Positions 1-64,000 of a DNA stretch of 64,000 nt are shown here, piece by piece. A program made the translations under genes and the position numbers. The notes beneath the pieces are model-generated. The model saw nothing but the letters and a program-made list of their open reading frames with translations. It had not been told where the DNA came from and ran no database searches. The stretch is taken from positions 310,001 to 374,000 of the forward strand of contig NC_015389.1 of the NCBI RefSeq assembly GCF_000195315.1. Direction: 5' to 3'. Every line of letters starts with the position of its first letter. Position 1 is the stretch's first letter. This stretch comes from Coriobacterium glomerans PW2 (GTDB lineage Bacteria > Actinomycetota > Coriobacteriia > Coriobacteriales > Coriobacteriaceae).

Positions 1-543
1 GAGGCGGGCTTCAGGCGCGATAATCCGCTGCGGGCGATCATCATGCGCGGCATGCGTGCGAAGATGAATCGGGACTGCTGCTTCGAGCAGACGATCGCAC
101 AGGTTCTTGCCCATGACATCTGCAAGATCAATGCGCGCGTGAGCGATCCGGGTGTCGAGCGCGAACTGCACGACTTCCTTTCAGAGCACGCCGACCACGT
201 GGTCAACGCCCCTTTCAATCCCGTGATGTTCGAGATCACCGCTCGACTCGCGAACAAGGGGACCGCTGTTGCCTGGCTTGCCGATCACTATGGGATCCCG
301 GGCGATGAGATCGCGGTCTACGGCGATGGCGGCAATGACATCGAGATGCTCACCCGATTCTCCAACTCATATGCGACGAGCAACGGCAGCGAGGCGGCAA
401 AGCGCGCCGCCGGCGCCGTGATCGGCAGCTGCGTGTTCCACGCCGTTCCGCGGCACATGATGAGAACGCTCGCGACCGAGCGCGCCCGGACTGCCGTCGA
501 ACGCAAAAAGGACGGCTCCGAGATTAGATGCCAGAGAAGCTGA
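1..543 (+). CDS. HAD-superfamily (Cof-type) hydrolase, 3' part only
   Basis: The reading frame is open from the first base, so the gene begins upstream of the window; about 180 C-terminal residues are visible. The core signature is the run YGDGGNDIEM (around nt 318-347), the Mg2+-binding acidic motif of HAD phosphatases. It is preceded by a helix ending in the Lys of the motif NKGTAV (nt 253-270), where Cof-type enzymes carry their motif III lysine. Enzymes of this family dephosphorylate sugar phosphates, flavins or other small phosphorylated metabolites in the cytoplasm; the substrate cannot be read from the sequence. The N-terminal nucleophile motif DxDGT lies outside the window. A GC-rich imperfect hairpin follows at about 581-612 but has no T run. 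Confidence 0.85.
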   Translation, partial: EAGFRRDNPLRAIIMRGMRAKMNRDCCFEQTIAQVLAHDICKINARVSDPGVERELHDFLSEHADHVVNAPFNPVMFEITARLANKGTAVAWLADHYGIPGDEIAVYGDGGNDIEMLTRFSNSYATSNGSEAAKRAAGAVIGSCVFHAVPRHMMRTLATERARTAVERKKDGSEIRCQRS

Positions 544-662
544 CCGGCCCGTTAGATCGGATAGAGGGCTCGGTGGCATTCGGCCCCTTCAGGGCGGCTC
601 GCTGAGGGGCGCGCGTCGAAGATCGGGCGCGATTCTGTCGGGCAAATGAGTTTTCTTTTTTA

Positions 663-683
663 TATTGCTCAATATGTGCAATA
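663..683. promoter_or_regulatory. Inverted repeat upstream of the TetR gene (putative operator)
   Basis: TATTGC and GCAATA are separated by nine bases, giving a 21-bp dyad in a short AT-rich island about 90 bp before the TetR start codon. TetR-family regulators usually bind such dyads in their own promoter. A T-rich tract at 650-662 lies immediately upstream. That this is the autoregulatory site is inferred from position and symmetry only. Confidence 0.45.
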
Positions 684-774
684 ATGCTCACAAAGTGAAA
701 TAGAATTGCCTCGCACGGGATCGCCTGTCGCGCCCGTGCCGGTAGCGTTTCCCGCATTCAACGAAGGATGGTTC

Positions 775-1506
775 ATGACAACGCGAGAATCGGTTTCCAG
801 CACGCATTCGCCTGAGATGTCTCCCAAGAGCGACCGCCGTTCGCGCCGTTCGCAGCTCGCCCTGCGCCATGCGCTCGCCGCGGAGCTCGCGGCCGGGGAG
901 GACCTCTCCCGCATCAGCGTCGCGGCGCTCACCGAGCGCGCCGGCCTCACGCGACGCACCTTCTACACGCACTATCGCGATATCCCCGATTTCATCGAGC
1001 GGCTCGAGTCGGGCATCTTGGAGGAGATCGGCCGACGGGTGGCAGCATTGGCCGCAAGCGATTTGCCCTCGCTGTACCGCAACATCGATGCGCTCGAGCC
1101 GGCGCCCGGCTCCGTTGAGCTGCTGGGCTATCTCAAGAACAACGGGGAGCTCATCGGCGCGCTGCTCGGACCCGGTGGCGACCCCGCCTTCGCGCAGCGG
1201 ATCATGTCCGATGTGGGAGAAGTGGTCTCCAAGCGCATGCGGGAGGGCATCTTCCCCGGGGTGCTGGGGACATTTTTCGATTACTATCTCGCGTCGGTGA
1301 TCGCTGCGGAGATGGGGATCATCCAGCGCTGGTTCGCCGGCGGCTTGGCGGAGGACCCTGAGACCATGGCGCGCATCATGACCGTGATCGCGTTCGTTCG
1401 ACCCGGCGACCTCTACGGGCGCCCCATCGACATCAACGTGCCGGAGTACGGCATGAAGCTGATCGGGCTTCAGCGCGAGCGACGTGAACCCGAGGTGCAG
1501 GCGTGA
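775..1506 (+). CDS. TetR/AcrR-family transcriptional regulator
   Basis: A 243-residue cytoplasmic DNA-binding protein. Residues ~20-68 form the TetR helix-turn-helix, with the hallmark sequence LTERAGLTRRTFYTHYRD. The remaining helices end in a WFAGGLAEDPE segment typical of the TetR_C_8 (DhaS-like) ligand domain. The start at 775 is chosen because GAAGGA precedes it at good distance; the frame can be extended to a TTG at 706, but that has no ribosome-binding site. The gene stops at 1506 and overlaps or closely abuts the huge dehydratase-activase gene, so the two probably share a transcript and the regulator may control it. The ligand is unknown. Confidence 0.85.
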   Translation: MTTRESVSSTHSPEMSPKSDRRSRRSQLALRHALAAELAAGEDLSRISVAALTERAGLTRRTFYTHYRDIPDFIERLESGILEEIGRRVAALAASDLPSLYRNIDALEPAPGSVELLGYLKNNGELIGALLGPGGDPAFAQRIMSDVGEVVSKRMREGIFPGVLGTFFDYYLASVIAAEMGIIQRWFAGGLAEDPETMARIMTVIAFVRPGDLYGRPIDINVPEYGMKLIGLQRERREPEVQA

Positions 1507-1561
1507 GCTTCGACTTGATATGCACTCCGCCTACGCTGATCAGATGGAAATGAGGAAAAAC

Positions 1562-4500
1562 GTGGACATGAGCATCAATGCGAAACCAGTGACTTCCGGG
1601 ATCGATGCGATCGATCGGCGCGGCTGTGCGACGAACGCGGACCCCGAGGCCGTCACCATTCAATCGGATGCCGTTCGCGGAGAGCTGCATCTGGGGATCG
1701 ACGTGGGCTCGACAACCGTCAAGCTCGCCGTGCTCGACGATGCCAACGAGATCGTCTACGCGAAATACCAACGCCACCATACCGATGTGCGCGCCTGCGC
1801 GCGCGATCTGTTCGAGAGCGCGTCAGGTGCCCTCGGCGATGCATCTATGACCTGTGCCATCACCGGATCAGGCGGGCTTCTGCTCTCGACGTGGCTGCAC
1901 CTGGAGTTCGTGCAGGAGGTCATCGCGAGCAAGCGGGCCGTCGAGACGCTGATTCCGACCTGCGATGTCGCCATCGAGCTTGGTGGCGAGGACGCCAAGA
2001 TCATCTACTTCGATCAGGGCATCGAGCAGCGCATGAACGGCACCTGCGCCGGCGGTACCGGGGCGTTCATCGACCAGATGGCGACGCTGCTGCACACCGA
2101 TGCGGCCGGTCTGAACGAGCTGGCGGCCGGTGCCACAACCATCTATCCGATTGCGAGCCGGTGCGGCGTGTTCGCCAAGTCCGATGTCCAGCCCCTGCTC
2201 AACGAGGGGGCTCGTCCGCAGGACGTGGCGGCGTCGATCTTCCAGGCCGTCGTCACCCAGACCATCTCCGGGCTCGCCTGCGGCAGACCGATCCGCGGCA
2301 ACGTGGCCTTTCTCGGCGGGCCGCTGCAGTATCTCTCCGAGCTGCGCCGCCGCTTCTATCTGACGCTCGATCTCGATGAGGCGCACAGGATCGTACCGGA
2401 AAACGCCCACCTGTTCGTGGCCGCAGGAGCCGCGATGGCGCGCGAATCGGACAGGCACGTCACGATCTCCGAGCTCATTCGCGCCGTCGACGCGCTCGGC
2501 GACGCACAGGGCTCCGAGGTCGAGCGGCTCGATCCGCTGTTTGCCACCGAAGACGACTGGGTGGCGTTCAAGGCGCGCCATGATCGCGAGATCGTGCCCA
2601 AAGGCGAGCTGGCCGGCTACACCGGCCGCGTCTTCATCGGCATCGACGCCGGGTCCACCACGATGAAGGCGGCGATGGTGGGTGAGGACGCTCAGCTGCT
2701 CCACACGTGGTACGGCAGCAACAACGGCGACATCCTGGGCACCGCCAAGACGATCATGGCCGACTTCTACGCCCATATCCCGCAAGGCTGCACCATCGGG
2801 CACGTGACGACGACCGGTTACGGCGAGGCGCTGCTCATCGAGGCCCTGAAGGCCGATTCCGGTGAGATCGAGACCGTCGCGCACCTGCGCGGCGCTCGCG
2901 CGTTCCTGCCGGGCGTGCAGTTCATCCTGGATATCGGCGGGCAGGACATGAAGTGCCTGCGGGTGCGCGACGGCGTAATCGAGCACATCATGCTCAACGA
3001 GGCGTGCTCCTCGGGCTGCGGCAGCTTCATCGAGAGCTTCGCGATCTCGATGAACATGGACGTGCGCGCGTTCGCGCGCGAGGCTGCAGCGGCGAGGCGA
3101 CCGGTCGATCTGGGCAGCCGCTGCACGGTGTTCATGAACTCGCGCGTCAAGCAGGCGCAGAAGGAGGGAGCCACGGTCGGCGACATCGCGGCGGGGCTGT
3201 CCTACTCGGTTATCAAGAACGCCCTGTTCAAGGTCATCAAGCTGCGCGATCCCGGCGAGATCGGAGACAAGGTCATCGTGCAGGGCGGCACGTTCATGTC
3301 CGATGCGACGCTGCGCGCCTTCGAGCTGCTCTGCGGCATCGACGCCGTGCGCCCCGATATCGCCGGCTGCATGGGTGCCTTCGGGGCGGCTCTGCTCGCG
3401 CGCGATCGCGCGACTGCAGGGGTCTCGACGATCCTGCCCGCCGAGGAGATCGCCTCGCTCGCCGTCGAGCAGCGGCACGGACGCTGCGGGAGGTGCGCGA
3501 ACAACTGTCTGCTCACGATCAACGACTTCGGCGGCAAAAGGCGCTTCATCACCGGCAACCGCTGCGAGAAGGGCTCCGGGCACCGGCGCGGCCGCACCGT
3601 GGCGCCCAACCTGTTCGCGCGGAAAAACGAGCTGCTGTTCGATCGGCCGGTGCTGCCGCGCGACACCGCTCCCCGAGGCACGGTGGGCATTCCGCGGGCG
3701 CTCAACATGTACGAGAACTACCCGTTCTGGCATGCGTTCTTCACGCATCTCGGGTTCTCGGTCGTCCTGTCCGACGATTCCAGCAAGAAGACCTATGAGG
3801 CCGGCATCGAGTCGATGCCCTCGGAGAGCGTGTGCTACCCGGCCAAGCTCTCGCACGGCCATATCATGGACCTCATCGGCAAGGACCCCGATTTCATCTG
3901 GATGCCGTGCGTGCGCTGGGAGCGCAAGGAGGATGCCGCCGCGGGCAACTGCTACAACTGTCCGATCGTGATGAGCTACCCCACCGCGCTCGGGCTCAAC
4001 ATCGATGAGATCTCCACCGGCGGCATCGAGTTCATGTACCCGTTCGTGCCCTATCACGACAAGGTTGAGCTCAAGCGGCGCCTGTTCGATCTGCTCGCCC
4101 GCGAGCGCGTGGCCGATGCCGCCGCCGGGCGCGGCCGTCTGCGCGGCGCGGCCATCACGCGCGCAGAGATCGATGCGGCGGTCAACGCCGCCTACGAGGC
4201 CGACGCCGCGTTCCATGAGCGCATCCAGACGATGGGCGAGGAGGCGATCGCATGGATCGAGCGGCACTCCGGCCATGGCATCGTGCTCGCCGGACGCCCC
4301 TATCACAACGATCCGGAGATCAACCACGCGCTGCCCGAGCTCATAAGCTCGTTCGGGTTCGCCGTGCTCACCGAGGACTCCGTCGCGCACCTCGTGAAGC
4401 CCGAGCGGCCGATCCGCGTCGTCGACCAGTGGATGTACCACTCCAGGCTCTACGCCGCCGCACGGCTGGTCACGCTGCGCGACGATCTCGATCTCATCCA

Positions 4501-6202
4501 GCTGAACTCCTTTGGCTGCGGGCTCGACGCGCTCACGACCGACCAGGTCCAGGAGATCCTCGAGGCCTCCGGCAAGCTCTACACCGTCCTCAAGATCGAT
4601 GAGGTGTCAAACCTCGGCGCTGCTCGCATCCGCATCCGCTCGCTCATGGCTGCGCTCGCCGATCAGGCCGTCTCGCCACGCGACCACGATAGGCGAAGCG
4701 CATCCGACGGCGCCAGCGTCGAGGGGACGGGTGCCGCGGCCCCGGGGGGCGTGAACCCCCCGGGGCCTCGTGCCGACGTGCCCGTGTTCGCCACGCATCG
4801 CGAACGGCTCGAGGCTCAGCGCATCGGTGCTTCGGCCGCCTTCACGAAGGTGCCCTTCACCGAGAAGATGCGCGAGGCGGGCTACACGATCCTGTGTCCT
4901 CAGATGGCGCCGATCCACTTCGACCTCATCAAGGAGGTCATGCGCGAAGCCGGTTACAACCTCGAGCTTCTGCCCTCCACCGATCGCGATGCGATCGAGG
5001 CGGGCCTGCGCTATGTGAACAATGACATCTGCTACCCATCGATTCTGGTGTGCGGTCAGATCATGGAGGCTGTCGAGAGCGGTCGCTACGATCTGTCCCG
5101 CACCGCCGTGCTCATCAGCCAGACAGGCGGAGGGTGCCGCGCGACCAACTACATCGCTCTCATCCGCAAGGCGCTGCGCGACTCCGGTCACGCTGACATC
5201 CCTGTCATCTCGCTTTCAGCTGTGGCGCTCGACGAGAGCAATCCCGGTTTCCACCTGACGCCGACCATGCTCAAAGCGGTCGTGTACTGCATCCTGTTCG
5301 GTGATGCGCTGATGCAGATGCTCTATCGCACGCGTCCCTATGAAGTCGAGCGCGGCAGCGCCAATGCGCTGTTCGAACGCCTCATGGACAGAGCGCGCTC
5401 GCTTGCCCCGGCCCTCACGCGGCACTCGTTCACGCGGCTCGCTCGAGAGGCGATTCAAGCGTTCGATACGCTGCCGCTTGCCGGCGAGGGGTCAAAGCCG
5501 CGCGTCGGCGTCGTCGGTGAGATTCTCGTCAAGTTCCATCCGACGGCCAACAACCATGTTGTGGACATCATCGAGCGCGAGGGCTGTGAAGCCGTGGTGC
5601 CCGGCTTGCTCGACTTCTTTCTGTATTCCTTGAGCGGCTCGCATCTTCAGCGCGATGAGTTGGGCAGCTCGGTGAGGTCCAGAGCCGTCGCAGCCGCGGC
5701 CATGCGACTCGTCGACTGGATGCGTCGACCGCTTGACGCGCTGCTCGCGCGCTCCGAGCGCTTCGAGGCTCCCGAGCCGATCTCCGCCATGGCAGAGAAG
5801 GCCGCTCGCGTGCTTTCGCTGTGCAACAACATGGGTGAGGGGTGGCTTCTGACGGCCGAGATGATCGATCTCATCGGGCACGGGGCCCCCAATATCATCT
5901 GCACCCAGCCGTTCGCGTGCCTGCCGAATCATGTGGTCGGCAAGGCGGTCATCAAGGAGCTGCGCCGCCAGCATCCCGAGAGCAACATTGTTGCGGTGGA
6001 CTACGATCCGGGTGCCTCCGAGGTCAATCAGCTGAATCGCATCAAGCTCATGATCTCGGTTGCAAAGGAGAATCTGCGTTCCGGCCGCGGCTTCGTCATG
6101 GAGCCGGTCAGCCCGCTCGATCTTGACGAGGTCGACCAGCGCCTGCGGCCCCACAGGGATCGTCCGTCCATTCGCGCCCGCTTGCATCGCAGGCGGGAAT
6201 GA
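1562..6202 (+). CDS. Giant 2-hydroxyacyl-CoA dehydratase activase fusion (two BcrAD/BadFG ATPase modules, DUF2229 and HgdB-like domain)
   Basis: About 1,546 residues, far longer than a single activator (~260 aa). Module 1 has the ASKHA phosphate loop GIDVGSTTVK (nt ~1696) and module 2 GIDAGSTTMK (nt ~2641). Each carries the two cysteines that in HgdC-type activators hold the subunit-bridging [4Fe-4S]: CAGGTGAF with SRCGVF, and CSSGCGSF with SRCTVF. A Cys-rich linker (CGRCANNC, nt ~3484) leads to a DUF2229 region (PRALNMYENYPFWHAFF) and, after a Gly/Pro linker at nt ~4720-4785, to an HgdB-like C-terminus (NNDICYPS, QTGGGCRATNY). Known homologues use ATP to drive an electron to very low potential. 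The physiological acceptor is unknown; this protein may be both activator and dehydratase-like component. The start is ambiguous: GTG 1562 and ATG 1568 follow GAGG at 1552, and the frame is open from 1484. Confidence 0.85.
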   Translation: MDMSINAKPVTSGIDAIDRRGCATNADPEAVTIQSDAVRGELHLGIDVGSTTVKLAVLDDANEIVYAKYQRHHTDVRACARDLFESASGALGDASMTCAITGSGGLLLSTWLHLEFVQEVIASKRAVETLIPTCDVAIELGGEDAKIIYFDQGIEQRMNGTCAGGTGAFIDQMATLLHTDAAGLNELAAGATTIYPIASRCGVFAKSDVQPLLNEGARPQDVAASIFQAVVTQTISGLACGRPIRGNVAFLGGPLQYLSELRRRFYLTLDLDEAHRIVPENAHLFVAAGAAMARESDRHVTISELIRAVDALGDAQGSEVERLDPLFATEDDWVAFKARHDREIVPKGELAGYTGRVFIGIDAGSTTMKAAMVGEDAQLLHTWYGSNNGDILGTAKTIMADFYAHIPQGCTIGHVTTTGYGEALLIEALKADSGEIETVAHLRGARAFLPGVQFILDIGGQDMKCLRVRDGVIEHIMLNEACSSGCGSFIESFAISMNMDVRAFAREAAAARRPVDLGSRCTVFMNSRVKQAQKEGATVGDIAAGLSYSVIKNALFKVIKLRDPGEIGDKVIVQGGTFMSDATLRAFELLCGIDAVRPDIAGCMGAFGAALLARDRATAGVSTILPAEEIASLAVEQRHGRCGRCANNCLLTINDFGGKRRFITGNRCEKGSGHRRGRTVAPNLFARKNELLFDRPVLPRDTAPRGTVGIPRALNMYENYPFWHAFFTHLGFSVVLSDDSSKKTYEAGIESMPSESVCYPAKLSHGHIMDLIGKDPDFIWMPCVRWERKEDAAAGNCYNCPIVMSYPTALGLNIDEISTGGIEFMYPFVPYHDKVELKRRLFDLLARERVADAAAGRGRLRGAAITRAEIDAAVNAAYEADAAFHERIQTMGEEAIAWIERHSGHGIVLAGRPYHNDPEINHALPELISSFGFAVLTEDSVAHLVKPERPIRVVDQWMYHSRLYAAARLVTLRDDLDLIQLNSFGCGLDALTTDQVQEILEASGKLYTVLKIDEVSNLGAARIRIRSLMAALADQAVSPRDHDRRSASDGASVEGTGAAAPGGVNPPGPRADVPVFATHRERLEAQRIGASAAFTKVPFTEKMREAGYTILCPQMAPIHFDLIKEVMREAGYNLELLPSTDRDAIEAGLRYVNNDICYPSILVCGQIMEAVESGRYDLSRTAVLISQTGGGCRATNYIALIRKALRDSGHADIPVISLSAVALDESNPGFHLTPTMLKAVVYCILFGDALMQMLYRTRPYEVERGSANALFERLMDRARSLAPALTRHSFTRLAREAIQAFDTLPLAGEGSKPRVGVVGEILVKFHPTANNHVVDIIEREGCEAVVPGLLDFFLYSLSGSHLQRDELGSSVRSRAVAAAAMRLVDWMRRPLDALLARSERFEAPEPISAMAEKAARVLSLCNNMGEGWLLTAEMIDLIGHGAPNIICTQPFACLPNHVVGKAVIKELRRQHPESNIVAVDYDPGASEVNQLNRIKLMISVAKENLRSGRGFVMEPVSPLDLDEVDQRLRPHRDRPSIRARLHRRRE
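4738..4767. repeat. Perfect 12-bp inverted repeat inside the activase gene
   Basis: GGCCCCGGGGGG and CCCCCCGGGGCC are separated by the six bases CGTGAA. The dyad lies in frame within the activase gene and encodes the flexible Gly/Pro linker between the DUF2229 and HgdB-like domains. An all-G:C stem of 12 bp would be extremely stable in mRNA. It could be a small palindromic element tolerated in a linker, or a translational pause site; the sequence alone does not decide. Confidence 0.7.
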
Positions 6203-6325
6203 GCTCGCTGATCGGCGCCCGCAACAGATTCGCGGACTCATCGGCGGCAGGGTCGGGTAGGAGCTTGTAGTATCATATCGGAAGCTCGCGCGTCTGCGCG
6301 TCAGCTGATAGCGAAAGGAGCTCTC

Positions 6326-6604
6326 ATGGCGGTCAATGAGGAGCATCTCAAACGGGTGCTTGATGAGATCAGGCCGAACCTTCAGGCCGATGGCGGTGAT
6401 CTGACCTTTGTCGGCGTCGACGATGACGGCGTGGTCCAACTTGAGCTTCAGGGTGCGTGCGCAGGATGCCCGATGAGCTCGATGACCCTGTCGATGGGTA
6501 TCGAGCGCGTCTTGAAGGAGCATGTGGCCGGCGTCACGCGCGTCGAGGCCGTGAACGATACCGGTGGCATGGACGAGCTGTATGACGAGTACGCTCCGTT
6601 CTAG
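6326..6604 (+). CDS. NifU C-terminal-domain (Nfu-type) Fe-S scaffold protein
   Basis: A 92-residue protein consisting only of the Nfu domain. It opens with a helix (VLDEIRPNLQADGGDLTFV) and contains CAGCPMSSMT, the CxxC that binds a [4Fe-4S] cluster between two subunits and passes it to apo-proteins. AAAGGAG precedes the ATG. It lies about 120 bp downstream of the Fe-S-dependent activase, with which it may cooperate, and upstream of dcd. Assignment to the family is clear; the client proteins are not known. Confidence 0.9.
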   Translation: MAVNEEHLKRVLDEIRPNLQADGGDLTFVGVDDDGVVQLELQGACAGCPMSSMTLSMGIERVLKEHVAGVTRVEAVNDTGGMDELYDEYAPF

Positions 6605-6671
6605 TCCGGCCCGTCTGGCGGCACGTCGCCGTCGCTTTGTGGCCTGCGTGCCAGGAAGTTGAGGTTGAGCC

Positions 6672-7241
6672 ATGGTTCTCTCCGATCGCGATATCAAGAT
6701 CGAGCTCGCCGGCGGGCGCATCACCTTGGACCCGCTCGATCCCGAGCTGATCCAACCGGCATCGATCGACTTGCGACTCGGCAGCGACTTCAGGGTGTTT
6801 AGAAATTCGAGTCATGTCGCGATCGATCCCCAGATTCATCAGCCCGATCTCACGGAAGAGGTTACGGTGGGCGGTGAGGACGCATTCGTATTGCATCCGG
6901 GACAGTTCGCGCTGGGGACAACCCTTGAGCGGATTGGTCTGCCCGATGATGTCCTCGGCAAGCTCGAGGGTAAAAGCTCTTTGGGTCGGCTTGGGCTCAT
7001 GATCCACTCCACGGCGGGCTATGTGGATCCGGGCTGGGACGGTCAGGTGACCCTCGAGCTGTCCAACGTCGCGAACCTTCCGATTCTTTTGCGTCCGGGC
7101 ATGCGAATCGGTCAGATATCGTTCGAGCGCATGAGTTCTCCGGTCGAGCGGCCGTACGGCTGCGCCGAGCTGCACAGTCACTATCAAGGGCAGCTCGGCG
7201 CCACGGCTGCCCGTCCGCTCGGCAGCATACGCCGCCCGTGA
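6672..7241 (+). CDS. dcd: dCTP deaminase, probably bifunctional dCTP deaminase/dUTPase
   Basis: A 189-residue cytoplasmic enzyme of the Dcd/dUTPase trimer family, which makes dUMP/dUTP for thymidylate synthesis. Conserved segments are [28 protein letters not shown] and [21 protein letters not shown], where the Glu before LSN is the catalytic position, and a C-terminal YQGQLGAT. The HSTAG spelling and the ~190 length match the mycobacterial and archaeal bifunctional enzymes, which release dUMP directly; the monofunctional E. coli enzyme has HVTAH at this place. Bifunctionality is therefore an inference from sequence similarity. Confidence 0.93.
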
Positions 7242-7311
7242 TGGCGGCCGTGCGCTCAGAGCCTATCGCCAGGTATTATCAGCCTGCGATCTCTCAGGAG
7301 GAAACCAGCGC

Positions 7312-8127
7312 ATGCTGAACGCTCTCTATCACAGCGTGGATCCGATTGCCTTCTCGGTCGGACCCGTGAAGATCTACTGGTACGGAATCGCCTACGTCGT
7401 CGGTGCCGCGCTCGTCGGCGTCATCATGCATCGAACGCAGCGCCGCTGGGATCTGAACATCAGCGACGATGAGCTGTACTGCGTGACCTTTGCAGCGGTG
7501 CTCGGGCTTTTGATCGGTGCGCGTCTGTTCTACATCGTGTTCTATGGTGATGGTTACTATTTCAGCCACCCCGCGGAGATCCTGTCGCGTGCCGGCATGA
7601 GCTTCCACGGGGGACTGGTCGGTGGAATCGTCGGAGGATATCTAGCTTGCCGCAAGCTGAACCTGTCCGCATGGACCATCGCCGACCTCGCGGCCACAGG
7701 CGTGCCCGCAGCGCTGTTTTTGGGAAGATGCGCCAACTTCGTCAATGGCGAGCTTTGGGGTAAACCGACAGATCTGCCGTGGGGTGTTGTATTCGGGGGT
7801 GCGGCAGGCAACGTGGCGAGGCACCCATCCCAGCTCTATGAGGCAGGTCTCGAGGGCATCGTGCTCCTCGCGATTCTCTACATCTTGAGTCGGCGCCGAC
7901 CAGCGCTGCCTCAGGGGACTTATATAGGCGTCTTCGTGTTCGGGTACGGCATCGCCCGGTTCATAGTCGAGTTCGTGCGGGTGCCCGATGCCCAGCTCGG
8001 TTATCTGTTCGCAAATGTTGTCACCATGGGCCAGATCCTCTCGCTTCCGCTGATCGCGATAGGCGCGTGCCTGATCGCGTTCGCTCTGCGCGCGAGGCGT
8101 CCGCAGCGCAAGCGAATGCGAGCGTGA
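7312..8127 (+). CDS. lgt: Prolipoprotein diacylglyceryl transferase
   Basis: A 271-residue integral membrane enzyme that transfers diacylglycerol from phosphatidylglycerol to the lipobox cysteine of prelipoproteins, the first step of lipoprotein maturation. Seven hydrophobic segments are visible. Family signatures are SFHGGLVGGIVGG, with the essential histidine, and GRCANFVNGELWGKPTDLPW. CAGGAGGAAA upstream gives a strong ribosome-binding site. One client in this window is the MetQ lipoprotein at 14.9 kb. The C-terminus is basic (RARRPQRKRMRA) and cytoplasmic. The next gene starts only 4 bp downstream, so they are probably cotranscribed. Confidence 0.95.
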   Translation: MLNALYHSVDPIAFSVGPVKIYWYGIAYVVGAALVGVIMHRTQRRWDLNISDDELYCVTFAAVLGLLIGARLFYIVFYGDGYYFSHPAEILSRAGMSFHGGLVGGIVGGYLACRKLNLSAWTIADLAATGVPAALFLGRCANFVNGELWGKPTDLPWGVVFGGAAGNVARHPSQLYEAGLEGIVLLAILYILSRRRPALPQGTYIGVFVFGYGIARFIVEFVRVPDAQLGYLFANVVTMGQILSLPLIAIGACLIAFALRARRPQRKRMRA

Positions 8128-8130
8128 CTC

Positions 8131-10308
8131 ATGCGCAGCCACCCGGATCGCACACGTGATCTCGCGACGGGGCGTGATCGAGGCAGAGGCTCGAGACCGA
8201 CTTCGGACTCGGGACGCGACGCGACGCACCGGCGCTATTCAGGTGCGCAGAACGCTATCGCCTTGACCGTCGCCCTTCTCTCGACAGCTGTCATATCGAT
8301 CGATCCATCGAGGCCGACCCACGATATGATTCGCGAGGTGGCCCCGGGTGCGAGCGGGCTGCTCTACATCTGCTGCGAGGTGCTGTTCTCGTTCGCCGGC
8401 CATGCTGATGTCATGCTGCTCGCGGCGCTCGCCTGTCTGCTGCTGCTGCCGATGCGCTATGTGCTCTTCAGACGAGGCGACTCGTGGCGCCCTTCGGTTC
8501 TTGTGCCCGCTGCAGCAATCGCCGCCTGCATGGTCCTCGGCAGAAGTTATGATGTCGAGGACAGCGCGCGGCTCGCGCTGGGAGACGCGAGTCGTATCGC
8601 GGAGTCCATCCTCGCGTGGCTCGGATGGGCTGTGCTGGCCCATGTGGGCATCTACCTGTTGTTCGAATGGTTCGACCGTCTCGGTGCGCCCGGTCGTTCC
8701 GATGGTGCACCTCGATCTTCCTCATGGGGAAGGGCCACGAGATTCATTCTTGACAGACACCCTTTTGGAGGGCCGCTGCTGCTGGTGTCCATCACATGGT
8801 CTTTTGCCTTCATCGCTGCCTGCCCCGGTATCTTCATGGGCGACACCCCCGCCCAGATTCTTCAATGGTTCAATCTGCCGAATGCAACAAGCAGCTATCT
8901 CGATCTCGTCAATCCGTCGGTGCTTCTGAACGGGCATCATCCCGTCGTGCACACCGCGCTTCTCGGCGGTTGCGTCCAGATCGGCTTGGCGCTATTCGGT
9001 GACGAGAACGCGGGCCTGCTCATCTACACCGCCACTCAGTTCGCGCTGACGGCGGCGGCAGTGGCTTATCTGCTCTATAATCTGCGCCTTTTCGGTTTGG
9101 GGATCCGTTTTCGAGCTGCGATGACCGCGTTCTTTCTCTTCATGCCGATGTTTGCGAACTACGCGGTGCTCCTGACCAAAGACGTCTTGTTCGCCGATGC
9201 GCTGCTGCTGCTCGTCATCCAGTTGGCGAAGGTGCTTACGGCTCTCCGCGCGTCTCGTCCCGACGCCCTCGGGTGCCGTTGCTCCAAGACGACGGACCTC
9301 ACGAGGATTCCCGTCTGCTCTTCGGGTCTTTCCGCACGGACTTGGATCGCTTTGGGTCTCGCCGCGCTCGGCACGACGTTCCTGCGCAATGGGGGCCTCG
9401 TGTTTCCAGTCGTCGCATGCCTTCTCACCGCGGGAATTGCCCGGCTCCGCTCGCAAGGGCGGATCGTCGCCGGATCCCTCGCCGTGCTTGCAGTCGTCGC
9501 GATGCTCCACATCGGCTTCTCTGCGGTCCTCATGCCCGCCTTGGGCATCACGCCGGGCAGCCGCCGCGAGGCCATGTCCATTCCGTTTCAGCAGACGGCG
9601 CGCTTCGTCGCCAAACATGACAGCGCTCATGCCGGGGTGTCCGAGGGAACCTCCGATGGCCTCGTTTCCGCCGAGGAGCGCGCCGCGATCGATCGCGTTC
9701 TCGGATATGCGACCCTTGCCCGACGCTACGATCCGAGCAAATCCGATGGCGTCAAGGACTCGTTCAACGAACACGCCTCGAGCGCCGATCTGATGGCGTA
9801 CCTGAGTGTGTGGGCGACGATGTTCTCAAAGGACCCGGCGGTCTACCTATCGGCGACCGCGAACAACTACTTCGGCTACTTTTATCCGAGCGAGCGCGAC
9901 GTATGGGTCTACAGCACCGTGTCAAGCGAGGAGAGCATGAGCAGTTCCTCGCTGAGAGCGCACTTCGACTTCCACCGCTTGGGGGGTCCGATATCGGAGG
10001 CGCTTGATCACGCGGTGCTCATCTACCGCGTCGCCGTGCAGCGCTGCCCTCTCGTATCGCTTGCCATGAGCTCAGCGCCGTACGTCTGGCTGCTCGTCCT
10101 GACGAGCGTATACGAACTTCGCTCGCGGCAATGGTTCGGGCTCGCGCTGCTCGCTCCCATCTGGTGCGTCCTTGCGGTGTGCATCACGGGACCCTGCAAT
10201 GGATCGACCTATATGCGCTATCTGTATCCGGCGATCGTGTGCCTGCCCTTCGTCGTCCCGATCGCGATCGGGCACCCGCGCATCCTGTGGATCCAGCGCA
10301 ACCTCTGA
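8131..10308 (+). CDS. Large polytopic membrane protein, DUF6020-like
   Basis: 725 residues with about a dozen hydrophobic segments, a basic N-terminus rich in Arg, and a large extracytoplasmic section (residues ~470-620). Two conserved-looking stretches stand out: GIFMGDTPAQILQWFN and LLNGHHPVVHTALLGG near residues 225-275. They resemble the Firmicute/actinobacterial DUF6020 membrane family and have the acidic-residue-after-TM1 topology of GT-C glycosyltransferases. Function is unknown; a lipid-linked sugar transferase is a guess. It starts 4 bp after lgt. I see no frameshift or truncation. Confidence 0.7.
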   Translation: MRSHPDRTRDLATGRDRGRGSRPTSDSGRDATHRRYSGAQNAIALTVALLSTAVISIDPSRPTHDMIREVAPGASGLLYICCEVLFSFAGHADVMLLAALACLLLLPMRYVLFRRGDSWRPSVLVPAAAIAACMVLGRSYDVEDSARLALGDASRIAESILAWLGWAVLAHVGIYLLFEWFDRLGAPGRSDGAPRSSSWGRATRFILDRHPFGGPLLLVSITWSFAFIAACPGIFMGDTPAQILQWFNLPNATSSYLDLVNPSVLLNGHHPVVHTALLGGCVQIGLALFGDENAGLLIYTATQFALTAAAVAYLLYNLRLFGLGIRFRAAMTAFFLFMPMFANYAVLLTKDVLFADALLLLVIQLAKVLTALRASRPDALGCRCSKTTDLTRIPVCSSGLSARTWIALGLAALGTTFLRNGGLVFPVVACLLTAGIARLRSQGRIVAGSLAVLAVVAMLHIGFSAVLMPALGITPGSRREAMSIPFQQTARFVAKHDSAHAGVSEGTSDGLVSAEERAAIDRVLGYATLARRYDPSKSDGVKDSFNEHASSADLMAYLSVWATMFSKDPAVYLSATANNYFGYFYPSERDVWVYSTVSSEESMSSSSLRAHFDFHRLGGPISEALDHAVLIYRVAVQRCPLVSLAMSSAPYVWLLVLTSVYELRSRQWFGLALLAPIWCVLAVCITGPCNGSTYMRYLYPAIVCLPFVVPIAIGHPRILWIQRNL

Positions 10309-10439
10309 GCTTGGGAATTGCATGGGAGACGCGAGATAGGCTTTCGCAGCTGCGATATTCGGTATATCATGCAACCACGTGTGTATATATCGGCTCGCCG
10401 CCTCGCGCTCGAGTCTCGCTGATCGATGGGAGACCTTCT

Positions 10440-11201
10440 ATGTCCGGACACTCAAAATGGGCAACGACCAAGCACCGCAAGGGCGCGCAGGATGCGAAGC
10501 GCTCCGCGCTCTTCTCAAAACTGAGTCGCAACATCACGGTTGCCGCGCGCGTGGGTGGCGATCCTCTGCCCGAGAACAACGCCTCGCTGGCAGCTGCGGT
10601 CGCCAAGGCCCGCGCGCAATCCATGCCGAAGGACAAGATCGACTCCGCCATCAAGAAAGCGTTCGCCTCCGGTGCCGATGCAGCCAACTATGAGACCGTC
10701 GTCTACGAGGGCTATGGCCCGGCGGGGGTCGCCTTCTATGTCGAGGCCCTGACGGACAATCGCAACCGCACGGCTGCAGATGTACGTTCTGCGTTCAGTC
10801 ATTCAGGTGGAAACTTGGGTACAACGGGTTCTGTAGCTTTCCAATTCGATCGCTTGGGGCAGGTGATCGTCACGAAAGACGAGAGCCCCGATGAAGATGA
10901 GTTCATGATGCAGGTCGCTGAAGCGGGCGGTGAGGACTATGAGGACGCTGGAGAGGATTGGGTCGTCTGGACGGCGGCCGGCGATCTCACAGCCGTTTCG
11001 AAGAGCCTCGAGGACCAAGGCGTACATGTCAAAGGCTCCGAGCTGGTCATGGTGGCGAACACTCCCACGGAGGTCAGCCCCGCTGACGCGAAGAAGGTCA
11101 TGCGCCTCATCGATCGGCTCGAGGAGCTTGACGACCTGCAAGACGTGTACCACTCCATGCAGATGACCGATGAGGTCATCGCAGCGATCGAGGAGGATTG
11201 A
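10440..11201 (+). CDS. YebC/PmpR-family regulatory protein
   Basis: 253 residues. The opening MSGHSKWATTKHRKGAQD is diagnostic for YebC/TACO1. Recent work assigns this family to relieving ribosome stalling on polyproline tracts; some members are described as DNA-binding regulators. Middle and C-terminal acidic segments (NYETVVYEGYGPAGVAF, SGGNLGTTGSVAFQF) are complete. The frame is open upstream to 10131, but the ATG at 10440 with GGGAGA before it gives the canonical N-terminus. It is separated from the membrane protein by ~130 bp that include AT-rich promoter-like sequence near 10357-10390. Confidence 0.93.
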   Translation: MSGHSKWATTKHRKGAQDAKRSALFSKLSRNITVAARVGGDPLPENNASLAAAVAKARAQSMPKDKIDSAIKKAFASGADAANYETVVYEGYGPAGVAFYVEALTDNRNRTAADVRSAFSHSGGNLGTTGSVAFQFDRLGQVIVTKDESPDEDEFMMQVAEAGGEDYEDAGEDWVVWTAAGDLTAVSKSLEDQGVHVKGSELVMVANTPTEVSPADAKKVMRLIDRLEELDDLQDVYHSMQMTDEVIAAIEED

Positions 11202-11242
11202 GGAAGCGCGGCAGAGCATGCGTCAAGGTATCCGATCGGGCG

Positions 11243-11260
11243 CGTGCGCGACCGCGCACG
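11243..11260. promoter_or_regulatory. Perfect dyad ahead of the amaP ribosome-binding site
   Basis: CGTGCGCG and CGCGCACG are separated by two bases and lie directly before AAAGGAGG of the next gene. It may be an operator or the end-hairpin of yebC; there is no T run, so termination is doubtful. Confidence 0.4.
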
Positions 11261-11277
11261 TCTGAAAGGAGGCACGC

Positions 11278-11826
11278 ATGCGTGTATTGAAGATCATCAT
11301 CGCTTTGGTGTACACCCTTGCCGGTGTCGTGGTGATCGGATCGCTTTCGGTTCTGCTGTTCGGCCCTCTCGAGACTCAGCTGCTAGAGATGATAGACCGT
11401 CCTTGGGCTCGTATCGCGATCATTGTAAGCTCGGCGATCGTCGGGCTCGGAATCCTGATCACGCTCATTCGAGCGATCGCCTCGAGGCCGGAGGCGGATA
11501 GCGTGCGACCGAAGGGTGATGAGAGCATCGAGATCAGCTTGGCAGCGCTTATTTCCACGGCTCGGGCGGCGGCGCAGTCACAAGATGTGATGATTGAAGG
11601 CGTTCGCGGTCATATCCATGGTCGTGACCGCAGTGAGGTGCGTCTCACGATCGATGCCATTCCGTTGAAGCAGACCGATCTCGATGCGATGGCGCAGCGA
11701 ATACAGGAGCGAGTTGTTTCAGCATGCGAGCACATGCTCGGCACATCGGGCGTATCCGCGCGTGTGAGATTCCTGCCGACCAAGACCACAACCGCGATCA
11801 GAGAGGTCGATCATGAGCAAGAGTAA
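11278..11826 (+). CDS. AmaP-like alkaline-shock membrane anchor protein
   Basis: 182 residues. Two transmembrane segments (residues ~4-28 and ~42-66) are followed by a cytoplasmic Asp23-related domain (ISLAALISTARAAAQ to VSARVRFLP). In Staphylococcus AmaP tethers Asp23 to the membrane. Here the gene is followed by a DUF2273 protein and an Asp23 protein, the same association known in other Gram-positives. AAAGGAGG gives a strong start. The 3' end overlaps the next start codon by 14 bp, so translation is probably coupled. Role: cell-envelope stress homeostasis, mechanism unknown. Confidence 0.8.
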   Translation: MRVLKIIIALVYTLAGVVVIGSLSVLLFGPLETQLLEMIDRPWARIAIIVSSAIVGLGILITLIRAIASRPEADSVRPKGDESIEISLAALISTARAAAQSQDVMIEGVRGHIHGRDRSEVRLTIDAIPLKQTDLDAMAQRIQERVVSACEHMLGTSGVSARVRFLPTKTTTAIREVDHEQE

Positions 11827-12346
11827 CAATGGTGGCAAGGCACCCAAGACATCGATAGAGCGCAACCCCAAGCAGGCTGAGAAGTCCACCAAGAATTCAA
11901 CGAATGACGAGGACACTTCAAAAAAGGAGAATTCATCCGCAGACGGCTCCCAGTCTTCGCGCGCGGACGGAGACTCGTCATCCTCATCTGCGTCAACGGG
12001 GTCCACGCAGGACGACCGTTCGAAGCAGAATGACAACCAGCAGGAGTCTGAACAGCGGAAGAAGAAGGGCGGCTCGCAAGGGGACTCGGACGGCTCCGCA
12101 TCGGATCCGGTCGGCTTTTTCGCGGGCTTCGGCAGATCGCTTTGGAGCTATGCGAGCAAGCATCCGCATTCAACGCTTTTTGCGCTCATAGGCTTCATCT
12201 TGGCGCTGTTCATCCTCGGCTTCGGACTGTGGCATACGATCGTGATCGCCCTGTTCGTGCTTATCGGAGCCGCGATCGGGCAGATCCTCGATGGGGATAC
12301 AGGGATCATCGGCTTTTTCGCGCGACTCTTCAAAGATCGGTCGTAA
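11813..12346 (+). CDS. DUF2273 membrane protein with long charged N-terminal tail
   Basis: 177 residues. The first ~100 are low complexity: Ser, Lys, Asp, Gln and Glu repeats, probably disordered and cytoplasmic. The last ~70 contain two closely spaced membrane helices (STLFALIGFILALFILGF and HTIVIALFVLIGAAIGQIL) ending DGDTGIIGFFARLFKDR, the DUF2273 pattern. DUF2273 proteins are encoded beside amaP and asp23 in many Gram-positives. Typical members are only ~60-80 residues, so the disordered extension is unusual. It overlaps amaP and precedes asp23 by ~130 bp. Confidence 0.75.
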   Translation: MSKSNNGGKAPKTSIERNPKQAEKSTKNSTNDEDTSKKENSSADGSQSSRADGDSSSSSASTGSTQDDRSKQNDNQQESEQRKKKGGSQGDSDGSASDPVGFFAGFGRSLWSYASKHPHSTLFALIGFILALFILGFGLWHTIVIALFVLIGAAIGQILDGDTGIIGFFARLFKDRS

Positions 12347-12473
12347 TATCGTTACTGTGATCTCGCGCGACGCAAGCCGCGCACGGGGCCGCAGCGATCG
12401 GGTGGGATGAGCCACGATTCCCGATCGCTCGGTCTGCACGCAGACGATGGGAGCAACTGAGAGGGGCGCCGCG

Positions 12474-13100
12474 ATGACGGACATCGGTGGGGACAGCAAG
12501 ATCAAGCGAGCTGTCGAGGTCGCAGGTACCCCCTCTGGGATCAGCGAGCTGCCCGCAGAGGATGCGGGACAGCCGCATCGTGGCGTCTCCGCTCCCGGAT
12601 ATGGCGACGATGAGCCGGCCGACGTCGCACCGCCCGAGATCGCTGAGGGCGATCAGGACGATGCCGACGATGACGGGGATGAGTCCGAGGACTCGCTGAC
12701 CTATTCGAGTGGGGTGATCGAGAAGATCGTGGCCATGGCGACGCGAGAGGTTCCCCATGTGCTCGGCATGAAGGGAAACCTCATGCATTTCGTTCAAGAG
12801 CACCTCGGGGCTGAAAATCTGACGAAGGGCGTCACAGTCGAAGTCACCGATGACAATCGCGTGGTCGTGAACATCTCGGTCATAATCGAATACGGATGCT
12901 ACGCGCCGGCTATCTTCGAGGATATCAAGAACAGGGTGACCGATCGCTTGACCGCGATGACCGGCCTCGAGGTCGCTGGCATCAATCTGCGCATCGAGGA
13001 CGTGGTGACTCGTGAGACGTACAACGAAAGCAAGAGACGCTTCATAGATGAGATCGGCAACGACGCATCCGATGCCGAGCCGAATGACTCGGATATCTGA
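12474..13100 (+). CDS. Asp23/Gls24-family envelope stress response protein
   Basis: 208 residues. An acidic disordered N-terminus (~residues 1-80, rich in Asp/Glu) leads to an Asp23 domain: SSGVIEKIVAMATREVPHVLGMKGN, then VEVTDDNRVVVNISVIIEYGC and VAGINLRIEDVVTRE. Asp23 is an abundant peripheral protein anchored by AmaP under alkaline or cell-wall stress. The start at 12474 follows GAGAGGGG; an in-frame ATG at 12447 lacks a site. Operon with amaP and the DUF2273 gene is likely. Confidence 0.85.
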   Translation: MTDIGGDSKIKRAVEVAGTPSGISELPAEDAGQPHRGVSAPGYGDDEPADVAPPEIAEGDQDDADDDGDESEDSLTYSSGVIEKIVAMATREVPHVLGMKGNLMHFVQEHLGAENLTKGVTVEVTDDNRVVVNISVIIEYGCYAPAIFEDIKNRVTDRLTAMTGLEVAGINLRIEDVVTRETYNESKRRFIDEIGNDASDAEPNDSDI

Positions 13101-13384
13101 GTCCCCATCGCGGGCGCCCCATCGCTATCCCCGCATTGTTTCGATTCGGATTCCGGGCGCGTCGCAGCAAAATCGGTCTTGCCTTATCCCGAGAAGCCAT
13201 GCTATTCTCATTCCCATGATTGCGACCGCTGCACATAAGATGATGATGGTCATGGAGATGCCCTCGCCCGGGCTCCTTGCCATGCCGCGCATTCTTTGCG
13301 GGTATGATAGGACCGGGCGTCTCAACTAGGTCGTCTCACGCGGGACGGCCCGCCTATCACCTCATATCAAGCGGAGTATCAATC

Positions 13385-14155
13385 GTGATTAGCATTCAGC
13401 ATGTTTCCAAGACCTATGACGGGGCGATCTCGGCTCAAAGATCCGCCGAGAGCGCCGTTCGCGCCCTCAGGGACATCTCCATCGATATCGAGGACGGCGA
13501 TCGATTCGGCATCATCGGGATGAGCGGAGCCGGCAAGTCGACGCTCGTGCGCGTCATCAACTTGCTCGAGCGACCTACCGCAGGCAGGGTCTACGTTGAC
13601 GGTCAAGATGTCACAAGGCTCTCCAAAGGAGCGCTTCGAGCGTATCGCCGTCGGGTCGCCATGATTTTTCAGAACTTCGGCCTGCTCGCGCAAAAGACCG
13701 CGTTGGATAACGTGTGCTTTCCATTCCTTGCAGCGAACGGCAGGGTCACTGCGCACGATCGCGAGCGCGCACTCGCTCTGCTCGAGCGCGTCGGACTCAA
13801 GGACAAGCCTTCGGCATATCCGGCACAGCTTTCCGGAGGCCAGCAGCAGCGTGTCGCGATCGCTCGGGCGCTGGCCTGCGAGCCGGAGGTCATCTTGTGC
13901 GACGAGGCCACCAGCGCACTGGACCCGATGAGCACGAACACGATTCTCAAACTGCTGCGCGACATCAATCGCGAGACGCAGGTCACGCTGGTCGTGATCA
14001 CTCATTCCATGGATGTCGTCGAAAAGATCTGCAACAGCGTGGCCGTGCTCGATAGCGGACGCATCGTCGAGCGCGGTGCGGTCGACAGTGTATTCGCGAA
14101 TCCGCAGGCCGAGGCGACGCGCGTGCTTCTGGGGAGGGCGGACTGGGATGATTAG
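13385..14155 (+). CDS. metN: Methionine ABC transporter ATP-binding protein (short, without NIL domain)
   Basis: 256 residues. Walker A GMSGAGKST, Q-loop IFQNFGLLAQ, signature LSGGQQQRVAIARAL, Walker B VILCDEATSALDP and the H-loop ITHS are all present. The ~80-residue C-terminal NIL/ACT domain that lets E. coli MetN sense cytoplasmic methionine is absent; the protein ends after the ATPase core. Chosen start is GTG 13385 after GCGGAG; the frame extends further upstream without a good site. It overlaps metI by 8 bp and metQ follows, forming metNIQ. No S-box riboswitch is recognisable in the 285 bp before it. TATGAT at 13303 may be its -10. Confidence 0.9.
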   Translation: MISIQHVSKTYDGAISAQRSAESAVRALRDISIDIEDGDRFGIIGMSGAGKSTLVRVINLLERPTAGRVYVDGQDVTRLSKGALRAYRRRVAMIFQNFGLLAQKTALDNVCFPFLAANGRVTAHDRERALALLERVGLKDKPSAYPAQLSGGQQQRVAIARALACEPEVILCDEATSALDPMSTNTILKLLRDINRETQVTLVVITHSMDVVEKICNSVAVLDSGRIVERGAVDSVFANPQAEATRVLLGRADWDD

Positions 14156-14813
14156 CGATTTTCTGAGTGAGTTCGGCGATCTGCTGTCTCAGGGTGTCAT
14201 TGATACGCTCGTCATGGTTTTTCTGTCCACAGCGATAGCGTATGCGGTCGGCATAGCGATAGGCGTCGTTCTGCATCTCACGGCTCCGGGTTCGCTCAGG
14301 CCGAAGCCGGTGTTCAACGCCGTTCTCGGCTGGGTCGTGAATATCGGTCGCTCGCTGCCCTTCATCATACTGCTCGTCGCGCTCATGCCCGTCTCGACAG
14401 CCGTTGCCGGCACGTCGACCGGTGTGCGCGGCGTCATTCTCCCGCTGGTGGTCTCCGCCTCCCCGTTTATCGCGCGCATGGTGGAGCAGTCTCTGGCGGA
14501 AGTCAGCCATGAGGCTGTCGAAGCCGCCGAGGCCTGCGGAGCCTCATTGCCGCGTATCGTGTTTTCCGCGCTGCTGCCCGAGGCGCTGCCCTCGATTGTT
14601 CGCGGCGTCGCGGTCAGCCTGATCGCCGTGTTGGGCTACACCGCCATAGCCGGTGCGGTCGGCGCGGGAGGCTTGGGCGACATCGCGATCCGCTACGGTT
14701 ACTACCGCTATCAGAACGATGTCATGTTCGTTACCGTGATCCTGCTGATCGTGCTCGTGCAGATCATCCAGGGTATGTGCAATCTCATTGCGCGCAAGGT
14801 GGATCATCGGTGA
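14148..14813 (+). CDS. metI: Methionine ABC transporter permease
   Basis: 221 residues with five hydrophobic segments. The cytoplasmic coupling helix EAAEACGASLPRIVFSALLPEALP is the EAA loop that docks on MetN. N-terminus: LLSQGVIDTLVMVFLSTAIAYA; C-terminus: VGAGGLGDIAIRYGYYRYQ, typical of MetI. The start overlaps the metN stop by 8 bp, so translation is coupled. It builds the membrane channel for D-/L-methionine import with MetN and the lipoprotein MetQ. Confidence 0.94.
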   Translation: MISDFLSEFGDLLSQGVIDTLVMVFLSTAIAYAVGIAIGVVLHLTAPGSLRPKPVFNAVLGWVVNIGRSLPFIILLVALMPVSTAVAGTSTGVRGVILPLVVSASPFIARMVEQSLAEVSHEAVEAAEACGASLPRIVFSALLPEALPSIVRGVAVSLIAVLGYTAIAGAVGAGGLGDIAIRYGYYRYQNDVMFVTVILLIVLVQIIQGMCNLIARKVDHR

Positions 14814-14923
14814 GCCGAAGTGCCAACCGATCCCCGGGGGGCGCCTGGCTCGAACTCCAGTGACCGGCGCGACGCGACCGGATCGACAGTGTCAAATCAT
14901 ATTTCAAGGAGAGGTACATTATC

Positions 14924-15775
14924 ATGCGAACCATATCGAACGCTGCAGTTTCCCGTCGCGGTGTCGTGAAGGGCACCCTCGCCGCATTCGGACTTCTTGC
15001 ACTCGGCGGGCTCTCGGCATGCAACAGGGCTACCACCAGGGACGCCAATTCTCTCAGAGTCGGTGCCTCGGCGGCTCCCCATGCTGAGATCCTGAACAAG
15101 TTCGCCAAGCCCAAACTGAAGGAAAAGGGTATCGATCTCGTTGTCAAGGAGTATACCGACTATATTCACCCGAATAGGGATACGACATCCGGCGATATCG
15201 ATGCGAACTATTTTCAGCACGTTCAGTACCTCGAAAACTACAACAAGGAGAACAAGACCGACCTCGTGAACGCAGGTGCCATCCACTATGAACCGATCGC
15301 CATCTATGCTGGCAAATCAGCTGATCTGGCCGAGATCTCCGATGGCGCGAAGATCGCACTTCCCAGCGATCCCACCAACGAGGGCCGGGCTCTGCTTCTG
15401 CTTCAAGAACAGAAGCTGATCGAACTCAAGGATCCGACGAACCTCGAGGCGACGACCAAAGATATCGCGAGCAATCCGCATAAGATCGAGTTTCAAGAGC
15501 TTGAGGCGGCTGCGATTCCGCGTGCGCTGGAATCGGTCGACTTCGCGATCATCAATGGCAACTTCGCACTCCAAGCCGATCTGCATGTGAAAGATGCGAT
15601 CGCCTTCGAGTCGCCTGATTCCGAGGCGGTCAAGCAGTACGCGAATATCATAGCGACCACATCGGAGAAGAAAGACGACAAGAACATAGGCGCACTTGTC
15701 AAGGCGCTGCAGTCCGATGATTTCAAAGCCTATCTCAAAGACACGTATGGGGAGGATGTGCAGCCCGCGTTCTAA
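14924..15775 (+). CDS. metQ: MetQ/NlpA-family substrate-binding lipoprotein
   Basis: 283 residues. The signal has a twin-arginine-like SRRGVVKG followed by a hydrophobic stretch and the lipobox LSAC at residues ~30-33, so it is probably exported by Tat or Sec, lipidated by Lgt and held on the outer face of the membrane. The mature part opens RVGASAAPHAEIL, the strand of NlpA proteins, and has YFQHVQYLENYNKE and LPSDPTNEGRALLLL. A GGAGAGG site precedes it after a 110-bp gap from metI. It delivers methionine to MetNI. Confidence 0.93.
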   Translation: MRTISNAAVSRRGVVKGTLAAFGLLALGGLSACNRATTRDANSLRVGASAAPHAEILNKFAKPKLKEKGIDLVVKEYTDYIHPNRDTTSGDIDANYFQHVQYLENYNKENKTDLVNAGAIHYEPIAIYAGKSADLAEISDGAKIALPSDPTNEGRALLLLQEQKLIELKDPTNLEATTKDIASNPHKIEFQELEAAAIPRALESVDFAIINGNFALQADLHVKDAIAFESPDSEAVKQYANIIATTSEKKDDKNIGALVKALQSDDFKAYLKDTYGEDVQPAF

Positions 15776-15969
15776 AGCATCTGGTGACCGGCCATCGCAG
15801 TCTTCATGTCGCTGGCGAATAAATTTGCGAATCGCCGCCATCTTGTAGCGACGCTGCACGATCATCACCCTTTTTGTGTCATATGCCGACCTGGTCTTGT
15901 GCTCACCTTGTATCTTGATACCATCTGTCGCATCGGTATATGTCGCTGTTGATCCAAGGGGGATGCAAG

Positions 15970-17049
15970 ATGGCGAACGAGAGCGCGGAATCGTCCGATG
16001 AATCTCAGTCGTGTGCTGCTCGTGAGGGCGACAGCGATGGAGGAGAGCCACCAGCCGAGCTGATGTCTTCAGGTTCAGAGGGGGCGGACAGAGTCGGCTT
16101 CGCAACCTTGGAGGCCGTCCCTCCGGTAGAGCCGATCCGACATCTGATCACGCCTGAAGCGGTCGCTCATGGCGAACAGGTGTGCATGAAACGCGGCAGC
16201 CGCCCTCATCTCATCCAGTTCCTTGTGATGCTCAACCTCGGTCTCGTGTTGACCGCCTTGGCGGTTGTGCTGTTCAAGACGCCGAACAACTTCGCTTTCG
16301 GCGGCACATCGGGGGTGTCGGTCGTACTCGCCACGCTCATGCCGAAGCTTCCTGTCGGCGCGTTCATGTGGATCCTCAATATCGTACTCGTCGGACTCGG
16401 TTACATCTTTCTGGATCGACGCCAGCTCGTGTGGAGCGTCTTCGCCTCCTTCGCGCTATCCGCTTACGTTTCGCTGTTCGAATGGATCTTTCCCTACGGA
16501 CGCTCGCTGACCGGGGACATGTGGCTGGATCTGTGTTTCGCTGTCATGTTGCCGGCGATCGGCAGTGCGATCGTGTTCGACATCGGTGCCTCGACGGGCG
16601 GTACCGATATCCTGGCGATGATCCTCAAGCGCTATACGAGTCTTGAGATCGGCCGAGCGCTCATGCTGGTCGATGTCGGCATCGTGTGCATCGCCGCGCT
16701 TCTGTATGGCCCGCGTGTGGGACTCTACTGCGTTTTGGGCCTGTTTGCCAAGACGCTCGTGGTGGACAAGTCGATCGAGAGCATACATCTGCGCAAGGTC
16801 TGCACGATCATATGCCGACGCCCGCTTGAGGTAGAAACGTTCATCGTGAAGCGCTTGGAGCGCACCGCCACGATCAGCCGGGGCTATGGCGCGTTCTCAG
16901 GTAGCTGCGAGACCGTGATCATGAGCGTGCTCACCTGTCGGCAGGCCGCGAAGCTGCGCCGGTTCGTTCGAGAGATCGACCCATGCGCGTTCATCACCAT
17001 CGTTGACAGCTCAGAAATCGTGGGGCGCGGCTTTCGCGACATGGGCTGA
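15970..17049 (+). CDS. YitT-family membrane protein (DUF161 and DUF2179)
   Basis: 359 residues. A ~75-residue charged N-terminal tail precedes five or six membrane segments starting HLIQFLVMLNLGLVLTALAV; the sequence NNFAFGGTSGVSVVLA is the family's conserved first loop. The C-terminal ~95 residues form a soluble DUF2179 domain (RKVCTIICRRPLEVETFIV to ALVDSSEIVGRGF-like end). YitT proteins are of uncertain function; no substrate is established. The start follows AAGGGGG. It is flanked by metQ upstream and the groESL promoter downstream. Confidence 0.85.
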   Translation: MANESAESSDESQSCAAREGDSDGGEPPAELMSSGSEGADRVGFATLEAVPPVEPIRHLITPEAVAHGEQVCMKRGSRPHLIQFLVMLNLGLVLTALAVVLFKTPNNFAFGGTSGVSVVLATLMPKLPVGAFMWILNIVLVGLGYIFLDRRQLVWSVFASFALSAYVSLFEWIFPYGRSLTGDMWLDLCFAVMLPAIGSAIVFDIGASTGGTDILAMILKRYTSLEIGRALMLVDVGIVCIAALLYGPRVGLYCVLGLFAKTLVVDKSIESIHLRKVCTIICRRPLEVETFIVKRLERTATISRGYGAFSGSCETVIMSVLTCRQAAKLRRFVREIDPCAFITIVDSSEIVGRGFRDMG

Positions 17050-17080
17050 GTCCCCTCCGCAAAGCATGCTGGTGCACGCA

Positions 17081-17117
17081 GCAAAAAATCTAAGTGTCAA
17101 AATGTGAGATTTTTTGC
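17081..17117. promoter_or_regulatory. 11-bp AT-rich inverted repeat between yitT and groES
   Basis: GCAAAAAATCT (17081-17091) and its exact complement (17107-17117) are separated by 15 bases. The sequence is strikingly AT-rich for this genome. The right arm ends in six T, so it can work as a terminator for the upstream gene. It also sits just upstream of the groES promoter and could be a heat-shock operator. It is not a CIRCE element. Confidence 0.5.
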
Positions 17118-17123
17118 ATCCGG

Positions 17124-17152
17124 TTGTATAAGTTGCAATTGATGGGTAGTAT
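17124..17152 (+). promoter_or_regulatory. Sigma-70-type promoter of groES-groEL
   Basis: TTGTAT and TAGTAT are separated by exactly 17 bases, about 75 bp before the groES start codon. Transcription would then cover both chaperonin genes. No CIRCE (TTAGCACTC-type) or HAIR motif was seen nearby, so the heat-shock control is unclear. Confidence 0.55.
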
Positions 17153-17227
17153 TCTTGGCGTACGTGAAGGCCGGGTTCTGCGGGGTGCTGCATGCGTCTC
17201 CGCGTCCGCGAAAAGGAGGAGTCAAAC

Positions 17228-17515
17228 ATGAGTCTGAAACCACTGGGAGATCGCGTTCTGGTCAAGCCTGATGAAGCTGAGCACAAGACCAAGTCCGGTC
17301 TGTACATCGCCAGCAACGCTCAGGAGAAGCCGCAGCGCGGCGAGGTCGTCGCTGTCGGAGCAGGCAAGCTCAGCGATTCGGGCGATCGTCTTCCGATCGA
17401 CGTCCACGTCGGTGACACCGTGATCTACGGCAAGTTCGGTGGCAACGAGGTCAAGGTGAATGGCGAAGATTACCTGCTCATGCGCGCAGATGATATCTAC
17501 GCGATCGAGGAGTAG
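17228..17515 (+). CDS. groES: Co-chaperonin GroES
   Basis: 95 residues, the usual length. It starts MSLKPLGDRVLVKPDEAEHKT behind a strong AAAAGGAGG site and contains the mobile loop that binds GroEL (KTKSGLYIASNAQEKP) and the C-terminal EDYLLMRADDIYAI. It forms the seven-fold lid of the GroEL folding chamber in the cytoplasm. groEL follows after 80 bp, as a bicistronic operon. Confidence 0.97.
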   Translation: MSLKPLGDRVLVKPDEAEHKTKSGLYIASNAQEKPQRGEVVAVGAGKLSDSGDRLPIDVHVGDTVIYGKFGGNEVKVNGEDYLLMRADDIYAIEE

Positions 17516-17580
17516 CAGCCGCAGGCCAGCCTCATCTTGATCTGCTCATCGCACGTTCTCATCTCAGGTCACTCAAGTAA

Positions 17581-19233
<1,653 letters not shown>

Positions 19234-19269
19234 GCCGTCACGGTTAGACATGCGGCATGATATCGGGAG

Positions 19270-19337
19270 CCTCCCGGTGCGCCTTCGGGTCCGTCTGACA
19301 CACAGCCAGACGGACCGCGGGGGACACCGGGAGGTTT
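19270..19337 (+). terminator. Nested hairpin downstream of groEL
   Basis: Outer arms CCTCCCGGTG (19270-19279) and CACCGGGAGG (19325-19334) pair perfectly. Inside them a second perfect stem GGTCCGTCTG / CAGACGGACC brackets about 8 bases. The outer right arm is followed by TTT. The double stem fits an intrinsic terminator of the abundant groESL transcript, but it is more elaborate than needed. Confidence 0.65.
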
Positions 19338-19442
19338 CCTGCATCTCGGTTGCGCGCCGGACTGGGCGCGTAAGATGTATTAGCATACGTGGTGCGCATC
19401 CGAGAAGAAGTCGCGCAATATCGCAGCGAGGGGTGGTCCGAC

Positions 19443-20720
19443 ATGGCCCAAAAAAACGATCTGTTCGACGACCTGATCGATATCAGCAAGAGCATCAGCG
19501 GTCTCAAGGAGCCCTTTGAGTCGCTTACGGACACGTTTCTGGGCAAGACCCCCCAGGGCTCTCCGGAGGGGCCCACTTGGAACCCGGCCGATTACAAGGA
19601 TCGACCGTATGCGAATTCGCTTCCCTGTCTCGTATGCAAGTCAGAGAAGAGCGGATGTCGGGCGTGCATGGATGCATGCCCGACGGGTGCAATCGAGATC
19701 GAGGACTCATCCGTCGAGATCCTGGACACATGCCGCAAATGCGGCGTCTGCGTGGGTGCATGTCCGACCGAGGTGTTCTCGACACCGAGACTGCAACCCA
19801 AGCGGGCCTACGATGCGATCGCTACCGCCGCTGCGGCCTATGAGCGCGCCTTCGTCACCTGCACGCGCGCGCTGCGTCGGGTGCCGCGCGCCAATGAGGT
19901 CGTTGTCGCCTGCGTGGGCGACATAAGCTCCGAGACATGGTTCTCGGTGCTCGCTGATTATCCCAATGTGAGCGTCTACCTGCCGCTTGGAATCTGCGAC
20001 AAATGTCGGACGACCACCGGTGAGGCCGCGCTCGAGGAAGCGATCGCCCAGGCTGAGCGATGGGCGGGCACCGGATTGGGACTCGAGGTCGAAGCTCAGG
20101 AGCTCACCTGCGTGAAGCGTCGGGAGTACGAGCGCAAGGAGTTCATGGACAACATCGTGCGCACCACCGGTATCACTGTTTCCAAGCTGAGCCCCGCCGC
20201 AGCGGCTATCACGACCGTCGCTCAGAAGATCAGAGATCATTCCAGCAGCATCATGAAGCTCGAGCGCACCTTGGATGCCGCCTGCGGTGTCACGACGCAC
20301 AAACAGCGCCGACAGTTGACCCAAGGGCGTCAGCTTCTCCTCTCGACGCTGCAGAGCCATCCCGATCTCGCAGGCAACGTCGTCACGCGCGTACCCGAGT
20401 GCGATCCGGCCTCATGCACCATGTGCGGTGAGTGCATGAAGGTCTGCCCGACGTTCGCGTGCGATCTCGTGGGCGCAAACGGCCGTTTCGCGGTCGAGCC
20501 GACCTACTGTTTGGGCTGCGGGCTGTGCGCGGAGGTCTGCGAGCCCCATGCCCTCACGCTCAGGGAGCACGATGGCTCCGAGCTTGTCGTTCTCGATCCG
20601 GAGGCAGAGCGGAAAGCCGCTGAAGCGGCGCGCGCCCGCAAGGATGCGGAGAAGGCCAAGGCCATTGCGAAGAAGAAGCTCAACAAGATTCTGGATCAGG
20701 TGGAGAAGCTCTCAGACTGA
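19443..20720 (+). CDS. 4Fe-4S multi-cluster ferredoxin-like protein of unknown role
   Basis: 425 residues, cytoplasmic. An N-terminal pair of cluster motifs (CLVCKSEKSGCRACMDACP near residue 62; CRKCGVCVGACP near 97) and a C-terminal pair (CTMCGECMKVCP, CLGCGLCAEVCEP) would hold four [4Fe-4S] clusters. Between them is a ~200-residue region with CVGDISSETWF and GICDKCRTTTG, reminiscent of electron-transfer subunits but not one I can name. The tail is a Lys/Ala helix. AGGGGTGG before ATG 19443 fixes the start. No partner oxidoreductase is adjacent; a coriobacterial housekeeping electron carrier or a CoB-CoM-type relay is possible. Confidence 0.7.
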   Translation: MAQKNDLFDDLIDISKSISGLKEPFESLTDTFLGKTPQGSPEGPTWNPADYKDRPYANSLPCLVCKSEKSGCRACMDACPTGAIEIEDSSVEILDTCRKCGVCVGACPTEVFSTPRLQPKRAYDAIATAAAAYERAFVTCTRALRRVPRANEVVVACVGDISSETWFSVLADYPNVSVYLPLGICDKCRTTTGEAALEEAIAQAERWAGTGLGLEVEAQELTCVKRREYERKEFMDNIVRTTGITVSKLSPAAAAITTVAQKIRDHSSSIMKLERTLDAACGVTTHKQRRQLTQGRQLLLSTLQSHPDLAGNVVTRVPECDPASCTMCGECMKVCPTFACDLVGANGRFAVEPTYCLGCGLCAEVCEPHALTLREHDGSELVVLDPEAERKAAEAARARKDAEKAKAIAKKKLNKILDQVEKLSD

Positions 20721-20768
20721 GCGAGCCAGCCTTTGCGCATGATCCGCTCTACTACGAAAGGAATCGTC

Positions 20769-21833
20769 GTGTCGCTTTCCATCGGTATCGTTGGCCTTCC
20801 CAATGTGGGCAAGTCCACGCTGTTCACCGCCCTCACCAAGAAGGGGGGCCTTGCGGCGAACTATCCGTTTGCGACGATCGATCCGAACGTGGGCGTCGTG
20901 GACGTTCCGGATGATCGGCTGGATAGGCTCGCGAAAATCGCGCGACCGGGGCGGATCGTTCCCGCGACCGTGGAGTTCGTCGACATAGCGGGCTTGGTGA
21001 AAGGAGCCAACGAGGGAGAGGGCCTCGGCAATCAGTTTCTGGCGAACATTCGCGAGACCGATGCGATCTGCGAGGTCGTCCGATACTTCAAGGATGATGA
21101 CGTCGTGCACGTCGATGGCCGCGTCGATCCCGCCGCGGATGCCGAGACCATCATGTGCGAGCTCATTCTGGCGGACATCGGCACGCTCGAGCGGCAGCTG
21201 CCGAAGCTCGAGAAGGAGTCGCGTCGCGATCGGGAGGTGGCAGCGCGCCTCGATCTCGCCAAGCGTCTCATCGCCTGGTTGGATGAGGGACACAGGGCTG
21301 CCGAGATGCAGATGACCGATGAGGAGCGCGAACGCGCTCGCGAGCTGTTTCTGCTCACGATGAAGCCGATGCTTTACGTCGCCAACATCGACGAGGACAT
21401 GCTCGACGAGAAACCGGCACCGATCGCAGGTGCGGTTCCCATTCCGGTATGCGCCAAGGTCGAAGCCGAGCTCTCGGAGCTGGAGCCAGATGAGGCGCGC
21501 GAGTATCTAGATGAGCTGGGTCTTGAGCGCTCCGGTCTGGAGGCGCTCGCGCAGGCGGCCTACGCGCTGCTCGGCCTTCAGTCATTTTTCACCGCAGGCG
21601 AGATGGAGGTCCGAGCCTGGACCGTGCATCGCGGAGCAACCGCGCCTCAGGCCGCAGGGGTCATCCACTCGGATTTCGAGCGCGGCTTCATCAAAGCTGA
21701 GGTCATCGCTTACAGCGACTATATCGAATACGGCGGCGAGCAGGGGGCTCGCTCTGTCGGACGGTTGCGCATGGAAGGCAAGGAGTATGTGATGGCCGAC
21801 GGTGACGTGGTGCATTTTCGCTTCAATGTCTGA
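20769..21833 (+). CDS. ychF: Ribosome-binding ATPase YchF
   Basis: 354 residues, an Obg-family P-loop protein that prefers ATP. It starts GTG 20769 after AAAGGA: MSLSIGIVGLPNVGKSTLF has the G1 loop. Other motifs are FATIDPNVGVVDVPDDR, VDIAGLVKGANEGEGLGNQFL (G3) and VANIDED in place of the GTPase NKxD. The C-terminal TGS domain contains SFFTAGEMEVRAWTVHRG and the end DVVHFRFNV. It binds ribosomes and affects translation and stress responses. Length and motifs are all standard. Confidence 0.95.
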   Translation: MSLSIGIVGLPNVGKSTLFTALTKKGGLAANYPFATIDPNVGVVDVPDDRLDRLAKIARPGRIVPATVEFVDIAGLVKGANEGEGLGNQFLANIRETDAICEVVRYFKDDDVVHVDGRVDPAADAETIMCELILADIGTLERQLPKLEKESRRDREVAARLDLAKRLIAWLDEGHRAAEMQMTDEERERARELFLLTMKPMLYVANIDEDMLDEKPAPIAGAVPIPVCAKVEAELSELEPDEAREYLDELGLERSGLEALAQAAYALLGLQSFFTAGEMEVRAWTVHRGATAPQAAGVIHSDFERGFIKAEVIAYSDYIEYGGEQGARSVGRLRMEGKEYVMADGDVVHFRFNV

Positions 21834-21856
21834 GACCGCGTCCGAGGGAGTCTGAT

Positions 21857-22237
21857 ATGTTTTCATACGGAAGGCGAGCGGGTTACATGAGCGTCGCGCT
21901 GCTCGCTCTCACGGTCTTGCCGCTGATATCGGCTGCGGTGTTCCTGCCGCAGATGGGAGATCGGATCGCACTGGGCTTCAACGCGGCCGGTGAGCCCACG
22001 CGCTGGGGCAGCCGCTACGAGCTGCTCGGCGCGCCGGTCCTGTGCCTGCTCCTCGGCATCGGGATGTACGTGAGCGCTCACCGGCAGGCGCGCGCCGTCG
22101 CTGAGAAGACGCCGGCGGCGTCATCCTTCACCTTCGAGCGCTTCATGCGCAATGGCCTCGTCACCGTTGTCGTTTTGAACCTCGTCCACGCCTATCTCAT
22201 CGTATCCGCACTTACCGGCGTCGGAATATCGCTGTGA
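21857..22237 (+). CDS. DUF1648-domain small membrane protein
   Basis: 126 residues with three hydrophobic segments. The segment LPQMGDRIALGFNAAGEPTRWGSR matches the DUF1648 pattern (loop with DxIPxHFNxxGxxDxW), found at the N-terminus of SdpI-type immunity/membrane proteins. GGGAGTCTGAT precedes the ATG. It lies alone between ychF and asparaginase. No toxin partner is visible. Confidence 0.65.
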   Translation: MFSYGRRAGYMSVALLALTVLPLISAAVFLPQMGDRIALGFNAAGEPTRWGSRYELLGAPVLCLLLGIGMYVSAHRQARAVAEKTPAASSFTFERFMRNGLVTVVVLNLVHAYLIVSALTGVGISL

Positions 22238-22334
22238 GTTCGTCGTCCCTGCTGATCACATCCCTGCCACGAGGATAACCTCAGGGGCCGCGATATCACG
22301 AGTCCCTGCCGTCTGTGTCAGATTCTCGAGATGC

Positions 22335-23504
22335 TCAGGCGATGACGAGCCGGTCGTGGTTCACAGGCAGGTAGAACAGGGTGCGCACGACATCTGGATC
22401 ATGGGACTGCCCGAGCGCCCACATCGTTTTGGCGACAAGCGCCTCGGTGGTCATGTCGTCACCCCGAAGGATACCGGGGTGCTCGGCATACGGTCTGCTG
22501 ATTTCGTAGACGCCGAGGTCAAGGCCCTCCTCGGGCACCTGTGTCGTGATGACGATCGTGCGGCCTGAGTCGACCCAATCGAAGATGGCATGCTGGAAGG
22601 AGCGAGATCGCTCCTCATGGCTCGGGATGCCGCCCAGACCGAAGGTCTCAAGAATGACGGCGTCGTAGGAGGGCCGCAGGGTCTCGAAGATGCTCGGTTT
22701 GAGACCCGGGGTGAGCTTCAAGACGAAGACCCGTTCATCGAGTCCCTCATAGGTGTGCGGTGCTCGAGGCTGCTCGATGCCAAGAGCGCCAGCCTTTCCG
22801 GAGCGCTTTCTGCTCGACTGTGCGATCGGCCCCGCTGCGGCGAGATCCTCGGGACGTAGGTCTTTCACAGAGGCGCGCTCGGCGCGCGCGTAGTCGAGCG
22901 CGGCGTGCACGGTACTGCTGAACTGGGCCGACATCATCTCAGCGCAATCGGTGCGAATGACCCGATCATTTCGGATGATGGCCAGCGGAGGGTAGTTCAC
23001 ACTCGTGAAGGCATTCGAGCTCATCGTGCGCTGCTTTCTGGCGCGCGTGCCCGCGATGGCGATGCCGCCGAACACGATGGTGACGTCATGGGAGCGCGCA
23101 TCCGTGGCGAAGCGCAGACTCTGGTAGAGGTTCAGCTTCGCGTCTGTGAAGGAGCTTCCCATCGGTCGCTGCGAGCCGGTGATGACGATCGGCTTGGGGC
23201 TCTGCTGGATGAGATAGGACAGCGCCGCCGCCGTGTACGCCATGGTATCGGTGCCGTGCAGGATGACGAAGCCGTCGAACGCGTCGTATCGCTCGACGAT
23301 GATGTCACGGATGCGCAGCCAGTTGACAGGCAGCATGTTCGTGCTGTCGATGTTCATGGGCTGCATGATCTCGATGTCGCACAGCGCCGCGATCTCGGGT
23401 ACCGCCCGAGCGAGCTCCTCTCCGGTGAGGGCAGGGGACAGCCCGCGGCCGGCCTCGGTCGAGGCGATCGTGCCGCCTGTGGCGACAAGAAGGATGTGCT
23501 TCAT
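22335..23504 (-). CDS. Type I L-asparaginase with an insertion
   Basis: 389 residues. The N-terminus MKHILLVATGGTIAST carries the first catalytic threonine and VILHGTDTMAYTAAAL the second Thr-Asp pair; GSQRPMGSSFTDAKLN is also family-typical. It hydrolyses asparagine to aspartate and ammonia in the cytoplasm (no signal peptide). Members are ~330 residues; the surplus is a Lys/Arg/Pro-rich stretch around residues 215-265 (RKRSGKAGALGIEQPR) placed before the second domain. Start: GGAAGGGACATCGCC before ATG at 23504; the longer frame is upstream noise. Confidence 0.9.
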   Translation of the reverse strand: MKHILLVATGGTIASTEAGRGLSPALTGEELARAVPEIAALCDIEIMQPMNIDSTNMLPVNWLRIRDIIVERYDAFDGFVILHGTDTMAYTAAALSYLIQQSPKPIVITGSQRPMGSSFTDAKLNLYQSLRFATDARSHDVTIVFGGIAIAGTRARKQRTMSSNAFTSVNYPPLAIIRNDRVIRTDCAEMMSAQFSSTVHAALDYARAERASVKDLRPEDLAAAGPIAQSSRKRSGKAGALGIEQPRAPHTYEGLDERVFVLKLTPGLKPSIFETLRPSYDAVILETFGLGGIPSHEERSRSFQHAIFDWVDSGRTIVITTQVPEEGLDLGVYEISRPYAEHPGILRGDDMTTEALVAKTMWALGQSHDPDVVRTLFYLPVNHDRLVIA

Positions 23505-23615
23505 GGCGATGTCCCTTCCGAGCCGAACTCTGAGCCCTGCGTTGGCGATGCGTCGCTTGGAGCATTTCTGGTTGTTTGGGAGTCTTCTGGGCAAGCGACG
23601 TGTTTTCAATCGACT

Positions 23616-23645
23616 TTGTAGCATAGAGCATCCATGCGGTATCAT
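23616..23645 (+). promoter_or_regulatory. Probable guaA promoter
   Basis: TTGTAG (23616-23621), an 18-base spacer, and TATCAT (23640-23645) stand 33 bp before the guaA start codon. The leader is therefore too short for a purine riboswitch. Confidence 0.45.
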
Positions 23646-23677
23646 CGATCAGAATGAAACGAAGATAGGAGACAAAC

Positions 23678-25258
23678 ATGGCAGCCAGCCAGAAGGTGCT
23701 CGTTCTCGATTTCGGCGCGCAGTACGGCCAGCTCATCGCCCGTCGCGTGCGCGATCTGCACGTGTACTCCGAGATCGTCGCCGGCGACAGCCCAGCGGCA
23801 GACATCGAGGCCATGGAGCCCTCCGCGCTCATCCTCTCAGGCGGCCCCGCCTCGGTCTACGCCGAGGACGCTCCTGAGATCGATCCGGCGATCTTCGAGC
23901 TCGGTGTGCCGGTGCTGGGATTTTGCTACGGACATCAGATCATGGCGTCGACGCTTGGCGGCCAGGTCGCCCACGTCGAGGTCGGTGAGTACGGGCCGGC
24001 GAGCATCGAGCGCGAGCGCGAGTCGCGTCTGCTCAACGCCACGCCGCTCAAGCAGACCGTGTGGATGAGCCATCGCGACGCCGTGAGCTCCGCGCCCGCG
24101 GGCTTCACGGTGACGTCGAGCACGGAGGCCTGCCCGGTCGCCTCGATGGAGGACCATCAGCGTCGGCTGTATTCGACGCAGTTCCACCCCGAAGTGCGCC
24201 ATACCGAGTGCGGCGAGCAGATCCTGTCCAACTTCCTGTTCGACATCTGCGGCCTTGAGCCCTCTTGGACGATGGAGAGCATCGTGGAGGCCAAGGTTGC
24301 CGAGATCCGCGAGCGCGTCGGAGATGCGCGCGTGATTCTGGCGCTCTCCGGCGGCGTGGACTCCAGCGTGGTGGCGGCGCTGTGCGCCCGCGCGATCGGC
24401 CCACGGCTCACGTGTGTCTTCATCAATCATGGGCTTTTGCGCAAGAATGAGCCGGAGCAGGTGGAGGAGATCTTCAGCAGCCAGTTCGACGTCGATTTCG
24501 TGCACGTGCACGCCGAGGAGCGCTACGCCGCGCTGCTCGCGGGCGTGGTCGACCCCGAGGAGAAGCGCCGCATCATCGGCACGCAGTTCTGGGAGGAGTT
24601 TTTCGCCGTCGCGCAGCGCACCGGCGGGGTGCGCTTTCTCGCGCAGGGGACGATCTACCCCGACATCATCGAGAGCGGTGCGCGCAAGACTGGCGGCAGG
24701 GCCGCGACCATCAAGAGCCATCACAACCTCATCCCGTTCCCTGAGGGAGTCAGCTTCGATCTGATCGAGCCGCTCGATCACTTCTTCAAGGACGAGGTTC
24801 GCGAGCTGGGGCTCCAGCTCGGGCTGCCCGGCCACATCGTCTACCGTCAGCCCTTCCCCGGACCCGGACTCGCGATCCGCATCATCGGCGCCGTCGACGC
24901 CGAGAAGCTGGCGATCCTGAAGGACGCCGACGCGATCGTGCGCGAGGAGCTCGACGCCTACAACGAGCGGCTCTTCAGACAGACCGGCGAACGCAACTCA
25001 GCGCATAGCTGCTGGCAGTACTTCGCCGTGCTGCCCGACATCAGAAGCGTCGGCGTCATGGGAGACGAGCGGACCTACGGTCGGCCCGTCATCCTGCGCG
25101 CTGTGGAGTCCACAGATGCGATGACGGCGGACTGGGCCCGGCTGCCCTATGATGTGCTGGCGCATATCTCAAGTCGCATCGTCGCCGAGGTCGGAGGCGT
25201 CAACCGCGTGGCCTATGACATCACGAGCAAGCCGCCGGCGACGATCGAGTGGGAGTGA
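23678..25258 (+). CDS. guaA: GMP synthase (glutamine-hydrolysing)
   Basis: 526 residues, full length, cytoplasmic. The glutamine amidotransferase domain has the cysteine motif GFCYGHQ and the HPE of QFHPEVRHT. The ATP-pyrophosphatase domain opens LALSGGVDSSVVAAL (PP-loop), and the C-terminal dimerisation domain has FPGPGLAIRI and the end KPPATIEWE. It converts XMP to GMP. GATAGGAGA gives the ribosome-binding site. It is divergent from asparaginase, so both glutamine/asparagine amide chemistry genes face away from one 170-bp region. Confidence 0.97.
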   Translation: MAASQKVLVLDFGAQYGQLIARRVRDLHVYSEIVAGDSPAADIEAMEPSALILSGGPASVYAEDAPEIDPAIFELGVPVLGFCYGHQIMASTLGGQVAHVEVGEYGPASIERERESRLLNATPLKQTVWMSHRDAVSSAPAGFTVTSSTEACPVASMEDHQRRLYSTQFHPEVRHTECGEQILSNFLFDICGLEPSWTMESIVEAKVAEIRERVGDARVILALSGGVDSSVVAALCARAIGPRLTCVFINHGLLRKNEPEQVEEIFSSQFDVDFVHVHAEERYAALLAGVVDPEEKRRIIGTQFWEEFFAVAQRTGGVRFLAQGTIYPDIIESGARKTGGRAATIKSHHNLIPFPEGVSFDLIEPLDHFFKDEVRELGLQLGLPGHIVYRQPFPGPGLAIRIIGAVDAEKLAILKDADAIVREELDAYNERLFRQTGERNSAHSCWQYFAVLPDIRSVGVMGDERTYGRPVILRAVESTDAMTADWARLPYDVLAHISSRIVAEVGGVNRVAYDITSKPPATIEWE

Positions 25259-25315
25259 CGCCGACAGGATGCTGATGCGGCGAGCGTCGGACCGCCTCCG
25301 TCCATATATCTGGTT

Positions 25316-25329
25316 ATAGTTCTAGCTAT
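25316..25329. promoter_or_regulatory. Imperfect dyad over the antitoxin promoter
   Basis: ATAG and CTAT arms surround a six-base centre, 20 bp before the antitoxin start; TATAGT here can serve as -10. Phd/YefM antitoxins repress their own promoter through such sites. Symmetry is imperfect, so confidence is low. Confidence 0.3.
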
Positions 25330-25347
25330 CAGAGAAAAGAGCCGGAT

Positions 25348-25560
25348 ATGTCGACGCTAACCATGGGCCTGGCAGATGCCAGGAACAACTTCTCGCGCGT
25401 TACCGCCGAGGTGAACAGGACCGGCAGACCGGTGGCCGTCTTGAAGAACAACGAGCCTCGGGTCGTCATCCAGCACGCCGCGGTGCCCACTGATGCTGTC
25501 GACGTAGCGGTCGACTTCATGGAGAAGTATGCCGACGTGTTCAAAGAGCTGACGAAATGA
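25348..25560 (+). CDS. Phd/YefM-family antitoxin
   Basis: 70 residues. The N-terminal DNA-binding fold is typical: LTMGLADARNNFSRVTAEVNRTGRPVAVLKNNEPRVVI. The C-terminus (VDVAVDFMEKYADVFKELTK) is the helix that would neutralise a toxin. The stop overlaps the next start codon (ATGA), as expected of a toxin-antitoxin operon, but the next gene does not look like a RelE, YoeB or Doc toxin. A decayed copy of the C-terminal half of this gene and of the start of its neighbour lies at ~30238-30374. Confidence 0.8.
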   Translation: MSTLTMGLADARNNFSRVTAEVNRTGRPVAVLKNNEPRVVIQHAAVPTDAVDVAVDFMEKYADVFKELTK

Positions 25561-26003
25561 TTGACGCGGCTCTTTCTCGAAGAAAATCGTTCCTGCGATC
25601 CATGCCGAGGCTACTCGGCACCTCTGAGAGTGATATAGCGACCGTGATCGAAATACTCGCGTCATACGAGGTCGTCCTTGCGAGCTATCTCGTCATGTCG
25701 TCATCGGCATGGAAGGCCTGCACACGAGCCTATTTGGATGCCGAGACCGATGCAGGGCGCGAGAAACGGCTCGCTCGGATGGTAGGTAGGCTCAAGGAGA
25801 TCCGAAACCGATGCGAGCTGTTGGCCGCGTTTGAATGGGTGGGGGATGTTCGGTCGATGGTGATTCTCATAACAGGCGCGAGCCACACCGGAAAAACCCT
25901 GTTGGCGCAAAAGCTGATGGAGCGCTACCGCTATCCGGTGCTCTCCCTCGACCTCTTGAAGATGGGGCTCATGGCGGCGATGTCGTCCGATTCGCGAATG
26001 TAA
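25557..26003 (+). CDS. Hypothetical protein whose C-terminus is a truncated P-loop kinase
   Basis: 148 residues. Start overlaps the antitoxin stop. Residues 1-100 (MIDAALSRRKSFLR..., helical, basic) are not recognised. Residues 101-148 (from ATG 25857) are MVILITGASHTGKTLLAQKL, a clean Walker A of a small P-loop nucleotide kinase (zeta-toxin/AAA-like family), continuing to SLDLLKMGL, after which homology should run on for ~130 residues but the frame ends after 10 unrelated codons. A site GGTGGGGGA before 25857 suggests that the kinase once had its own start. Likely a recombination or deletion product; partly a pseudogene. Confidence 0.5.
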   Translation: MIDAALSRRKSFLRSMPRLLGTSESDIATVIEILASYEVVLASYLVMSSSAWKACTRAYLDAETDAGREKRLARMVGRLKEIRNRCELLAAFEWVGDVRSMVILITGASHTGKTLLAQKLMERYRYPVLSLDLLKMGLMAAMSSDSRM

Positions 26004-26185
26004 TCGAGCAGCGCATATTCGATAGCGTTGCCCTCGATGATCTCATCGAGGACAACGAGCGTACTCTCATCGAATGTCGGGAGCATGACCTGCCGTTTCA
26101 CTTGATCGATGATGTCTACGATGTCGCCGATCTCGAAATATGACCCCTTGTCGAGAGCGATTAGCATCTCGTTGTAATCGAACAA
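25931..26185 (-). CDS. Possible remnant or hypothetical ORF opposite the broken kinase
   Basis: 84 codons on the minus strand (TTG or an internal ATG at 26167), reading MLIALDKGSYFEIGDIVDII and then TFDESTLVVLDEIIEGNAIE. The composition looks protein-like (acidic, no rare-residue excess), better than the plus-strand readings over 26010-26180. Its last ~15 residues are antisense to the kinase and therefore probably a fusion past the break point. No family is recognised. It may be the leading part of a gene joined to the kinase fragment by the same rearrangement. Confidence 0.3.
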   Translation of the reverse strand: MFDYNEMLIALDKGSYFEIGDIVDIIDQVKRQVMLPTFDESTLVVLDEIIEGNAIEYALLDYIRESDDIAAMSPIFKRSRESTG

Positions 26186-26296
26186 AAGTTCTATTGTTCA
26201 CCTCAGCTTCCCCTATGGCTCCCGCGCACGGAAACACTTGGGATGGAACCAGAATCATGGCCATCCCATACTGTTGTCATAGAGAAGGGAGGGTTC

Positions 26297-27950
26297 GTGC
26301 GTGAACTTGATATGCTGCATCTGCTAGCGTCATGTGGGCCGATGCTGCCAGCTGATCTGGCGAGCGAACTTGGTGTAAGCACAAGGACGGTCAGAACATA
26401 CATCAAACATTTCAATTCAAGATGCGATGGAGCTGGAGAAATTCTATACCACCGCGCGTGCGGATATGTTCTCTCCCTTAAGAGCGAAGCATCTTTTGAA
26501 CTATTCTTGCAAAAGATGCGTCGCGGCATAACTGCTGCCTCCGCTTCTGCTTCGCGCGTTGCCTACCTCGTGGAAGACCTTCTTGCACGAGACGGCTGGA
26601 TCAGGCTCGATGATCTCTCGCGTGTCCTTTTTGTCTCCAGAGCTACGATTTCGGGAGAACTCAAGCAGGTTGAGCGCATGCTTGCACCATTTGGCCTATC
26701 CGTCGAGCGCAAACCGCACCGTGGAATTCGCGTTATCGGCCCTGAATTCCAACGGCGGATCTGCTTGGCGAACAACGCCGTAAGTCTGTTGATGGATCGG
26801 GATGAGGGGAGTTGCGGACGCCGTTGCCTAGCCGTTGTCTCGGACGCGCTCGAGATGGCACAGCGAGAGGCCGGCTATGAGATCTCCAGCGTCCTGTGTC
26901 AGAACCTTCTTGTTCATATGGCCATAGCATTGGCACGCATCGAGGAGGGCTGCTATGTGCCTATGCCTGCCGAGCGATTAGAAGCAATTCGAAAGTGCGC
27001 GGCGTTTCAGGTTGCTCAAAACATGGCGGCACGAATTGGCAATGAACTCGATGTCGTTCTTCCCGAGGAGGAGATCGCCTACATCGCAATTCACCTTGAG
27101 GGAAAGCAGATGCTGCCCGAGAAGGATGCGGATGGTGAGGAAGCCATCTCTGAGGAGGTCTGGTCTGTCGTTTCCAAGATGCTTGAGCGAGTCTGGCTCG
27201 TCTATCATTTTGACCTGCGTGGAGATCTTGAGCTTCGAATGAATCTCGCTCGACATATTCAGCCCCTTTCGGTGCGCTTGCATTACGGTATGGGGATGGA
27301 CAACCCACTGCTTGAAGATATCAAGATCAAGTACCCGCTTGCGTATTCAATGGCGATCGATTCAGCTCAAGACATTACGGATGGTTTTGGCGGCGCATTG
27401 AGCGAGGCGGAGCTAGGTTATATCGCCCTCGCATACGCGCTTGGCGTCGAACGACGACGCAAACCAATTAAGAGAAACGTGCTCATCGTGTGCGCCTCAG
27501 GTCGTGGCAGTGCGCGGCTCCTCGAGTATCGCATCCGTGAGAAGTTCGCGGCATATCTTGACCGCGTGGAGACCTGTGATGCCGGACGGGTGGATTCATA
27601 TGACTTCTCGCACACAGACTATGTGTTTACCACTGTTCCGTTAAGTGTTCGAATCCCTATTCCAGTCTGTCGCGTATCGCTCTTCTTCAACGATAGCGAT
27701 GCGCATGACCTGAAGAACCTCATACTCGAGCGTCCCCTTCGAGCTGGTTCCGCATTGCGATTTTTCTCACCATCGCTCTTCTTTCCTCATCTCAACGTGA
27801 GAACTCGTGAGGAGGTGATTCATGAGCTTTGTTCCCACATGGCTGATGACGGGCTGGTGCCCGACGAGTTCGAGGAACTCGTCCTGCGCCGAGAGAGGGC
27901 TGTAAGCACCGCGTTTGGAGATCATATCGCTCTACCCCATGCCATCGAGG
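26297..27950 (+). pseudogene. PRD-containing transcriptional regulator (BglG/MtlR type), truncated in its EIIA domain
   Basis: About 550 residues remain. In order: HTH (ELGVSTRTVRTYIKHFN), second HTH (DLSRVLFVSRATISGELKQVE), PRD1 (residues ~180-270, with LLVHMAIALARIEE), PRD2 (~290-400, HIQPLSVRLHYGM), an EIIB-like domain starting VLIVCASGRGSARLLEYRI, and the first part of an EIIA domain (STAFGDHIALPHAIE), where the phosphorylatable His is present. The rest of EIIA is missing: from ~27950 the DNA is the tail of a GH3 gene in another frame, and the regulator frame runs on as nonsense to 28153. GTG 26297 after AAGGGAGGG is the start. Such regulators activate PTS operons according to phosphorylation. 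Confidence 0.8.
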
Positions 27951-28781
27951 CGCGCGGCGACACTCGAGGTTGCTCGCGGTGCCGATGTGATCATCATGGC
28001 ACTCGGAGAGCATCCTATGGAAAGCGGGGAGGGCGGCAGCAAGACGGATCTTCAGCTGCCACGCATTCAGCGCGATCTGCTTCGAGACATTCGCGCGCTC
28101 GGCAAAACGGTGATCACGATTGTCTTCAGCGGTCGCGCTCCGGTTCTGACTGATATCGCTGAGAATTCTGACGCCGTGATCGAAGCGTGGTTTCCCGGCA
28201 CCGAGGGAGCGCATGCAATTGCCGACATCATGTTTGGCCATGTGAACCCATCGGGTCGTATCGCTATGACCTTTCCACTTGCAACCGGCCAAGTACCGAT
28301 CTATTACAATGCATTCAACACCGGCCGCCCGGAGCGCACATCGCAGCATACGAATCGATTTACCTCTCGATATGTGGACTGTCCGACCGATCCGCTCTAC
28401 CCATTTGGATTCGGTCTTTCGTACCATGAGTGCTCGTATGACAATCTGCGGCTAAGCGACGACGTCCTTGCAGCTGATGGAAATATCACAGCGTCAATCG
28501 ATATCGAGAACATGAGTGATATCGAAGGCGATGAAATCGTACAGCTGTATATCAGAGATGTCGCGGGTAGCGTTGTTCGTCCGACGAAGGAGCTGAAGGG
28601 ATTTGAACGCGTTCATCTCGGACCGAAAGAGAAGCGAAGCGTGTCATTTTTGATCTCAGAATCCATGCTTCGGTTCTATCGTCAAGACATGTCATTTGGG
28701 TCTGAGCCCGGCGAATTCATCGTTATGATCGGCAGAAATTCAGATGATGTCATGAGTTGCGAATTTGAACTCCGGCGCTGA
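27951..28781 (+). pseudogene. 3' fragment of a GH3 beta-glucosidase
   Basis: About 277 residues, all homologous to the C-terminal half of GH3 enzymes: VARGADVIIMALGE, ESGEGGSKTDLQLPRIQRDLL, AWFPGTEGAHAIADIMFG and PLYPFGFGLSYHECSYDNL, followed by the fibronectin-III-like domain (DIENMSDIEGDEIVQLYIRD to GEFIVMIGRN). The N-terminal (alpha/beta)8 barrel with the catalytic Asp is missing, so it should be inactive. An ATG at 27915 is in frame but precedes foreign (regulator) DNA. The fragment was created by the same deletion that truncated the PRD regulator; a PTS operon with a beta-glucosidase presumably stood here. Confidence 0.8.
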
Positions 28782-28798
28782 CTGGTATTGGCTTGTTA

Positions 28799-28828
28799 GC
28801 GCTCGGCAGCTGCGGAGCCGCCGAGCGC
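28799..28828 (+). terminator. Hairpin after the GH3 fragment
   Basis: GCGCTCGGC (28799-28807) and GCCGAGCGC (28820-28828) form a perfect 9-bp stem with a 12-base loop, 18 bp after the GH3 stop. No T run follows. It lies between convergent genes and might serve both, or be a leftover of the original operon. Confidence 0.45.
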
Positions 28829-28895
28829 GAACATCCTATGATGGGCAGCATTGCGGAGTTCATGAGCATCGAGCCCTCCCGGTAAGTCACACGCA

Positions 28896-29579
28896 TCATT
28901 TGTCGATCATCCTCAGGTATCGGTAGATCGTCTGATCGGAGACATTCAGGATCTTCGCAACATTCGGTAGCGCTCCTTTGATTTGGAAGACGCCTTTGTC
29001 GTACAGAGCCTGGACGATTTTCATGCGGGTCTCCTGTGTCAGTGTAACGTTTGGGTCCATCAGATGCGTGTCAACAATCGCTCGGATGCTGTCGTCGACG
29101 CTTGAGTGAAGCATCTCTATAGCCGCGTTCTCAACGGAGTTACTCTCTGTGGTTGAATGTGCTCCGTTAACAAGGCTACGAATGGGAATGTCGTCTAAGC
29201 CCGTGAGACTTAAAACACTGTTTGCAAGCTGGACGTACCTGCTGGGATCGAAATTGATGCAGAGCATTCCCTGCAGCGATGTCCCCGTCTCATCTTTAAT
29301 GAAGTAAGTTGAGCCTTGAACCGACTTTTTACCTGATGAGGTTGCTTTATAACCGCTGACATAATCCTGTTTTAGGTAGGTCTTGTTTTTAACGAGTTCC
29401 AACGCGAGATCTGTTATGGGTGAATTGATGTTGCGACCGCTTATGTAGGAGTGCTCGATTTCCGCGATGTAATACGATCCATCCGAATCGCGCCAATGAA
29501 GTACGATTTCATAGTCATTCCCCAAGATGATTCCTAGAAAATGGACGAGTTTCCGGTATTCATCGATCGTGGCAGACAT
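28896..29579 (-). CDS. YheO/DauR-type PAS-HTH transcriptional regulator
   Basis: 227 residues. The N-terminal ~115 form a YheO-like PAS domain (HFLGIILGNDYEIVLHWRD, then SPITDLALELVKNK and YFIKDETGTSLQGMLCINFD). The C-terminal ~60 are an HTH_22 domain (TRMKIVQALYDKGVFQIKGALPNVA, VSDQTIYRYLR). DauR of Pseudomonas controls D-arginine catabolism; related regulators stand beside amino-acid genes. Here it is divergent from ridA, with a shared AT-rich 235-bp intergenic region, so it probably regulates ridA and itself. AT-rich codon use suggests acquisition. Confidence 0.88.
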   Translation of the reverse strand: MSATIDEYRKLVHFLGIILGNDYEIVLHWRDSDGSYYIAEIEHSYISGRNINSPITDLALELVKNKTYLKQDYVSGYKATSSGKKSVQGSTYFIKDETGTSLQGMLCINFDPSRYVQLANSVLSLTGLDDIPIRSLVNGAHSTTESNSVENAAIEMLHSSVDDSIRAIVDTHLMDPNVTLTQETRMKIVQALYDKGVFQIKGALPNVAKILNVSDQTIYRYLRMIDK

Positions 29580-29740
29580 GGTGCAATCTCTTTTCGAACG
29601 GCCCTGTCGCTGCGACAGGGCGGTTAAATTGATACTAATTTCTTAACATGAAAAGAATGAAACAGAGTGGTTTTCAAAAAAGATACTCATTCGCCGATTT
29701 GCAACGTGCTAGCATATATTTTTATTACAATAATAAAATA

Positions 29741-29769
29741 TTGACACAAGATGAAAAAGAGCGTACTTT
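29741..29769 (+). promoter_or_regulatory. Promoter of ridA
   Basis: A consensus TTGACA (29741-29746), 17-base spacer and TACTTT (29764-29769) stand 46 bp before the ridA start in a very AT-rich stretch. The YheO-type regulator probably binds around here, but no clear dyad was found. Confidence 0.6.
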
Positions 29770-29814
29770 TTAATCGAGAGCAGTGGGACGGAATAGAAAG
29801 AAGGTGCGTGCGAT

Positions 29815-30180
29815 ATGGGGAAGATTCCAAATCCTATAGGGCCCTATTCAGCGTATCGACAGCAAGGCCAGTTGACCTTCACTTCAGGGCAGCTGCCGCT
29901 AGACCCAGATACCGGGGAGATAGTCGGTAAAACCGCCTATGAACAAACGAAGCAAAGTCTGCACAACCTCGAGAGCGTGCTGAATTGTGAAGATTCCGGA
30001 CTAGACGATGTTGTCAAGCTAACCGTCTTCGTGACGGATATCGCCGATATCGCCGAAGTAAACAAAGCTTTTGAAGAGGTCCTGTCGTTACCCTATCCCG
30101 CACGATCGGGAATCGAGGTATCTAAGTTACCAATGAGCAGCAAAGTTGAGATCGAGGCCATTGCTGCGACGAAAGCGTAG
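29815..30180 (+). CDS. RidA-family enamine/imine deaminase
   Basis: 121 residues, a complete trimeric YjgF/RidA protein. Starts MGKIPNPIGPYSAYRQQGQ; has FTSGQLPLD, and the conserved arginine of YPARSGIEVSKLP that anchors the 2-imino acid carboxylate. It hydrolyses reactive enamines/imines made by PLP enzymes such as serine or threonine dehydratase to keto acids and ammonia. AAGGTG precedes the ATG. The natural partner enzyme is absent: DNA after its stop is pseudogenic, so an operon member may have been deleted. Confidence 0.92.
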   Translation: MGKIPNPIGPYSAYRQQGQLTFTSGQLPLDPDTGEIVGKTAYEQTKQSLHNLESVLNCEDSGLDDVVKLTVFVTDIADIAEVNKAFEEVLSLPYPARSGIEVSKLPMSSKVEIEAIAATKA

Positions 30181-30237
30181 GTGACGATATGCAGGGCACC
30201 CGATGGTCGCGCCGAACTCAGGATCCGCAGCGCATCA

Positions 30238-30374
30238 AGTTATTATCCAAACCTCGTCGGCACCCAATTCCGAAGTTGACATAGTTGCCGACCTCTTGGA
30301 CGAGTCCGCGAATGTGGTTAAAAGAATCTCGAAAAATCGATGCAACTCTTTTCAGAAGAAAATCGTTCTTACGC
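30238..30374 (+). pseudogene. Decayed second copy of the antitoxin tail and its neighbour's start
   Basis: One frame reads QVIIQTSSAPNSEVDIV... followed by ANVVKRISK, aligning end to end with RVVIQHAAVPTDAVDVA... and ADVFKELTK of the intact antitoxin at 25.4-25.56 kb (roughly a third identical, with no gaps). Immediately after, another frame reads IDATLFRRKSFLRF against IDAALSRRKSFLRS of the neighbouring gene. The DNA-binding half is missing and the ATG overlap is destroyed, so it is a pseudogene of the same two-gene unit. Confidence 0.6.
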
Positions 30375-31040
30375 TTCAGTCCGCGACAGTGGATATATTC
30401 GACGGTCTGGGCGGCGCACGTGATGACGGGCTTCCTGAGTGAATTCTCGATCAGCCGATTCATTCGTTCGGTGAGCAAGACTCTATCCAAACCGTTACCA
30501 AAGCCTGCAGATGCGACTTCGGATCATCAACGACAACTTTTTAGAAGATCAACAATTATACTGATACGGCGTTGGTGGTAATCTATCTCAAGCTGTTGGC
30601 ATCGGTTTCAAGCCGACCACAAACACTTTTTGCGGCCATGTTCAAGCCGGACGGCCCTTTGAAGTACAAAGAGCTGATTTCTCGGATTCGTGTCGCCGTG
30701 AAGCTCTATCGATGCTTTCCACTCGTGGTCGAGGGGATGCACATCCGTTCAACGGATTTCTGAACTGTCAATGCTAGATGCTAAAGCAATCCACAATCTA
30801 AGAAAAGCTGGACAACCCGGTGCGCTGATTAAATTCTCCTAGGCTAATGCAGACAGTCGTTTTCTCATCCTGTGCGAGCTTTCTAGTGATTGCCTGCCGT
30901 CGGCGATAATCGGCCCAACTGCATGCACCGAGAGAATCACGTAGAAAATATTGTGGAACGAGAATTCAAGAACGAAGACGGCAGGGGTGTTTTCAGCTAT
31001 AAGGAGAGTTTTGGAGGTAGACACTAGTATAGAATGCAGA
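30375..31040. other. Gene-poor AT-richer stretch with no recognisable gene
   Basis: Short frames exist on both strands (for example 30572-30763 plus and 30839-31024 minus, the latter with a hydrophobic FVLEFSFHNIFYVILSV). None has a convincing start site together with a known family. The base composition and the antitoxin remnant on its left suggest decayed accessory DNA. Confidence 0.5.
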
Positions 31041-31046
31041 TTTATA

Positions 31047-31078
31047 TTGACAGCACAATATACGTGCTGATATATAAT
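31047..31078 (+). promoter_or_regulatory. Promoter with a dyad in the spacer, upstream of the zinc-ribbon gene
   Basis: A perfect TTGACA (31047-31052) is followed by TATATAAT (31071-31078), which offers -10 boxes at spacings of 18 or 20. The spacer contains CAGCAC (31051-31056) and GTGCTG (31064-31069), a perfect dyad that overlaps the -35 box, so a repressor would block RNA polymerase directly. Gene start is 130 bp downstream. Confidence 0.6.
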
Positions 31079-31207
31079 GTAAGTGTACTAAAGTTCTCGA
31101 GCAGCTCAATTAGTTAGTCAGATCTTTTAATAGGGAGGTTCTTTAACAAGAGCGAGATGCTCGGCACGTGATGATCGGCCAAGTCGTATACGTTTAGGAG
31201 AGACATT

Positions 31208-31699
31208 ATGATCTGTAAAGCATGCGGAGCGCAAAATCAAGACGATGTCCGGTTTTGCGCGCACTGCGGTGCTCAAATGAATGGAGACGACACAGGACAA
31301 CAACAGCCTGACCAAGTTCAACCGGCAGCTAGCGCCACAAGGGTAACCGTCGATCAGGCAGCTGCGCCTACGTGCTACGGTCAGGCAACTCAACAGGGGC
31401 AATATCAAAACTATCCACAGGGCCCACAGACTACTATCAATGTTCAGACGTCTGCGGCAGCAACAACAAATAGTCTCGGCACGGCTGGTTTCGTGCTCTC
31501 CCTGATCGCTCTCTTTTTGTCGTGGATCCCGGTAATCGGGTGGGTGCTATGGCTCTTGGGAGCAGTGCTTTCGGTGATCGGTATTTTCAAAATTCCTAGG
31601 GGCCTTGCTATCGCGGGCACTGTCATTTCATTCATAGATATTATTTTTCTCCTGATGATAATCGGTTCATGCACAGCGATGTCGGGACTTGTTAGGTAA
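31208..31699 (+). CDS. Zinc-ribbon and DUF4190-like membrane protein
   Basis: 163 residues. N-terminal zinc ribbon MICKACGAQNQDDVRFCAHC (two CxxC pairs, cytoplasmic), then a Gln-rich, low-complexity linker of ~65 residues, then three membrane segments (LGTAGFVLSLIALFLSWIPV, VLWLLGAVLSVIGIF, ISFIDIIFLLMIIGSC) resembling DUF4190. GGAGAGAC precedes the ATG. Function unknown; similar proteins are common single genes in Gram-positives. Composition differs from neighbours and fits acquired DNA. Confidence 0.75.
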   Translation: MICKACGAQNQDDVRFCAHCGAQMNGDDTGQQQPDQVQPAASATRVTVDQAAAPTCYGQATQQGQYQNYPQGPQTTINVQTSAAATTNSLGTAGFVLSLIALFLSWIPVIGWVLWLLGAVLSVIGIFKIPRGLAIAGTVISFIDIIFLLMIIGSCTAMSGLVR

Positions 31700-32160
31700 A
31701 ATCCGCAAAAATCGCAGTTCCAGACATTGGTGGCGTCACACGGTCATTGCACCGACCTGCACTGATTGTATCTCATGCGGCGAACCCACGGAGGGATGTT
31801 TATAGCTGCAGACAATTCGGCTGGCAGAGCAAGAAGTCGAAGCTATGGATGATTCGAGCTAGTTTGCTGACCAAATCGAATACCAGATCATCCGGTGGGC
31901 CATCGTCTCCTACTCGCCTCTCAGCTTGTGATCTGGATCGGTACATCATAGGGCAGTGGTTCTCGGTGCCGAAACTGTACTGGTATCGGTACAGCCCGGC
32001 TGATCGTCATCCTCATTGCGAAGGCTTTCAGCCAAGAGTTCGAGCGTCAGTTTGAAAGATATCGCGCACGGACGAGATACCCGTTGATTTCGAAAACGCA
32101 TTAGATCGCTGATAAACGGAGGCTGCAGCCCGTGAACTCACGGCTCGCGAACCACTTCAC
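31700..32160. other. Intergenic region without a supported gene
   Basis: An open frame at 31747-32055 (plus) has no ribosome-binding site and no family resemblance. A weak stem (AGCCCGTGA / TCACGGCT, 32128-32147, one bulge) lies just beyond the stop of the minus-strand permease and may help end that operon, without a T run. Confidence 0.5.
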
Positions 32161-33459
32161 CTACTCCGCATCGGTGAACTCGTATCCGTGCCGCTCGTTG
32201 TAGCGGCGGATGAGCAGATAGATCGGCGCGATGATCACCATGGCGCCGAGCCCTGCGGCGAGCTTCACGATGTCGGAGTTGATCAGCAGCCACCCGCTCA
32301 CGACGACGGCGGCCACCGGTATCGCGTAACCGAGGGGCAGCCTGAACGTGGACTTCATCCCTCGCCGGCGAAACACGATGACGGACAGACAGGTGGGAAT
32401 GTACTGCGTGAACCGCGAGATGACGCTGATAGCCGCGAGCTGGGTGAACGTTCCGGAAAGCGCGAGCGGTATCACGAGCGCCGCCGAGATCGCGATCGCG
32501 ATGACCGGCGTGTTTCGCCGGCTCATCTTCTTCACGATCGGCGGCAGCATGCCGCGCTCCCCGAGAGCCAGACAGCCGCGCGGCACGAAGATCGAACTCG
32601 CGGCGTTGATGCCCAGAATCGAGATCACGGTTCCGACGGTGACGAGAATGCCGCCGCCCTCTCCCAGAAAGGTCGCCATCGCGTCGACGACAGGGGTTGA
32701 TGTCGAGCCGAGCGCCCCGCCGAGGATACCGATGCACACGAACTGCAGCAGGATGTAGATGAGCGAGACGCACCCGATCGCCGTCGCGATGGCGATCGGC
32801 AGATTCCGCTTCGGGTTGTCCATCTCCTCTGAGGCGCTCGCCATGGCCTCGAAGCCGGTGAATGCGTAGAAGATGAGGATGGCCGCCTCGGCAAACGAGT
32901 TGACGGTAAAGCCCTCGGGCACGATCGGCTGGAAGTTGCCGCCTTTGATGCAGAAGATCCCCACGCCGATGAAGATGACGATCGGCGCGAGCTTGCCGAT
33001 CGTCGCGATGTTGTTCACGTGCTTCGCGACATCGATTCCAAGGTAGTTGACCAGACTCAGCGCCAGGATCATCCCGATGAGTATCGCCGCCCGCACAGGA
33101 CCCGCGTGCACCGCCGGAAAGACCGCCTCAAGGGCCGTGACGAACGCGACCGCCATCGCGGCCCAGGCGATGAGCTGCACGATGTACTTCATGAATCCAA
33201 CCTCGAAGCCCGCAAAATTGCCGAAGGCCTGCTTGGCGTAGATGTAGGCCGCGCCGTTCGAGCGGAACAGCCCCGCAGCCTCGGCGAAGCACAGCGCCAG
33301 AGAACCAGCCAGCAGCGTGATGAACACGAAGACGAACAGGCTGCTCGTTCCGGCGAGCGCGAAAGCCTGACCCGGCAGCAGAAAGATCCCTGAGCCGATG
33401 ATAGCGTTGATGCCGAGCAAGATGATGCTCGCAAGACCGAATTTTCCGCCGTGGCTCAT
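32161..33459 (-). CDS. APC-family amino-acid permease
   Basis: 432 residues with about twelve membrane segments. The first helix carries GINAIIGSGIFLLPGQA, the unwound amino-acid-binding segment of APC transporters; helix 6 region is ILIFYAFTGFEAMASASEEMDNPKRNLP. The start at 33459 overlaps the preceding gene's stop (ATGA), so translation is coupled with the hydrolase gene. Third gene of a minus-strand operon with a desulfidase-like enzyme and a glutamine-amidotransferase-like hydrolase, it probably imports the substrate (an amino acid or gamma-glutamyl compound). Confidence 0.9.
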   Translation of the reverse strand: MSHGGKFGLASIILLGINAIIGSGIFLLPGQAFALAGTSSLFVFVFITLLAGSLALCFAEAAGLFRSNGAAYIYAKQAFGNFAGFEVGFMKYIVQLIAWAAMAVAFVTALEAVFPAVHAGPVRAAILIGMILALSLVNYLGIDVAKHVNNIATIGKLAPIVIFIGVGIFCIKGGNFQPIVPEGFTVNSFAEAAILIFYAFTGFEAMASASEEMDNPKRNLPIAIATAIGCVSLIYILLQFVCIGILGGALGSTSTPVVDAMATFLGEGGGILVTVGTVISILGINAASSIFVPRGCLALGERGMLPPIVKKMSRRNTPVIAIAISAALVIPLALSGTFTQLAAISVISRFTQYIPTCLSVIVFRRRGMKSTFRLPLGYAIPVAAVVVSGWLLINSDIVKLAAGLGAMVIIAPIYLLIRRYNERHGYEFTDAE

Positions 33460-34202
33460 GAGAGCTCCTCTCGCCGCTCGCACTTCTCCGCGAACGCCTG
33501 AAACAGCCGAAGCATGGCCGTGTCGCCGTGCTCGGTCATCATCTCAGGATGCCATTGAACGCCGCAGATGAAGCAACCGTCTTCATGCTCGATGCCCTCG
33601 ATCACGCCGTCATCGGCTCGCGCGGACACGGCAAAGCCGGCAGCGAGGTCCTTCACGCTCTGGTGATGGATCGAGTTCACCACGGTACGCTCGCCCAGCA
33701 CGTCGGCGAGAAACGAGCCGCGCTCGAGGTTGACATGGTGCGTCGGGTCGTAGCAGGGGCCCTGTTGCACATGGCGAATGGACTCGTCGCGCTGGGTGGC
33801 GATATCCTGGTAGAGCGTGCCGCCGAAGGCGATGTTGATCACCTGCATGCCCTTGCAGATCCCGAGCACCGGGATCTTTGCGGCGACGGCTGCACGAACC
33901 GCAGCGACCGAGAAGCGATCGACCTCGCTGATGGAGAATCCCTGCCGCTCAAGGGGTTGCTCGCCGTAGAGCAGCGGATCGATGTCCCATCCGCCGGATA
34001 ATACGATGCCGTCCAGCCCCTCGATCTGGACGGCGACGTCTCGGACATCGGTGATGACCGGCAGCATGACCGGGATGCAGCCGGCGATCTCCAGGCTTGC
34101 GATGTAGTCTCGGTTCACGTACACCCGCTGCATGCCGGGCAGCGGTGGGGCTTCCACGATCAAGATGTTGGCGGCGATGCCGATCTTCGGTTTCCTGTTC
34201 AT
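33456..34202 (-). CDS. Class-I glutamine-amidotransferase-like hydrolase (peptidase C26, PuuD-like)
   Basis: 248 residues, cytoplasmic. The nucleophile elbow is LGICKGMQVINIAFGG and the His-Glu pair is in CGVQWHPEMM; HHQSVKDLA is also family-typical. PuuD hydrolyses gamma-glutamyl-GABA; relatives act on other gamma-glutamyl compounds. Start ATG 34202 follows GAGAGGAA, 24 bp after the desulfidase stop. Context with an APC permease and a cysteine/serine-type lyase suggests a gamma-glutamyl amino acid as substrate; this is inference. Confidence 0.88.
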   Translation of the reverse strand: MNRKPKIGIAANILIVEAPPLPGMQRVYVNRDYIASLEIAGCIPVMLPVITDVRDVAVQIEGLDGIVLSGGWDIDPLLYGEQPLERQGFSISEVDRFSVAAVRAAVAAKIPVLGICKGMQVINIAFGGTLYQDIATQRDESIRHVQQGPCYDPTHHVNLERGSFLADVLGERTVVNSIHHQSVKDLAAGFAVSARADDGVIEGIEHEDGCFICGVQWHPEMMTEHGDTAMLRLFQAFAEKCERREELS

Positions 34203-34226
34203 ATCCGGTTCCTCTCCCGTTCCGTG

Positions 34227-35501
34227 TCAGCTCTGGCTGTGCTTGCCGAGCATGAGCTTGAGAATCTCGGTGTCAGTCTGTCGCATGCCCTCTTTACCAA
34301 CATGACCAAGGGCCCGGACCGTCTCCTCTGCCGATTCCATGACGAGGCCGTCACCGGCTTCGAAGCGCGATCCGCGCATGGCCATCTCATGGCCGAGAAA
34401 AGCCGCCTCGAGCGCTGTGTAGATCTTCGCGGCGCAGCTCGGCTTCGCACCGTCGCAGACCATGCCCCCGATGTTGGCGATGGTGTTGACGACGGTGTCC
34501 TCGATGCGCTGGCAGCTTCCGCCCGCCAGATAGGTGATCGCCGCTCCGGCGCCCGCTGCGGCGCACACGACGCCGCAGTATGCGGACAGGGCCCCGATGT
34601 AGCGCTTCTGGTCCTGCGCGATCAGATTTGAGACGCACAGCGCCCGCAGCAGGGCGTCGTGGGTCGACCCGGTCGCCTGCGCATACTCGATGACCGGCAA
34701 CGAGCAGGTCATCCCCTGGTTGCCCGAGCCGCAGTTCACAACAACCGGAAGCGAGCAACCGCTCATGCGCGCGTCGGAGCCGGCGGCAGCCTGCGCGATG
34801 GCCCGTGAGCGCACGTCATCGCCCCGCTCATGAGCCAAACATCCGATTCCCGCTCCCCATGGTCTGCGCAAGCCCTCTTTCGAGATCGCGAGGTTGCACC
34901 GTATCTGGCGCTCGAGCACGTCGCGCACATCATCCAGCCGGACCTGCTCGGCGAAGGCAACGATATCGCGAATGCTCAGCGAGGACTTGTCGGCCTGGCT
35001 TCTCAGATGGCTGGCCGCATCTTCGAACATCGTGTCGCCATCGCGCGTTATCAGCGTGATATTGGTGTGCTCGTATTCGACGTGCACGGTCGCGGTGTGG
35101 CCCGCGCCGCTCGCGCGAATCTCGACGAACAGGTTCGGCACGTCCGCTGCAAGCGAGCAGGTGCACAGGCCGGCGTCGATCAGCTCCCTCGCCCGTTTAC
35201 GATCCTTGTCGCCCACGCCCTGAAGCACCTCGAGGCCGGCTTTCGCATCGCCGCCGACGATGCCGAGGACGACGGCCGCTTCGATGCCCTTCATGCCGCC
35301 GGAATTGGGGACGACCACCCCCTTGGCGTTCTTGATGATGTTGCCGCTGCACCGCGCCTCGACGACGGTGGGAAACGAACCCAGCGTCTCACGGCACGTG
35401 GCGGCCGCATAGGCCAGCGCGATCGGCTCGGTGCATCCCAGCGCCAGGACAAGTTCTCGATTGAGCAGGTGAACGTAGTCGTCGTACAGTTTCTGGTCCA
35501 T
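34227..35501 (-). CDS. L-cysteine desulfidase / L-serine dehydratase-like Fe-S enzyme (CyuA/UPF0597 family)
   Basis: 424 residues, cytoplasmic. Family blocks: LVLALGCTEPIALAYAAA, VVVPNSGGMKGIEAAVVLG, PVVVNCGSGNQGMTCSLPV and SAYCGVVCAAAGAGAAI, with the cysteines that hold an Fe-S cluster. CyuA converts L-cysteine to pyruvate, ammonia and sulfide. The start at 35501 follows GAGGGGAC; the frame is open a further 115 codons upstream over AT/GC-mixed leader DNA but without conserved sequence. First gene of the operon with hydrolase and permease. Confidence 0.85.
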   Translation of the reverse strand: MDQKLYDDYVHLLNRELVLALGCTEPIALAYAAATCRETLGSFPTVVEARCSGNIIKNAKGVVVPNSGGMKGIEAAVVLGIVGGDAKAGLEVLQGVGDKDRKRARELIDAGLCTCSLAADVPNLFVEIRASGAGHTATVHVEYEHTNITLITRDGDTMFEDAASHLRSQADKSSLSIRDIVAFAEQVRLDDVRDVLERQIRCNLAISKEGLRRPWGAGIGCLAHERGDDVRSRAIAQAAAGSDARMSGCSLPVVVNCGSGNQGMTCSLPVIEYAQATGSTHDALLRALCVSNLIAQDQKRYIGALSAYCGVVCAAAGAGAAITYLAGGSCQRIEDTVVNTIANIGGMVCDGAKPSCAAKIYTALEAAFLGHEMAMRGSRFEAGDGLVMESAEETVRALGHVGKEGMRQTDTEILKLMLGKHSQS

Positions 35502-35963
35502 TTGAAGTCCCCTCGATGCGTCGGCGCACATGGCACCGTGATGATCATGGTAGTACATCAGCGGGTTCCGCATATGAACATGCTGCATGGTTTCGGATCG
35601 GGGGGGGGTAAAACCAGAGGACGCGCGAGTCGCCGGTGGGCGCGCATGCCGCCGATGGTGCCATGGCGTCGCTCTGTTATGACATCCGCGGCAGCGAACA
35701 AGGCGACCAACGCACAGCGCCAAGAACGAGAACGCGCAGGACGCGATCGACGCGACGCTGTATCTAAACGCGAACACCCAGTGGTTATGGCAGTCTTGCC
35801 AGAATAAGAATGTCTCAAGATCAGCACCGGCCTGCGCTGCGCGCATTACAATCTGGGTGCGGATGATCCGAGACCCGCGACGGATGGCATCCGAGCCGCT
35901 GAGGCATCATGTATCGCTCATAGCGCTCTGCGCGCCATCGCGCGCGCGGCAGAGGAGGTCATC
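35502..35963. other. Divergent leader region between the desulfidase and ABC genes
   Basis: About 460 bp with no supported gene. It holds nine consecutive G at 35600-35608 (C tract on the desulfidase strand) some 100 bp before that start codon. A stretch TTGAGACATT on the minus strand near 35815 could be part of a promoter. A possible T-box was considered but the conserved TGGNACCRCG element is not intact. Confidence 0.45.
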
Positions 35964-37598
35964 GTGGGGAAATGGCGCAGCTTACTCAGACTCATGCCGT
36001 TCGTGCGGCCGTATCGGGGGCGTTTCGCCTTGGGCTGCCTCGGTCTTCTGGCGGGATCGCTGCTCGCGCTGCCGGGTCCGCTGCTCATCGGTCAGGTGAC
36101 CGACCGGGTCTTTCTCGGAAGCAGGAGTCTGGAGCAGCTTCTGGTCTACCTCGCTGTCATCGCGGGGCTCTACATCGTGGGCTATGCCGTTTCCATTGCG
36201 ACGCAGACCGCCTTTGTGCGCATCAACAATCTCGTGGTCAACGATATGCGTACGGCGGTCATGAGCAAGGTGATGGATCTGCCGATGAGCTATCTGTCGG
36301 GCGTCGAGAAGGGTTACGTGCAGGCAAGGATTCAGGAGTGCTCTTCGATCGGAACGCTGTTCACGCCGAGCGTCATCAGCACCTTTTTCACCGTCGTGCA
36401 GGCGACGATGGCGATCGTCACCATGTTCGTGCTCAATTGGATGCTCGCGCTCGTCGTCGTGGGGCTCGCGCCCGTGGTCCTGCTCACGTCGCGCTCCTCG
36501 GGCCGTGCTCTGGCGGCCGGTGCCAAGGAGAACATGGAGTCGACCGCGACGCTCAATGCGGCCTGTTTCGAGATCGTGAACGGCATCGAGGACATCAAGA
36601 TCCTGAACGGCAAGGCACCTCATTTGAAGCTGTTCGCCGAGAAGATCGCCCGGCTGGTGGAAAGCGGTGTAAAGCTGGGCAGGATGGGCGTCGTGTTCAT
36701 GGGCAACATCTTGCTCGTGAACAACGCGACCTCTCTGCTGATCCTGTTCGTCGCTGGTCTGCTGATCTTGCACGGACAGTTCACCGTCGGTCTGTTTCTG
36801 ACCTTTTCCCAGTACAGCACCCAGGTGTTCTCGAGCACGACGAGCATAAGCACGCTGATCACGTTTCTGAAGCCGGTGTGCTTGGGCACCGAACGCCTCT
36901 ACGAGCTACTCGATATGGCGGCAGAGGACGGGCCCGGCGCCCACGAGCTCACAGAGCCGATCCGTCGCCTCGACTTCGAGGATGTGAGCTTCCGCTACGG
37001 TGATGAGCTGCCGCTGGTGCTCGGTGGCGTCAGCTTCTCGATCGACGCCGGCGAGCGGGTGCTGCTGCAGGGTGCGAATGGCTCGGGCAAGACGACGATC
37101 CTGAAGCTGCTGCTCGCGCTCTACCGACCGACCTCCGGGCGCATCACGATCAACGGCGAGGACTCCTGCAATCTGCGCTCGGCGGATCTCAGAAGAAGGA
37201 TCGCCGTGGTCTCTCAGAGCATCTTTCTTTTCCATGGTACGGTGCTTGACAACATATTGCTCGGACAGCAGGGCAAGACGCGCTCCGATGTCGAGGCGCT
37301 CATCTCCCGACTCGGCATGGAGCGCTTCTTCTCACGACTGGCAGACGGGCTTGACACCGAGATCACGCAGAGCTCATCGAGCGTGTCCGGAGGGCAGGCC
37401 CAGGTCATAGCGCTGGTCCGCGCACTGCTTTCCGACAGCGACGTCATGCTGCTTGATGAGCCGGTGGCCAATGTCGACGCGGAGGCGCGCGATCTTGTGG
37501 TCGGCTGTCTTGAACGAGGTCAGTTCAACGGGATGCTCATCGTCATCTCGCACCAGACCGAGGGACTGGAGTTCCTGAGGCGACGGATCCGGATCTGA
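35964..37598 (+). CDS. ABC transporter, fused permease and ATPase (exporter type)
   Basis: 544 residues. Six membrane helices (residues ~15-310) are followed by an ATPase domain: Walker A GANGSGKTT, Q-loop VVSQSIFLFHG, signature VSGGQAQ (Val in place of the usual Leu), Walker B VMLLDEP and H-loop ISHQ. Half-transporter, so it acts as a homodimer. Substrate unknown; lipids, peptides or drugs are all possible. GTG 35964 after AGAGGAGG is the start. It stands alone, with no accessory biosynthesis genes nearby. Confidence 0.9.
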   Translation: MGKWRSLLRLMPFVRPYRGRFALGCLGLLAGSLLALPGPLLIGQVTDRVFLGSRSLEQLLVYLAVIAGLYIVGYAVSIATQTAFVRINNLVVNDMRTAVMSKVMDLPMSYLSGVEKGYVQARIQECSSIGTLFTPSVISTFFTVVQATMAIVTMFVLNWMLALVVVGLAPVVLLTSRSSGRALAAGAKENMESTATLNAACFEIVNGIEDIKILNGKAPHLKLFAEKIARLVESGVKLGRMGVVFMGNILLVNNATSLLILFVAGLLILHGQFTVGLFLTFSQYSTQVFSSTTSISTLITFLKPVCLGTERLYELLDMAAEDGPGAHELTEPIRRLDFEDVSFRYGDELPLVLGGVSFSIDAGERVLLQGANGSGKTTILKLLLALYRPTSGRITINGEDSCNLRSADLRRRIAVVSQSIFLFHGTVLDNILLGQQGKTRSDVEALISRLGMERFFSRLADGLDTEITQSSSSVSGGQAQVIALVRALLSDSDVMLLDEPVANVDAEARDLVVGCLERGQFNGMLIVISHQTEGLEFLRRRIRI

Positions 37599-37676
37599 GG
37601 AGCGATTGATCGGGGGTCCGGTATCCGCGCACCTTGGAGCCGGGCATGCGACGATACGATCGCTCCGCTCGAGGGA

Positions 37677-37745
37677 CTTCCGAAAATGTGAGGTCTATCA
37701 CATTTCACCCGTGGTGTTATGTGATGAATATCACATCTTCGGAAG
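37677..37745. promoter_or_regulatory. 27-bp imperfect inverted repeat containing two CRP-type sites
   Basis: Arms 37677-37703 and 37719-37745 are imperfect complements, separated by 15 bases. Each arm contains the full consensus TGTGA-N6-TCACA: 37687-37702 and 37720-37735. Their centres are 33 bp apart, close to three helical turns. That matches the CRP/FNR-family recognition pattern. It stands between the ABC exporter and a broken DUF4143 fragment, only 13 bp before the latter, so the gene it once served may be deleted. Confidence 0.7.
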
Positions 37746-37757
37746 AATCGAAGTCTC

Positions 37758-37977
37758 ATGGAACGCGACATCATCCCGATCGAGGTCAAATCCGGCTCGA
37801 TCGTTGATTCGCCGAGTCTGAGCTATTTTGGCGAGGCGCCATGCGTCTCAAACCCCGCTGCGATTGCGCTTCTCCCTGCGCAATATTTCATGGCGCGACG
37901 GACTGCTCAACATACCGCTGTATCTGGCCCATCGAACGCCGCCGCTTATTCAACTCGCGCTAAAGAGCGCGGCGTAG
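37758..37977 (+). pseudogene. C-terminal remnant of a DUF4143 ATPase, frameshifted
   Basis: One frame opens ERDIIPIEVKSG, the conserved strand of DUF4143 (nuclease-like fold) domains. After ~25 codons another frame takes over and reads LRFSLRNISWRDGLLNIPLYLAHR up to a stop at 37977, again typical of the DUF4143 C-terminus. The AAA domain is absent and a frameshift separates the pieces, so it is a pseudogene. A full-length AAA_14/DUF4143 gene of another subfamily lies at 45.8 kb. Confidence 0.6.
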
Positions 37978-38046
37978 CACGCGTTTGCACCCTGTCCGAG
38001 TAGCTTGCCTCGGATTCCTTTTGCGCTGCGATGAAAGCATGGCGCG

Positions 38047-38757
38047 CTACAGCTCGCGTCGCTCGTAGACGCGGATCGACACCAGTGCGCTCATGGCGAG
38101 CAGGATGATCACGAAAGCCGCAGCGCCGGCGATCGCCAGCTTGGCCCCGTCCGGCGTCATGACGAACGCGAGTGCGCCGCTCAGCGCATCCATGGCCTCG
38201 CCGCCAGCGACGCTGACGATCAGAAACGGGGTGGCCAACACAAGAATCATCGCGACCGGTAACAGCATCGCGGCTTTGGAGAGACCGAACTTGAAGAACG
38301 CCGGCAGGCTGACGCTGATGGTGACCGTGCCGAAGGCGAAGCAGACACCGCCCACCGCGAACAGGGCGATGAGGGGATTCTTGTCGAGCGACAGGACGTC
38401 GGCAAGGGGCCCGGGCAAAGGTATCGTCGAGGAGACCACCGCGATCAGCGCGGCAAGCGCGCTCGGGACCAGAGCCAGCAGCAAGCTCATGAGCAGCAGG
38501 GCCGCGTAGCGCCCCAGCACCACGTCGCGACGGGATACCGGCAGCGTCATGCGATATGCGCTCCAGCCCGTCTTTTCATCATTGGTCGCGGCGGACGAGA
38601 TGATCGTGACGAGAAAGACGAACGCGACCGCCGAGACGGAGACGACCAGCGAGCGAAACAGGATGATCCATAGGACCATGGTGAACACGCCCGACCAGAT
38701 CAGTGATTTCAACGAGCTTCTACAGAGTGTCATCTCGCAGAGGAACATGCGTTTCAT
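38047..38757 (-). CDS. ABC-2-type permease
   Basis: 236 residues with six membrane segments, beginning MKRMFLCEMTLCRSSLKSL. The loop SSAATNDEKTGWSAYRMTLPVSRRDVVLGRY is the family hallmark: a cytoplasmic stretch between helices 2 and 3 with the conserved Arg/Asp. Start 38757 overlaps the stop of the ATPase gene (ATGA), so the two are translationally coupled. It forms the membrane half of the exporter encoded by the next gene; substrate unknown, often antibiotics or peptides. Confidence 0.88.
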   Translation of the reverse strand: MKRMFLCEMTLCRSSLKSLIWSGVFTMVLWIILFRSLVVSVSAVAFVFLVTIISSAATNDEKTGWSAYRMTLPVSRRDVVLGRYAALLLMSLLLALVPSALAALIAVVSSTIPLPGPLADVLSLDKNPLIALFAVGGVCFAFGTVTISVSLPAFFKFGLSKAAMLLPVAMILVLATPFLIVSVAGGEAMDALSGALAFVMTPDGAKLAIAGAAAFVIILLAMSALVSIRVYERREL

Positions 38758-39698
38758 GAGCAGTCGCCACCTTTCAGCATGAGTGCCATGTAATCGTCGA
38801 CCGTCATGCGGTCGCAGGGGATGTCCGGCAGCTGGCGCATGAACGCGAACCGATCGGGCACGAGCACATCGACATCGCGCGCATGCCGCAGGCATCGCAG
38901 CTCCCCGGTCGCGATGGCGCCCGAGGCTCTGATCGCGTCCAAGTCGACCTCGCGGCATCGAGCGATGCCCGCGCGATCGGTGATGTCATCTTTCGGCAGG
39001 CAGAAGACGATGCGTCCTGCATCGATGCATACCACCGTGTCGGCGATCTTGTCGAGATCTGACGTGATATGAGAGGACATGAGGACGGCGTGTCCCGGCT
39101 CGGTCACGAAGCTGAGCAGCAGATCGAGAACGTCATCGCGAGCCAGCGGATCGAGACCCGCGGTCGCCTCATCCAAGATGAGCAGATCGGGGTCATGCGA
39201 CAGCGCGCAGGCGAGGCTGAGCTTCATGCTCATGCCGCGGGAGAGCTCCTTTACCCTCTTGTCCGGTTCGAGCTCGAACCGTTTGAGATAGTCGATGAAT
39301 CGAGCGCGGTCCCAGCGATCGAAGGCGTTCGCCATGATACGGCCCACCTCGGCGACGCTCAGATGATCCGGCACACTGACGGTATCGAACACCACGCCGA
39401 CGCGCTCTTTGAGCGATGAGCGCGCACCGTCCGACAGGTCCCGTGGCGCAGCACCCAAAACGCTCGCCTCACCGCCATCGGCGAAGATCAGACCGAGCAG
39501 AGCCTTGATAGTCGTCGTCTTGCCCGCGCCGTTCTTGCCGATGAGCCCTACGATCTCGTTGGGTCTCACCGTGAGATCGATGCCTCGCAGGCTGAAGCTG
39601 TCATAGTGCTTGGTGAGACCGTGCGCCTCTATCAGCGGCGCGGAGCCGATCGTCGCTCCCGTTTCACGCTCGGCCGTGTGCATGTCGCTTCCGTTCAT
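38754..39698 (-). CDS. ABC transporter ATP-binding protein (BcrA/YtrB type)
   Basis: 314 residues. Walker A GKNGAGKTTTIKALL, signature LSRGMSMKLSLACAL (the LSRGM variant of BcrA/CcmA-type exporters), Walker B LLILDEATAGLDP and H-loop MSSHI. The ~95-residue C-terminal extension (FCLPKDDITDRAG onward) is a regulatory tail. Start ATG 39698 after GAGGACTG, 2 bp from the gntR stop. Together with the GntR regulator and the permease it forms a YtrA-type operon, usually induced by cell-wall-active compounds. Confidence 0.92.
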   Translation of the reverse strand: MNGSDMHTAERETGATIGSAPLIEAHGLTKHYDSFSLRGIDLTVRPNEIVGLIGKNGAGKTTTIKALLGLIFADGGEASVLGAAPRDLSDGARSSLKERVGVVFDTVSVPDHLSVAEVGRIMANAFDRWDRARFIDYLKRFELEPDKRVKELSRGMSMKLSLACALSHDPDLLILDEATAGLDPLARDDVLDLLLSFVTEPGHAVLMSSHITSDLDKIADTVVCIDAGRIVFCLPKDDITDRAGIARCREVDLDAIRASGAIATGELRCLRHARDVDVLVPDRFAFMRQLPDIPCDRMTVDDYMALMLKGGDCS

Positions 39699-39700
39699 GA

Positions 39701-40078
39701 TCAGTCCTCGCTTTCCTGCAACAGCGTGAGCATGTCATGCAGTCTGTCATCGGCCAGTCCGGTTGAGCGCGCCTTGGCGATTGCCTGGCCGAGCAGCGCC
39801 TCGACCTCGCGCAACCGCTCCTCCCGGATGATCTCGGCGTTCCCGCCGGCCACATAGCTGCCCTTGCCCTGCACCGTGTCGATGAATCCCTGTCCCTCCA
39901 GATCCTCGTAGGCGCGCTGCGTGGTGATCACGCTCACGCGCAGATCGCTTGCCAGCGCGCGGATGCTCGGGAGCCGCTCGCCCTCGGATAGCCCGCCGGT
40001 CAGGATCAGCTCTTTGATCTGGGTGGAGATCTGCTCATAGATGGGCTTTGCGCTCGAGTTGGAGATAATGATGTCCAC
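39701..40078 (-). CDS. GntR-family regulator, YtrA subfamily
   Basis: 125 residues: winged HTH (KPIYEQISTQIKELILTGGLSEGERLPSIRALASDLRVSVITTQRAYEDLEGQGF) and a short dimerisation helix pair, as expected of the YtrA group. It starts GTG 40078 after AAGGGAAA. First gene of the operon with the ABC ATPase and permease, which it presumably represses. Its promoter holds a perfect dyad between -35 and -10 (40229-40256). Confidence 0.93.
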   Translation of the reverse strand: MDIIISNSSAKPIYEQISTQIKELILTGGLSEGERLPSIRALASDLRVSVITTQRAYEDLEGQGFIDTVQGKGSYVAGGNAEIIREERLREVEALLGQAIAKARSTGLADDRLHDMLTLLQESED

Positions 40079-40228
40079 CAGTCTTTGTTTCCCTTCGTAA
40101 GCGTCGGGCGGACGTCCCCGTCACCCTATCGCGTCGCCATCCTTCAGTGCGATCCAGCCTGCGGCCCGAGCGCGCGGATCGTTCGCAGGCGTCCTGCTTC
40201 GAGCAAAGTGTCTATAGCAGACAAGTAC

Positions 40229-40256
40229 AGTATATACATCGATGTACATTTGGCAA
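40229..40256 (-). promoter_or_regulatory. Autoregulated promoter of the gntR-ABC operon
   Basis: On the minus strand TTGCCA (40256-40251) and TATACT (40234-40229) are spaced by 16 bases, and that spacer contains the perfect 12-bp palindrome TACATCGATGTA (40235-40246). A regulator bound there would exclude RNA polymerase. This fits the YtrA-type GntR protein encoded immediately downstream. Confidence 0.65.
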
Positions 40257-40596
40257 GAGGAAACTTCGGACTGCGGCGCCCACCGTGATCAGCGCGATGG
40301 CTGAGATGCCGGCTCGGCGCCGGCGGCGTCGCTGCTGAATCATCGCTCTGCTGCCGCCGCATCTGCGTTCCGTGCAACCGCCAGCGTCCTACGGTCATTC
40401 TCGCGTGCTGAATGCTGGGAACGGCCCGGAACGCGTACGTTCGCGCGCACGGCGCTCGTCTGGGATCTGGCTTCATGCCGCGGGAGCCGATATCAGATTG
40501 ATGTTCGCGACCGTGCCGGTACCGTTCGCTCAGTACCGATGCAGGCGCGTGCGGCCCACCCAACACCTTGAATCCGAACCGAATGAGAGAAGTTCG
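40257..40596. other. Intergenic region between the gntR promoter and the GH2 stop codon
   Basis: Short overlapping frames, none with a start site or recognisable family. GC content and composition are like the flanking coding DNA. No terminator with a T run is seen after the GH2 gene. Confidence 0.5.
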
Positions 40597-42558
40597 TTAT
40601 AGCTCGTCGTCCAGCTTGTTGACGCGGCGATCGTAGGTGAGGATGCCGTTGAGCTCCTCCTCCACATCGGAGAGCTGCGTGTAGACGAACCCGGCGAGCC
40701 CCTTGGGCTCGAGTGCCGCCGCCTCGGCGAGCGTGCGACGCACGGCGTCTCTCCACTGCGCGGCGGTGGGGAAGCTTCCGTAGCCGTAGGCGTGCGGCGA
40801 GGCCATGTGATCGGGGGTTTGCTGGGCGAGGCCGCCGAACTCCGAGATGATGAACGCCCGGCACCCTCGGCCGGCAGCATAGCCGCGCAGCGCGCCGTGG
40901 CGGTGATCGACGGTGAGCGGACGGAAGTAGTTGTGATGGCTCAGATAGTCACCGCAGCGCTGATCGTACCAGCCGCTCACGGCGTCAATCGGTCGCGAGG
41001 GATCGATGCGGTGCACGCGTTCGGCGGCTTCGAGCGCATCGAACTGTCCCCATCCCTCGTTGAACAGCACCCAGGTCACGATCGACGGATGGCCGGCGAG
41101 CAGGTGCACCATCGATGCGCAGGTCTCGATCCATTCGCGGCTATAACCCTCATCGTCGGCGGCGAGGGCGCGCCGGTGCCGAGGCGTGTCATCGCGAAAC
41201 GCTCCCCAAGACGCTTTGAGCAGCGTCGGCTTGCGGCTCGTGTGCCACAGGCTGTAGGGGCCGCCGCCCGAGACGGCGTCTTGCCACACGAGCATGCCGA
41301 GACGGTCGCAATGCCAATACCAGCGCGCGGATTCGATCTTGATGTGCTTGCGCAGCATGTTGAAGCCGGCTCGCTTCATTTCGACGATGTCGTGGACGAG
41401 CGCCTCGTCTGCGGGCGCGGTCATAAGCCCATCGGACCAGTACCCCTGATCGAGCACGCCTTTGAGGAAGAGGGGGGATCCGTTGAGGAAGAAGCGCGCG
41501 ACGCCGGAGTCGTCAGGTGCCACGCCGACGCTGCGAAACGCGCAGTAGCTGCTCACGGTATCGAGCGATCCCGCATTCGCTCCAAGCTGCAGCGTGGCTT
41601 CGACGCGGTAGAGGTGAGGATCGTCCGGCGACCAGAGGTGGGGCTGCTCGAGACGGATCCTTCCGGTCGCCCGCGCGCGGCCCGAAGCGTATCGCTTCAC
41701 GTGGATCTTCTCGGCGGGGCGGCCGTCCGCGGCACCTCTGCTCGGATCGCTCACCGCCAGCTCGAGCACGGCCGATCCGCGCACAAGCCCGGCCGGATCG
41801 GCGATCTCTGCTGCGATCGAGAGATGCCCTTGCGCGTCGCCGTCGAGCGTCAGCGACGAGACGTAGGCAGCGGGCACCACCTCGGTCCATACGCTGCGCC
41901 AGATGCCGCTCTGAGGCGTATACCAGATGCCGCCCGGTTTCAGCCGCTGTTTGCCGCGCAGCTGGGTGCCCGCGTCGGTGGGGTCATATGCGCACACGGC
42001 GAGCTCAGCCTCGGATGCAACGCATATGTTGGCGAACGGCGTGATGTCGATGTCGAACGGCAGATAGCCGCCGCTATGGGTCCCTGCGAGCGCGCCATCG
42101 ACGAACACCGCGCATGCCCAGTCCACAGCTCCGAAATGCACGAGCAGCCTCCGGTCGCCCTCGAGTGCCGGCAGCTCGATGCGCCGGCGATACCAGAGCA
42201 GCTCGTCAGGAGCGAGGGTTCTGCCCACACCGGACAGCGGTGCCTCCGGTGAGAAGGGCACGAGGATCTGTCCGTCGAAATCACGAGGTACGGACCTTTG
42301 GCGCATAGCGGCAAGGATCTCATCGCTCTCGCACGCAGCCGTTTTCCGCAACGGCCCATCTTGTTCGAGCGGTACGATCGCGTAGTCCCACAGGCCGTTG
42401 AGCATGGTATAGTTGTCGCGCATGAGCTGCGGCCGCGGATGCTCGCTCAGTACGTGGTCCGGGTCGATCGATTCTCTCCACGGCGTCGCGAGTGCTGAGA
42501 GCTCTTCGCGCACATGGCTCTTCGCGCTGCCGAGCACCCGCTTGATATCGAGCATCAT
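40597..42558 (-). CDS. Glycoside hydrolase family 2 protein
   Basis: 653 residues, no signal peptide. Domain order is standard for GH2: jelly-roll sugar-binding (MLNGLWDYAIVPLEQDG, GAVDWACAVFVDGALAG), immunoglobulin-like domain, then the (alpha/beta)8 barrel with the acid/base Glu in TWVLFNEGWGQF and the nucleophile Glu in FIISEFGGLA. Substrate could be beta-galactoside, -glucuronide or -mannoside; the sequence does not decide. Start ATG 42558 (AGGAAAG site); the frame extends 21 codons upstream without support. Isolated; no transporter adjoins. Confidence 0.88.
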   Translation of the reverse strand: MMLDIKRVLGSAKSHVREELSALATPWRESIDPDHVLSEHPRPQLMRDNYTMLNGLWDYAIVPLEQDGPLRKTAACESDEILAAMRQRSVPRDFDGQILVPFSPEAPLSGVGRTLAPDELLWYRRRIELPALEGDRRLLVHFGAVDWACAVFVDGALAGTHSGGYLPFDIDITPFANICVASEAELAVCAYDPTDAGTQLRGKQRLKPGGIWYTPQSGIWRSVWTEVVPAAYVSSLTLDGDAQGHLSIAAEIADPAGLVRGSAVLELAVSDPSRGAADGRPAEKIHVKRYASGRARATGRIRLEQPHLWSPDDPHLYRVEATLQLGANAGSLDTVSSYCAFRSVGVAPDDSGVARFFLNGSPLFLKGVLDQGYWSDGLMTAPADEALVHDIVEMKRAGFNMLRKHIKIESARWYWHCDRLGMLVWQDAVSGGGPYSLWHTSRKPTLLKASWGAFRDDTPRHRRALAADDEGYSREWIETCASMVHLLAGHPSIVTWVLFNEGWGQFDALEAAERVHRIDPSRPIDAVSGWYDQRCGDYLSHHNYFRPLTVDHRHGALRGYAAGRGCRAFIISEFGGLAQQTPDHMASPHAYGYGSFPTAAQWRDAVRRTLAEAAALEPKGLAGFVYTQLSDVEEELNGILTYDRRVNKLDDEL

Positions 42559-42633
42559 GTCACCGACTTTCCTGGGGAAGAAGCGTCCCGACCGTCTACC
42601 CTTCATCATAGTCGCCTGCACCCTGCAGCGGAC

Positions 42634-43442
42634 AGCGAAATAGATCGCCGCCTCTCGTGCGATCCGCGCGCGCAGCCCAGGTCGTGTGAAGCCCTAAGAT
42701 GGGTATGTGTCCCACAGAGCTCGGAGGTGAGCGAGAAGACAGGGGGCAGCTCATGTGCAGCGAGTTCAAGATGATCCCCGATGAGGATCTCGAGTACGTC
42801 CTCGAGAGCGTTCGCGCTCGGCGCGCCGTCGGAGAGCTTCCCGCGCGGCCGGCTCGCAATCGTAGCGCCTATCCGAAGTCGGTCGCTTCGGTGGTGGTCC
42901 CGTTAGAGGGTGATTTCGTGCTGCGCGAGATGATCTGGGGCTACGAGCGTCCGTGGCTGAAGGTGCCCATCTTCAACACGCGAGCCGACACCGCCATGAG
43001 CCCGCAGGGGCGCAACATGTGGCGCGACTCACTTGAGCATCGACGCTGCATCATTCCCACGCTTGGTTTTTACGAGCCGCATAAATCTGAGAGGACCACA
43101 AGCGAGCGAACCGGACGGCCGATCAAGCAGAAGTTCCTGTTCACCTCGCCGCTCGGACCTCTGCTGTTCATCGCCGGCATCTACGAGGACGGCCATTTCT
43201 CGATGATGACGACCCAGCCGAACGCGTGCGTCGAGCAGATCCACAACCGGATGCCGGTGGTGCTCCACCAAGACGAGCTCGATCTGTGGAGCGGCAGCTC
43301 GTATGAGCGGGTGTTCGACAGAGACGGCTTCGCACTCGAGCCCACGCGCGTGGTGTAGCGCTCTCTCGCCGAGTTGAAATCGATCCTGCGCATGCCTCGC
43401 GCAGGCTCGCGTTCTCAGAGGCCCACGCTGTCGGGTACCATG
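42634..43442 (+). repeat. Direct repeat copy A (HMCES gene and flanks)
   Basis: About 0.8 kb with a near-identical second copy at ~44914-45721, same orientation, ~2.3 kb away. Similarity covers ~115 bp upstream of the gene, the gene itself, and ~80 bp after its stop; it fades at GTCGGGTAC. The segment between the copies holds the XRE/membrane-protein pair. Confidence 0.75.
42753..43358 (+). CDS. HMCES/YedK-type SOS response-associated protein, copy A
   Basis: 201 residues. Start ATG 42753 places Cys at position 2 (MCSEFKM), the residue that in HMCES/YedK crosslinks to abasic sites in single-stranded DNA; an in-frame ATG at 42699 would destroy that and is rejected. Other active-site segments are FNTRADTA, GFYEPHK and HNRMPVVL. 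The protein shields abasic sites from error-prone repair. A nearly identical copy lies at 45.0 kb (12 differences in 201 residues). Confidence 0.92.
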   Translation: MCSEFKMIPDEDLEYVLESVRARRAVGELPARPARNRSAYPKSVASVVVPLEGDFVLREMIWGYERPWLKVPIFNTRADTAMSPQGRNMWRDSLEHRRCIIPTLGFYEPHKSERTTSERTGRPIKQKFLFTSPLGPLLFIAGIYEDGHFSMMTTQPNACVEQIHNRMPVVLHQDELDLWSGSSYERVFDRDGFALEPTRVV

Positions 43443-43742
43443 AATCAGCGAGGACCGGTGCGATGACCGTGTGGCCCCGCCGCTCAGTTCTCGGTGATTA
43501 TTCTGCTTGGATAATTTTGAACATCAACATCCGCTCAGGGCCAGCATCGGCGGGAGTGCCACCGGGGTGCGATTCGAAGCGAGATGGCATCGGGACGGCA
43601 GCCTCGGCTAGCAACAACAACTTTATGCCGACGGATCTGGAAGCCGCGTTGACCTGGTCCAGAACATGAACTATACTTCACATGAAGGAAACTTCATATT
43701 TTAACCGAGGCCGCAGATGCGTGCCGCCCGAGAGGAGGATGA
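43359..43742. other. Intergenic region without a supported gene
   Basis: The first ~85 bp belong to the direct repeat. A frame at 43463-43669 has no usable start site and no family resemblance. Immediately before the XRE gene, GAGAGGAGGATGA supplies a strong ribosome-binding site. Confidence 0.5.
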
Positions 43743-43985
43743 TTGAACAACAGGGTCAAAGAACTGCGCGTCGCGCAGGGTCTCACGCAGCAGCAGCTCG
43801 CCTGTGCGGTCCATGTCTCTTCGCGCACGATCATCTCGATCGAGAAGGGCCGCTACAACCCCTCGCTGCTGCTGGCGTATCGCCTCGCGCTCGCGCTCGG
43901 CACACCCATGACCGAGCTGTACTGTCTTGCGGAGAACCTGCGTCGCGAAGACGGCGAGGAATCGGACGGCCGTCAACGAACCTGA
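43743..43985 (+). CDS. XRE-family HTH regulator
   Basis: 80 residues, start TTG 43743 behind GAGAGGAGG. HTH_3 domain (RVKELRVAQGLTQQQLACAV, VSSRTIISIEKGRYNPSL) followed by LALALGTPMTELY, then a short charged tail. Such small repressors pair with the membrane protein that follows 13 bp downstream, a combination frequent in Firmicutes and Actinobacteria (function unclear). The pair sits between the HMCES duplicates. Confidence 0.85.
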   Translation: MNNRVKELRVAQGLTQQQLACAVHVSSRTIISIEKGRYNPSLLLAYRLALALGTPMTELYCLAENLRREDGEESDGRQRT

Positions 43986-43998
43986 GAGGAAGAACTCC

Positions 43999-44469
43999 AT
44001 GCGTATGGTGATCATTGAGGGCATCGGCAACACGATCATGTTGGTGCTCATCGGCTTCGCCTTGACGGCGGGGCTTTCCGTCGACATCGGCCCCCGGTAT
44101 TTCTACATCGTCATGAACGGTTGGGTGTTCGCGCTTGTCGCGTATCTGATCTGCTATATGATCATTCTCTTGCGGGAGAATCGTCGTCAGGGGGCCCCTT
44201 TCTCGCGTCTGCTCTTCGGGCTGCAGCTGCACGCCGATGTCGACGAGCGCGAGGCGCTCATCAGTTGCCGGGCGGGGCGCATCGCATATCTCGCCGTCAT
44301 CGTGAACGCTGGCGTGGATCTCTGGCTGCTCGCCGTGGCACGTATTGCAACAGCGGCCTCGCTGATCACACTCGATGCATACGCGTTCGGCTGCTGGCTG
44401 ATCATCATCATGTGCATCGTCGCCAACCTGTCCTACTTGATTGCCTGGTCGCACGCGTATCTGCGGTGA
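43999..44469 (+). CDS. Four-helix membrane protein paired with the XRE regulator
   Basis: 156 residues with four membrane segments (NTIMLVLIGFALTAGLSV; YIVMNGWVFALVAYLICYMI; IAYLAVIVNAGVDLWLLAVA; YAFGCWLIIIMCIVANLSYL) and a basic loop between helices 2 and 3. It resembles small membrane proteins encoded downstream of XRE regulators, but I cannot name the family. GAGAGGA precedes the ATG. It may sense membrane state and act with the regulator; this is a guess. Confidence 0.65.
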   Translation: MRMVIIEGIGNTIMLVLIGFALTAGLSVDIGPRYFYIVMNGWVFALVAYLICYMIILLRENRRQGAPFSRLLFGLQLHADVDEREALISCRAGRIAYLAVIVNAGVDLWLLAVARIATAASLITLDAYAFGCWLIIIMCIVANLSYLIAWSHAYLR

Positions 44470-45031
44470 GACGATCATCGCGTCTCGTGTAGAAGCTGCC
44501 GATCAGCGTCTACGATGCCCACCGCCTTCTTGGGCGGCCTCTTCGGCGTCGCACGCGGCGGCACCGGAGCGCTCGCGCCGATTGGACTTGAGCCTTTCGG
44601 TCTCTGCCATGCCCTGCGCGGGGTCGAGACGCTTGGTGCATTGTTTTGGTGAAAAGAAACACACGACTGAAATTGCAATCCAAGAAAATATCAGGAGTGC
44701 GGTGATCTTCTCGATTGCGAACCTGCTGCAAGGGCTCAAACCTCAGAGCATGAATGCTTTCTCAAGGCGTCCCACCGCCACGTCAGATCCTCGATGAGGC
44801 TCTTAGATGCATTTGGTAGGCGGTCCCACCTCATCAAGGGCAGGTTAAGGGCAAATCATGTGCAGCAGAAAACGTTCGGCGAGGGCAAAGCGGATTGCGG
44901 CGCTCAAGTCGCAGCGAAACGCGACGGCGCTTCTCGTGCGATCCGCGCGCGCAGCCCACGTCAGGTGAAGGCCTAAGATGGGTATGTGTCCCACAGGGCG
45001 CGGCCGCGAACGAGAAGACAGGGAGCAGCTC
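44470..45031. other. Intergenic region without a supported gene; right part belongs to direct repeat
   Basis: A plus-strand frame around 44650-44800 reads HTTEIAIQENIRSAVIFSIAN but lacks a start site; overlapping minus frames are shadows. From ~44914 the sequence is the upstream flank of the second HMCES copy. Confidence 0.5.
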
Positions 45032-45721
45032 ATGTGCAGCGAGTTCAAGATGATCCCCGATGAGGATCTCGAGTGCGTCCTCGAGATCGTTCGCGCTCGG
45101 CGCGCCGTCGTAGAGCTTCCCGCGCGGCCGGCTCGCAATCGCAGCGCCTATCCGAAGTCGGTCGCTCCGGTGGTGGTACCGTTAGAGGGTGATTTCGTGC
45201 TGCGCGAGATGATCTGGGGCTACGAGCGGCCATGGCTGAAGGCGCCCATCTTCAACACGCGAGCCGACACCGCCATGAGCCAGGAGGGGCGCAACATGTG
45301 GCGCGACTCGCTTGAGCATCGGCGCTGCATCATACCTACGCTGGGCTTTTTCGAGCCGCATAAAACTGAGAGGACCGTGAGCGAGCGGACCGGACGGACG
45401 ATCAAGCAGAAGTTCCTGTTCACCTCGCCGCTCGGACCGCTGCTGTTCATCGCCGGCATCTACGAGGACGGCCATTTCTCGATGATGACGACCGCGCCGA
45501 ACGCGTGCGTCGAGCAGATCCACAACCGTATGCCGGTGGTGCTCCACCAAGACGAGCTCGATCTGTGGAGCGGCAGCTCGTATGAGCGGGTGTTCGACAG
45601 AGACGGCTTCGCGCTCGAGCCCACGCGCGTGGTGTAGCGCTCTCTCGCCGAGTTGAAATCGATCCTGCGCATGCCTCGCGCAGACTCGCGTTCGCAGAGG
45701 TTCATGCTGTCGGGTACAATG
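44914..45721 (+). repeat. Direct repeat copy B (HMCES gene and flanks)
   Basis: Second copy of the ~0.8 kb repeat at 42634-43442. The similarity ends just at the promoter/palindrome of the downstream ATPase gene. Substitutions cluster at third positions and at a few codons, so both copies appear to be under constraint. Confidence 0.75.
45032..45637 (+). CDS. HMCES/YedK-type SOS response-associated protein, copy B
   Basis: 201 residues, 94% identical to copy A. Cys2 (MCSEFKM), FNTRADTA, GFFEPHK and HNRMPVVL are all kept, so the protein should be active. Start ATG 45032 chosen as for copy A. The gene is intact; duplication appears recent. It is followed by the palindrome and AAA_14 ATPase gene. 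Confidence 0.92.
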   Translation: MCSEFKMIPDEDLECVLEIVRARRAVVELPARPARNRSAYPKSVAPVVVPLEGDFVLREMIWGYERPWLKAPIFNTRADTAMSQEGRNMWRDSLEHRRCIIPTLGFFEPHKTERTVSERTGRTIKQKFLFTSPLGPLLFIAGIYEDGHFSMMTTAPNACVEQIHNRMPVVLHQDELDLWSGSSYERVFDRDGFALEPTRVV

Positions 45722-45755
45722 TTCAAAACTTGCAAAAAATGCAAGTTTTGAACAT
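45715..45755 (+). promoter_or_regulatory. -10 box and perfect 16-bp palindrome before the ATPase gene
   Basis: TACAAT (45715-45720) looks like a -10 box. Overlapping its end is an exact inverted repeat: ATGTTCAAAACTTGCA (45719-45734), five A, and the complement (45740-45755). The right arm touches GGGAGGTG, the gene's ribosome-binding site. It may be an operator or an mRNA hairpin that hides the ribosome-binding site. Confidence 0.7.
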
Positions 45756-45771
45756 GGGAGGTGCAGTTCCG

Positions 45772-47046
45772 ATGATACTGCGGCGGAAATATCTCGACCA
45801 ACTTATCGATTTCCAGGATCAGGATCTGATCAAAGTCGTCACCGGTGTTCGGCGGTGCGGGAAATCGACACTGCTCGACATGATGCGCGAGCATCTGGCG
45901 AGCCAAGGGGTTGCGCGCGAGCGGCTTCTCTCGTTCAAGATGGAGTCCATGGAGTTCGATGGCATAAGCAGCTATCGCGATCTCCATCAGATCGTTCGAG
46001 AGCACGCCAGCGGTGTCTCACATCCATATCTGTTCTTCGATGAGCTGCAGGAGATCGCCGGATGGGAGAGAGTCATCAACTCGCTTCGCATCGACATGGA
46101 CTGCGACATATATATCACCGGATCGAATGCCTATCTGCTTTCCAGCGAGCTGTCCACGCTGCTTTCCGGCCGCTATGTCGAAGTCGAGATGCTGCCGCTC
46201 ACGTTCGCCGAGTACCTGGACTTTCGCGGCGCTCTCTGGTCTGCGAGCGACAGTGATCAGGCGGATCTCCTCGAGATGGCTGACGGGTCGATCGCGACAC
46301 TCGGGCGCATGCTCGAGCAATATCGACGCTTTGGAGGACTTCCGTTTCTCGCGTTGCGCAAGCCAGAGCTCTCCGCGCATCGGGCCTACTGCAAATCGCT
46401 GTATGACACAGTCATGGTGCGCGACATACTGCAGCGTGATCGTCGCCGTGATCGTCGTCACCTCACCAGTCCTGAGCTGCTGGAACGGGTTTGTGCCTTT
46501 CTCGCGAACAATGTTGGCAACGAGTGCTCGATGAACCGCATCGCGACTGCTCTGAGCGCTGAGGGGTCTAGTGTGAGCAATCAGACCGTGGATGCCTACG
46601 CAGCTGCACTCACCGAGGCGTACCTGTTTTACCCTGTGCGCAGATACGATATCCGCGGCCGGGAGTTGCTGAAGACCGGTGCCAAGCGCTACATCGTGGA
46701 TACGGGGATCAGAAGCTATCTGGAAGGTTATCGAAACGCAGACTCGGGAAGAGTGTTGGAAAACATGATCTTTCTCCAGCTGGCTTTCGATGGGTATGAG
46801 GTGACGGTCGGCAAACTGCGCGGCGGAGAGGTCGACTTTGTCGCAACGAAAGCCGATGAACGCATCTACATGCAAGTCTGCATGGATATTTCCAGCGCTG
46901 CCACGATGGAACGCGAACTGAGGCCCTTGCGGGCAATTCGTGATGCCTATCCGAAGCTGGTCATCACCATGGGTGGACCTCATCCGACCGACGTCGATGG
47001 AATCCGGATCGTGGATGCGCAGGATTTTCTGCTGCATCGCGTCTGA
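45772..47046 (+). CDS. AAA_14 / DUF4143 ATPase
   Basis: 424 residues. N-terminal P-loop domain (VVTGVRRCGKSTLLDMM; Walker B-like HPYLFFDELQEI; sensor-like YITGSNAYLLSSELSTLLSGRY) and a C-terminal nuclease-like DUF4143 domain (GAKRYIVDTGIRSYL, GGEVDFVATKADERIYMQV). A winged-helix-like stretch (GNECSMNRIATALSAEG) lies in between. Role unknown; proposed relations are to defence or mobile-element ATPases. Start ATG 45772 behind GGGAGGTG; upstream in-frame ATGs lie within the palindrome. Confidence 0.85.
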   Translation: MILRRKYLDQLIDFQDQDLIKVVTGVRRCGKSTLLDMMREHLASQGVARERLLSFKMESMEFDGISSYRDLHQIVREHASGVSHPYLFFDELQEIAGWERVINSLRIDMDCDIYITGSNAYLLSSELSTLLSGRYVEVEMLPLTFAEYLDFRGALWSASDSDQADLLEMADGSIATLGRMLEQYRRFGGLPFLALRKPELSAHRAYCKSLYDTVMVRDILQRDRRRDRRHLTSPELLERVCAFLANNVGNECSMNRIATALSAEGSSVSNQTVDAYAAALTEAYLFYPVRRYDIRGRELLKTGAKRYIVDTGIRSYLEGYRNADSGRVLENMIFLQLAFDGYEVTVGKLRGGEVDFVATKADERIYMQVCMDISSAATMERELRPLRAIRDAYPKLVITMGGPHPTDVDGIRIVDAQDFLLHRV

Positions 47047-47164
47047 TATGATTTCGACAAGATGAGCCCGGAACATCAGCGGTGATGAGGCTGAAACAGC
47101 ATCCGCTGAGTAGGTGCCGGGCGACTCCGGACCCCTGCCGCGTCGGTCGCGCCAGCGTGTGATT

Positions 47165-48022
47165 TCAGTCGGCGCAGATCCGGGACCTCAGGTAGTCGCC
47201 GCTCGTCTGCAGGCTCTTGATCGGGGACCGATCAACCCAGTTTCGATGTGTCTCCAGGATGATGCCTTCGACGTCGACGTCAAGGGCCTGCCGAATCAGG
47301 GGATCCAAGTCCATGTTGCCACTACCGAGCTCAGTGGTATCCGAGGTGAGAATAGGGGTGACATGCTTGGTCTTCATTCGAAATCCACGGTCTGAGATAT
47401 GGTGCAGGCGCATGCGCCGCCCGAGCCGTTTCATCCACGCCAGCGGATCGGCGCCGGCCTCGCATAACCAATACGTATCAAGCTCGAAATTCACCAGGTC
47501 GGGATCGGTCTGCTCGATGAGGACATCAAAAGCGCGCTGGCCGGGGCTCACATAGCTGAGCTCAGCGTTATGGTTGTGATACAGCAGCTCGACTCCCTCT
47601 TTGGCCAGAACGGCTCCGCAGCTGTTGAGATCTTCGCATAGCCCTCGGACGGCGGATTCGCTTGAATAGTCGAACCGATACATGCCGGTGATGACCGCGA
47701 GGTGCGTGCCGAAGCGGCGAGCCGAGGCGATGAAGGGCGAAGGATCGCGTTTGAGACCACCCAAGTCCGTGTGCAAGGCTACCACGGACAATCCGGCGTC
47801 CTCGACGAGCCGCGCCCAGTCCAGCCGTCCCGCGCGTCCGACCGGCATGCCCGCTGCGCGGGTGAGTGATCGCACGACCAATCCCGCCGGTGCGATCATG
47901 AAGCCATTGAGCTCGATCGCATCGTAGCCAGCTTCGCGAATCGCGCTCAGCGCTGCAGCCGCGCTGCGCTCCGAGCGTGCGACCGAACCGAGCATGACCT
48001 GTTGTACGGCAGTTGCAGTCAT
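47165..48022 (-). CDS. Sugar phosphate isomerase/epimerase (xylose-isomerase-like TIM barrel)
   Basis: 285 residues, cytoplasmic. Metal-binding residues typical of the AP_endonuc_2 superfamily are visible: ELNGF, ALHTDLGG, LLYHNHNAEL (His-Asn-His-Asn), FELDTYW and RLHHISDRG, and the final Glu in GIILETH. Family members isomerise or epimerise sugars, or act on inositol derivatives. It is divergent from the GH43 gene, whose promoter region it shares; probably converts a sugar released by the locus. Confidence 0.85.
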   Translation of the reverse strand: MTATAVQQVMLGSVARSERSAAAALSAIREAGYDAIELNGFMIAPAGLVVRSLTRAAGMPVGRAGRLDWARLVEDAGLSVVALHTDLGGLKRDPSPFIASARRFGTHLAVITGMYRFDYSSESAVRGLCEDLNSCGAVLAKEGVELLYHNHNAELSYVSPGQRAFDVLIEQTDPDLVNFELDTYWLCEAGADPLAWMKRLGRRMRLHHISDRGFRMKTKHVTPILTSDTTELGSGNMDLDPLIRQALDVDVEGIILETHRNWVDRSPIKSLQTSGDYLRSRICAD

Positions 48023-48103
48023 TGAGTTGCCCTTCTGCGAAGTTGAAGAACATGGGCTGGCGTCTCTGGGGCTTTCCTACCGCGTGCCGCCCACAACTTC
48101 AAA

Positions 48104-48168
48104 TTGACCGTCTATAGAATTACATATGTAATTATAACTGCATTCAATATAGTGAAATTGATATATCA
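48104..48168 (+). promoter_or_regulatory. Promoter with two operator-like palindromes before the GH43-GH78 genes
   Basis: TTGACC (48104-48109), 17-base spacer, TGTAAT (48127-48132). A perfect 16-bp palindrome AATTACATATGTAATT (48118-48133) covers the -10 box; a second one, TGATATATCA (48159-48168), lies downstream of the start. The same TTACATATG and TGATATATCA motifs recur before the GPH symporter (52391-52423). Confidence 0.65.
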
Positions 48169-48194
48169 GTTTTCACCAAGAAAGGACAGACTTC

Positions 48195-50006
48195 ATGCCC
48201 CGCACCATCTGCAATCCACTTGATCTCCCGTACCGCTATCAGATCAAGATCGCCCCCGGAAAGCAGGCGGAATGGATATTTCGCGAGGGGGCGGACCCCA
48301 CGATCATTCGGTGGCGCGACCGATTTCTCCTGTTCGCCTCGATGAGCGGAGGATTCTGGCATTCTCGGGACCTGATGAGCTGGGAGTTCAAGGCGACTCC
48401 GGAGCTGCCGATCCACGATTACGCACCCGACGTCCGCGAGATCGACGGCTCGGTGGTGTTCTGCGCAAGTCATCGCGATAGCCTGTGCACCTTCTACCGC
48501 AGCGAGGATCCGATCTCCGAGACCTTCGAGCCGATCGCGCAGACGATGGAGTTCTGGGACCCCGATCTGTTCCAAGATGACGACGGCAAGCTCTATCTCT
48601 ACTGGGGCTGCTCATCGACGGAGCCGATCTTCGGCGTCGAGCTCGATCGGCAGACCTTCAAGCCGCTCGGAAGCCCCATCCCGCTCATCGACAGAGACGA
48701 GAGCCGCTTGGGCTGGGAGCGCAAGGGAGAGAACAACCATGTAGGCGAGCCGAAAAATGCCATGGAGGCCGCGATCCTGGCGCATACCGGAAACAGGCCG
48801 TTCATCGAGGGCGCCTATATGACGAAGTGGAACGGTCGCTACTACCTTCAGTTTGCGGCACCGGGCACCGAGTGCAACGTCTACGCCGATGGCGTCTATA
48901 TCGGACGCTCGCCTCTCGGTCCTTTCGAGTATCAGGCATGGAACCCCTTTTCAAGCAATCCGGGCGGCTTCATGCAGGCAGCCGGGCACGGCAGCACGTT
49001 TCAGGATTTCTACGGCAACTGGTGGCACGCCTCGACCATGCGCATATCGGTCAACGAGAACTTCGAGCGTCGCATCGGCGTGTTCCCCTGCGAATTCGAC
49101 GAGGACGGCTTACTCCATTGCGACCAGCGCTTCGCCTGTCATCCCCAGGTGATGCCGAAGAAGCGCCGCGCCCTTGATCAGGTTGAGACGCCTTGGATGC
49201 TGCTGAGCGCGCTGGGGCGGGCGGACGCCTCGAGCCAAGAGGACGGGTTTTCAGCGGAAAATGCGATCTCGGAGGACTGCCGGTGCTGGTGGGCCGCAAA
49301 GCTCGACGATGCCGATCCCTGGGTCCAGATTGATCTTGGCCGGCTCGCCGAGGTTCATGCGATCCAGGTCAACCTAGCCGATCATAAGCTTCCTGATTCC
49401 GGAATCGAGGAGCGTGAGCTTGTCGATTCGGGAGCCTACTTCAAGCGCATCATCATCACCGAAGATCAACCTACCCGCTTTCTGCTCGAGACCTCCGAGG
49501 ACGGTTCGGCTTGGTGTCCGGTTGCAGATACCCGTGACGGCAGGTCGGATCGGCCGCATGCCTATTTCGAGCTCTCCGAGCCACGCCGTATCCGCTATGT
49601 CAGGTTGTCCGGTATCAAAGCGCCCATGGGGGGACGCGCCGCCGTCAGCGGGCTGCGCATATTCGGCTGCGAGGACGGAAGCGAGCCGGACACCGTGCGA
49701 AGCGTTCGCTCTCAAAGGACTGAGGGGGGACTCTCCGCAGAGCTGAGCTGGGACGAGGCGGCCGGTGCCGCCGGTTACGTCGTCCGGTATGGCACGGATC
49801 CGAAAAAGCTGTACGGCAGCTGGCAGCTGAGCGCTCAGAGCAGCACGAATCTGACGCTGAGCACGCTGGATGCCGACAAGCGCTACTGGGCCGCGGTTGA
49901 CAGCTTCGGGCCGTGCGGCGTCGTCCAAGGCGAGCCGTTTCCCATCGGCGATGCAGCGGATGAGAGCCCAAAGAGCTCCCAAGCCCAGTGCGATTCGACA
50001 GACTGA
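48195..50006 (+). CDS. Glycoside hydrolase family 43-like protein with F5/8-type C and FN3-like domains
   Basis: 603 residues, no signal peptide. Five-bladed propeller signatures: Asp of REGADPTIIRW, Asp of FWDPDLFQDDDGKLYLYWG, and Glu of PFIEGAYMTKWNGRYYL. A C-terminal discoidin-like (F5/8-C) domain follows (residues ~345-495: WWAAKLDDADPWVQIDLGRLAEVHAI, YVRLSGIKAP) and an FN3-like end (~515-590: AELSWDEAAGAAGYVVRYG). Family enzymes release arabinose, xylose or galactose. GH78 starts 46 bp downstream. The C-terminal modules may bind sugars. Confidence 0.85.
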   Translation: MPRTICNPLDLPYRYQIKIAPGKQAEWIFREGADPTIIRWRDRFLLFASMSGGFWHSRDLMSWEFKATPELPIHDYAPDVREIDGSVVFCASHRDSLCTFYRSEDPISETFEPIAQTMEFWDPDLFQDDDGKLYLYWGCSSTEPIFGVELDRQTFKPLGSPIPLIDRDESRLGWERKGENNHVGEPKNAMEAAILAHTGNRPFIEGAYMTKWNGRYYLQFAAPGTECNVYADGVYIGRSPLGPFEYQAWNPFSSNPGGFMQAAGHGSTFQDFYGNWWHASTMRISVNENFERRIGVFPCEFDEDGLLHCDQRFACHPQVMPKKRRALDQVETPWMLLSALGRADASSQEDGFSAENAISEDCRCWWAAKLDDADPWVQIDLGRLAEVHAIQVNLADHKLPDSGIEERELVDSGAYFKRIIITEDQPTRFLLETSEDGSAWCPVADTRDGRSDRPHAYFELSEPRRIRYVRLSGIKAPMGGRAAVSGLRIFGCEDGSEPDTVRSVRSQRTEGGLSAELSWDEAAGAAGYVVRYGTDPKKLYGSWQLSAQSSTNLTLSTLDADKRYWAAVDSFGPCGVVQGEPFPIGDAADESPKSSQAQCDSTD

Positions 50007-50051
50007 CGACAGAGTGCCTGCGCACGCAGGCTTGAGACAAAGGAGACGCCC

Positions 50052-52295
50052 ATGATCGAACAGGACCTGAACGATGCGTTGATCTGGATCGAGCGGCCCT
50101 ACGAAGAAGGTGCCGTGGAGCTGCTCGAGCAGATCGTGCCGGATGTGGAGCCGACGCGCGCGACGCTGACCATAACCGCGCTCGGACTCTATGAGGCCTC
50201 GATCGACGGTGCGAAGGTGGGCGAGGCCATGCTGGCGCCGGGCTACACGTATTACCCGCATGATCTTCGCTACCAGAGCTACGATGTGACGAGCATGCTG
50301 CATCCGGGGTCCCATCTTTGCGTCCTCCTTGCGCAGGGATGGTACTGCGGCCGCTTCGGCTGCGACAACAAGACGCAGCTCTACGGATCTGCTCCGTCGG
50401 TGGCATGGCTGCTCGACATCGAGGGCGAGGATGGCTCGGTGCATCGTCTCACCTCGGCGGACGATTCGGTGAGAGCGAAGGTGAGCCCATATGACTACGC
50501 CGGCCTCTACGACGGGGAGATCTACTGGGCCGAGGGCGCGTCCGAGAAGCGGCCGCAGACGCCCGAAGTCGTTCAGCCCTCCCGCAGCGCGTGCCATCTG
50601 CCTGACAACCTCGTTGCGAGCCGCACTGAGGTGAGGCTGCATGAGACCATCGACCCGATCAGCGTTACCGAGCATGGTCAGGTGACGATTCTGGACTTCG
50701 GTCAGAATATGGCGGCTGTCATCGAGATCGATCCCACGCTCGTTTCCAGCGACTGCATCACGATTCGCCATGGCGAGATCCTAGATGAGGATGGGAATCT
50801 GTATACGCGCAATCTGCGTCGCGCGAAGGCGACCATCGTCTATCACAAGGGGAGCGAGCATGAGATCTGGCGGCCCCGGTTTACCTATATGGGATTTCGC
50901 TTCGTCGAGCTCAGCGGCTCTGCCTACCGTCCCGGAATGCTGCGTGCCCGGCCGATTCACACCTCGATGGATCAGACGGGCCGCTTCTCAAGCGGACATG
51001 AAGGTCTCAATCGCCTGTATATGAATCAGATCTGGAGCCAGCGGTCGAACTACGTGGGCATCCCGACCGATTGCCCCCAGCGTGACGAGCGACAGGGATA
51101 CACGGGAGACGCGCACGTCTTCGCGCTCACGGCATCCTACAACTATGATGTTCGCGCGTTCATGAATGAGTTTCTCTGCGACATCCGCATGACCCAGCTT
51201 GATAACTCCGAGGGCTATGTCGGCCCGATCGCGCCGGCTACCGGCCCGACTGGCGTGGGGTTCATCACCATGCAGGGCTGGGGCAGCGCGGACACGATCA
51301 TCCCTTGGATGCTGTACGAGCAGTATGGTGACGATTCCGCTTTGAGGATGCAGTATCCGAGCATGCTCGCGCACACCGATTGCGAGCTGGCCCATGCCGG
51401 AGAAGGCGGTCTGTGGCTCGCTCCGAATCTCGGGGATTGGCTGGCCCCCGGCGTGGATGTCGCTTGGGCGGCCCAGCATAGCGCCCCGGTCTCCAATGCG
51501 TTTCTGATTCGCGATCTCGATCTTACCGCACGAGCGGCGAGATATCTAGGAAACTCGGCAGATGCAAAGCGACTTGAGGCGGCCGCCGCTCGCTGCAGGG
51601 CAGCATATCGCGACTCCTTCCTGACGCCTGACGGCCGCATGACCGATGGATATCAGGGTGCTCTGGTTCTGGCCCTCAACTATGTCATCGAGCAAGGTCC
51701 CGCATGGGAGGCAACATTCTCGCAGCTTGTCGAAGATGTTGAGACCCACGGACTTCGCACCGGCTTCTTCTCCACTGAGCACCTGCTCGGATTGCTGGCT
51801 GACAACGGTGAGGCGAGGCTTGCGTATGACCTGCTGCTGCAGGATGGCTGCCCGGGATGGATGTACCAAGTGAGAAAGGGGGCGACAACCATCTGGGAGC
51901 GCTGGGACGCGATTCGCCCCGATGGTTCGGTCAATGAGGATCAGACCTCTGAGCAGTCCAGTGAAAACATGGTCTCCTTCAATCATTATGCGTTCGGCAG
52001 CGTCGGCGCGTTTTTGTACCGCCACATCTTGGGAATCGCTCCGATCGAGCCGGGCTACCGTCGCGTGCGGATCGAGCCGCGCGTCGACAGACGTCTGGGA
52101 CATGCCCAAGGGGAATTCCGATCGGTCGCCGGAGACATCCGCGTCAGCTGGGACCTCGAGCGATCCGAGGCGACGCTCGATGTCGAGCTGCCGGTTTCAG
52201 GTGAGGTGCTTGTTCCTGACGGTTCGCGGCACGCGGTCGGCGCCGGGTCGCATCATTTCACGTTCGAGTTCGAACCTGCAGATCGGTTGCAGTGA
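50052..52295 (+). CDS. Alpha-L-rhamnosidase (GH78)
   Basis: 747 residues, intracellular (no signal). N-terminal beta-sandwich domains (TLTITALGLYEASIDGAKVGE, AQGWYCGRFG), then an (alpha/alpha)6 barrel containing PTDCPQRDERQGYTGDAHVF, the GH78 hallmark with the acid Glu, and EQSSENMVSFNHYAFGSVGAF with the base. C-terminal beta domain ends GAGSHHFTFEFE. It cleaves terminal alpha-L-rhamnose from plant glycosides, saponins or rhamnogalacturonan/arabinogalactan oligosaccharides. Start follows AAAGGAGA; cotranscribed with GH43. Confidence 0.93.
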   Translation: MIEQDLNDALIWIERPYEEGAVELLEQIVPDVEPTRATLTITALGLYEASIDGAKVGEAMLAPGYTYYPHDLRYQSYDVTSMLHPGSHLCVLLAQGWYCGRFGCDNKTQLYGSAPSVAWLLDIEGEDGSVHRLTSADDSVRAKVSPYDYAGLYDGEIYWAEGASEKRPQTPEVVQPSRSACHLPDNLVASRTEVRLHETIDPISVTEHGQVTILDFGQNMAAVIEIDPTLVSSDCITIRHGEILDEDGNLYTRNLRRAKATIVYHKGSEHEIWRPRFTYMGFRFVELSGSAYRPGMLRARPIHTSMDQTGRFSSGHEGLNRLYMNQIWSQRSNYVGIPTDCPQRDERQGYTGDAHVFALTASYNYDVRAFMNEFLCDIRMTQLDNSEGYVGPIAPATGPTGVGFITMQGWGSADTIIPWMLYEQYGDDSALRMQYPSMLAHTDCELAHAGEGGLWLAPNLGDWLAPGVDVAWAAQHSAPVSNAFLIRDLDLTARAARYLGNSADAKRLEAAAARCRAAYRDSFLTPDGRMTDGYQGALVLALNYVIEQGPAWEATFSQLVEDVETHGLRTGFFSTEHLLGLLADNGEARLAYDLLLQDGCPGWMYQVRKGATTIWERWDAIRPDGSVNEDQTSEQSSENMVSFNHYAFGSVGAFLYRHILGIAPIEPGYRRVRIEPRVDRRLGHAQGEFRSVAGDIRVSWDLERSEATLDVELPVSGEVLVPDGSRHAVGAGSHHFTFEFEPADRLQ

Positions 52296-52390
52296 AGCGT
52301 CTTCGATGATGACACGGCTGGTGTATGAACCGAAGCGAAAGGCTACCGTTCGCCGATCCTGAACCGCCGTTTAGGGAGAGCAATTAAAAG

Positions 52391-52423
52391 TTACATATGA
52401 TACTTTAAGATACTGATATATCA
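52391..52423 (+). promoter_or_regulatory. Operator motifs before the GPH symporter gene
   Basis: TTACATATG (52391-52399) and TGATATATCA (52414-52423) repeat the motif pair found before the GH43 gene at 48118-48168. TATGAT (52396-52401) is a candidate -10, so the first motif would again overlap the promoter. Shared control of both transcripts is implied. Confidence 0.55.
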
Positions 52424-52518
52424 ATTTTGGATCATGAAATCTACCACTGGTCCCGTTTGGACCACAAGGAAAGCGCATTGATTCTCAGAGGGAATCGAAA
52501 TCAGAGAAGGGAACCAGT

Positions 52519-54000
52519 ATGACTCAAGCAGCTGTCGTCACACCCGAACAACACGACGAGGTCTCCTATCGGCGTGCGAAGACATGGCAGATAGCCCTGT
52601 CTCAGATGTCATCGGGCATGACCATGACCTTCTACGTGCTGGTCGGTCTTTTGAGCTACGTCGCCAACGAGAACTACGGGATCGCTCTGGGGCTCGCCGG
52701 GCTGATCCTCACCGCGTCGCGCGTCCTCGACGGGTTTCTCAATCCGATACTCGCCCTCGTCATGGATCGAGTGAACACCAAGCACGGAAAGATCCGCCTG
52801 TTCATGATAGCAGGATGGACGATTCGCTCGATTGCGGCGCTGCTGCTGTTCGTTTGGAGCAGCGGCGGCGGCGTCATCCTGTTCGTGGCACTCTATCTGA
52901 TCTATATCGTCGGCAATGTGTCTTGCGATATCGCGTCTATTATGATTCAGCCGGTCATTACCAACGATCCGCGGCAGCGACCCGTTGTGGGCGTGTGGAG
53001 CACAGCGTACTCCTATGTGGTCCCGCTGCTGCTCACGGTGGTATCCAATGTCATCATCCTGCCGATGTTCGGCAATCGCTACACATCCGAGATGCTCGCT
53101 GCTGTTGCGCTATTCTACGTCCCGCTGTCCTTTGTGTTTCTCGCGCTCAGCTGCATTGCGATCAAAGACGTGGACGTTCCCGAGAATTTCGAGGGATTTT
53201 CCGCCGCCGGCGAAAAGGTTCGTCCCAGGGATATGTGGCACCTCATCAAGGACAACAGGCCGTTTCAGATGTATATCATTCATTGCGTCTCCGCAAAGCT
53301 GTCCCAGCAGACCATGAGCCAGGCGATAGTGGGAACGGTCGTCTTTGGGATCCTCGTCGGCAACATCCAGCTCAGCACGATCGTCTCCGGAATCTCATCG
53401 CTGCCTCAGATCATCTTCGCGATCATCGCCGCCCGGTACTGCGGCAAGCTCGGAAGCCGCAGGGTCGCCATCGCCTCCATGGTCGTCGGCATCATCTTAT
53501 CGGTTGCGGCTATAGCCTACTGCTCGGTTATCGACATGCGCCTGATCTCGACCTCGACGATTCCCATGGTGATCTTCTTCGCGCTGCTTCTGTTTCTCGG
53601 GGCGGCAAAGATGTGCGTGACCACGGCGGATACCGCTATGCGATCGGATGTGGTCGATTACGAGCTCATTCGATCTGGAAAATATCTTCCCGGCGTGGTG
53701 ACGGCGACCTATAACTTCATCGATCAGTTCGTCTCCTCGCTGGGCATCACCATCGCCGCGTTCGGTGTGAGCATGGTTGGCTTCGCGGCGGCGGCACCGC
53801 AGCCCACGGACGCGCCCACGCCGGAGATCAAAGTGATGGGTCTGTTTCTCTATTTCGTGATTCCCGCTCTTGCATGGGTCATCGGGCTGATCTCGATGAA
53901 ATGCTATCACCTCACGCGTGAGAAGATGGTGGAGATCCAGGTGAACATCGCAGATAAAAAGGCGGAGCTAGCACAGAATCCCTCCAAGCAACCGCTCTAG
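52519..54000 (+). CDS. GPH-family (glycoside-pentoside-hexuronide:cation) symporter
   Basis: 493 residues with about twelve membrane helices. The N-terminal pattern (RVLDGFLNPILALVMDRVNTKHGKIRLFM) is the GPH signature: cation-binding Asp in helices 2 and 4 and the loop motif. Family members bring in melibiose, lactose, xylosides or glucuronides with Na+ or H+. Position after GH78 and before GH2/GH1, plus the shared operator pair, suggest that it feeds rhamnose- or galactose-containing oligosaccharides to the glycosidases. Start follows GAAGGGAAC. Confidence 0.9.
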   Translation: MTQAAVVTPEQHDEVSYRRAKTWQIALSQMSSGMTMTFYVLVGLLSYVANENYGIALGLAGLILTASRVLDGFLNPILALVMDRVNTKHGKIRLFMIAGWTIRSIAALLLFVWSSGGGVILFVALYLIYIVGNVSCDIASIMIQPVITNDPRQRPVVGVWSTAYSYVVPLLLTVVSNVIILPMFGNRYTSEMLAAVALFYVPLSFVFLALSCIAIKDVDVPENFEGFSAAGEKVRPRDMWHLIKDNRPFQMYIIHCVSAKLSQQTMSQAIVGTVVFGILVGNIQLSTIVSGISSLPQIIFAIIAARYCGKLGSRRVAIASMVVGIILSVAAIAYCSVIDMRLISTSTIPMVIFFALLLFLGAAKMCVTTADTAMRSDVVDYELIRSGKYLPGVVTATYNFIDQFVSSLGITIAAFGVSMVGFAAAAPQPTDAPTPEIKVMGLFLYFVIPALAWVIGLISMKCYHLTREKMVEIQVNIADKKAELAQNPSKQPL

Positions 54001-54073
54001 AGATACGGAAGATGCGAGAAATATGCAATTCGGACCCGAGCGTCGCGTTCACGCGGCGGTGAGATGAGGATCA

Positions 54074-56275
54074 ATGCGTACGATGACAGTGCTCTCCCGA
54101 GATTGGACGTTTGTCAAACAGGCAGCCGATGCCGAGGAGGCAGCGCGTCTGCCTGGAGAGAGCGTCGAGGTGCCGCACACATGGAACGCGACGGACGGTC
54201 AAGATGGCGGCAACGATTACCACCGGGGAACCTGCTGGTACGTTCGTCAGCTGGACAAGCCGACCGACCTCGGTGATCGTCGCGTGTGGCTGGAGTTTCG
54301 CGGCGCGGCGATGAGCGCTGCGGTCTTTCTCAATAAGGAGCTGCTGTGCGAGCACGCGGGAGGCTATTCCACCTTTCGCGTCGATCTGACCGATCATCTG
54401 CTGGCGCACAACACGATCGCCGTGAGCGTAGACAACACGGAGAACGATCGCGTATACCCCCAGACGGCCGATTTCACATTCTACGGCGGCCTGTATCGGC
54501 CGGTGCTGATGCTGGTCGTGCCCGCCTGCCATTTCGCGCTGGGACCCGATGGAGGTCCGGGAATCCACATCACCACTAACGTGGATCCCCATCTCCGGCA
54601 CGCCACCGTGGAGGCGCAGGCATGGATCGAAGGCGACGCCTCCGAAGTGATCTTCACGATAAATGAAACGCGCCGCGCCGCGGCGGTGGTCGACGGACAT
54701 GCATCCGCTACGTTTGAGATGGATCATATCCGTCTTTGGGATGGTCTGAGAGATCCGTTTCTCTATGATGCCACGGCGTCGTTGGCATCAGGCGATGAGG
54801 TCGCCTGCCGGTTCGGTCTGCGAAGCTTCGAGATCGATCCATCGCGAGGCTTCCTGCTCAATGGCAGACCCTATCCTTTGCGAGGAGTGTCGCGCCATCA
54901 GGATCGATGGGGAGTCGGAACGGCGATCAGCGACAGGATGATGCGTGAGGACATGGACATCATCCGAGAGCTAGGTGCCACCACCGTGCGCCTCGCGCAC
55001 TACCAGCACGCTCAGGAGTTCTACGATCTGTGCGACGAGTGCGGTATCGTCGTATGGGCGGAGATCCCCTACATCACCATGCAACTGAGCGATGGCCGAG
55101 CCAACATGCTGAGCCAGATGCGCGAGCTGGTCGTGCAGTCGTACAATCATCCCTCGATCGCGGTATGGGGCCTCTCCAATGAGATCACCGCGGCGACTCC
55201 GGTGGATGATGCTCTGCTGAAGAACCATCGAGATCTCAATGATCTGTGCCATGCGCTCGATCCGTCCCGTCTCACGACGATGGCAAACGTATTCATGCTC
55301 GAAACCGATAGCGAACTGCTATCCATACCGGATGTGAACAGCTACAACCTGTATTTCGGATGGTATCTGGGGGAGCTGGAGCAAAACGACTCGTTCCTCG
55401 ATGACTTCCACGAGGCGCATCCGGATATGCCGCTCGGACTTTCGGAGTATGGGGCCGATGCCAATCCGGACATCCAAAGCGCCCATCCAGAAAAGGGAGA
55501 TTACTCGGAGTCCTATCAATGCATCTACCACGAGCACATGCTTGAAATGATTCAGAGCAGGCCATGGCTGTGGGCCACGCACGTCTGGAATCTGTTCGAT
55601 TTCGGTGCGGACGGCAGAGATGAGGGAGGGAAACACGGGCAGAACCAAAAGGGCTTGGTCACATTCGACCGCTCGCTTAAGAAGGACGCCTTCTATCTGT
55701 ACCGTGCCGCTTGGAACAAAAAAGACCCCTTCGTTCACCTTTGCGGGTCGCGATATGTCGATCGCGCAGAGGATGTCACGGAAGTCAAAGTCTATTCAAA
55801 CTGCTCAGAGGTGTCGCTTTTCGTTGACGGCGCGCTGCTTGGCACGCAGAGAGGCGCCACGGTCTTCCGCTTTCAGGTGCCGATCACCGGCGAGCATCTC
55901 ATCGAGAGCAAATCCGGCGCATGCTGCGATGCGATACAGGTGCGCAAGGTCGACGCTCCCAATCCGCGGTACTCGCTGAGCTGCGAGCGCGCGGTGAGCA
56001 ACTGGTTCGATCGCGAGCAGGTCGATCCCGATTTCTACTCGGTCGTGGACACGTTCGGAGATCTGCGGAAAAATGACAAGGCAAAGGCAGTTATCGATCG
56101 AACCATGAAAGAAGCCGCGGCGTCAAGAGGCGATGTGGCGACGAGGGTGCAGGACAATCCGGCACTTCAACGCATGATGGAGCGCATGACGTTTCTGAGC
56201 CTGTTGAAGCAGGGCGGCGCAGACGAGCAGAGCGTACAGCAGCTCAACCGCGTTTTGCAGTCCATACCCAAGTAG
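54074..56275 (+). CDS. Glycoside hydrolase family 2 (beta-galactosidase-like)
   Basis: 733 residues, no signal peptide. Jelly-roll (VEVPHTWNATDGQDGGNDYHRGTCWY), Ig-like (SRGFLLNGRPYPLRGVSRHQD) and barrel (MMREDMDIIRELGATTVRLAHYQHAQ) domains; acid/base Glu in AVWGLSNEITA and nucleophile Glu in LGLSEYGADAN. A C-terminal extension of ~130 residues (helical, from ~600) replaces the long domain of LacZ. HTWN and HYQH match beta-galactosidase-type enzymes, but beta-glucuronidase or exo-activity on galactans remain possible. 73 bp after the symporter; the GH1 gene follows. Confidence 0.92.
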   Translation: MRTMTVLSRDWTFVKQAADAEEAARLPGESVEVPHTWNATDGQDGGNDYHRGTCWYVRQLDKPTDLGDRRVWLEFRGAAMSAAVFLNKELLCEHAGGYSTFRVDLTDHLLAHNTIAVSVDNTENDRVYPQTADFTFYGGLYRPVLMLVVPACHFALGPDGGPGIHITTNVDPHLRHATVEAQAWIEGDASEVIFTINETRRAAAVVDGHASATFEMDHIRLWDGLRDPFLYDATASLASGDEVACRFGLRSFEIDPSRGFLLNGRPYPLRGVSRHQDRWGVGTAISDRMMREDMDIIRELGATTVRLAHYQHAQEFYDLCDECGIVVWAEIPYITMQLSDGRANMLSQMRELVVQSYNHPSIAVWGLSNEITAATPVDDALLKNHRDLNDLCHALDPSRLTTMANVFMLETDSELLSIPDVNSYNLYFGWYLGELEQNDSFLDDFHEAHPDMPLGLSEYGADANPDIQSAHPEKGDYSESYQCIYHEHMLEMIQSRPWLWATHVWNLFDFGADGRDEGGKHGQNQKGLVTFDRSLKKDAFYLYRAAWNKKDPFVHLCGSRYVDRAEDVTEVKVYSNCSEVSLFVDGALLGTQRGATVFRFQVPITGEHLIESKSGACCDAIQVRKVDAPNPRYSLSCERAVSNWFDREQVDPDFYSVVDTFGDLRKNDKAKAVIDRTMKEAAASRGDVATRVQDNPALQRMMERMTFLSLLKQGGADEQSVQQLNRVLQSIPK

Positions 56276-56314
56276 ATAGCGGATTTATACATTTCGTCAT
56301 CGGAGGAGATCAGC

Positions 56315-57625
56315 ATGCTGCCAGATGGATTTCTGATCGGAGCGGCGACCGCCGCGCATCAGGTCGAGGGAAACAACGTGCACAGCGACCTTTGGGCTCT
56401 GGAGCAGATGGAGCACAGCAGCTATGTCGAGCCCTCGCTCGACGCTATGGATCATTACCGACGCTATGCCGAGGATATCGCTCTTCTCGGATCAGCAGGG
56501 CTCGACGCTTATCGATTCTCTCTGGAATGGGCTCGCATCGAGCCTGTGGAGGGGCAATTCGACGATGGGGCGATCGAGCATTACCGCGACGTCATCCGAT
56601 GCTGCAAGACGCACGGCGTCGAGCCGATTGTGACCCTGATGCATTTCTCCAGCCCGTTTTGGCTGACCGAACATGGCGGCTGGGAGAGCGATGATACGCC
56701 CAGGCGCTTCGAGCGCTATGTGGAGAAGATCGTATCCGCACTTGGAGATGACCTCGGCTATGTGTGCACCATCAACGAGGCAAACATCGGATTTCAGATC
56801 GCCCGAATAACAGAGCTCTTCAAACGACAGGCTCAAGCTGCGCAGGTGAAGGCGGCCAGTCATGACGTGTCCGGATCTGCTGCGGAAAGCAATTTGCAGA
56901 TGGGAATGAACCTGCAAAAGATGCTAGAGGTACGACAGCTGCAGGAAAAGGAGTGCGAGCAGGTATTCGGTTGCGCCGTCCCGCAGACGTTCACAAGCGC
57001 CCGCTCAAAGCACGGGGACGAGATCGTGATGGAGTCACATGAGAGGGCGCGTCGTATCATCCGTCGGGTCGCTCCGCATGTTCGAGTCGGTCTTACGCTG
57101 AGCCTGCACGATATCGTAGCGTTGCCGGGAGGGGAGCAGCTCGCTCACAAGGAGTGGGACGAGGAATATCTGCACTATCTCCCGGTGATCGAGGCCGACG
57201 ACTTTCTGGGAGTTCAAAACTACACGCGCTCCCTCGTCGGCCCCGACGGAGATCAACCGGCCCCCGAGGGCGCGGAGCTGACCCAAGCGGGATATGAATT
57301 TTGCCCGCAGGCGTTGGAAGGCGTGATTCGATCGGTTGCCGAGAACTTCTCAGCGGAGCTTATGGTCACAGAAAACGGGATAGCGACCGATGACGACAGC
57401 CGACGTGTTGCGTTCATTTCCGAGGCGCTTTCCGGTGTCGATCGGTGCTGCGCAGATGGCATTCCTGTGAGCGGATACATGCATTGGAGCCTGATGGATA
57501 ACTTCGAATGGCAGCTCGGCTTTGCCATGCACTTCGGTCTTGTGCACGTTGATCGCGAAACCCAGTGTCGAGTGCCCAAGCCGAGTCTCGAGCATCTCGG
57601 TTCATTCGCCAAAAGGGACCATTGA
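56315..57625 (+). CDS. Glycoside hydrolase family 1 (beta-glucosidase-like)
   Basis: 436 residues, cytoplasmic. N-terminus FLIGAATAAHQVEGNNVHSD is canonical. The acid/base is in VCTINEANI (usual NEP is replaced by NEA) and the nucleophile in LMVTENGIATDD; WSLMDNFEWQLGF gives the aglycone-site Trp. A ~65-residue helical insertion (ELFKRQAQAAQVKAAS...) follows the acid/base. Sequence around the active site does not show the phospho-glycosidase Lys/Tyr clearly, so a plain beta-glucosidase/galactosidase is preferred. Last gene of the operon. Confidence 0.9.
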   Translation: MLPDGFLIGAATAAHQVEGNNVHSDLWALEQMEHSSYVEPSLDAMDHYRRYAEDIALLGSAGLDAYRFSLEWARIEPVEGQFDDGAIEHYRDVIRCCKTHGVEPIVTLMHFSSPFWLTEHGGWESDDTPRRFERYVEKIVSALGDDLGYVCTINEANIGFQIARITELFKRQAQAAQVKAASHDVSGSAAESNLQMGMNLQKMLEVRQLQEKECEQVFGCAVPQTFTSARSKHGDEIVMESHERARRIIRRVAPHVRVGLTLSLHDIVALPGGEQLAHKEWDEEYLHYLPVIEADDFLGVQNYTRSLVGPDGDQPAPEGAELTQAGYEFCPQALEGVIRSVAENFSAELMVTENGIATDDDSRRVAFISEALSGVDRCCADGIPVSGYMHWSLMDNFEWQLGFAMHFGLVHVDRETQCRVPKPSLEHLGSFAKRDH

Positions 57626-57667
57626 GTCGAAGCGGAAGTCGCGAGCTTTTGAGCAGGGTGAGCCGTT

Positions 57668-58294
57668 CTAGCGCTCGCCCTGCTCGCGAACACCGCGCCC
57701 TGCCGGCTGCGCAAGCGTTGAGAGCACCTCGCTCGCGTCATGCGACACGCGCAACACGGCATCGGTCATCTCTGCGATATCTCGGCTCATGTCTTGCATG
57801 ATCCAGACAAACGCCAACGAGTAGACCCCGCCTGTTATGAATGCGGTGAAATCTCCGACAGCCTGTTCCCCTGCGCTTCTTTTTCGGTCATCTACGGGAG
57901 CGATTCCCATGGAATGCTGCGTCGCCAAAATCCACAGATGGCCGAAAAGCGCTGCGAGCAGATGATTCTCCCGAAGCAGGTCGAACAGCTGGTGATGACG
58001 TTGCATAGCTTGAAAAAACCTGTAGATGAGCTGTCTTCGATCCGGACTGCTCGCAATCGATCCTTCGAGCTCATCGCTGATATCGCGAAATATCGCCGCG
58101 GCATAAAAGCCGCACACATCCTCTGTCGCATCGAAGTGCCGGTAAAATGTCGGGCGCGAAACGCCGGCCCGCTCACATATGAGCTTGATCGTCACCTCTG
58201 CAAAAGGGAGCTCTTTCAGAAGTTCGATCAGAGCATCTCCGATAGCCTGTTGGGCAACTTTGTTTCGTTTTGACGAATAGAGGCGATATGCCAC
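57668..58294 (-). CDS. TetR/AcrR-family transcriptional regulator
   Basis: 208 residues. HTH: IGDALIELLKELPFAEVTIKLICERAGVSRPTFYRHFDATEDV (residues ~17-60). The C-terminal half is a TetR_C_8-like helical ligand domain. Start GTG 58294 after AAGGAGTC. It is convergent to the GH1 gene and stands 57 bp from the GntR gene, in the same direction. It may bind the TTACATATG-type palindrome in the glycosidase promoters, which is TetR-like, but that link is inference. Confidence 0.9.
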   Translation of the reverse strand: MAYRLYSSKRNKVAQQAIGDALIELLKELPFAEVTIKLICERAGVSRPTFYRHFDATEDVCGFYAAAIFRDISDELEGSIASSPDRRQLIYRFFQAMQRHHQLFDLLRENHLLAALFGHLWILATQHSMGIAPVDDRKRSAGEQAVGDFTAFITGGVYSLAFVWIMQDMSRDIAEMTDAVLRVSHDASEVLSTLAQPAGRGVREQGER

Positions 58295-58351
58295 GGTGAC
58301 TCCTTAGAGAGCTGATCGATCTTCTGATTTCGGCAGCGCAAGGGCCGGCCA

Positions 58352-59065
58352 TCAAGCGCTGAAGTACGTATCGAACGTTTTCACGACATGTTTTCGCTCT
58401 TCGATCATCATATGCAGGTGCTGTGATATAAGGAAGCCCACCTCTGTCGTTTGCCTCGCGACGATCGCCTCGCGAAGCGCATGGTGCTCTTTCAAGATGG
58501 CTTCCCATTCCAAGCCCTTGGTTTGAACGCGAAGCAAGCGAAAACGTTCGAGATCGGCGTTGGTGGCGCTCAGCCAGGTCCAGACCGGTGTGCGTCCCGC
58601 TATGTCGAAAAGGGTCTGATGCATGAGGTTGTCAGTGGCGAAGAAGTCGTTGTAGCTGTGACGCTCGCGCGCACGCTCCTGAAGGCGGATCGTGCGATCA
58701 ATCAGCCTGACATCGGCTGTTGTCGCGATCGCGCAGCACTCGATCGCGACTTCGCGTTCGAGATGCTCGCGGACGAACCGGGCATTTTCAGCACGGTCGA
58801 GATCGATCGTCGTCACATATGTGCCGCTCTGCGGCATGATGCGGACGAGGCCCTCCTGTTGAAGCCGAACCAAAGACTCGCGCACCGGGGTTCGTCCCAT
58901 GTTCAGATGATCGCTCAGATCCTTGAGGATCAGTTTCTCTCCGGGTTTGTACTCCAAGCGGATGATGCTGCTGCGGATGGCTTGAAATGCCTGCTCCTGA
59001 AGTTTGGACAACGGCTCTTTCTGCAATGAATTCCCCCAAGTCTGATTCGAAGATTTACGTGCCAT
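58352..59065 (-). CDS. GntR-family regulator, FadR subfamily (FCD domain)
   Basis: 237 residues. Winged HTH (KPGEKLILKDLSDHLNMGRTPVRESLVRLQQEGLVRIMPQSGTYVT) and an all-helical FCD ligand domain with metal-binding residues (D..H in DNLMHQTLFDIAG, EHHALREAI, QHLHMMIEERKH). FadR-type proteins recognise palindromes and respond to sugar acids, pentoses or organic acids. TGATATATCA in the GH43 and symporter promoters is of the right kind (UxuR-like AT palindrome). Together with the TetR gene it forms the regulator pair of the glycan locus. Confidence 0.92.
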   Translation of the reverse strand: MARKSSNQTWGNSLQKEPLSKLQEQAFQAIRSSIIRLEYKPGEKLILKDLSDHLNMGRTPVRESLVRLQQEGLVRIMPQSGTYVTTIDLDRAENARFVREHLEREVAIECCAIATTADVRLIDRTIRLQERARERHSYNDFFATDNLMHQTLFDIAGRTPVWTWLSATNADLERFRLLRVQTKGLEWEAILKEHHALREAIVARQTTEVGFLISQHLHMMIEERKHVVKTFDTYFSA

Positions 59066-59223
59066 TCTACAGCAAAAATGTCATGAATCAGGCATCTGGT
59101 CAGCTTGATTGAAACTCAGTTGGTTGGGTGACTCCACACGCGGTCTGTGGAGACGCCTAAGGCGAGCTCGCCGGCTGAAACTCTTTCACGCAGATAGAAG
59201 AGGGGTTGCCTATTCTATATTTT

Positions 59224-59237
59224 TGACAGATATGTCA
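59224..59237. promoter_or_regulatory. Dyad TGACA-GATA-TGTCA upstream of the XRE gene
   Basis: Perfect 5-bp arms around four bases, overlapping a TTGACA box at 59223. It is a likely operator, either for the divergent GntR gene or for the XRE regulator that begins 80 bp downstream. Confidence 0.4.
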
Positions 59238-59266
59238 GTTTATCTAAACATTAATGATGTTATAAG

Positions 59267-59296
59267 TTGACATATAGGTGGTTGTAAAGCTATTAT
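59267..59296 (+). promoter_or_regulatory. Promoter of the small XRE gene
   Basis: A perfect TTGACA (59267-59272), 18-base spacer and TATTAT (59291-59296) stand 24 bp before the ATG at 59320. Confidence 0.6.
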
Positions 59297-59319
59297 CTGA
59301 GTAACAGAAAGGGGGAGAT

Positions 59320-59523
59320 ATGTCTACTCTCAAAGAGGTACGCAAAGCGCGCGGGCTGACACAGAAAGATGTTGCAGATCACCTCGGAATATCTCGGCAA
59401 ACCTATTCAGGATATGAAAATGAGCAGGATAGGATGACCATTGGGCAAGCCAAGTCCGTCTGCGCCATGCTCAAATGCGAGATCATCGAGGTCTTCGCTC
59501 CTGCAGGAGCGGACAAGAACTAG
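59320..59523 (+). CDS. Small XRE-family HTH protein
   Basis: 67 residues, almost entirely an HTH_3 domain: LKEVRKARGLTQKDVADHLGISRQTYSGYENEQDRMTIGQAKSVCAMLKCEIIEVF. AAAGGGGGAGA precedes the ATG. No obvious partner follows: the ~490 bp downstream contain only weak ORFs and the pyruvate-kinase terminator. It may be a relict of a toxin-antitoxin or phage-like pair, or an independent regulator. Confidence 0.85.
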   Translation: MSTLKEVRKARGLTQKDVADHLGISRQTYSGYENEQDRMTIGQAKSVCAMLKCEIIEVFAPAGADKN

Positions 59524-59945
59524 ATAGGCATGAGATCCTAACATTGATGTCAGTATCTCAAACTCATCAGTGTTTGTTCCTCCATGGGAGATCGTGTTTA
59601 CTCCTACCATAGTATGTGTTGTTCGATGCCTTGAAGGCTTTTATCGAGCTGGGCGTCTTTCAAAAAGCTCATGCTGATCGGATCAAGAGCCGCAGGAGAT
59701 CTCATCTTCGCGATCCGGTTGTCCATGGTCGAGTCTTCTTCGCGAACCGCAGCAGATATGATTGAAACTCTGCTGAAAAAGATCTTCACTGATAGTAAGA
59801 CGATAGACGGATGCGGCTCGTTTCCGTATGGATCCATCGACCGATTCACGCGCGAGCGCCGAGCACGCTCGCGGTGCGCGTGCCTCCTCGCTACATATCG
59901 CTGATCTGTCGCTGTGAATAGTCTTGGATGGACAGTCGGTTTTAA
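59524..59945. other. Intergenic region with only weak ORFs
   Basis: A minus-strand frame 59604-59726 (40 codons from ATG 59726: PISMSFLKDAQLDKSLQGIE) and a plus-strand frame 59671-59904 overlap each other. Neither has a convincing ribosome-binding site or family. They may be remnants of the XRE gene's former partner. Confidence 0.4.
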
Positions 59946-59976
59946 GAAAAAGGCACCGAGCCTATCGCTCGGTGCC
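59946..59976 (-). terminator. Rho-independent terminator of pyruvate kinase
   Basis: Read on the minus strand, GGCACCGAGC, loop GATAG, GCTCGGTGCC is followed by TTTTTCTT. Perfect 10-bp stem with a T tract, 42 bp after the pyk stop codon. Confidence 0.9.
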
Positions 59977-60017
59977 TGTAATAATGCTGCAGCAGCGCCT
60001 TCGCGCGTTTGCGAGTT

Positions 60018-61478
60018 CTAACGAACCTGTGCCACGAAGACCACGTTGGTGGAGGTGATGCGATCCTCCAAGGTGACCGAGGTCTTGGGATCGCCGGCGG
60101 TGACGACGGTGACATCGTCCTTGCGCAGATAGCCGCGCTCCTTGGCCGCCTCGACCGCAGCGGTGATGGTCTCGCTGGCATTCATCTGCGTGATCGACGC
60201 GAGATAGGGATCGACGCCCCAGTACATGATCATCTGCTGAACGGCCCAGTCGTGGCGCGAGAAGGCGACGATGGGGATGTTCGGGCGGAAGTGCGAGATG
60301 AGGCGCGCCGTGCGGCCGGTGGTCGTGGGCAGTGTGATGCACCTGGCACCGACGGTGGTCGCCATGTTGACGGCCGACAGACCGACGACGTTGTTGATCA
60401 CGCGCGTGCCGTGACTGTGCTCGGGCACCTTGAGCTCGGCATGTGCGGACAGGAACTTTTCGGTCTCAATCGCGATACTCGCCTGCATCCGCACGGCCTC
60501 GACGGGGTATTTGCCCGCAGCCGACTCACCGGAGAGCATGACGGCATCTGTGCCGTCATAGATCGCGTTGGCGACGTCGGCCACCTCGGCGCGGGTGGGT
60601 CGGGGATTGCGGATCATCGAGTCGAGCATCTGCGTGGCGGTGATAACCGGCTTGTAGACCGCATTGCACTTCGCAATGATCTCCTTTTGGATATGCGGCA
60701 CGAGCTGTGGTTCGATCTCGATGCCCAGATCCCCGCGGGCGACCATGATGCCGTTGGACTCCTTCAGGATCTCATCGAAGTTCTCCACGCCCAGGGCGCT
60801 CTCGATCTTCGGGAAGATGCCGACATGCTCGCCGCCGTTGGCATCGCACAGCTCGCGGATCTCGCGCACGGCCTTGCCATCGCGGATGAACGAGGCCGCG
60901 ATGTAGTCGATGCCCTCGTTCAGACCGAACAGGATGTCCTCATGATCGCGCTCGGTGATCGCGGGGAGGTTGATCTCGACATTGGGGACGTTGACGCCCT
61001 TGCGCTCGCCGATCTCACCGTTGTTCTTGACCACGCAGTGGATGTCCTGGCCGTCGATGCTCTCGACCTCGAGGCCGACGATGCCGTCATCGATCAGGAT
61101 CATCGATCCCGGTTTGACCTCATTGGGCAGATTCATGTGGTCGAGCGAGATGTGAGAAGCGTCACCGAGGTTCTGCTCGGTGGTGGGAGCGGCGGTCACG
61201 ATGATCTTGTCGCCGGTCTTGACGGAGATCTTCTGATGATCCTTGAGCAGCCCGGTGCGAATCTCTGGCCCCTTTGTGTCGAGCAGGATGCCGATCGGCT
61301 GGTTGAGTTCGCGCGAGAGCCGGCGAACGCGTTCGATGCGCTCGTGGTGCTCTTCGTAGGAGCCGTGAGAGAAGTTGAAGCGGGCGACGTTCATGCCCGC
61401 CTTGATCATGTCGCGAAGGATATCGTCGTCGTCGCAGGCGGGACCCATCGTGCATACGATTTTTGTCCGTTTGTACAT
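60018..61478 (-). CDS. pyk: Pyruvate kinase
   Basis: 486 residues. MYKRTKIVCTMGPACDDD, RFNFSHGSYEEH, LDTKGPEIRTG, FPKIESALG (catalytic Lys), MVARGDLGIEI and ATQMLDSMI are all intact, with the B domain inserted after KGPEIRTG and a C-terminal domain ending VVFVAQVR. It converts phosphoenolpyruvate and ADP to pyruvate and ATP. Start ATG 61478 after TGGAGG; the frame runs on upstream. TATAAT on the minus strand (61533-61528) is a likely -10. It sits between glycan genes and drains their sugars. Confidence 0.97.
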   Translation of the reverse strand: MYKRTKIVCTMGPACDDDDILRDMIKAGMNVARFNFSHGSYEEHHERIERVRRLSRELNQPIGILLDTKGPEIRTGLLKDHQKISVKTGDKIIVTAAPTTEQNLGDASHISLDHMNLPNEVKPGSMILIDDGIVGLEVESIDGQDIHCVVKNNGEIGERKGVNVPNVEINLPAITERDHEDILFGLNEGIDYIAASFIRDGKAVREIRELCDANGGEHVGIFPKIESALGVENFDEILKESNGIMVARGDLGIEIEPQLVPHIQKEIIAKCNAVYKPVITATQMLDSMIRNPRPTRAEVADVANAIYDGTDAVMLSGESAAGKYPVEAVRMQASIAIETEKFLSAHAELKVPEHSHGTRVINNVVGLSAVNMATTVGARCITLPTTTGRTARLISHFRPNIPIVAFSRHDWAVQQMIMYWGVDPYLASITQMNASETITAAVEAAKERGYLRKDDVTVVTAGDPKTSVTLEDRITSTNVVFVAQVR

Positions 61479-61584
61479 GCAAACCTCCATTTTTATTACT
61501 CTTCGCATCCAATCATACATGGGACATATTATAGGCGAACAATCCTGCCGTATGTCGGTCAATATCGACCGTATGCCGATTCAA

Positions 61585-61600
61585 CAGACCGTGCGGTCTG
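61585..61600. promoter_or_regulatory. Inverted repeat between pyk and the second GH43 gene
   Basis: CAGACCG and CGGTCTG, 7-bp arms around TG, in the divergent intergenic region (pyk to the left, GH43 to the right). A second small dyad TGTCT/AGACA lies at 61655-61669. Operator function is plausible; no regulator is assigned. Confidence 0.4.
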
Positions 61601-61723
61601 CGTATGATGACGCGAACGTCATATACTCCATACTGAGACCGGTTACAGTATAGGTGTCTGCGATAGACATCAACTGTGACAGAGTCGCGATAGCATCGGC
61701 ATCAGGATAGAGAGGAAGGCATC

Positions 61724-62719
61724 ATGGCGCGCATCCCCAACCCAATTGTGCTCCAACGAGCGGATCCTTATGTGATACGACATGAGGGAATGTATTATTT
61801 CACCGGATCGCACCCTGCATACGATCGCATCATTTTACGCAAGGCGGCGCATCTGTCAGATCTGCAGACGGCAGAGGAGCACACGATCTGGACAAAACAT
61901 GAGACCGGTCCCATGAGTCACCTCATCTGGGCCCCGGAGCTGCATCGCGTCGGCGGCCGATGGTACATCTACTTCGGCGCCGCCCCCGACGACGGGCAGA
62001 GCGACGACACCTTCAACCATCGGGTGTTCTGCCTGGAGAACGATTCCGCCGATCCGACCGGCGGTTCTTGGATCGAGCGCGGTCGGGTCGATACCGGGAT
62101 GGACACGTTCTCCCTGGATGCGACGAGCTTCGAGCATGACGGCGCTCAATATCTCGTCTGGGGCCAGCAGGACCTCGCCATCGAGGGCCACTCGAACCTC
62201 TACATCGCACGCATGGCGAATCCCTGGACGCTCGCGACGGCACCGGTGATGATCGCCAAGCCCGAGTACGACTGGGAGTGCATCCGGTTCAAGGTGTGCG
62301 AGGGCCCGGCGGTCATCGAGCATGCGGGCCGCATCCACATCACCTACTCCGCCTCCGGCACCGGCCCCGAGTACGCCGTCGGAATGCTCACCGCCGACGC
62401 CGGAGCGGATCTGCTCGACGCCGCCTCATGGGTCAAATCGAGCACCCCGGTCTTCACGACCAATGAGGCGGCTCATCTGTTCGGGCCGGGGCACAATTCA
62501 TTCACTGTAGACGAGGACGAGAAGACCGACATCATGGTCTACCACGTGCGCACCTACACCGAGATCAAGGGCGATCCGCTCTACGAGCCGAACCGGCAGG
62601 CCTGCGCCAAGACGATCTCATGGAACGAGACCACCCCGGTGCTGGGAGAGCCCGCGCCCATGACGCGGTGGACCCCGGTCGACATCGCCGTGCTGCCTCC
62701 GGACGGATCTCACGCATGA
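61724..62719 (+). CDS. Glycoside hydrolase family 43 (arabinanase/arabinofuranosidase-like)
   Basis: 331 residues, no signal peptide, a bare five-bladed propeller. Catalytic triad positions: Asp in LQRADPYVIRHEGMYYFTGS, Asp in FSLDATSFEHDGAQYLVWG, Glu in KVCEGPAVIEHAGRIHITYSA. The pattern resembles the exo-alpha-1,5-L-arabinofuranosidase subfamily. GAGAGGAAGG precedes the ATG. It is followed after 82 bp by an oligosaccharide transporter, so the pair probably imports and cleaves arabino-oligosaccharides. Confidence 0.88.
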   Translation: MARIPNPIVLQRADPYVIRHEGMYYFTGSHPAYDRIILRKAAHLSDLQTAEEHTIWTKHETGPMSHLIWAPELHRVGGRWYIYFGAAPDDGQSDDTFNHRVFCLENDSADPTGGSWIERGRVDTGMDTFSLDATSFEHDGAQYLVWGQQDLAIEGHSNLYIARMANPWTLATAPVMIAKPEYDWECIRFKVCEGPAVIEHAGRIHITYSASGTGPEYAVGMLTADAGADLLDAASWVKSSTPVFTTNEAAHLFGPGHNSFTVDEDEKTDIMVYHVRTYTEIKGDPLYEPNRQACAKTISWNETTPVLGEPAPMTRWTPVDIAVLPPDGSHA

Positions 62720-62801
62720 TCGTGCATGGGGCGGGATTGCAAGACGCGTTCCGCGAAACGAGAACTGGACTATTTGATCTCAAGAATGCTGAGGCGATAT
62801 C

Positions 62802-64000
62802 ATGAACTCACTTCGAAGACCGGTCTTTTGGAATTTCGGCCTCCTGTACTTCTTCTACTTCGCGACCTGGCAGCTATCCGCGACGTTTCTGCCCATGTGG
62901 TTGCAGGACACCGCTGGAATGAATGCCATGAACATCGGCATCCTCAACACCATCGCCGCGCTCGGAGCACTCATCCTTCAACCGATCTTCGGACCGTTGC
63001 AGGACAAGCTCGCCTTGAAAAAGCACCTGTTCTATCTCGTGGTCATATGCATACTGTGTCTCGGACCACTGTTCAACTGGGTCTTTCTTCCTTTGATACG
63101 AGTCAACCAGATCGCGGGGGCCGCGGTCGCCGGCGGGTATCTGAGTCTGTGCCTGAACGGCGGCGTCGGCATCATCGAGGCCTATAACGAGCGCTCCTCA
63201 CGAGCGCACGATTTCGAGTACGGTCACGCGCGCCTCTTCGGTTCGCTGGCCGGAGCCACCGCATCGTTTGTGGGCGGCTTCATGTACGCGGCGAATCCCT
63301 CCTCGGTGTTCTGGGGCATGACGTTTTGCGGAGCGGTGCTCATCGTGCTCATCAGCTTGGTGCGCGTGCCGCAAGATGCGATGGAGCGCGCCGAGGGACT
63401 GCACGACGAGCAGCGCGTCGAGGTGACCCGGGAGGACTTCGCCAAGAACACGTGGAGAAACCGCAGCTTCTGGGGATTCGTTCTGCTCATCATCGGCTCG
63501 GCCACCATGTACGACATCTTCGACCAGCAGTTCGCCAACTACTTCTCAGCTATGTTCGTGCAGAACGGCATGGGCTCGCTCACCCAGGGCGAGGCCCTGT
63601 TCGCCAACGTCGTATCGATCCAGATACTCCTCGAAGCGCTGTTCATGGTCATCATGCCGGCGCTCATCAATCGGATCGGCGCCAAGACGGGTCTGATTCT
63701 CTATGGGCTCATTCTGTTCGTGCGCGTGCTCGGCTGCGCGTTCATCCCGAGCGTTCCGGTGCTCATCTTCTGGAGGCTGCTCGCCTCGCTTGAGATGCCC
63801 TTCATGCTCGTCTCGGTCATGAAGTACATCACGCGGGTGTTCGACAAGAAGGTCTCCGCGACGGTGTACATGTACGGATTCGGAACGGCCAAGCAGGTCG
63901 GTGTGTTCATCTTCTCGATCACCATGGGTGCGATGATCAACGGCATCGGGTTCAAACATGCATATCTCGTGCTCGCGGTCATCATCATCGTGCTGGTCGT
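62802..64000 (+). CDS. MFS oligosaccharide:H+ symporter (LacY/OHS-like), 3' end outside window
   Basis: 399 residues are visible and the frame is open to the window edge. It opens MNSLRRPVFWNFGLLYFFYF, followed by ATWQLSATFLPMWLQ, the helix-1 pattern of oligosaccharide:H+ symporters, and contains IFDQQFANYFSAMF and LLEALFMVIMPALINRIGAKTG at helices 7-8; the loop YGHARLFGSLAGATASF is the family's central helix. Start ATG 62802 after GAGG. It follows the GH43 gene and most likely imports the oligosaccharide that enzyme cleaves. The C-terminal helices are missing here. Confidence 0.88.
   Translation, partial: MNSLRRPVFWNFGLLYFFYFATWQLSATFLPMWLQDTAGMNAMNIGILNTIAALGALILQPIFGPLQDKLALKKHLFYLVVICILCLGPLFNWVFLPLIRVNQIAGAAVAGGYLSLCLNGGVGIIEAYNERSSRAHDFEYGHARLFGSLAGATASFVGGFMYAANPSSVFWGMTFCGAVLIVLISLVRVPQDAMERAEGLHDEQRVEVTREDFAKNTWRNRSFWGFVLLIIGSATMYDIFDQQFANYFSAMFVQNGMGSLTQGEALFANVVSIQILLEALFMVIMPALINRIGAKTGLILYGLILFVRVLGCAFIPSVPVLIFWRLLASLEMPFMLVSVMKYITRVFDKKVSATVYMYGFGTAKQVGVFIFSITMGAMINGIGFKHAYLVLAVIIIVLV

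Follow-up and report, generated by a model that had tools for sequence, protein, structure and literature searches.

Paired candidate operators point to dual TetR and UxuR-type GntR control of a rhamnoside/glucuronide locus in Coriobacterium glomerans

Background

A cluster of glycosidase and transport genes in Coriobacterium glomerans PW2 has two promoters that share a pair of AT-rich motifs, which raises the question of which regulators might read them and what signals would thereby be combined. A preliminary description of the 64-kb stretch of DNA containing this cluster (positions 310,001 to 374,000 of NC_015389.1; hereafter 'the window', in whose numbering coordinates are given unless otherwise labelled) suggested that a TetR and a FadR-type GntR protein encoded nearby could be the readers, and hence that the locus could be under two-signal control. 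A known system of related design is that of Escherichia coli beta-glucuronidase (GUS), where the regulator GusR, or UidR, is a TetR family protein. The uid (gus) operon is controlled by GusR through the operators O1 and O2 (PMC9881133), and uidA and uidB are also under UxuR/ExuR control (PMC9369180). The UxuR operator has been described as TKGT-N2-ACMA, a dyad with a 2-nt centre (PMC4494728).

Gene content of the locus

On the + strand, the locus runs from a gene for a GH43 glycosidase with an F5/8-type C domain (48195-50006) through those for a GH78 alpha-L-rhamnosidase (50052-52295), a glycoside-pentoside-hexuronide (GPH) family cation symporter (52519-54000), a GH2 enzyme (54074-56275) and a GH1 beta-glycosidase (56315-57625). 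At the far end, on the - strand, are tetR (57668-58294) and gntR (58352-59065), the latter encoding a protein with a GntR helix-turn-helix (HTH) and an FCD domain. A xylose-isomerase-like TIM-barrel protein of the AP_endonuc_2 type is encoded divergently from the GH43 gene (47165-48022, - strand). Judged by the gaps between genes, the forward genes would form two operons, GH43-GH78 and symporter-GH2-GH1, and each of these has a single motif pair.

The GH2 enzyme is a probable beta-glucuronidase. It matches the solved beta-glucuronidase PDB 7kgz end to end (1018 bits) and, like the gut FMN-type/LacZ4-type GH2 beta-glucuronidases (PDB 7kgz, 6mvg and 6mvf, which we take to be of the FMN type), has a full-length match and an NxK motif, its GQNQKG aligning with GNKKG of E. 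coli UidA. Its top profile is the LacZ4 beta-glucuronidase model, yet it falls under the cut-off of that model; against the GUS equivalogs it scored 518 bits for NCBIfam NF050095 (cut-off 950) and 231 bits for PRK10150 (cut-off 544). Its close PDB matches carry both beta-glucuronidase and beta-galactosidase names, and its substrate is putative. Given the NxK glucuronidase signature, hydrolysis should yield glucuronate. The presence of GH78 and GUS enzymes here, together with the rhamnose and glucuronate operons that neighbour each other elsewhere, suggests a substrate containing both rhamnose and glucuronate, for instance a saponin or flavonoid glycoside. No PDB homolog of the GH43 enzyme was found at E <= 1e-10.

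Two other regions of the window have features of separate interest. Two genes for SOS-response associated peptidases (SRAP) lie on the same strand 1.6 kb apart (42699-43358 and 44978-45637), and the segment 28001-32000, with a GC content of 49% against approximately 60% for the genome, is possibly foreign DNA.

Paired sites at the two promoters

The first motif is a perfect 16-bp palindrome, AATTACATATGTAATT, in the divergent promoter between the GH43 and AP_endonuc_2 genes (48118-48133), and the second, AATTGATATATCAGTT, lies between this promoter and the GH43 start (48156-48171). Upstream of the symporter gene are a degenerate copy of motif 1, GTTACATATGATAC (52390-52403), and a further copy of motif 2, TACTGATATATCAATT (52411-52426). 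The shared words originally remarked upon, TTACATATG (48120-48128 and 52391-52399) and TGATATATCA (48159-48168 and 52414-52423), are thus indeed present before both genes. Motif 2 extends to a 16-mer, AAATTGATATATCAGT, common to both promoters in opposite orientations. Motif 1 is a full palindrome only at GH43, the symporter copy comprising a clean half-site and core. The centres of the motifs are 38 bp apart in one promoter and 22 bp in the other, a difference from which independent, rather than cooperative, binding would be expected.

The palindrome was also said to cover a -10 element. A candidate -35 sequence for GH43-GH78, TTGACC (48104-48109, + strand), is separated by 17 bp from a candidate -10, TGTAAT (48127-48132), which does fall inside motif 1. 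This part of the original reading is plausible but, as the pair scored under the threshold of the promoter scan, tentative.

Over the whole genome (2,115,681 bp), the observation proved stronger than first stated: TTACATATG occurs in only two places, the GH43 and symporter promoters, and TGATATATCA in three, these same promoters and that of uxuB. That such similarity might arise by chance in AT-rich promoter sequence deserves consideration, as a first-order model predicts 2.3 and 0.85 sites per genome, respectively, and single words are therefore not rare; it is instead their co-location that carries the signal. When two and three sites are placed at random, the probability of the two TTACATATG sites each having a TGATATATCA site no more than 60 bp away is ~3e-8, which bears out the initial judgement that the coincidence was unlikely to be chance. 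Likewise, the palindrome AATTACATATGTAATT is expected ~1e-5 times per genome, and the 16-mers at their observed mismatch levels between 1e-5 and 1e-1 times.

The same sites are selected by position weight matrices trained solely on sites from other genomes. When the window was scored with the motif 1 matrix, 48119 ranked first (27.3 bits) and 52390 second (16.6 bits); with the motif 2 matrix, the ranking was 48156 (22.7 bits), 52411 (20.4 bits) and then a weak site, GACAGATATGTCAGTT, 5' of gntR (59225-59240; 15.6 bits). The top scores in simulated 64-kb sequences reached 16.5 bits for motif 1 and 17.3 bits for motif 2, making 52390 and 59225 marginal on score alone. Chance resemblance is hence exceedingly improbable as a general explanation. 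It can in effect be discarded for motif 2 and, at the GH43 promoter, for motif 1; the case against it is weakest for the motif 1 copy before the symporter gene. The weak motif 2 site may possibly be autoregulatory; the intergenic region in which it lies is shared with a small XRE-type HTH gene (67 aa; 59320-59523) divergent from gntR.

A candidate reader of motif 1

Coriobacterium glomerans is the sole member of its genus in the genome set, and relatives with an orthologous locus were found through alignment of the symporter: Collinsella massiliensis GD3 (G061) and an uncultured Coriobacteriaceae bacterium (G063). Searching for the motif 1 consensus, ATTACATATGTAAT, at up to three mismatches returned mostly noise (18 matches in the source genome against 8 in the control), and only sites with two or fewer were used. 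At this threshold, all four sites in G061 and four of the five in G063 are on the contig of the orthologous locus and lie within that locus, and in both genomes they precede the symporter gene, the divergent AP_endonuc_2 gene and tetR. Two intragenic motif-1-like sequences near the rhamnose region of C. glomerans (L064:975 and 2980) were dismissed as chance matches, both lying within coding sequence.

Among 398 Coriobacteriia genomes, the TetR is found in three and the GH43 in the identical three. The TetR of the window is 40-44% identical to those of G061 and G063, and the recognition helix, SRPTFYRHFDA, is the same in each. That motif 1 is read by another regulator, with the TetR a bystander, might be proposed from the absence of motif 1 from the window's own tetR promoter, unlike the orthologous promoters; with both relatives carrying the motif before tetR, and TetR, GH43 and motif 1 sharing one three-genome distribution, such an arrangement seems very unlikely. 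There is accordingly strong evidence, of a comparative kind, that motif 1 represents the putative operator of this TetR, much as had been suggested. A predicted structure of the protein (pLDDT 77) resembles generic TetR regulators (TM ~0.55) and is uninformative on the ligand.

In G061, a site with three mismatches is found 5' of a rhamnulokinase gene. This motif-1-preceded gene is followed by one for an isomerase that bears a weak resemblance to sulfoquinovose/arabinose isomerases and then by one for a rhamnulose-1-phosphate aldolase (L035:5230-6657), and C. massiliensis may possibly have a non-canonical rhamnose isomerase here.

A candidate reader of motif 2

The third genomic TGATATATCA site lies 290 kb from the locus, at the promoter of uxuB-uxuA-uxaC (L064:12803-12818; G000:C1:648802-648817), where it forms part of a 28-bp perfect palindrome, GTGTAAAACTGATATATCAGTTTTACAC. 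This operon is directly 3' of the rhamnose operon rhaB-rhaA-rhaD, and uxaC is followed by a truncated GH31 gene (276 aa; L064:17218-18048). In both G061 and G063, uxuB and a gene orthologous to gntR of the window (~47% identity) flank a motif 2 dyad (consensus AAYTGATATATCARTT), an arrangement also seen in several Coriobacteriales. The family of this GntR was found in 43 of the 398 Coriobacteriia genomes. When 13 loci with a member of this family linked to uxuB, uxuA or uxaC were inspected, nine had an upstream site within three mismatches of AACTGATATATCAGTT, three had a weaker, recognisable dyad and one had none.

Phylogenetically, the window GntR falls within a supported clade (98/97) holding most of the uxu-linked GntRs, with which it has a common recognition region, GRTPVRESLVRL...PQSGTYV. 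The closest proteins by identity are GntRs of Collinsella encoded beside yeiH rather than uxuB (sister support 89/79), a weakly supported placement that calls for some caution. These Collinsella paralogs, divergent from a gene for a YeiH-like membrane protein (L085-L107), have a dyad resembling motif 2, AACTGACATATGAGTT, in their own promoter. In G063, a motif-2-like sequence, AACTGATATACCGGTT, is located just 5' of a pyruvate kinase gene (L081:9814-9829; G063:C23:19814), possibly linking glucuronate catabolism to this enzyme.

The source genome harbours no second member of the window GntR family at E <= 1e-30. It does encode another GntR-FCD protein (G000:C1:654375-655133), approximately 1.3 kb past the end of uxaC and beyond the truncated GH31 gene, which by its position might be the reader of motif 2 in place of the window GntR. 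That there is much to this seems hardly probable, given that its identity is just 24-26% to the GntR of the window and to the one linked to uxuB in G063, and 28% to the G061 counterpart, that its recognition region has diverged (SKTPVHQAINLL vs GRTPVREALVRL) and that its own promoter is without motif 2. The recurrence of motif 2 between uxuB and orthologs of the window GntR instead identifies the latter as a putative UxuR-type regulator, in agreement with the suggestion that this motif resembled UxuR-type sites. Taking both assignments together, the two site pairs are very probably docking sites for the regulators encoded beside the genes.

Comparison with the E. coli uid system

As in the E. 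coli uid system, the locus brings together a GH2 beta-glucuronidase, a GPH symporter and a TetR family regulator, alongside a UxuR-type GntR that would also run uxuAB; and, at the sequence level, its promoters contain candidate sites for both a locus-specific and a hexuronate regulator. It differs in having additional GH43, GH78 and GH1 genes, a different operator sequence and an actinobacterial host. The TetR itself also differs, matching UidR in a 41-residue HTH stretch only (E 2.5e-4), and its PDB matches at E <= 0.001 do not include GusR; on these grounds, orthology to UidR was rejected.

The window GntR resembles UxuR and the FadR subfamily in its GntR and FCD domains and in the linkage of its orthologs to uxuBA, with 30% identity to E. 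coli UxuR over 117 aa (E 2.8e-9). Against the NCBIfam UxuR equivalog NF007588, however, it scored 30.8 bits, far under the cut-off of 442. Motif 2 has the same 2-nt geometry as the UxuR operator (PMC4494728), with boxes that are mostly TGAT/ATCA rather than TKGT/ACMA; TGAT/ATCA boxes around a 2-nt centre are the form in C. glomerans, and TGGT variants occur in its relatives. By linkage, domain content and operator geometry, this protein would therefore function like UxuR, while not being an ortholog of the enterobacterial UxuR.

A model of dual control and its origin

Together, these results make it probable that the rhamnoside/glucuronide locus is doubly repressed by a locus-specific TetR and a UxuR-like GntR that also acts on uxuB-uxuA-uxaC. 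Each promoter, of GH43-GH78 and of symporter-GUS-GH1, would have one operator for each repressor, both of these being encoded at the end of the locus. The TetR would bind ATTACATATGTAAT, with the imported glycoside, or a compound formed from it, as its probable inducer, and the GntR would bind AAYTGATATATCARTT and probably be released by an intermediate of the glucuronate pathway; the same GntR would control uxuB-uxuA-uxaC at a distance. The locus would then be fully expressed only when both signals are present (AND logic), with the glucuronate operon answering to the GntR alone. The probable beta-glucuronidase in the locus provides a metabolic reason for the second signal.

There might be no AND gate if one of the regulators were an activator, or if each promoter had a single functional site and dual control were a relic. 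At the symporter, motif 1 is a degenerate copy whose score of 16.6 bits compares with a maximum of 16.5 in the simulated sequences, the spacing of the motifs is not kept between the promoters, and the glycoside loci of the relatives are without motif 2; but motif 2 is still one or two mismatches from ideal at both promoters, which requires selection or a very recent origin. Such alternatives are unlikely. The proposal of two-signal control thus stands as regards its two candidate regulators, each favoured by comparative evidence, with the AND logic the likely way in which they combine.

Comparison of orthologous promoters had been put forward as a check, with absence of the motifs counting against the proposal, and this applies in part: in G061 and G063 motif 1 is present, before the symporter, AP_endonuc_2 and tetR genes, and motif 2 is absent from the glycoside-locus promoters, which makes the dual control look lineage-specific. 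With gntR also beside uxuB in these two genomes, the locus appears to have joined the UxuR regulon in the C. glomerans lineage, the direction of this change, by recruitment of the locus, being what two outgroups would indicate. We lean slightly towards a history in which Coriobacteriaceae independently evolved an AND gate over glucuronide utilisation, combining a non-orthologous, locus-specific TetR with a GntR that senses hexuronates, and in which the UxuR regulon of this lineage recently captured the whole locus, through movement of gntR from uxuB and gain of motif 2 at both promoters.

Conclusions

Through the beta-glucuronidases of the gut, glucuronides of drugs and plants become active again. 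GusR varies in its distribution among other gut bacteria, whose regulators are uncharacterised (PMC9881133). A GUS locus of the Coriobacteriaceae now has two candidate regulators and explicit candidate operators, and a UxuR-like regulator can be followed, together with its candidate operator, through the Coriobacteriales. The two-signal logic of the E. coli uid system has seemingly been rebuilt here from different parts, with a pair of regulators that looks independently assembled.
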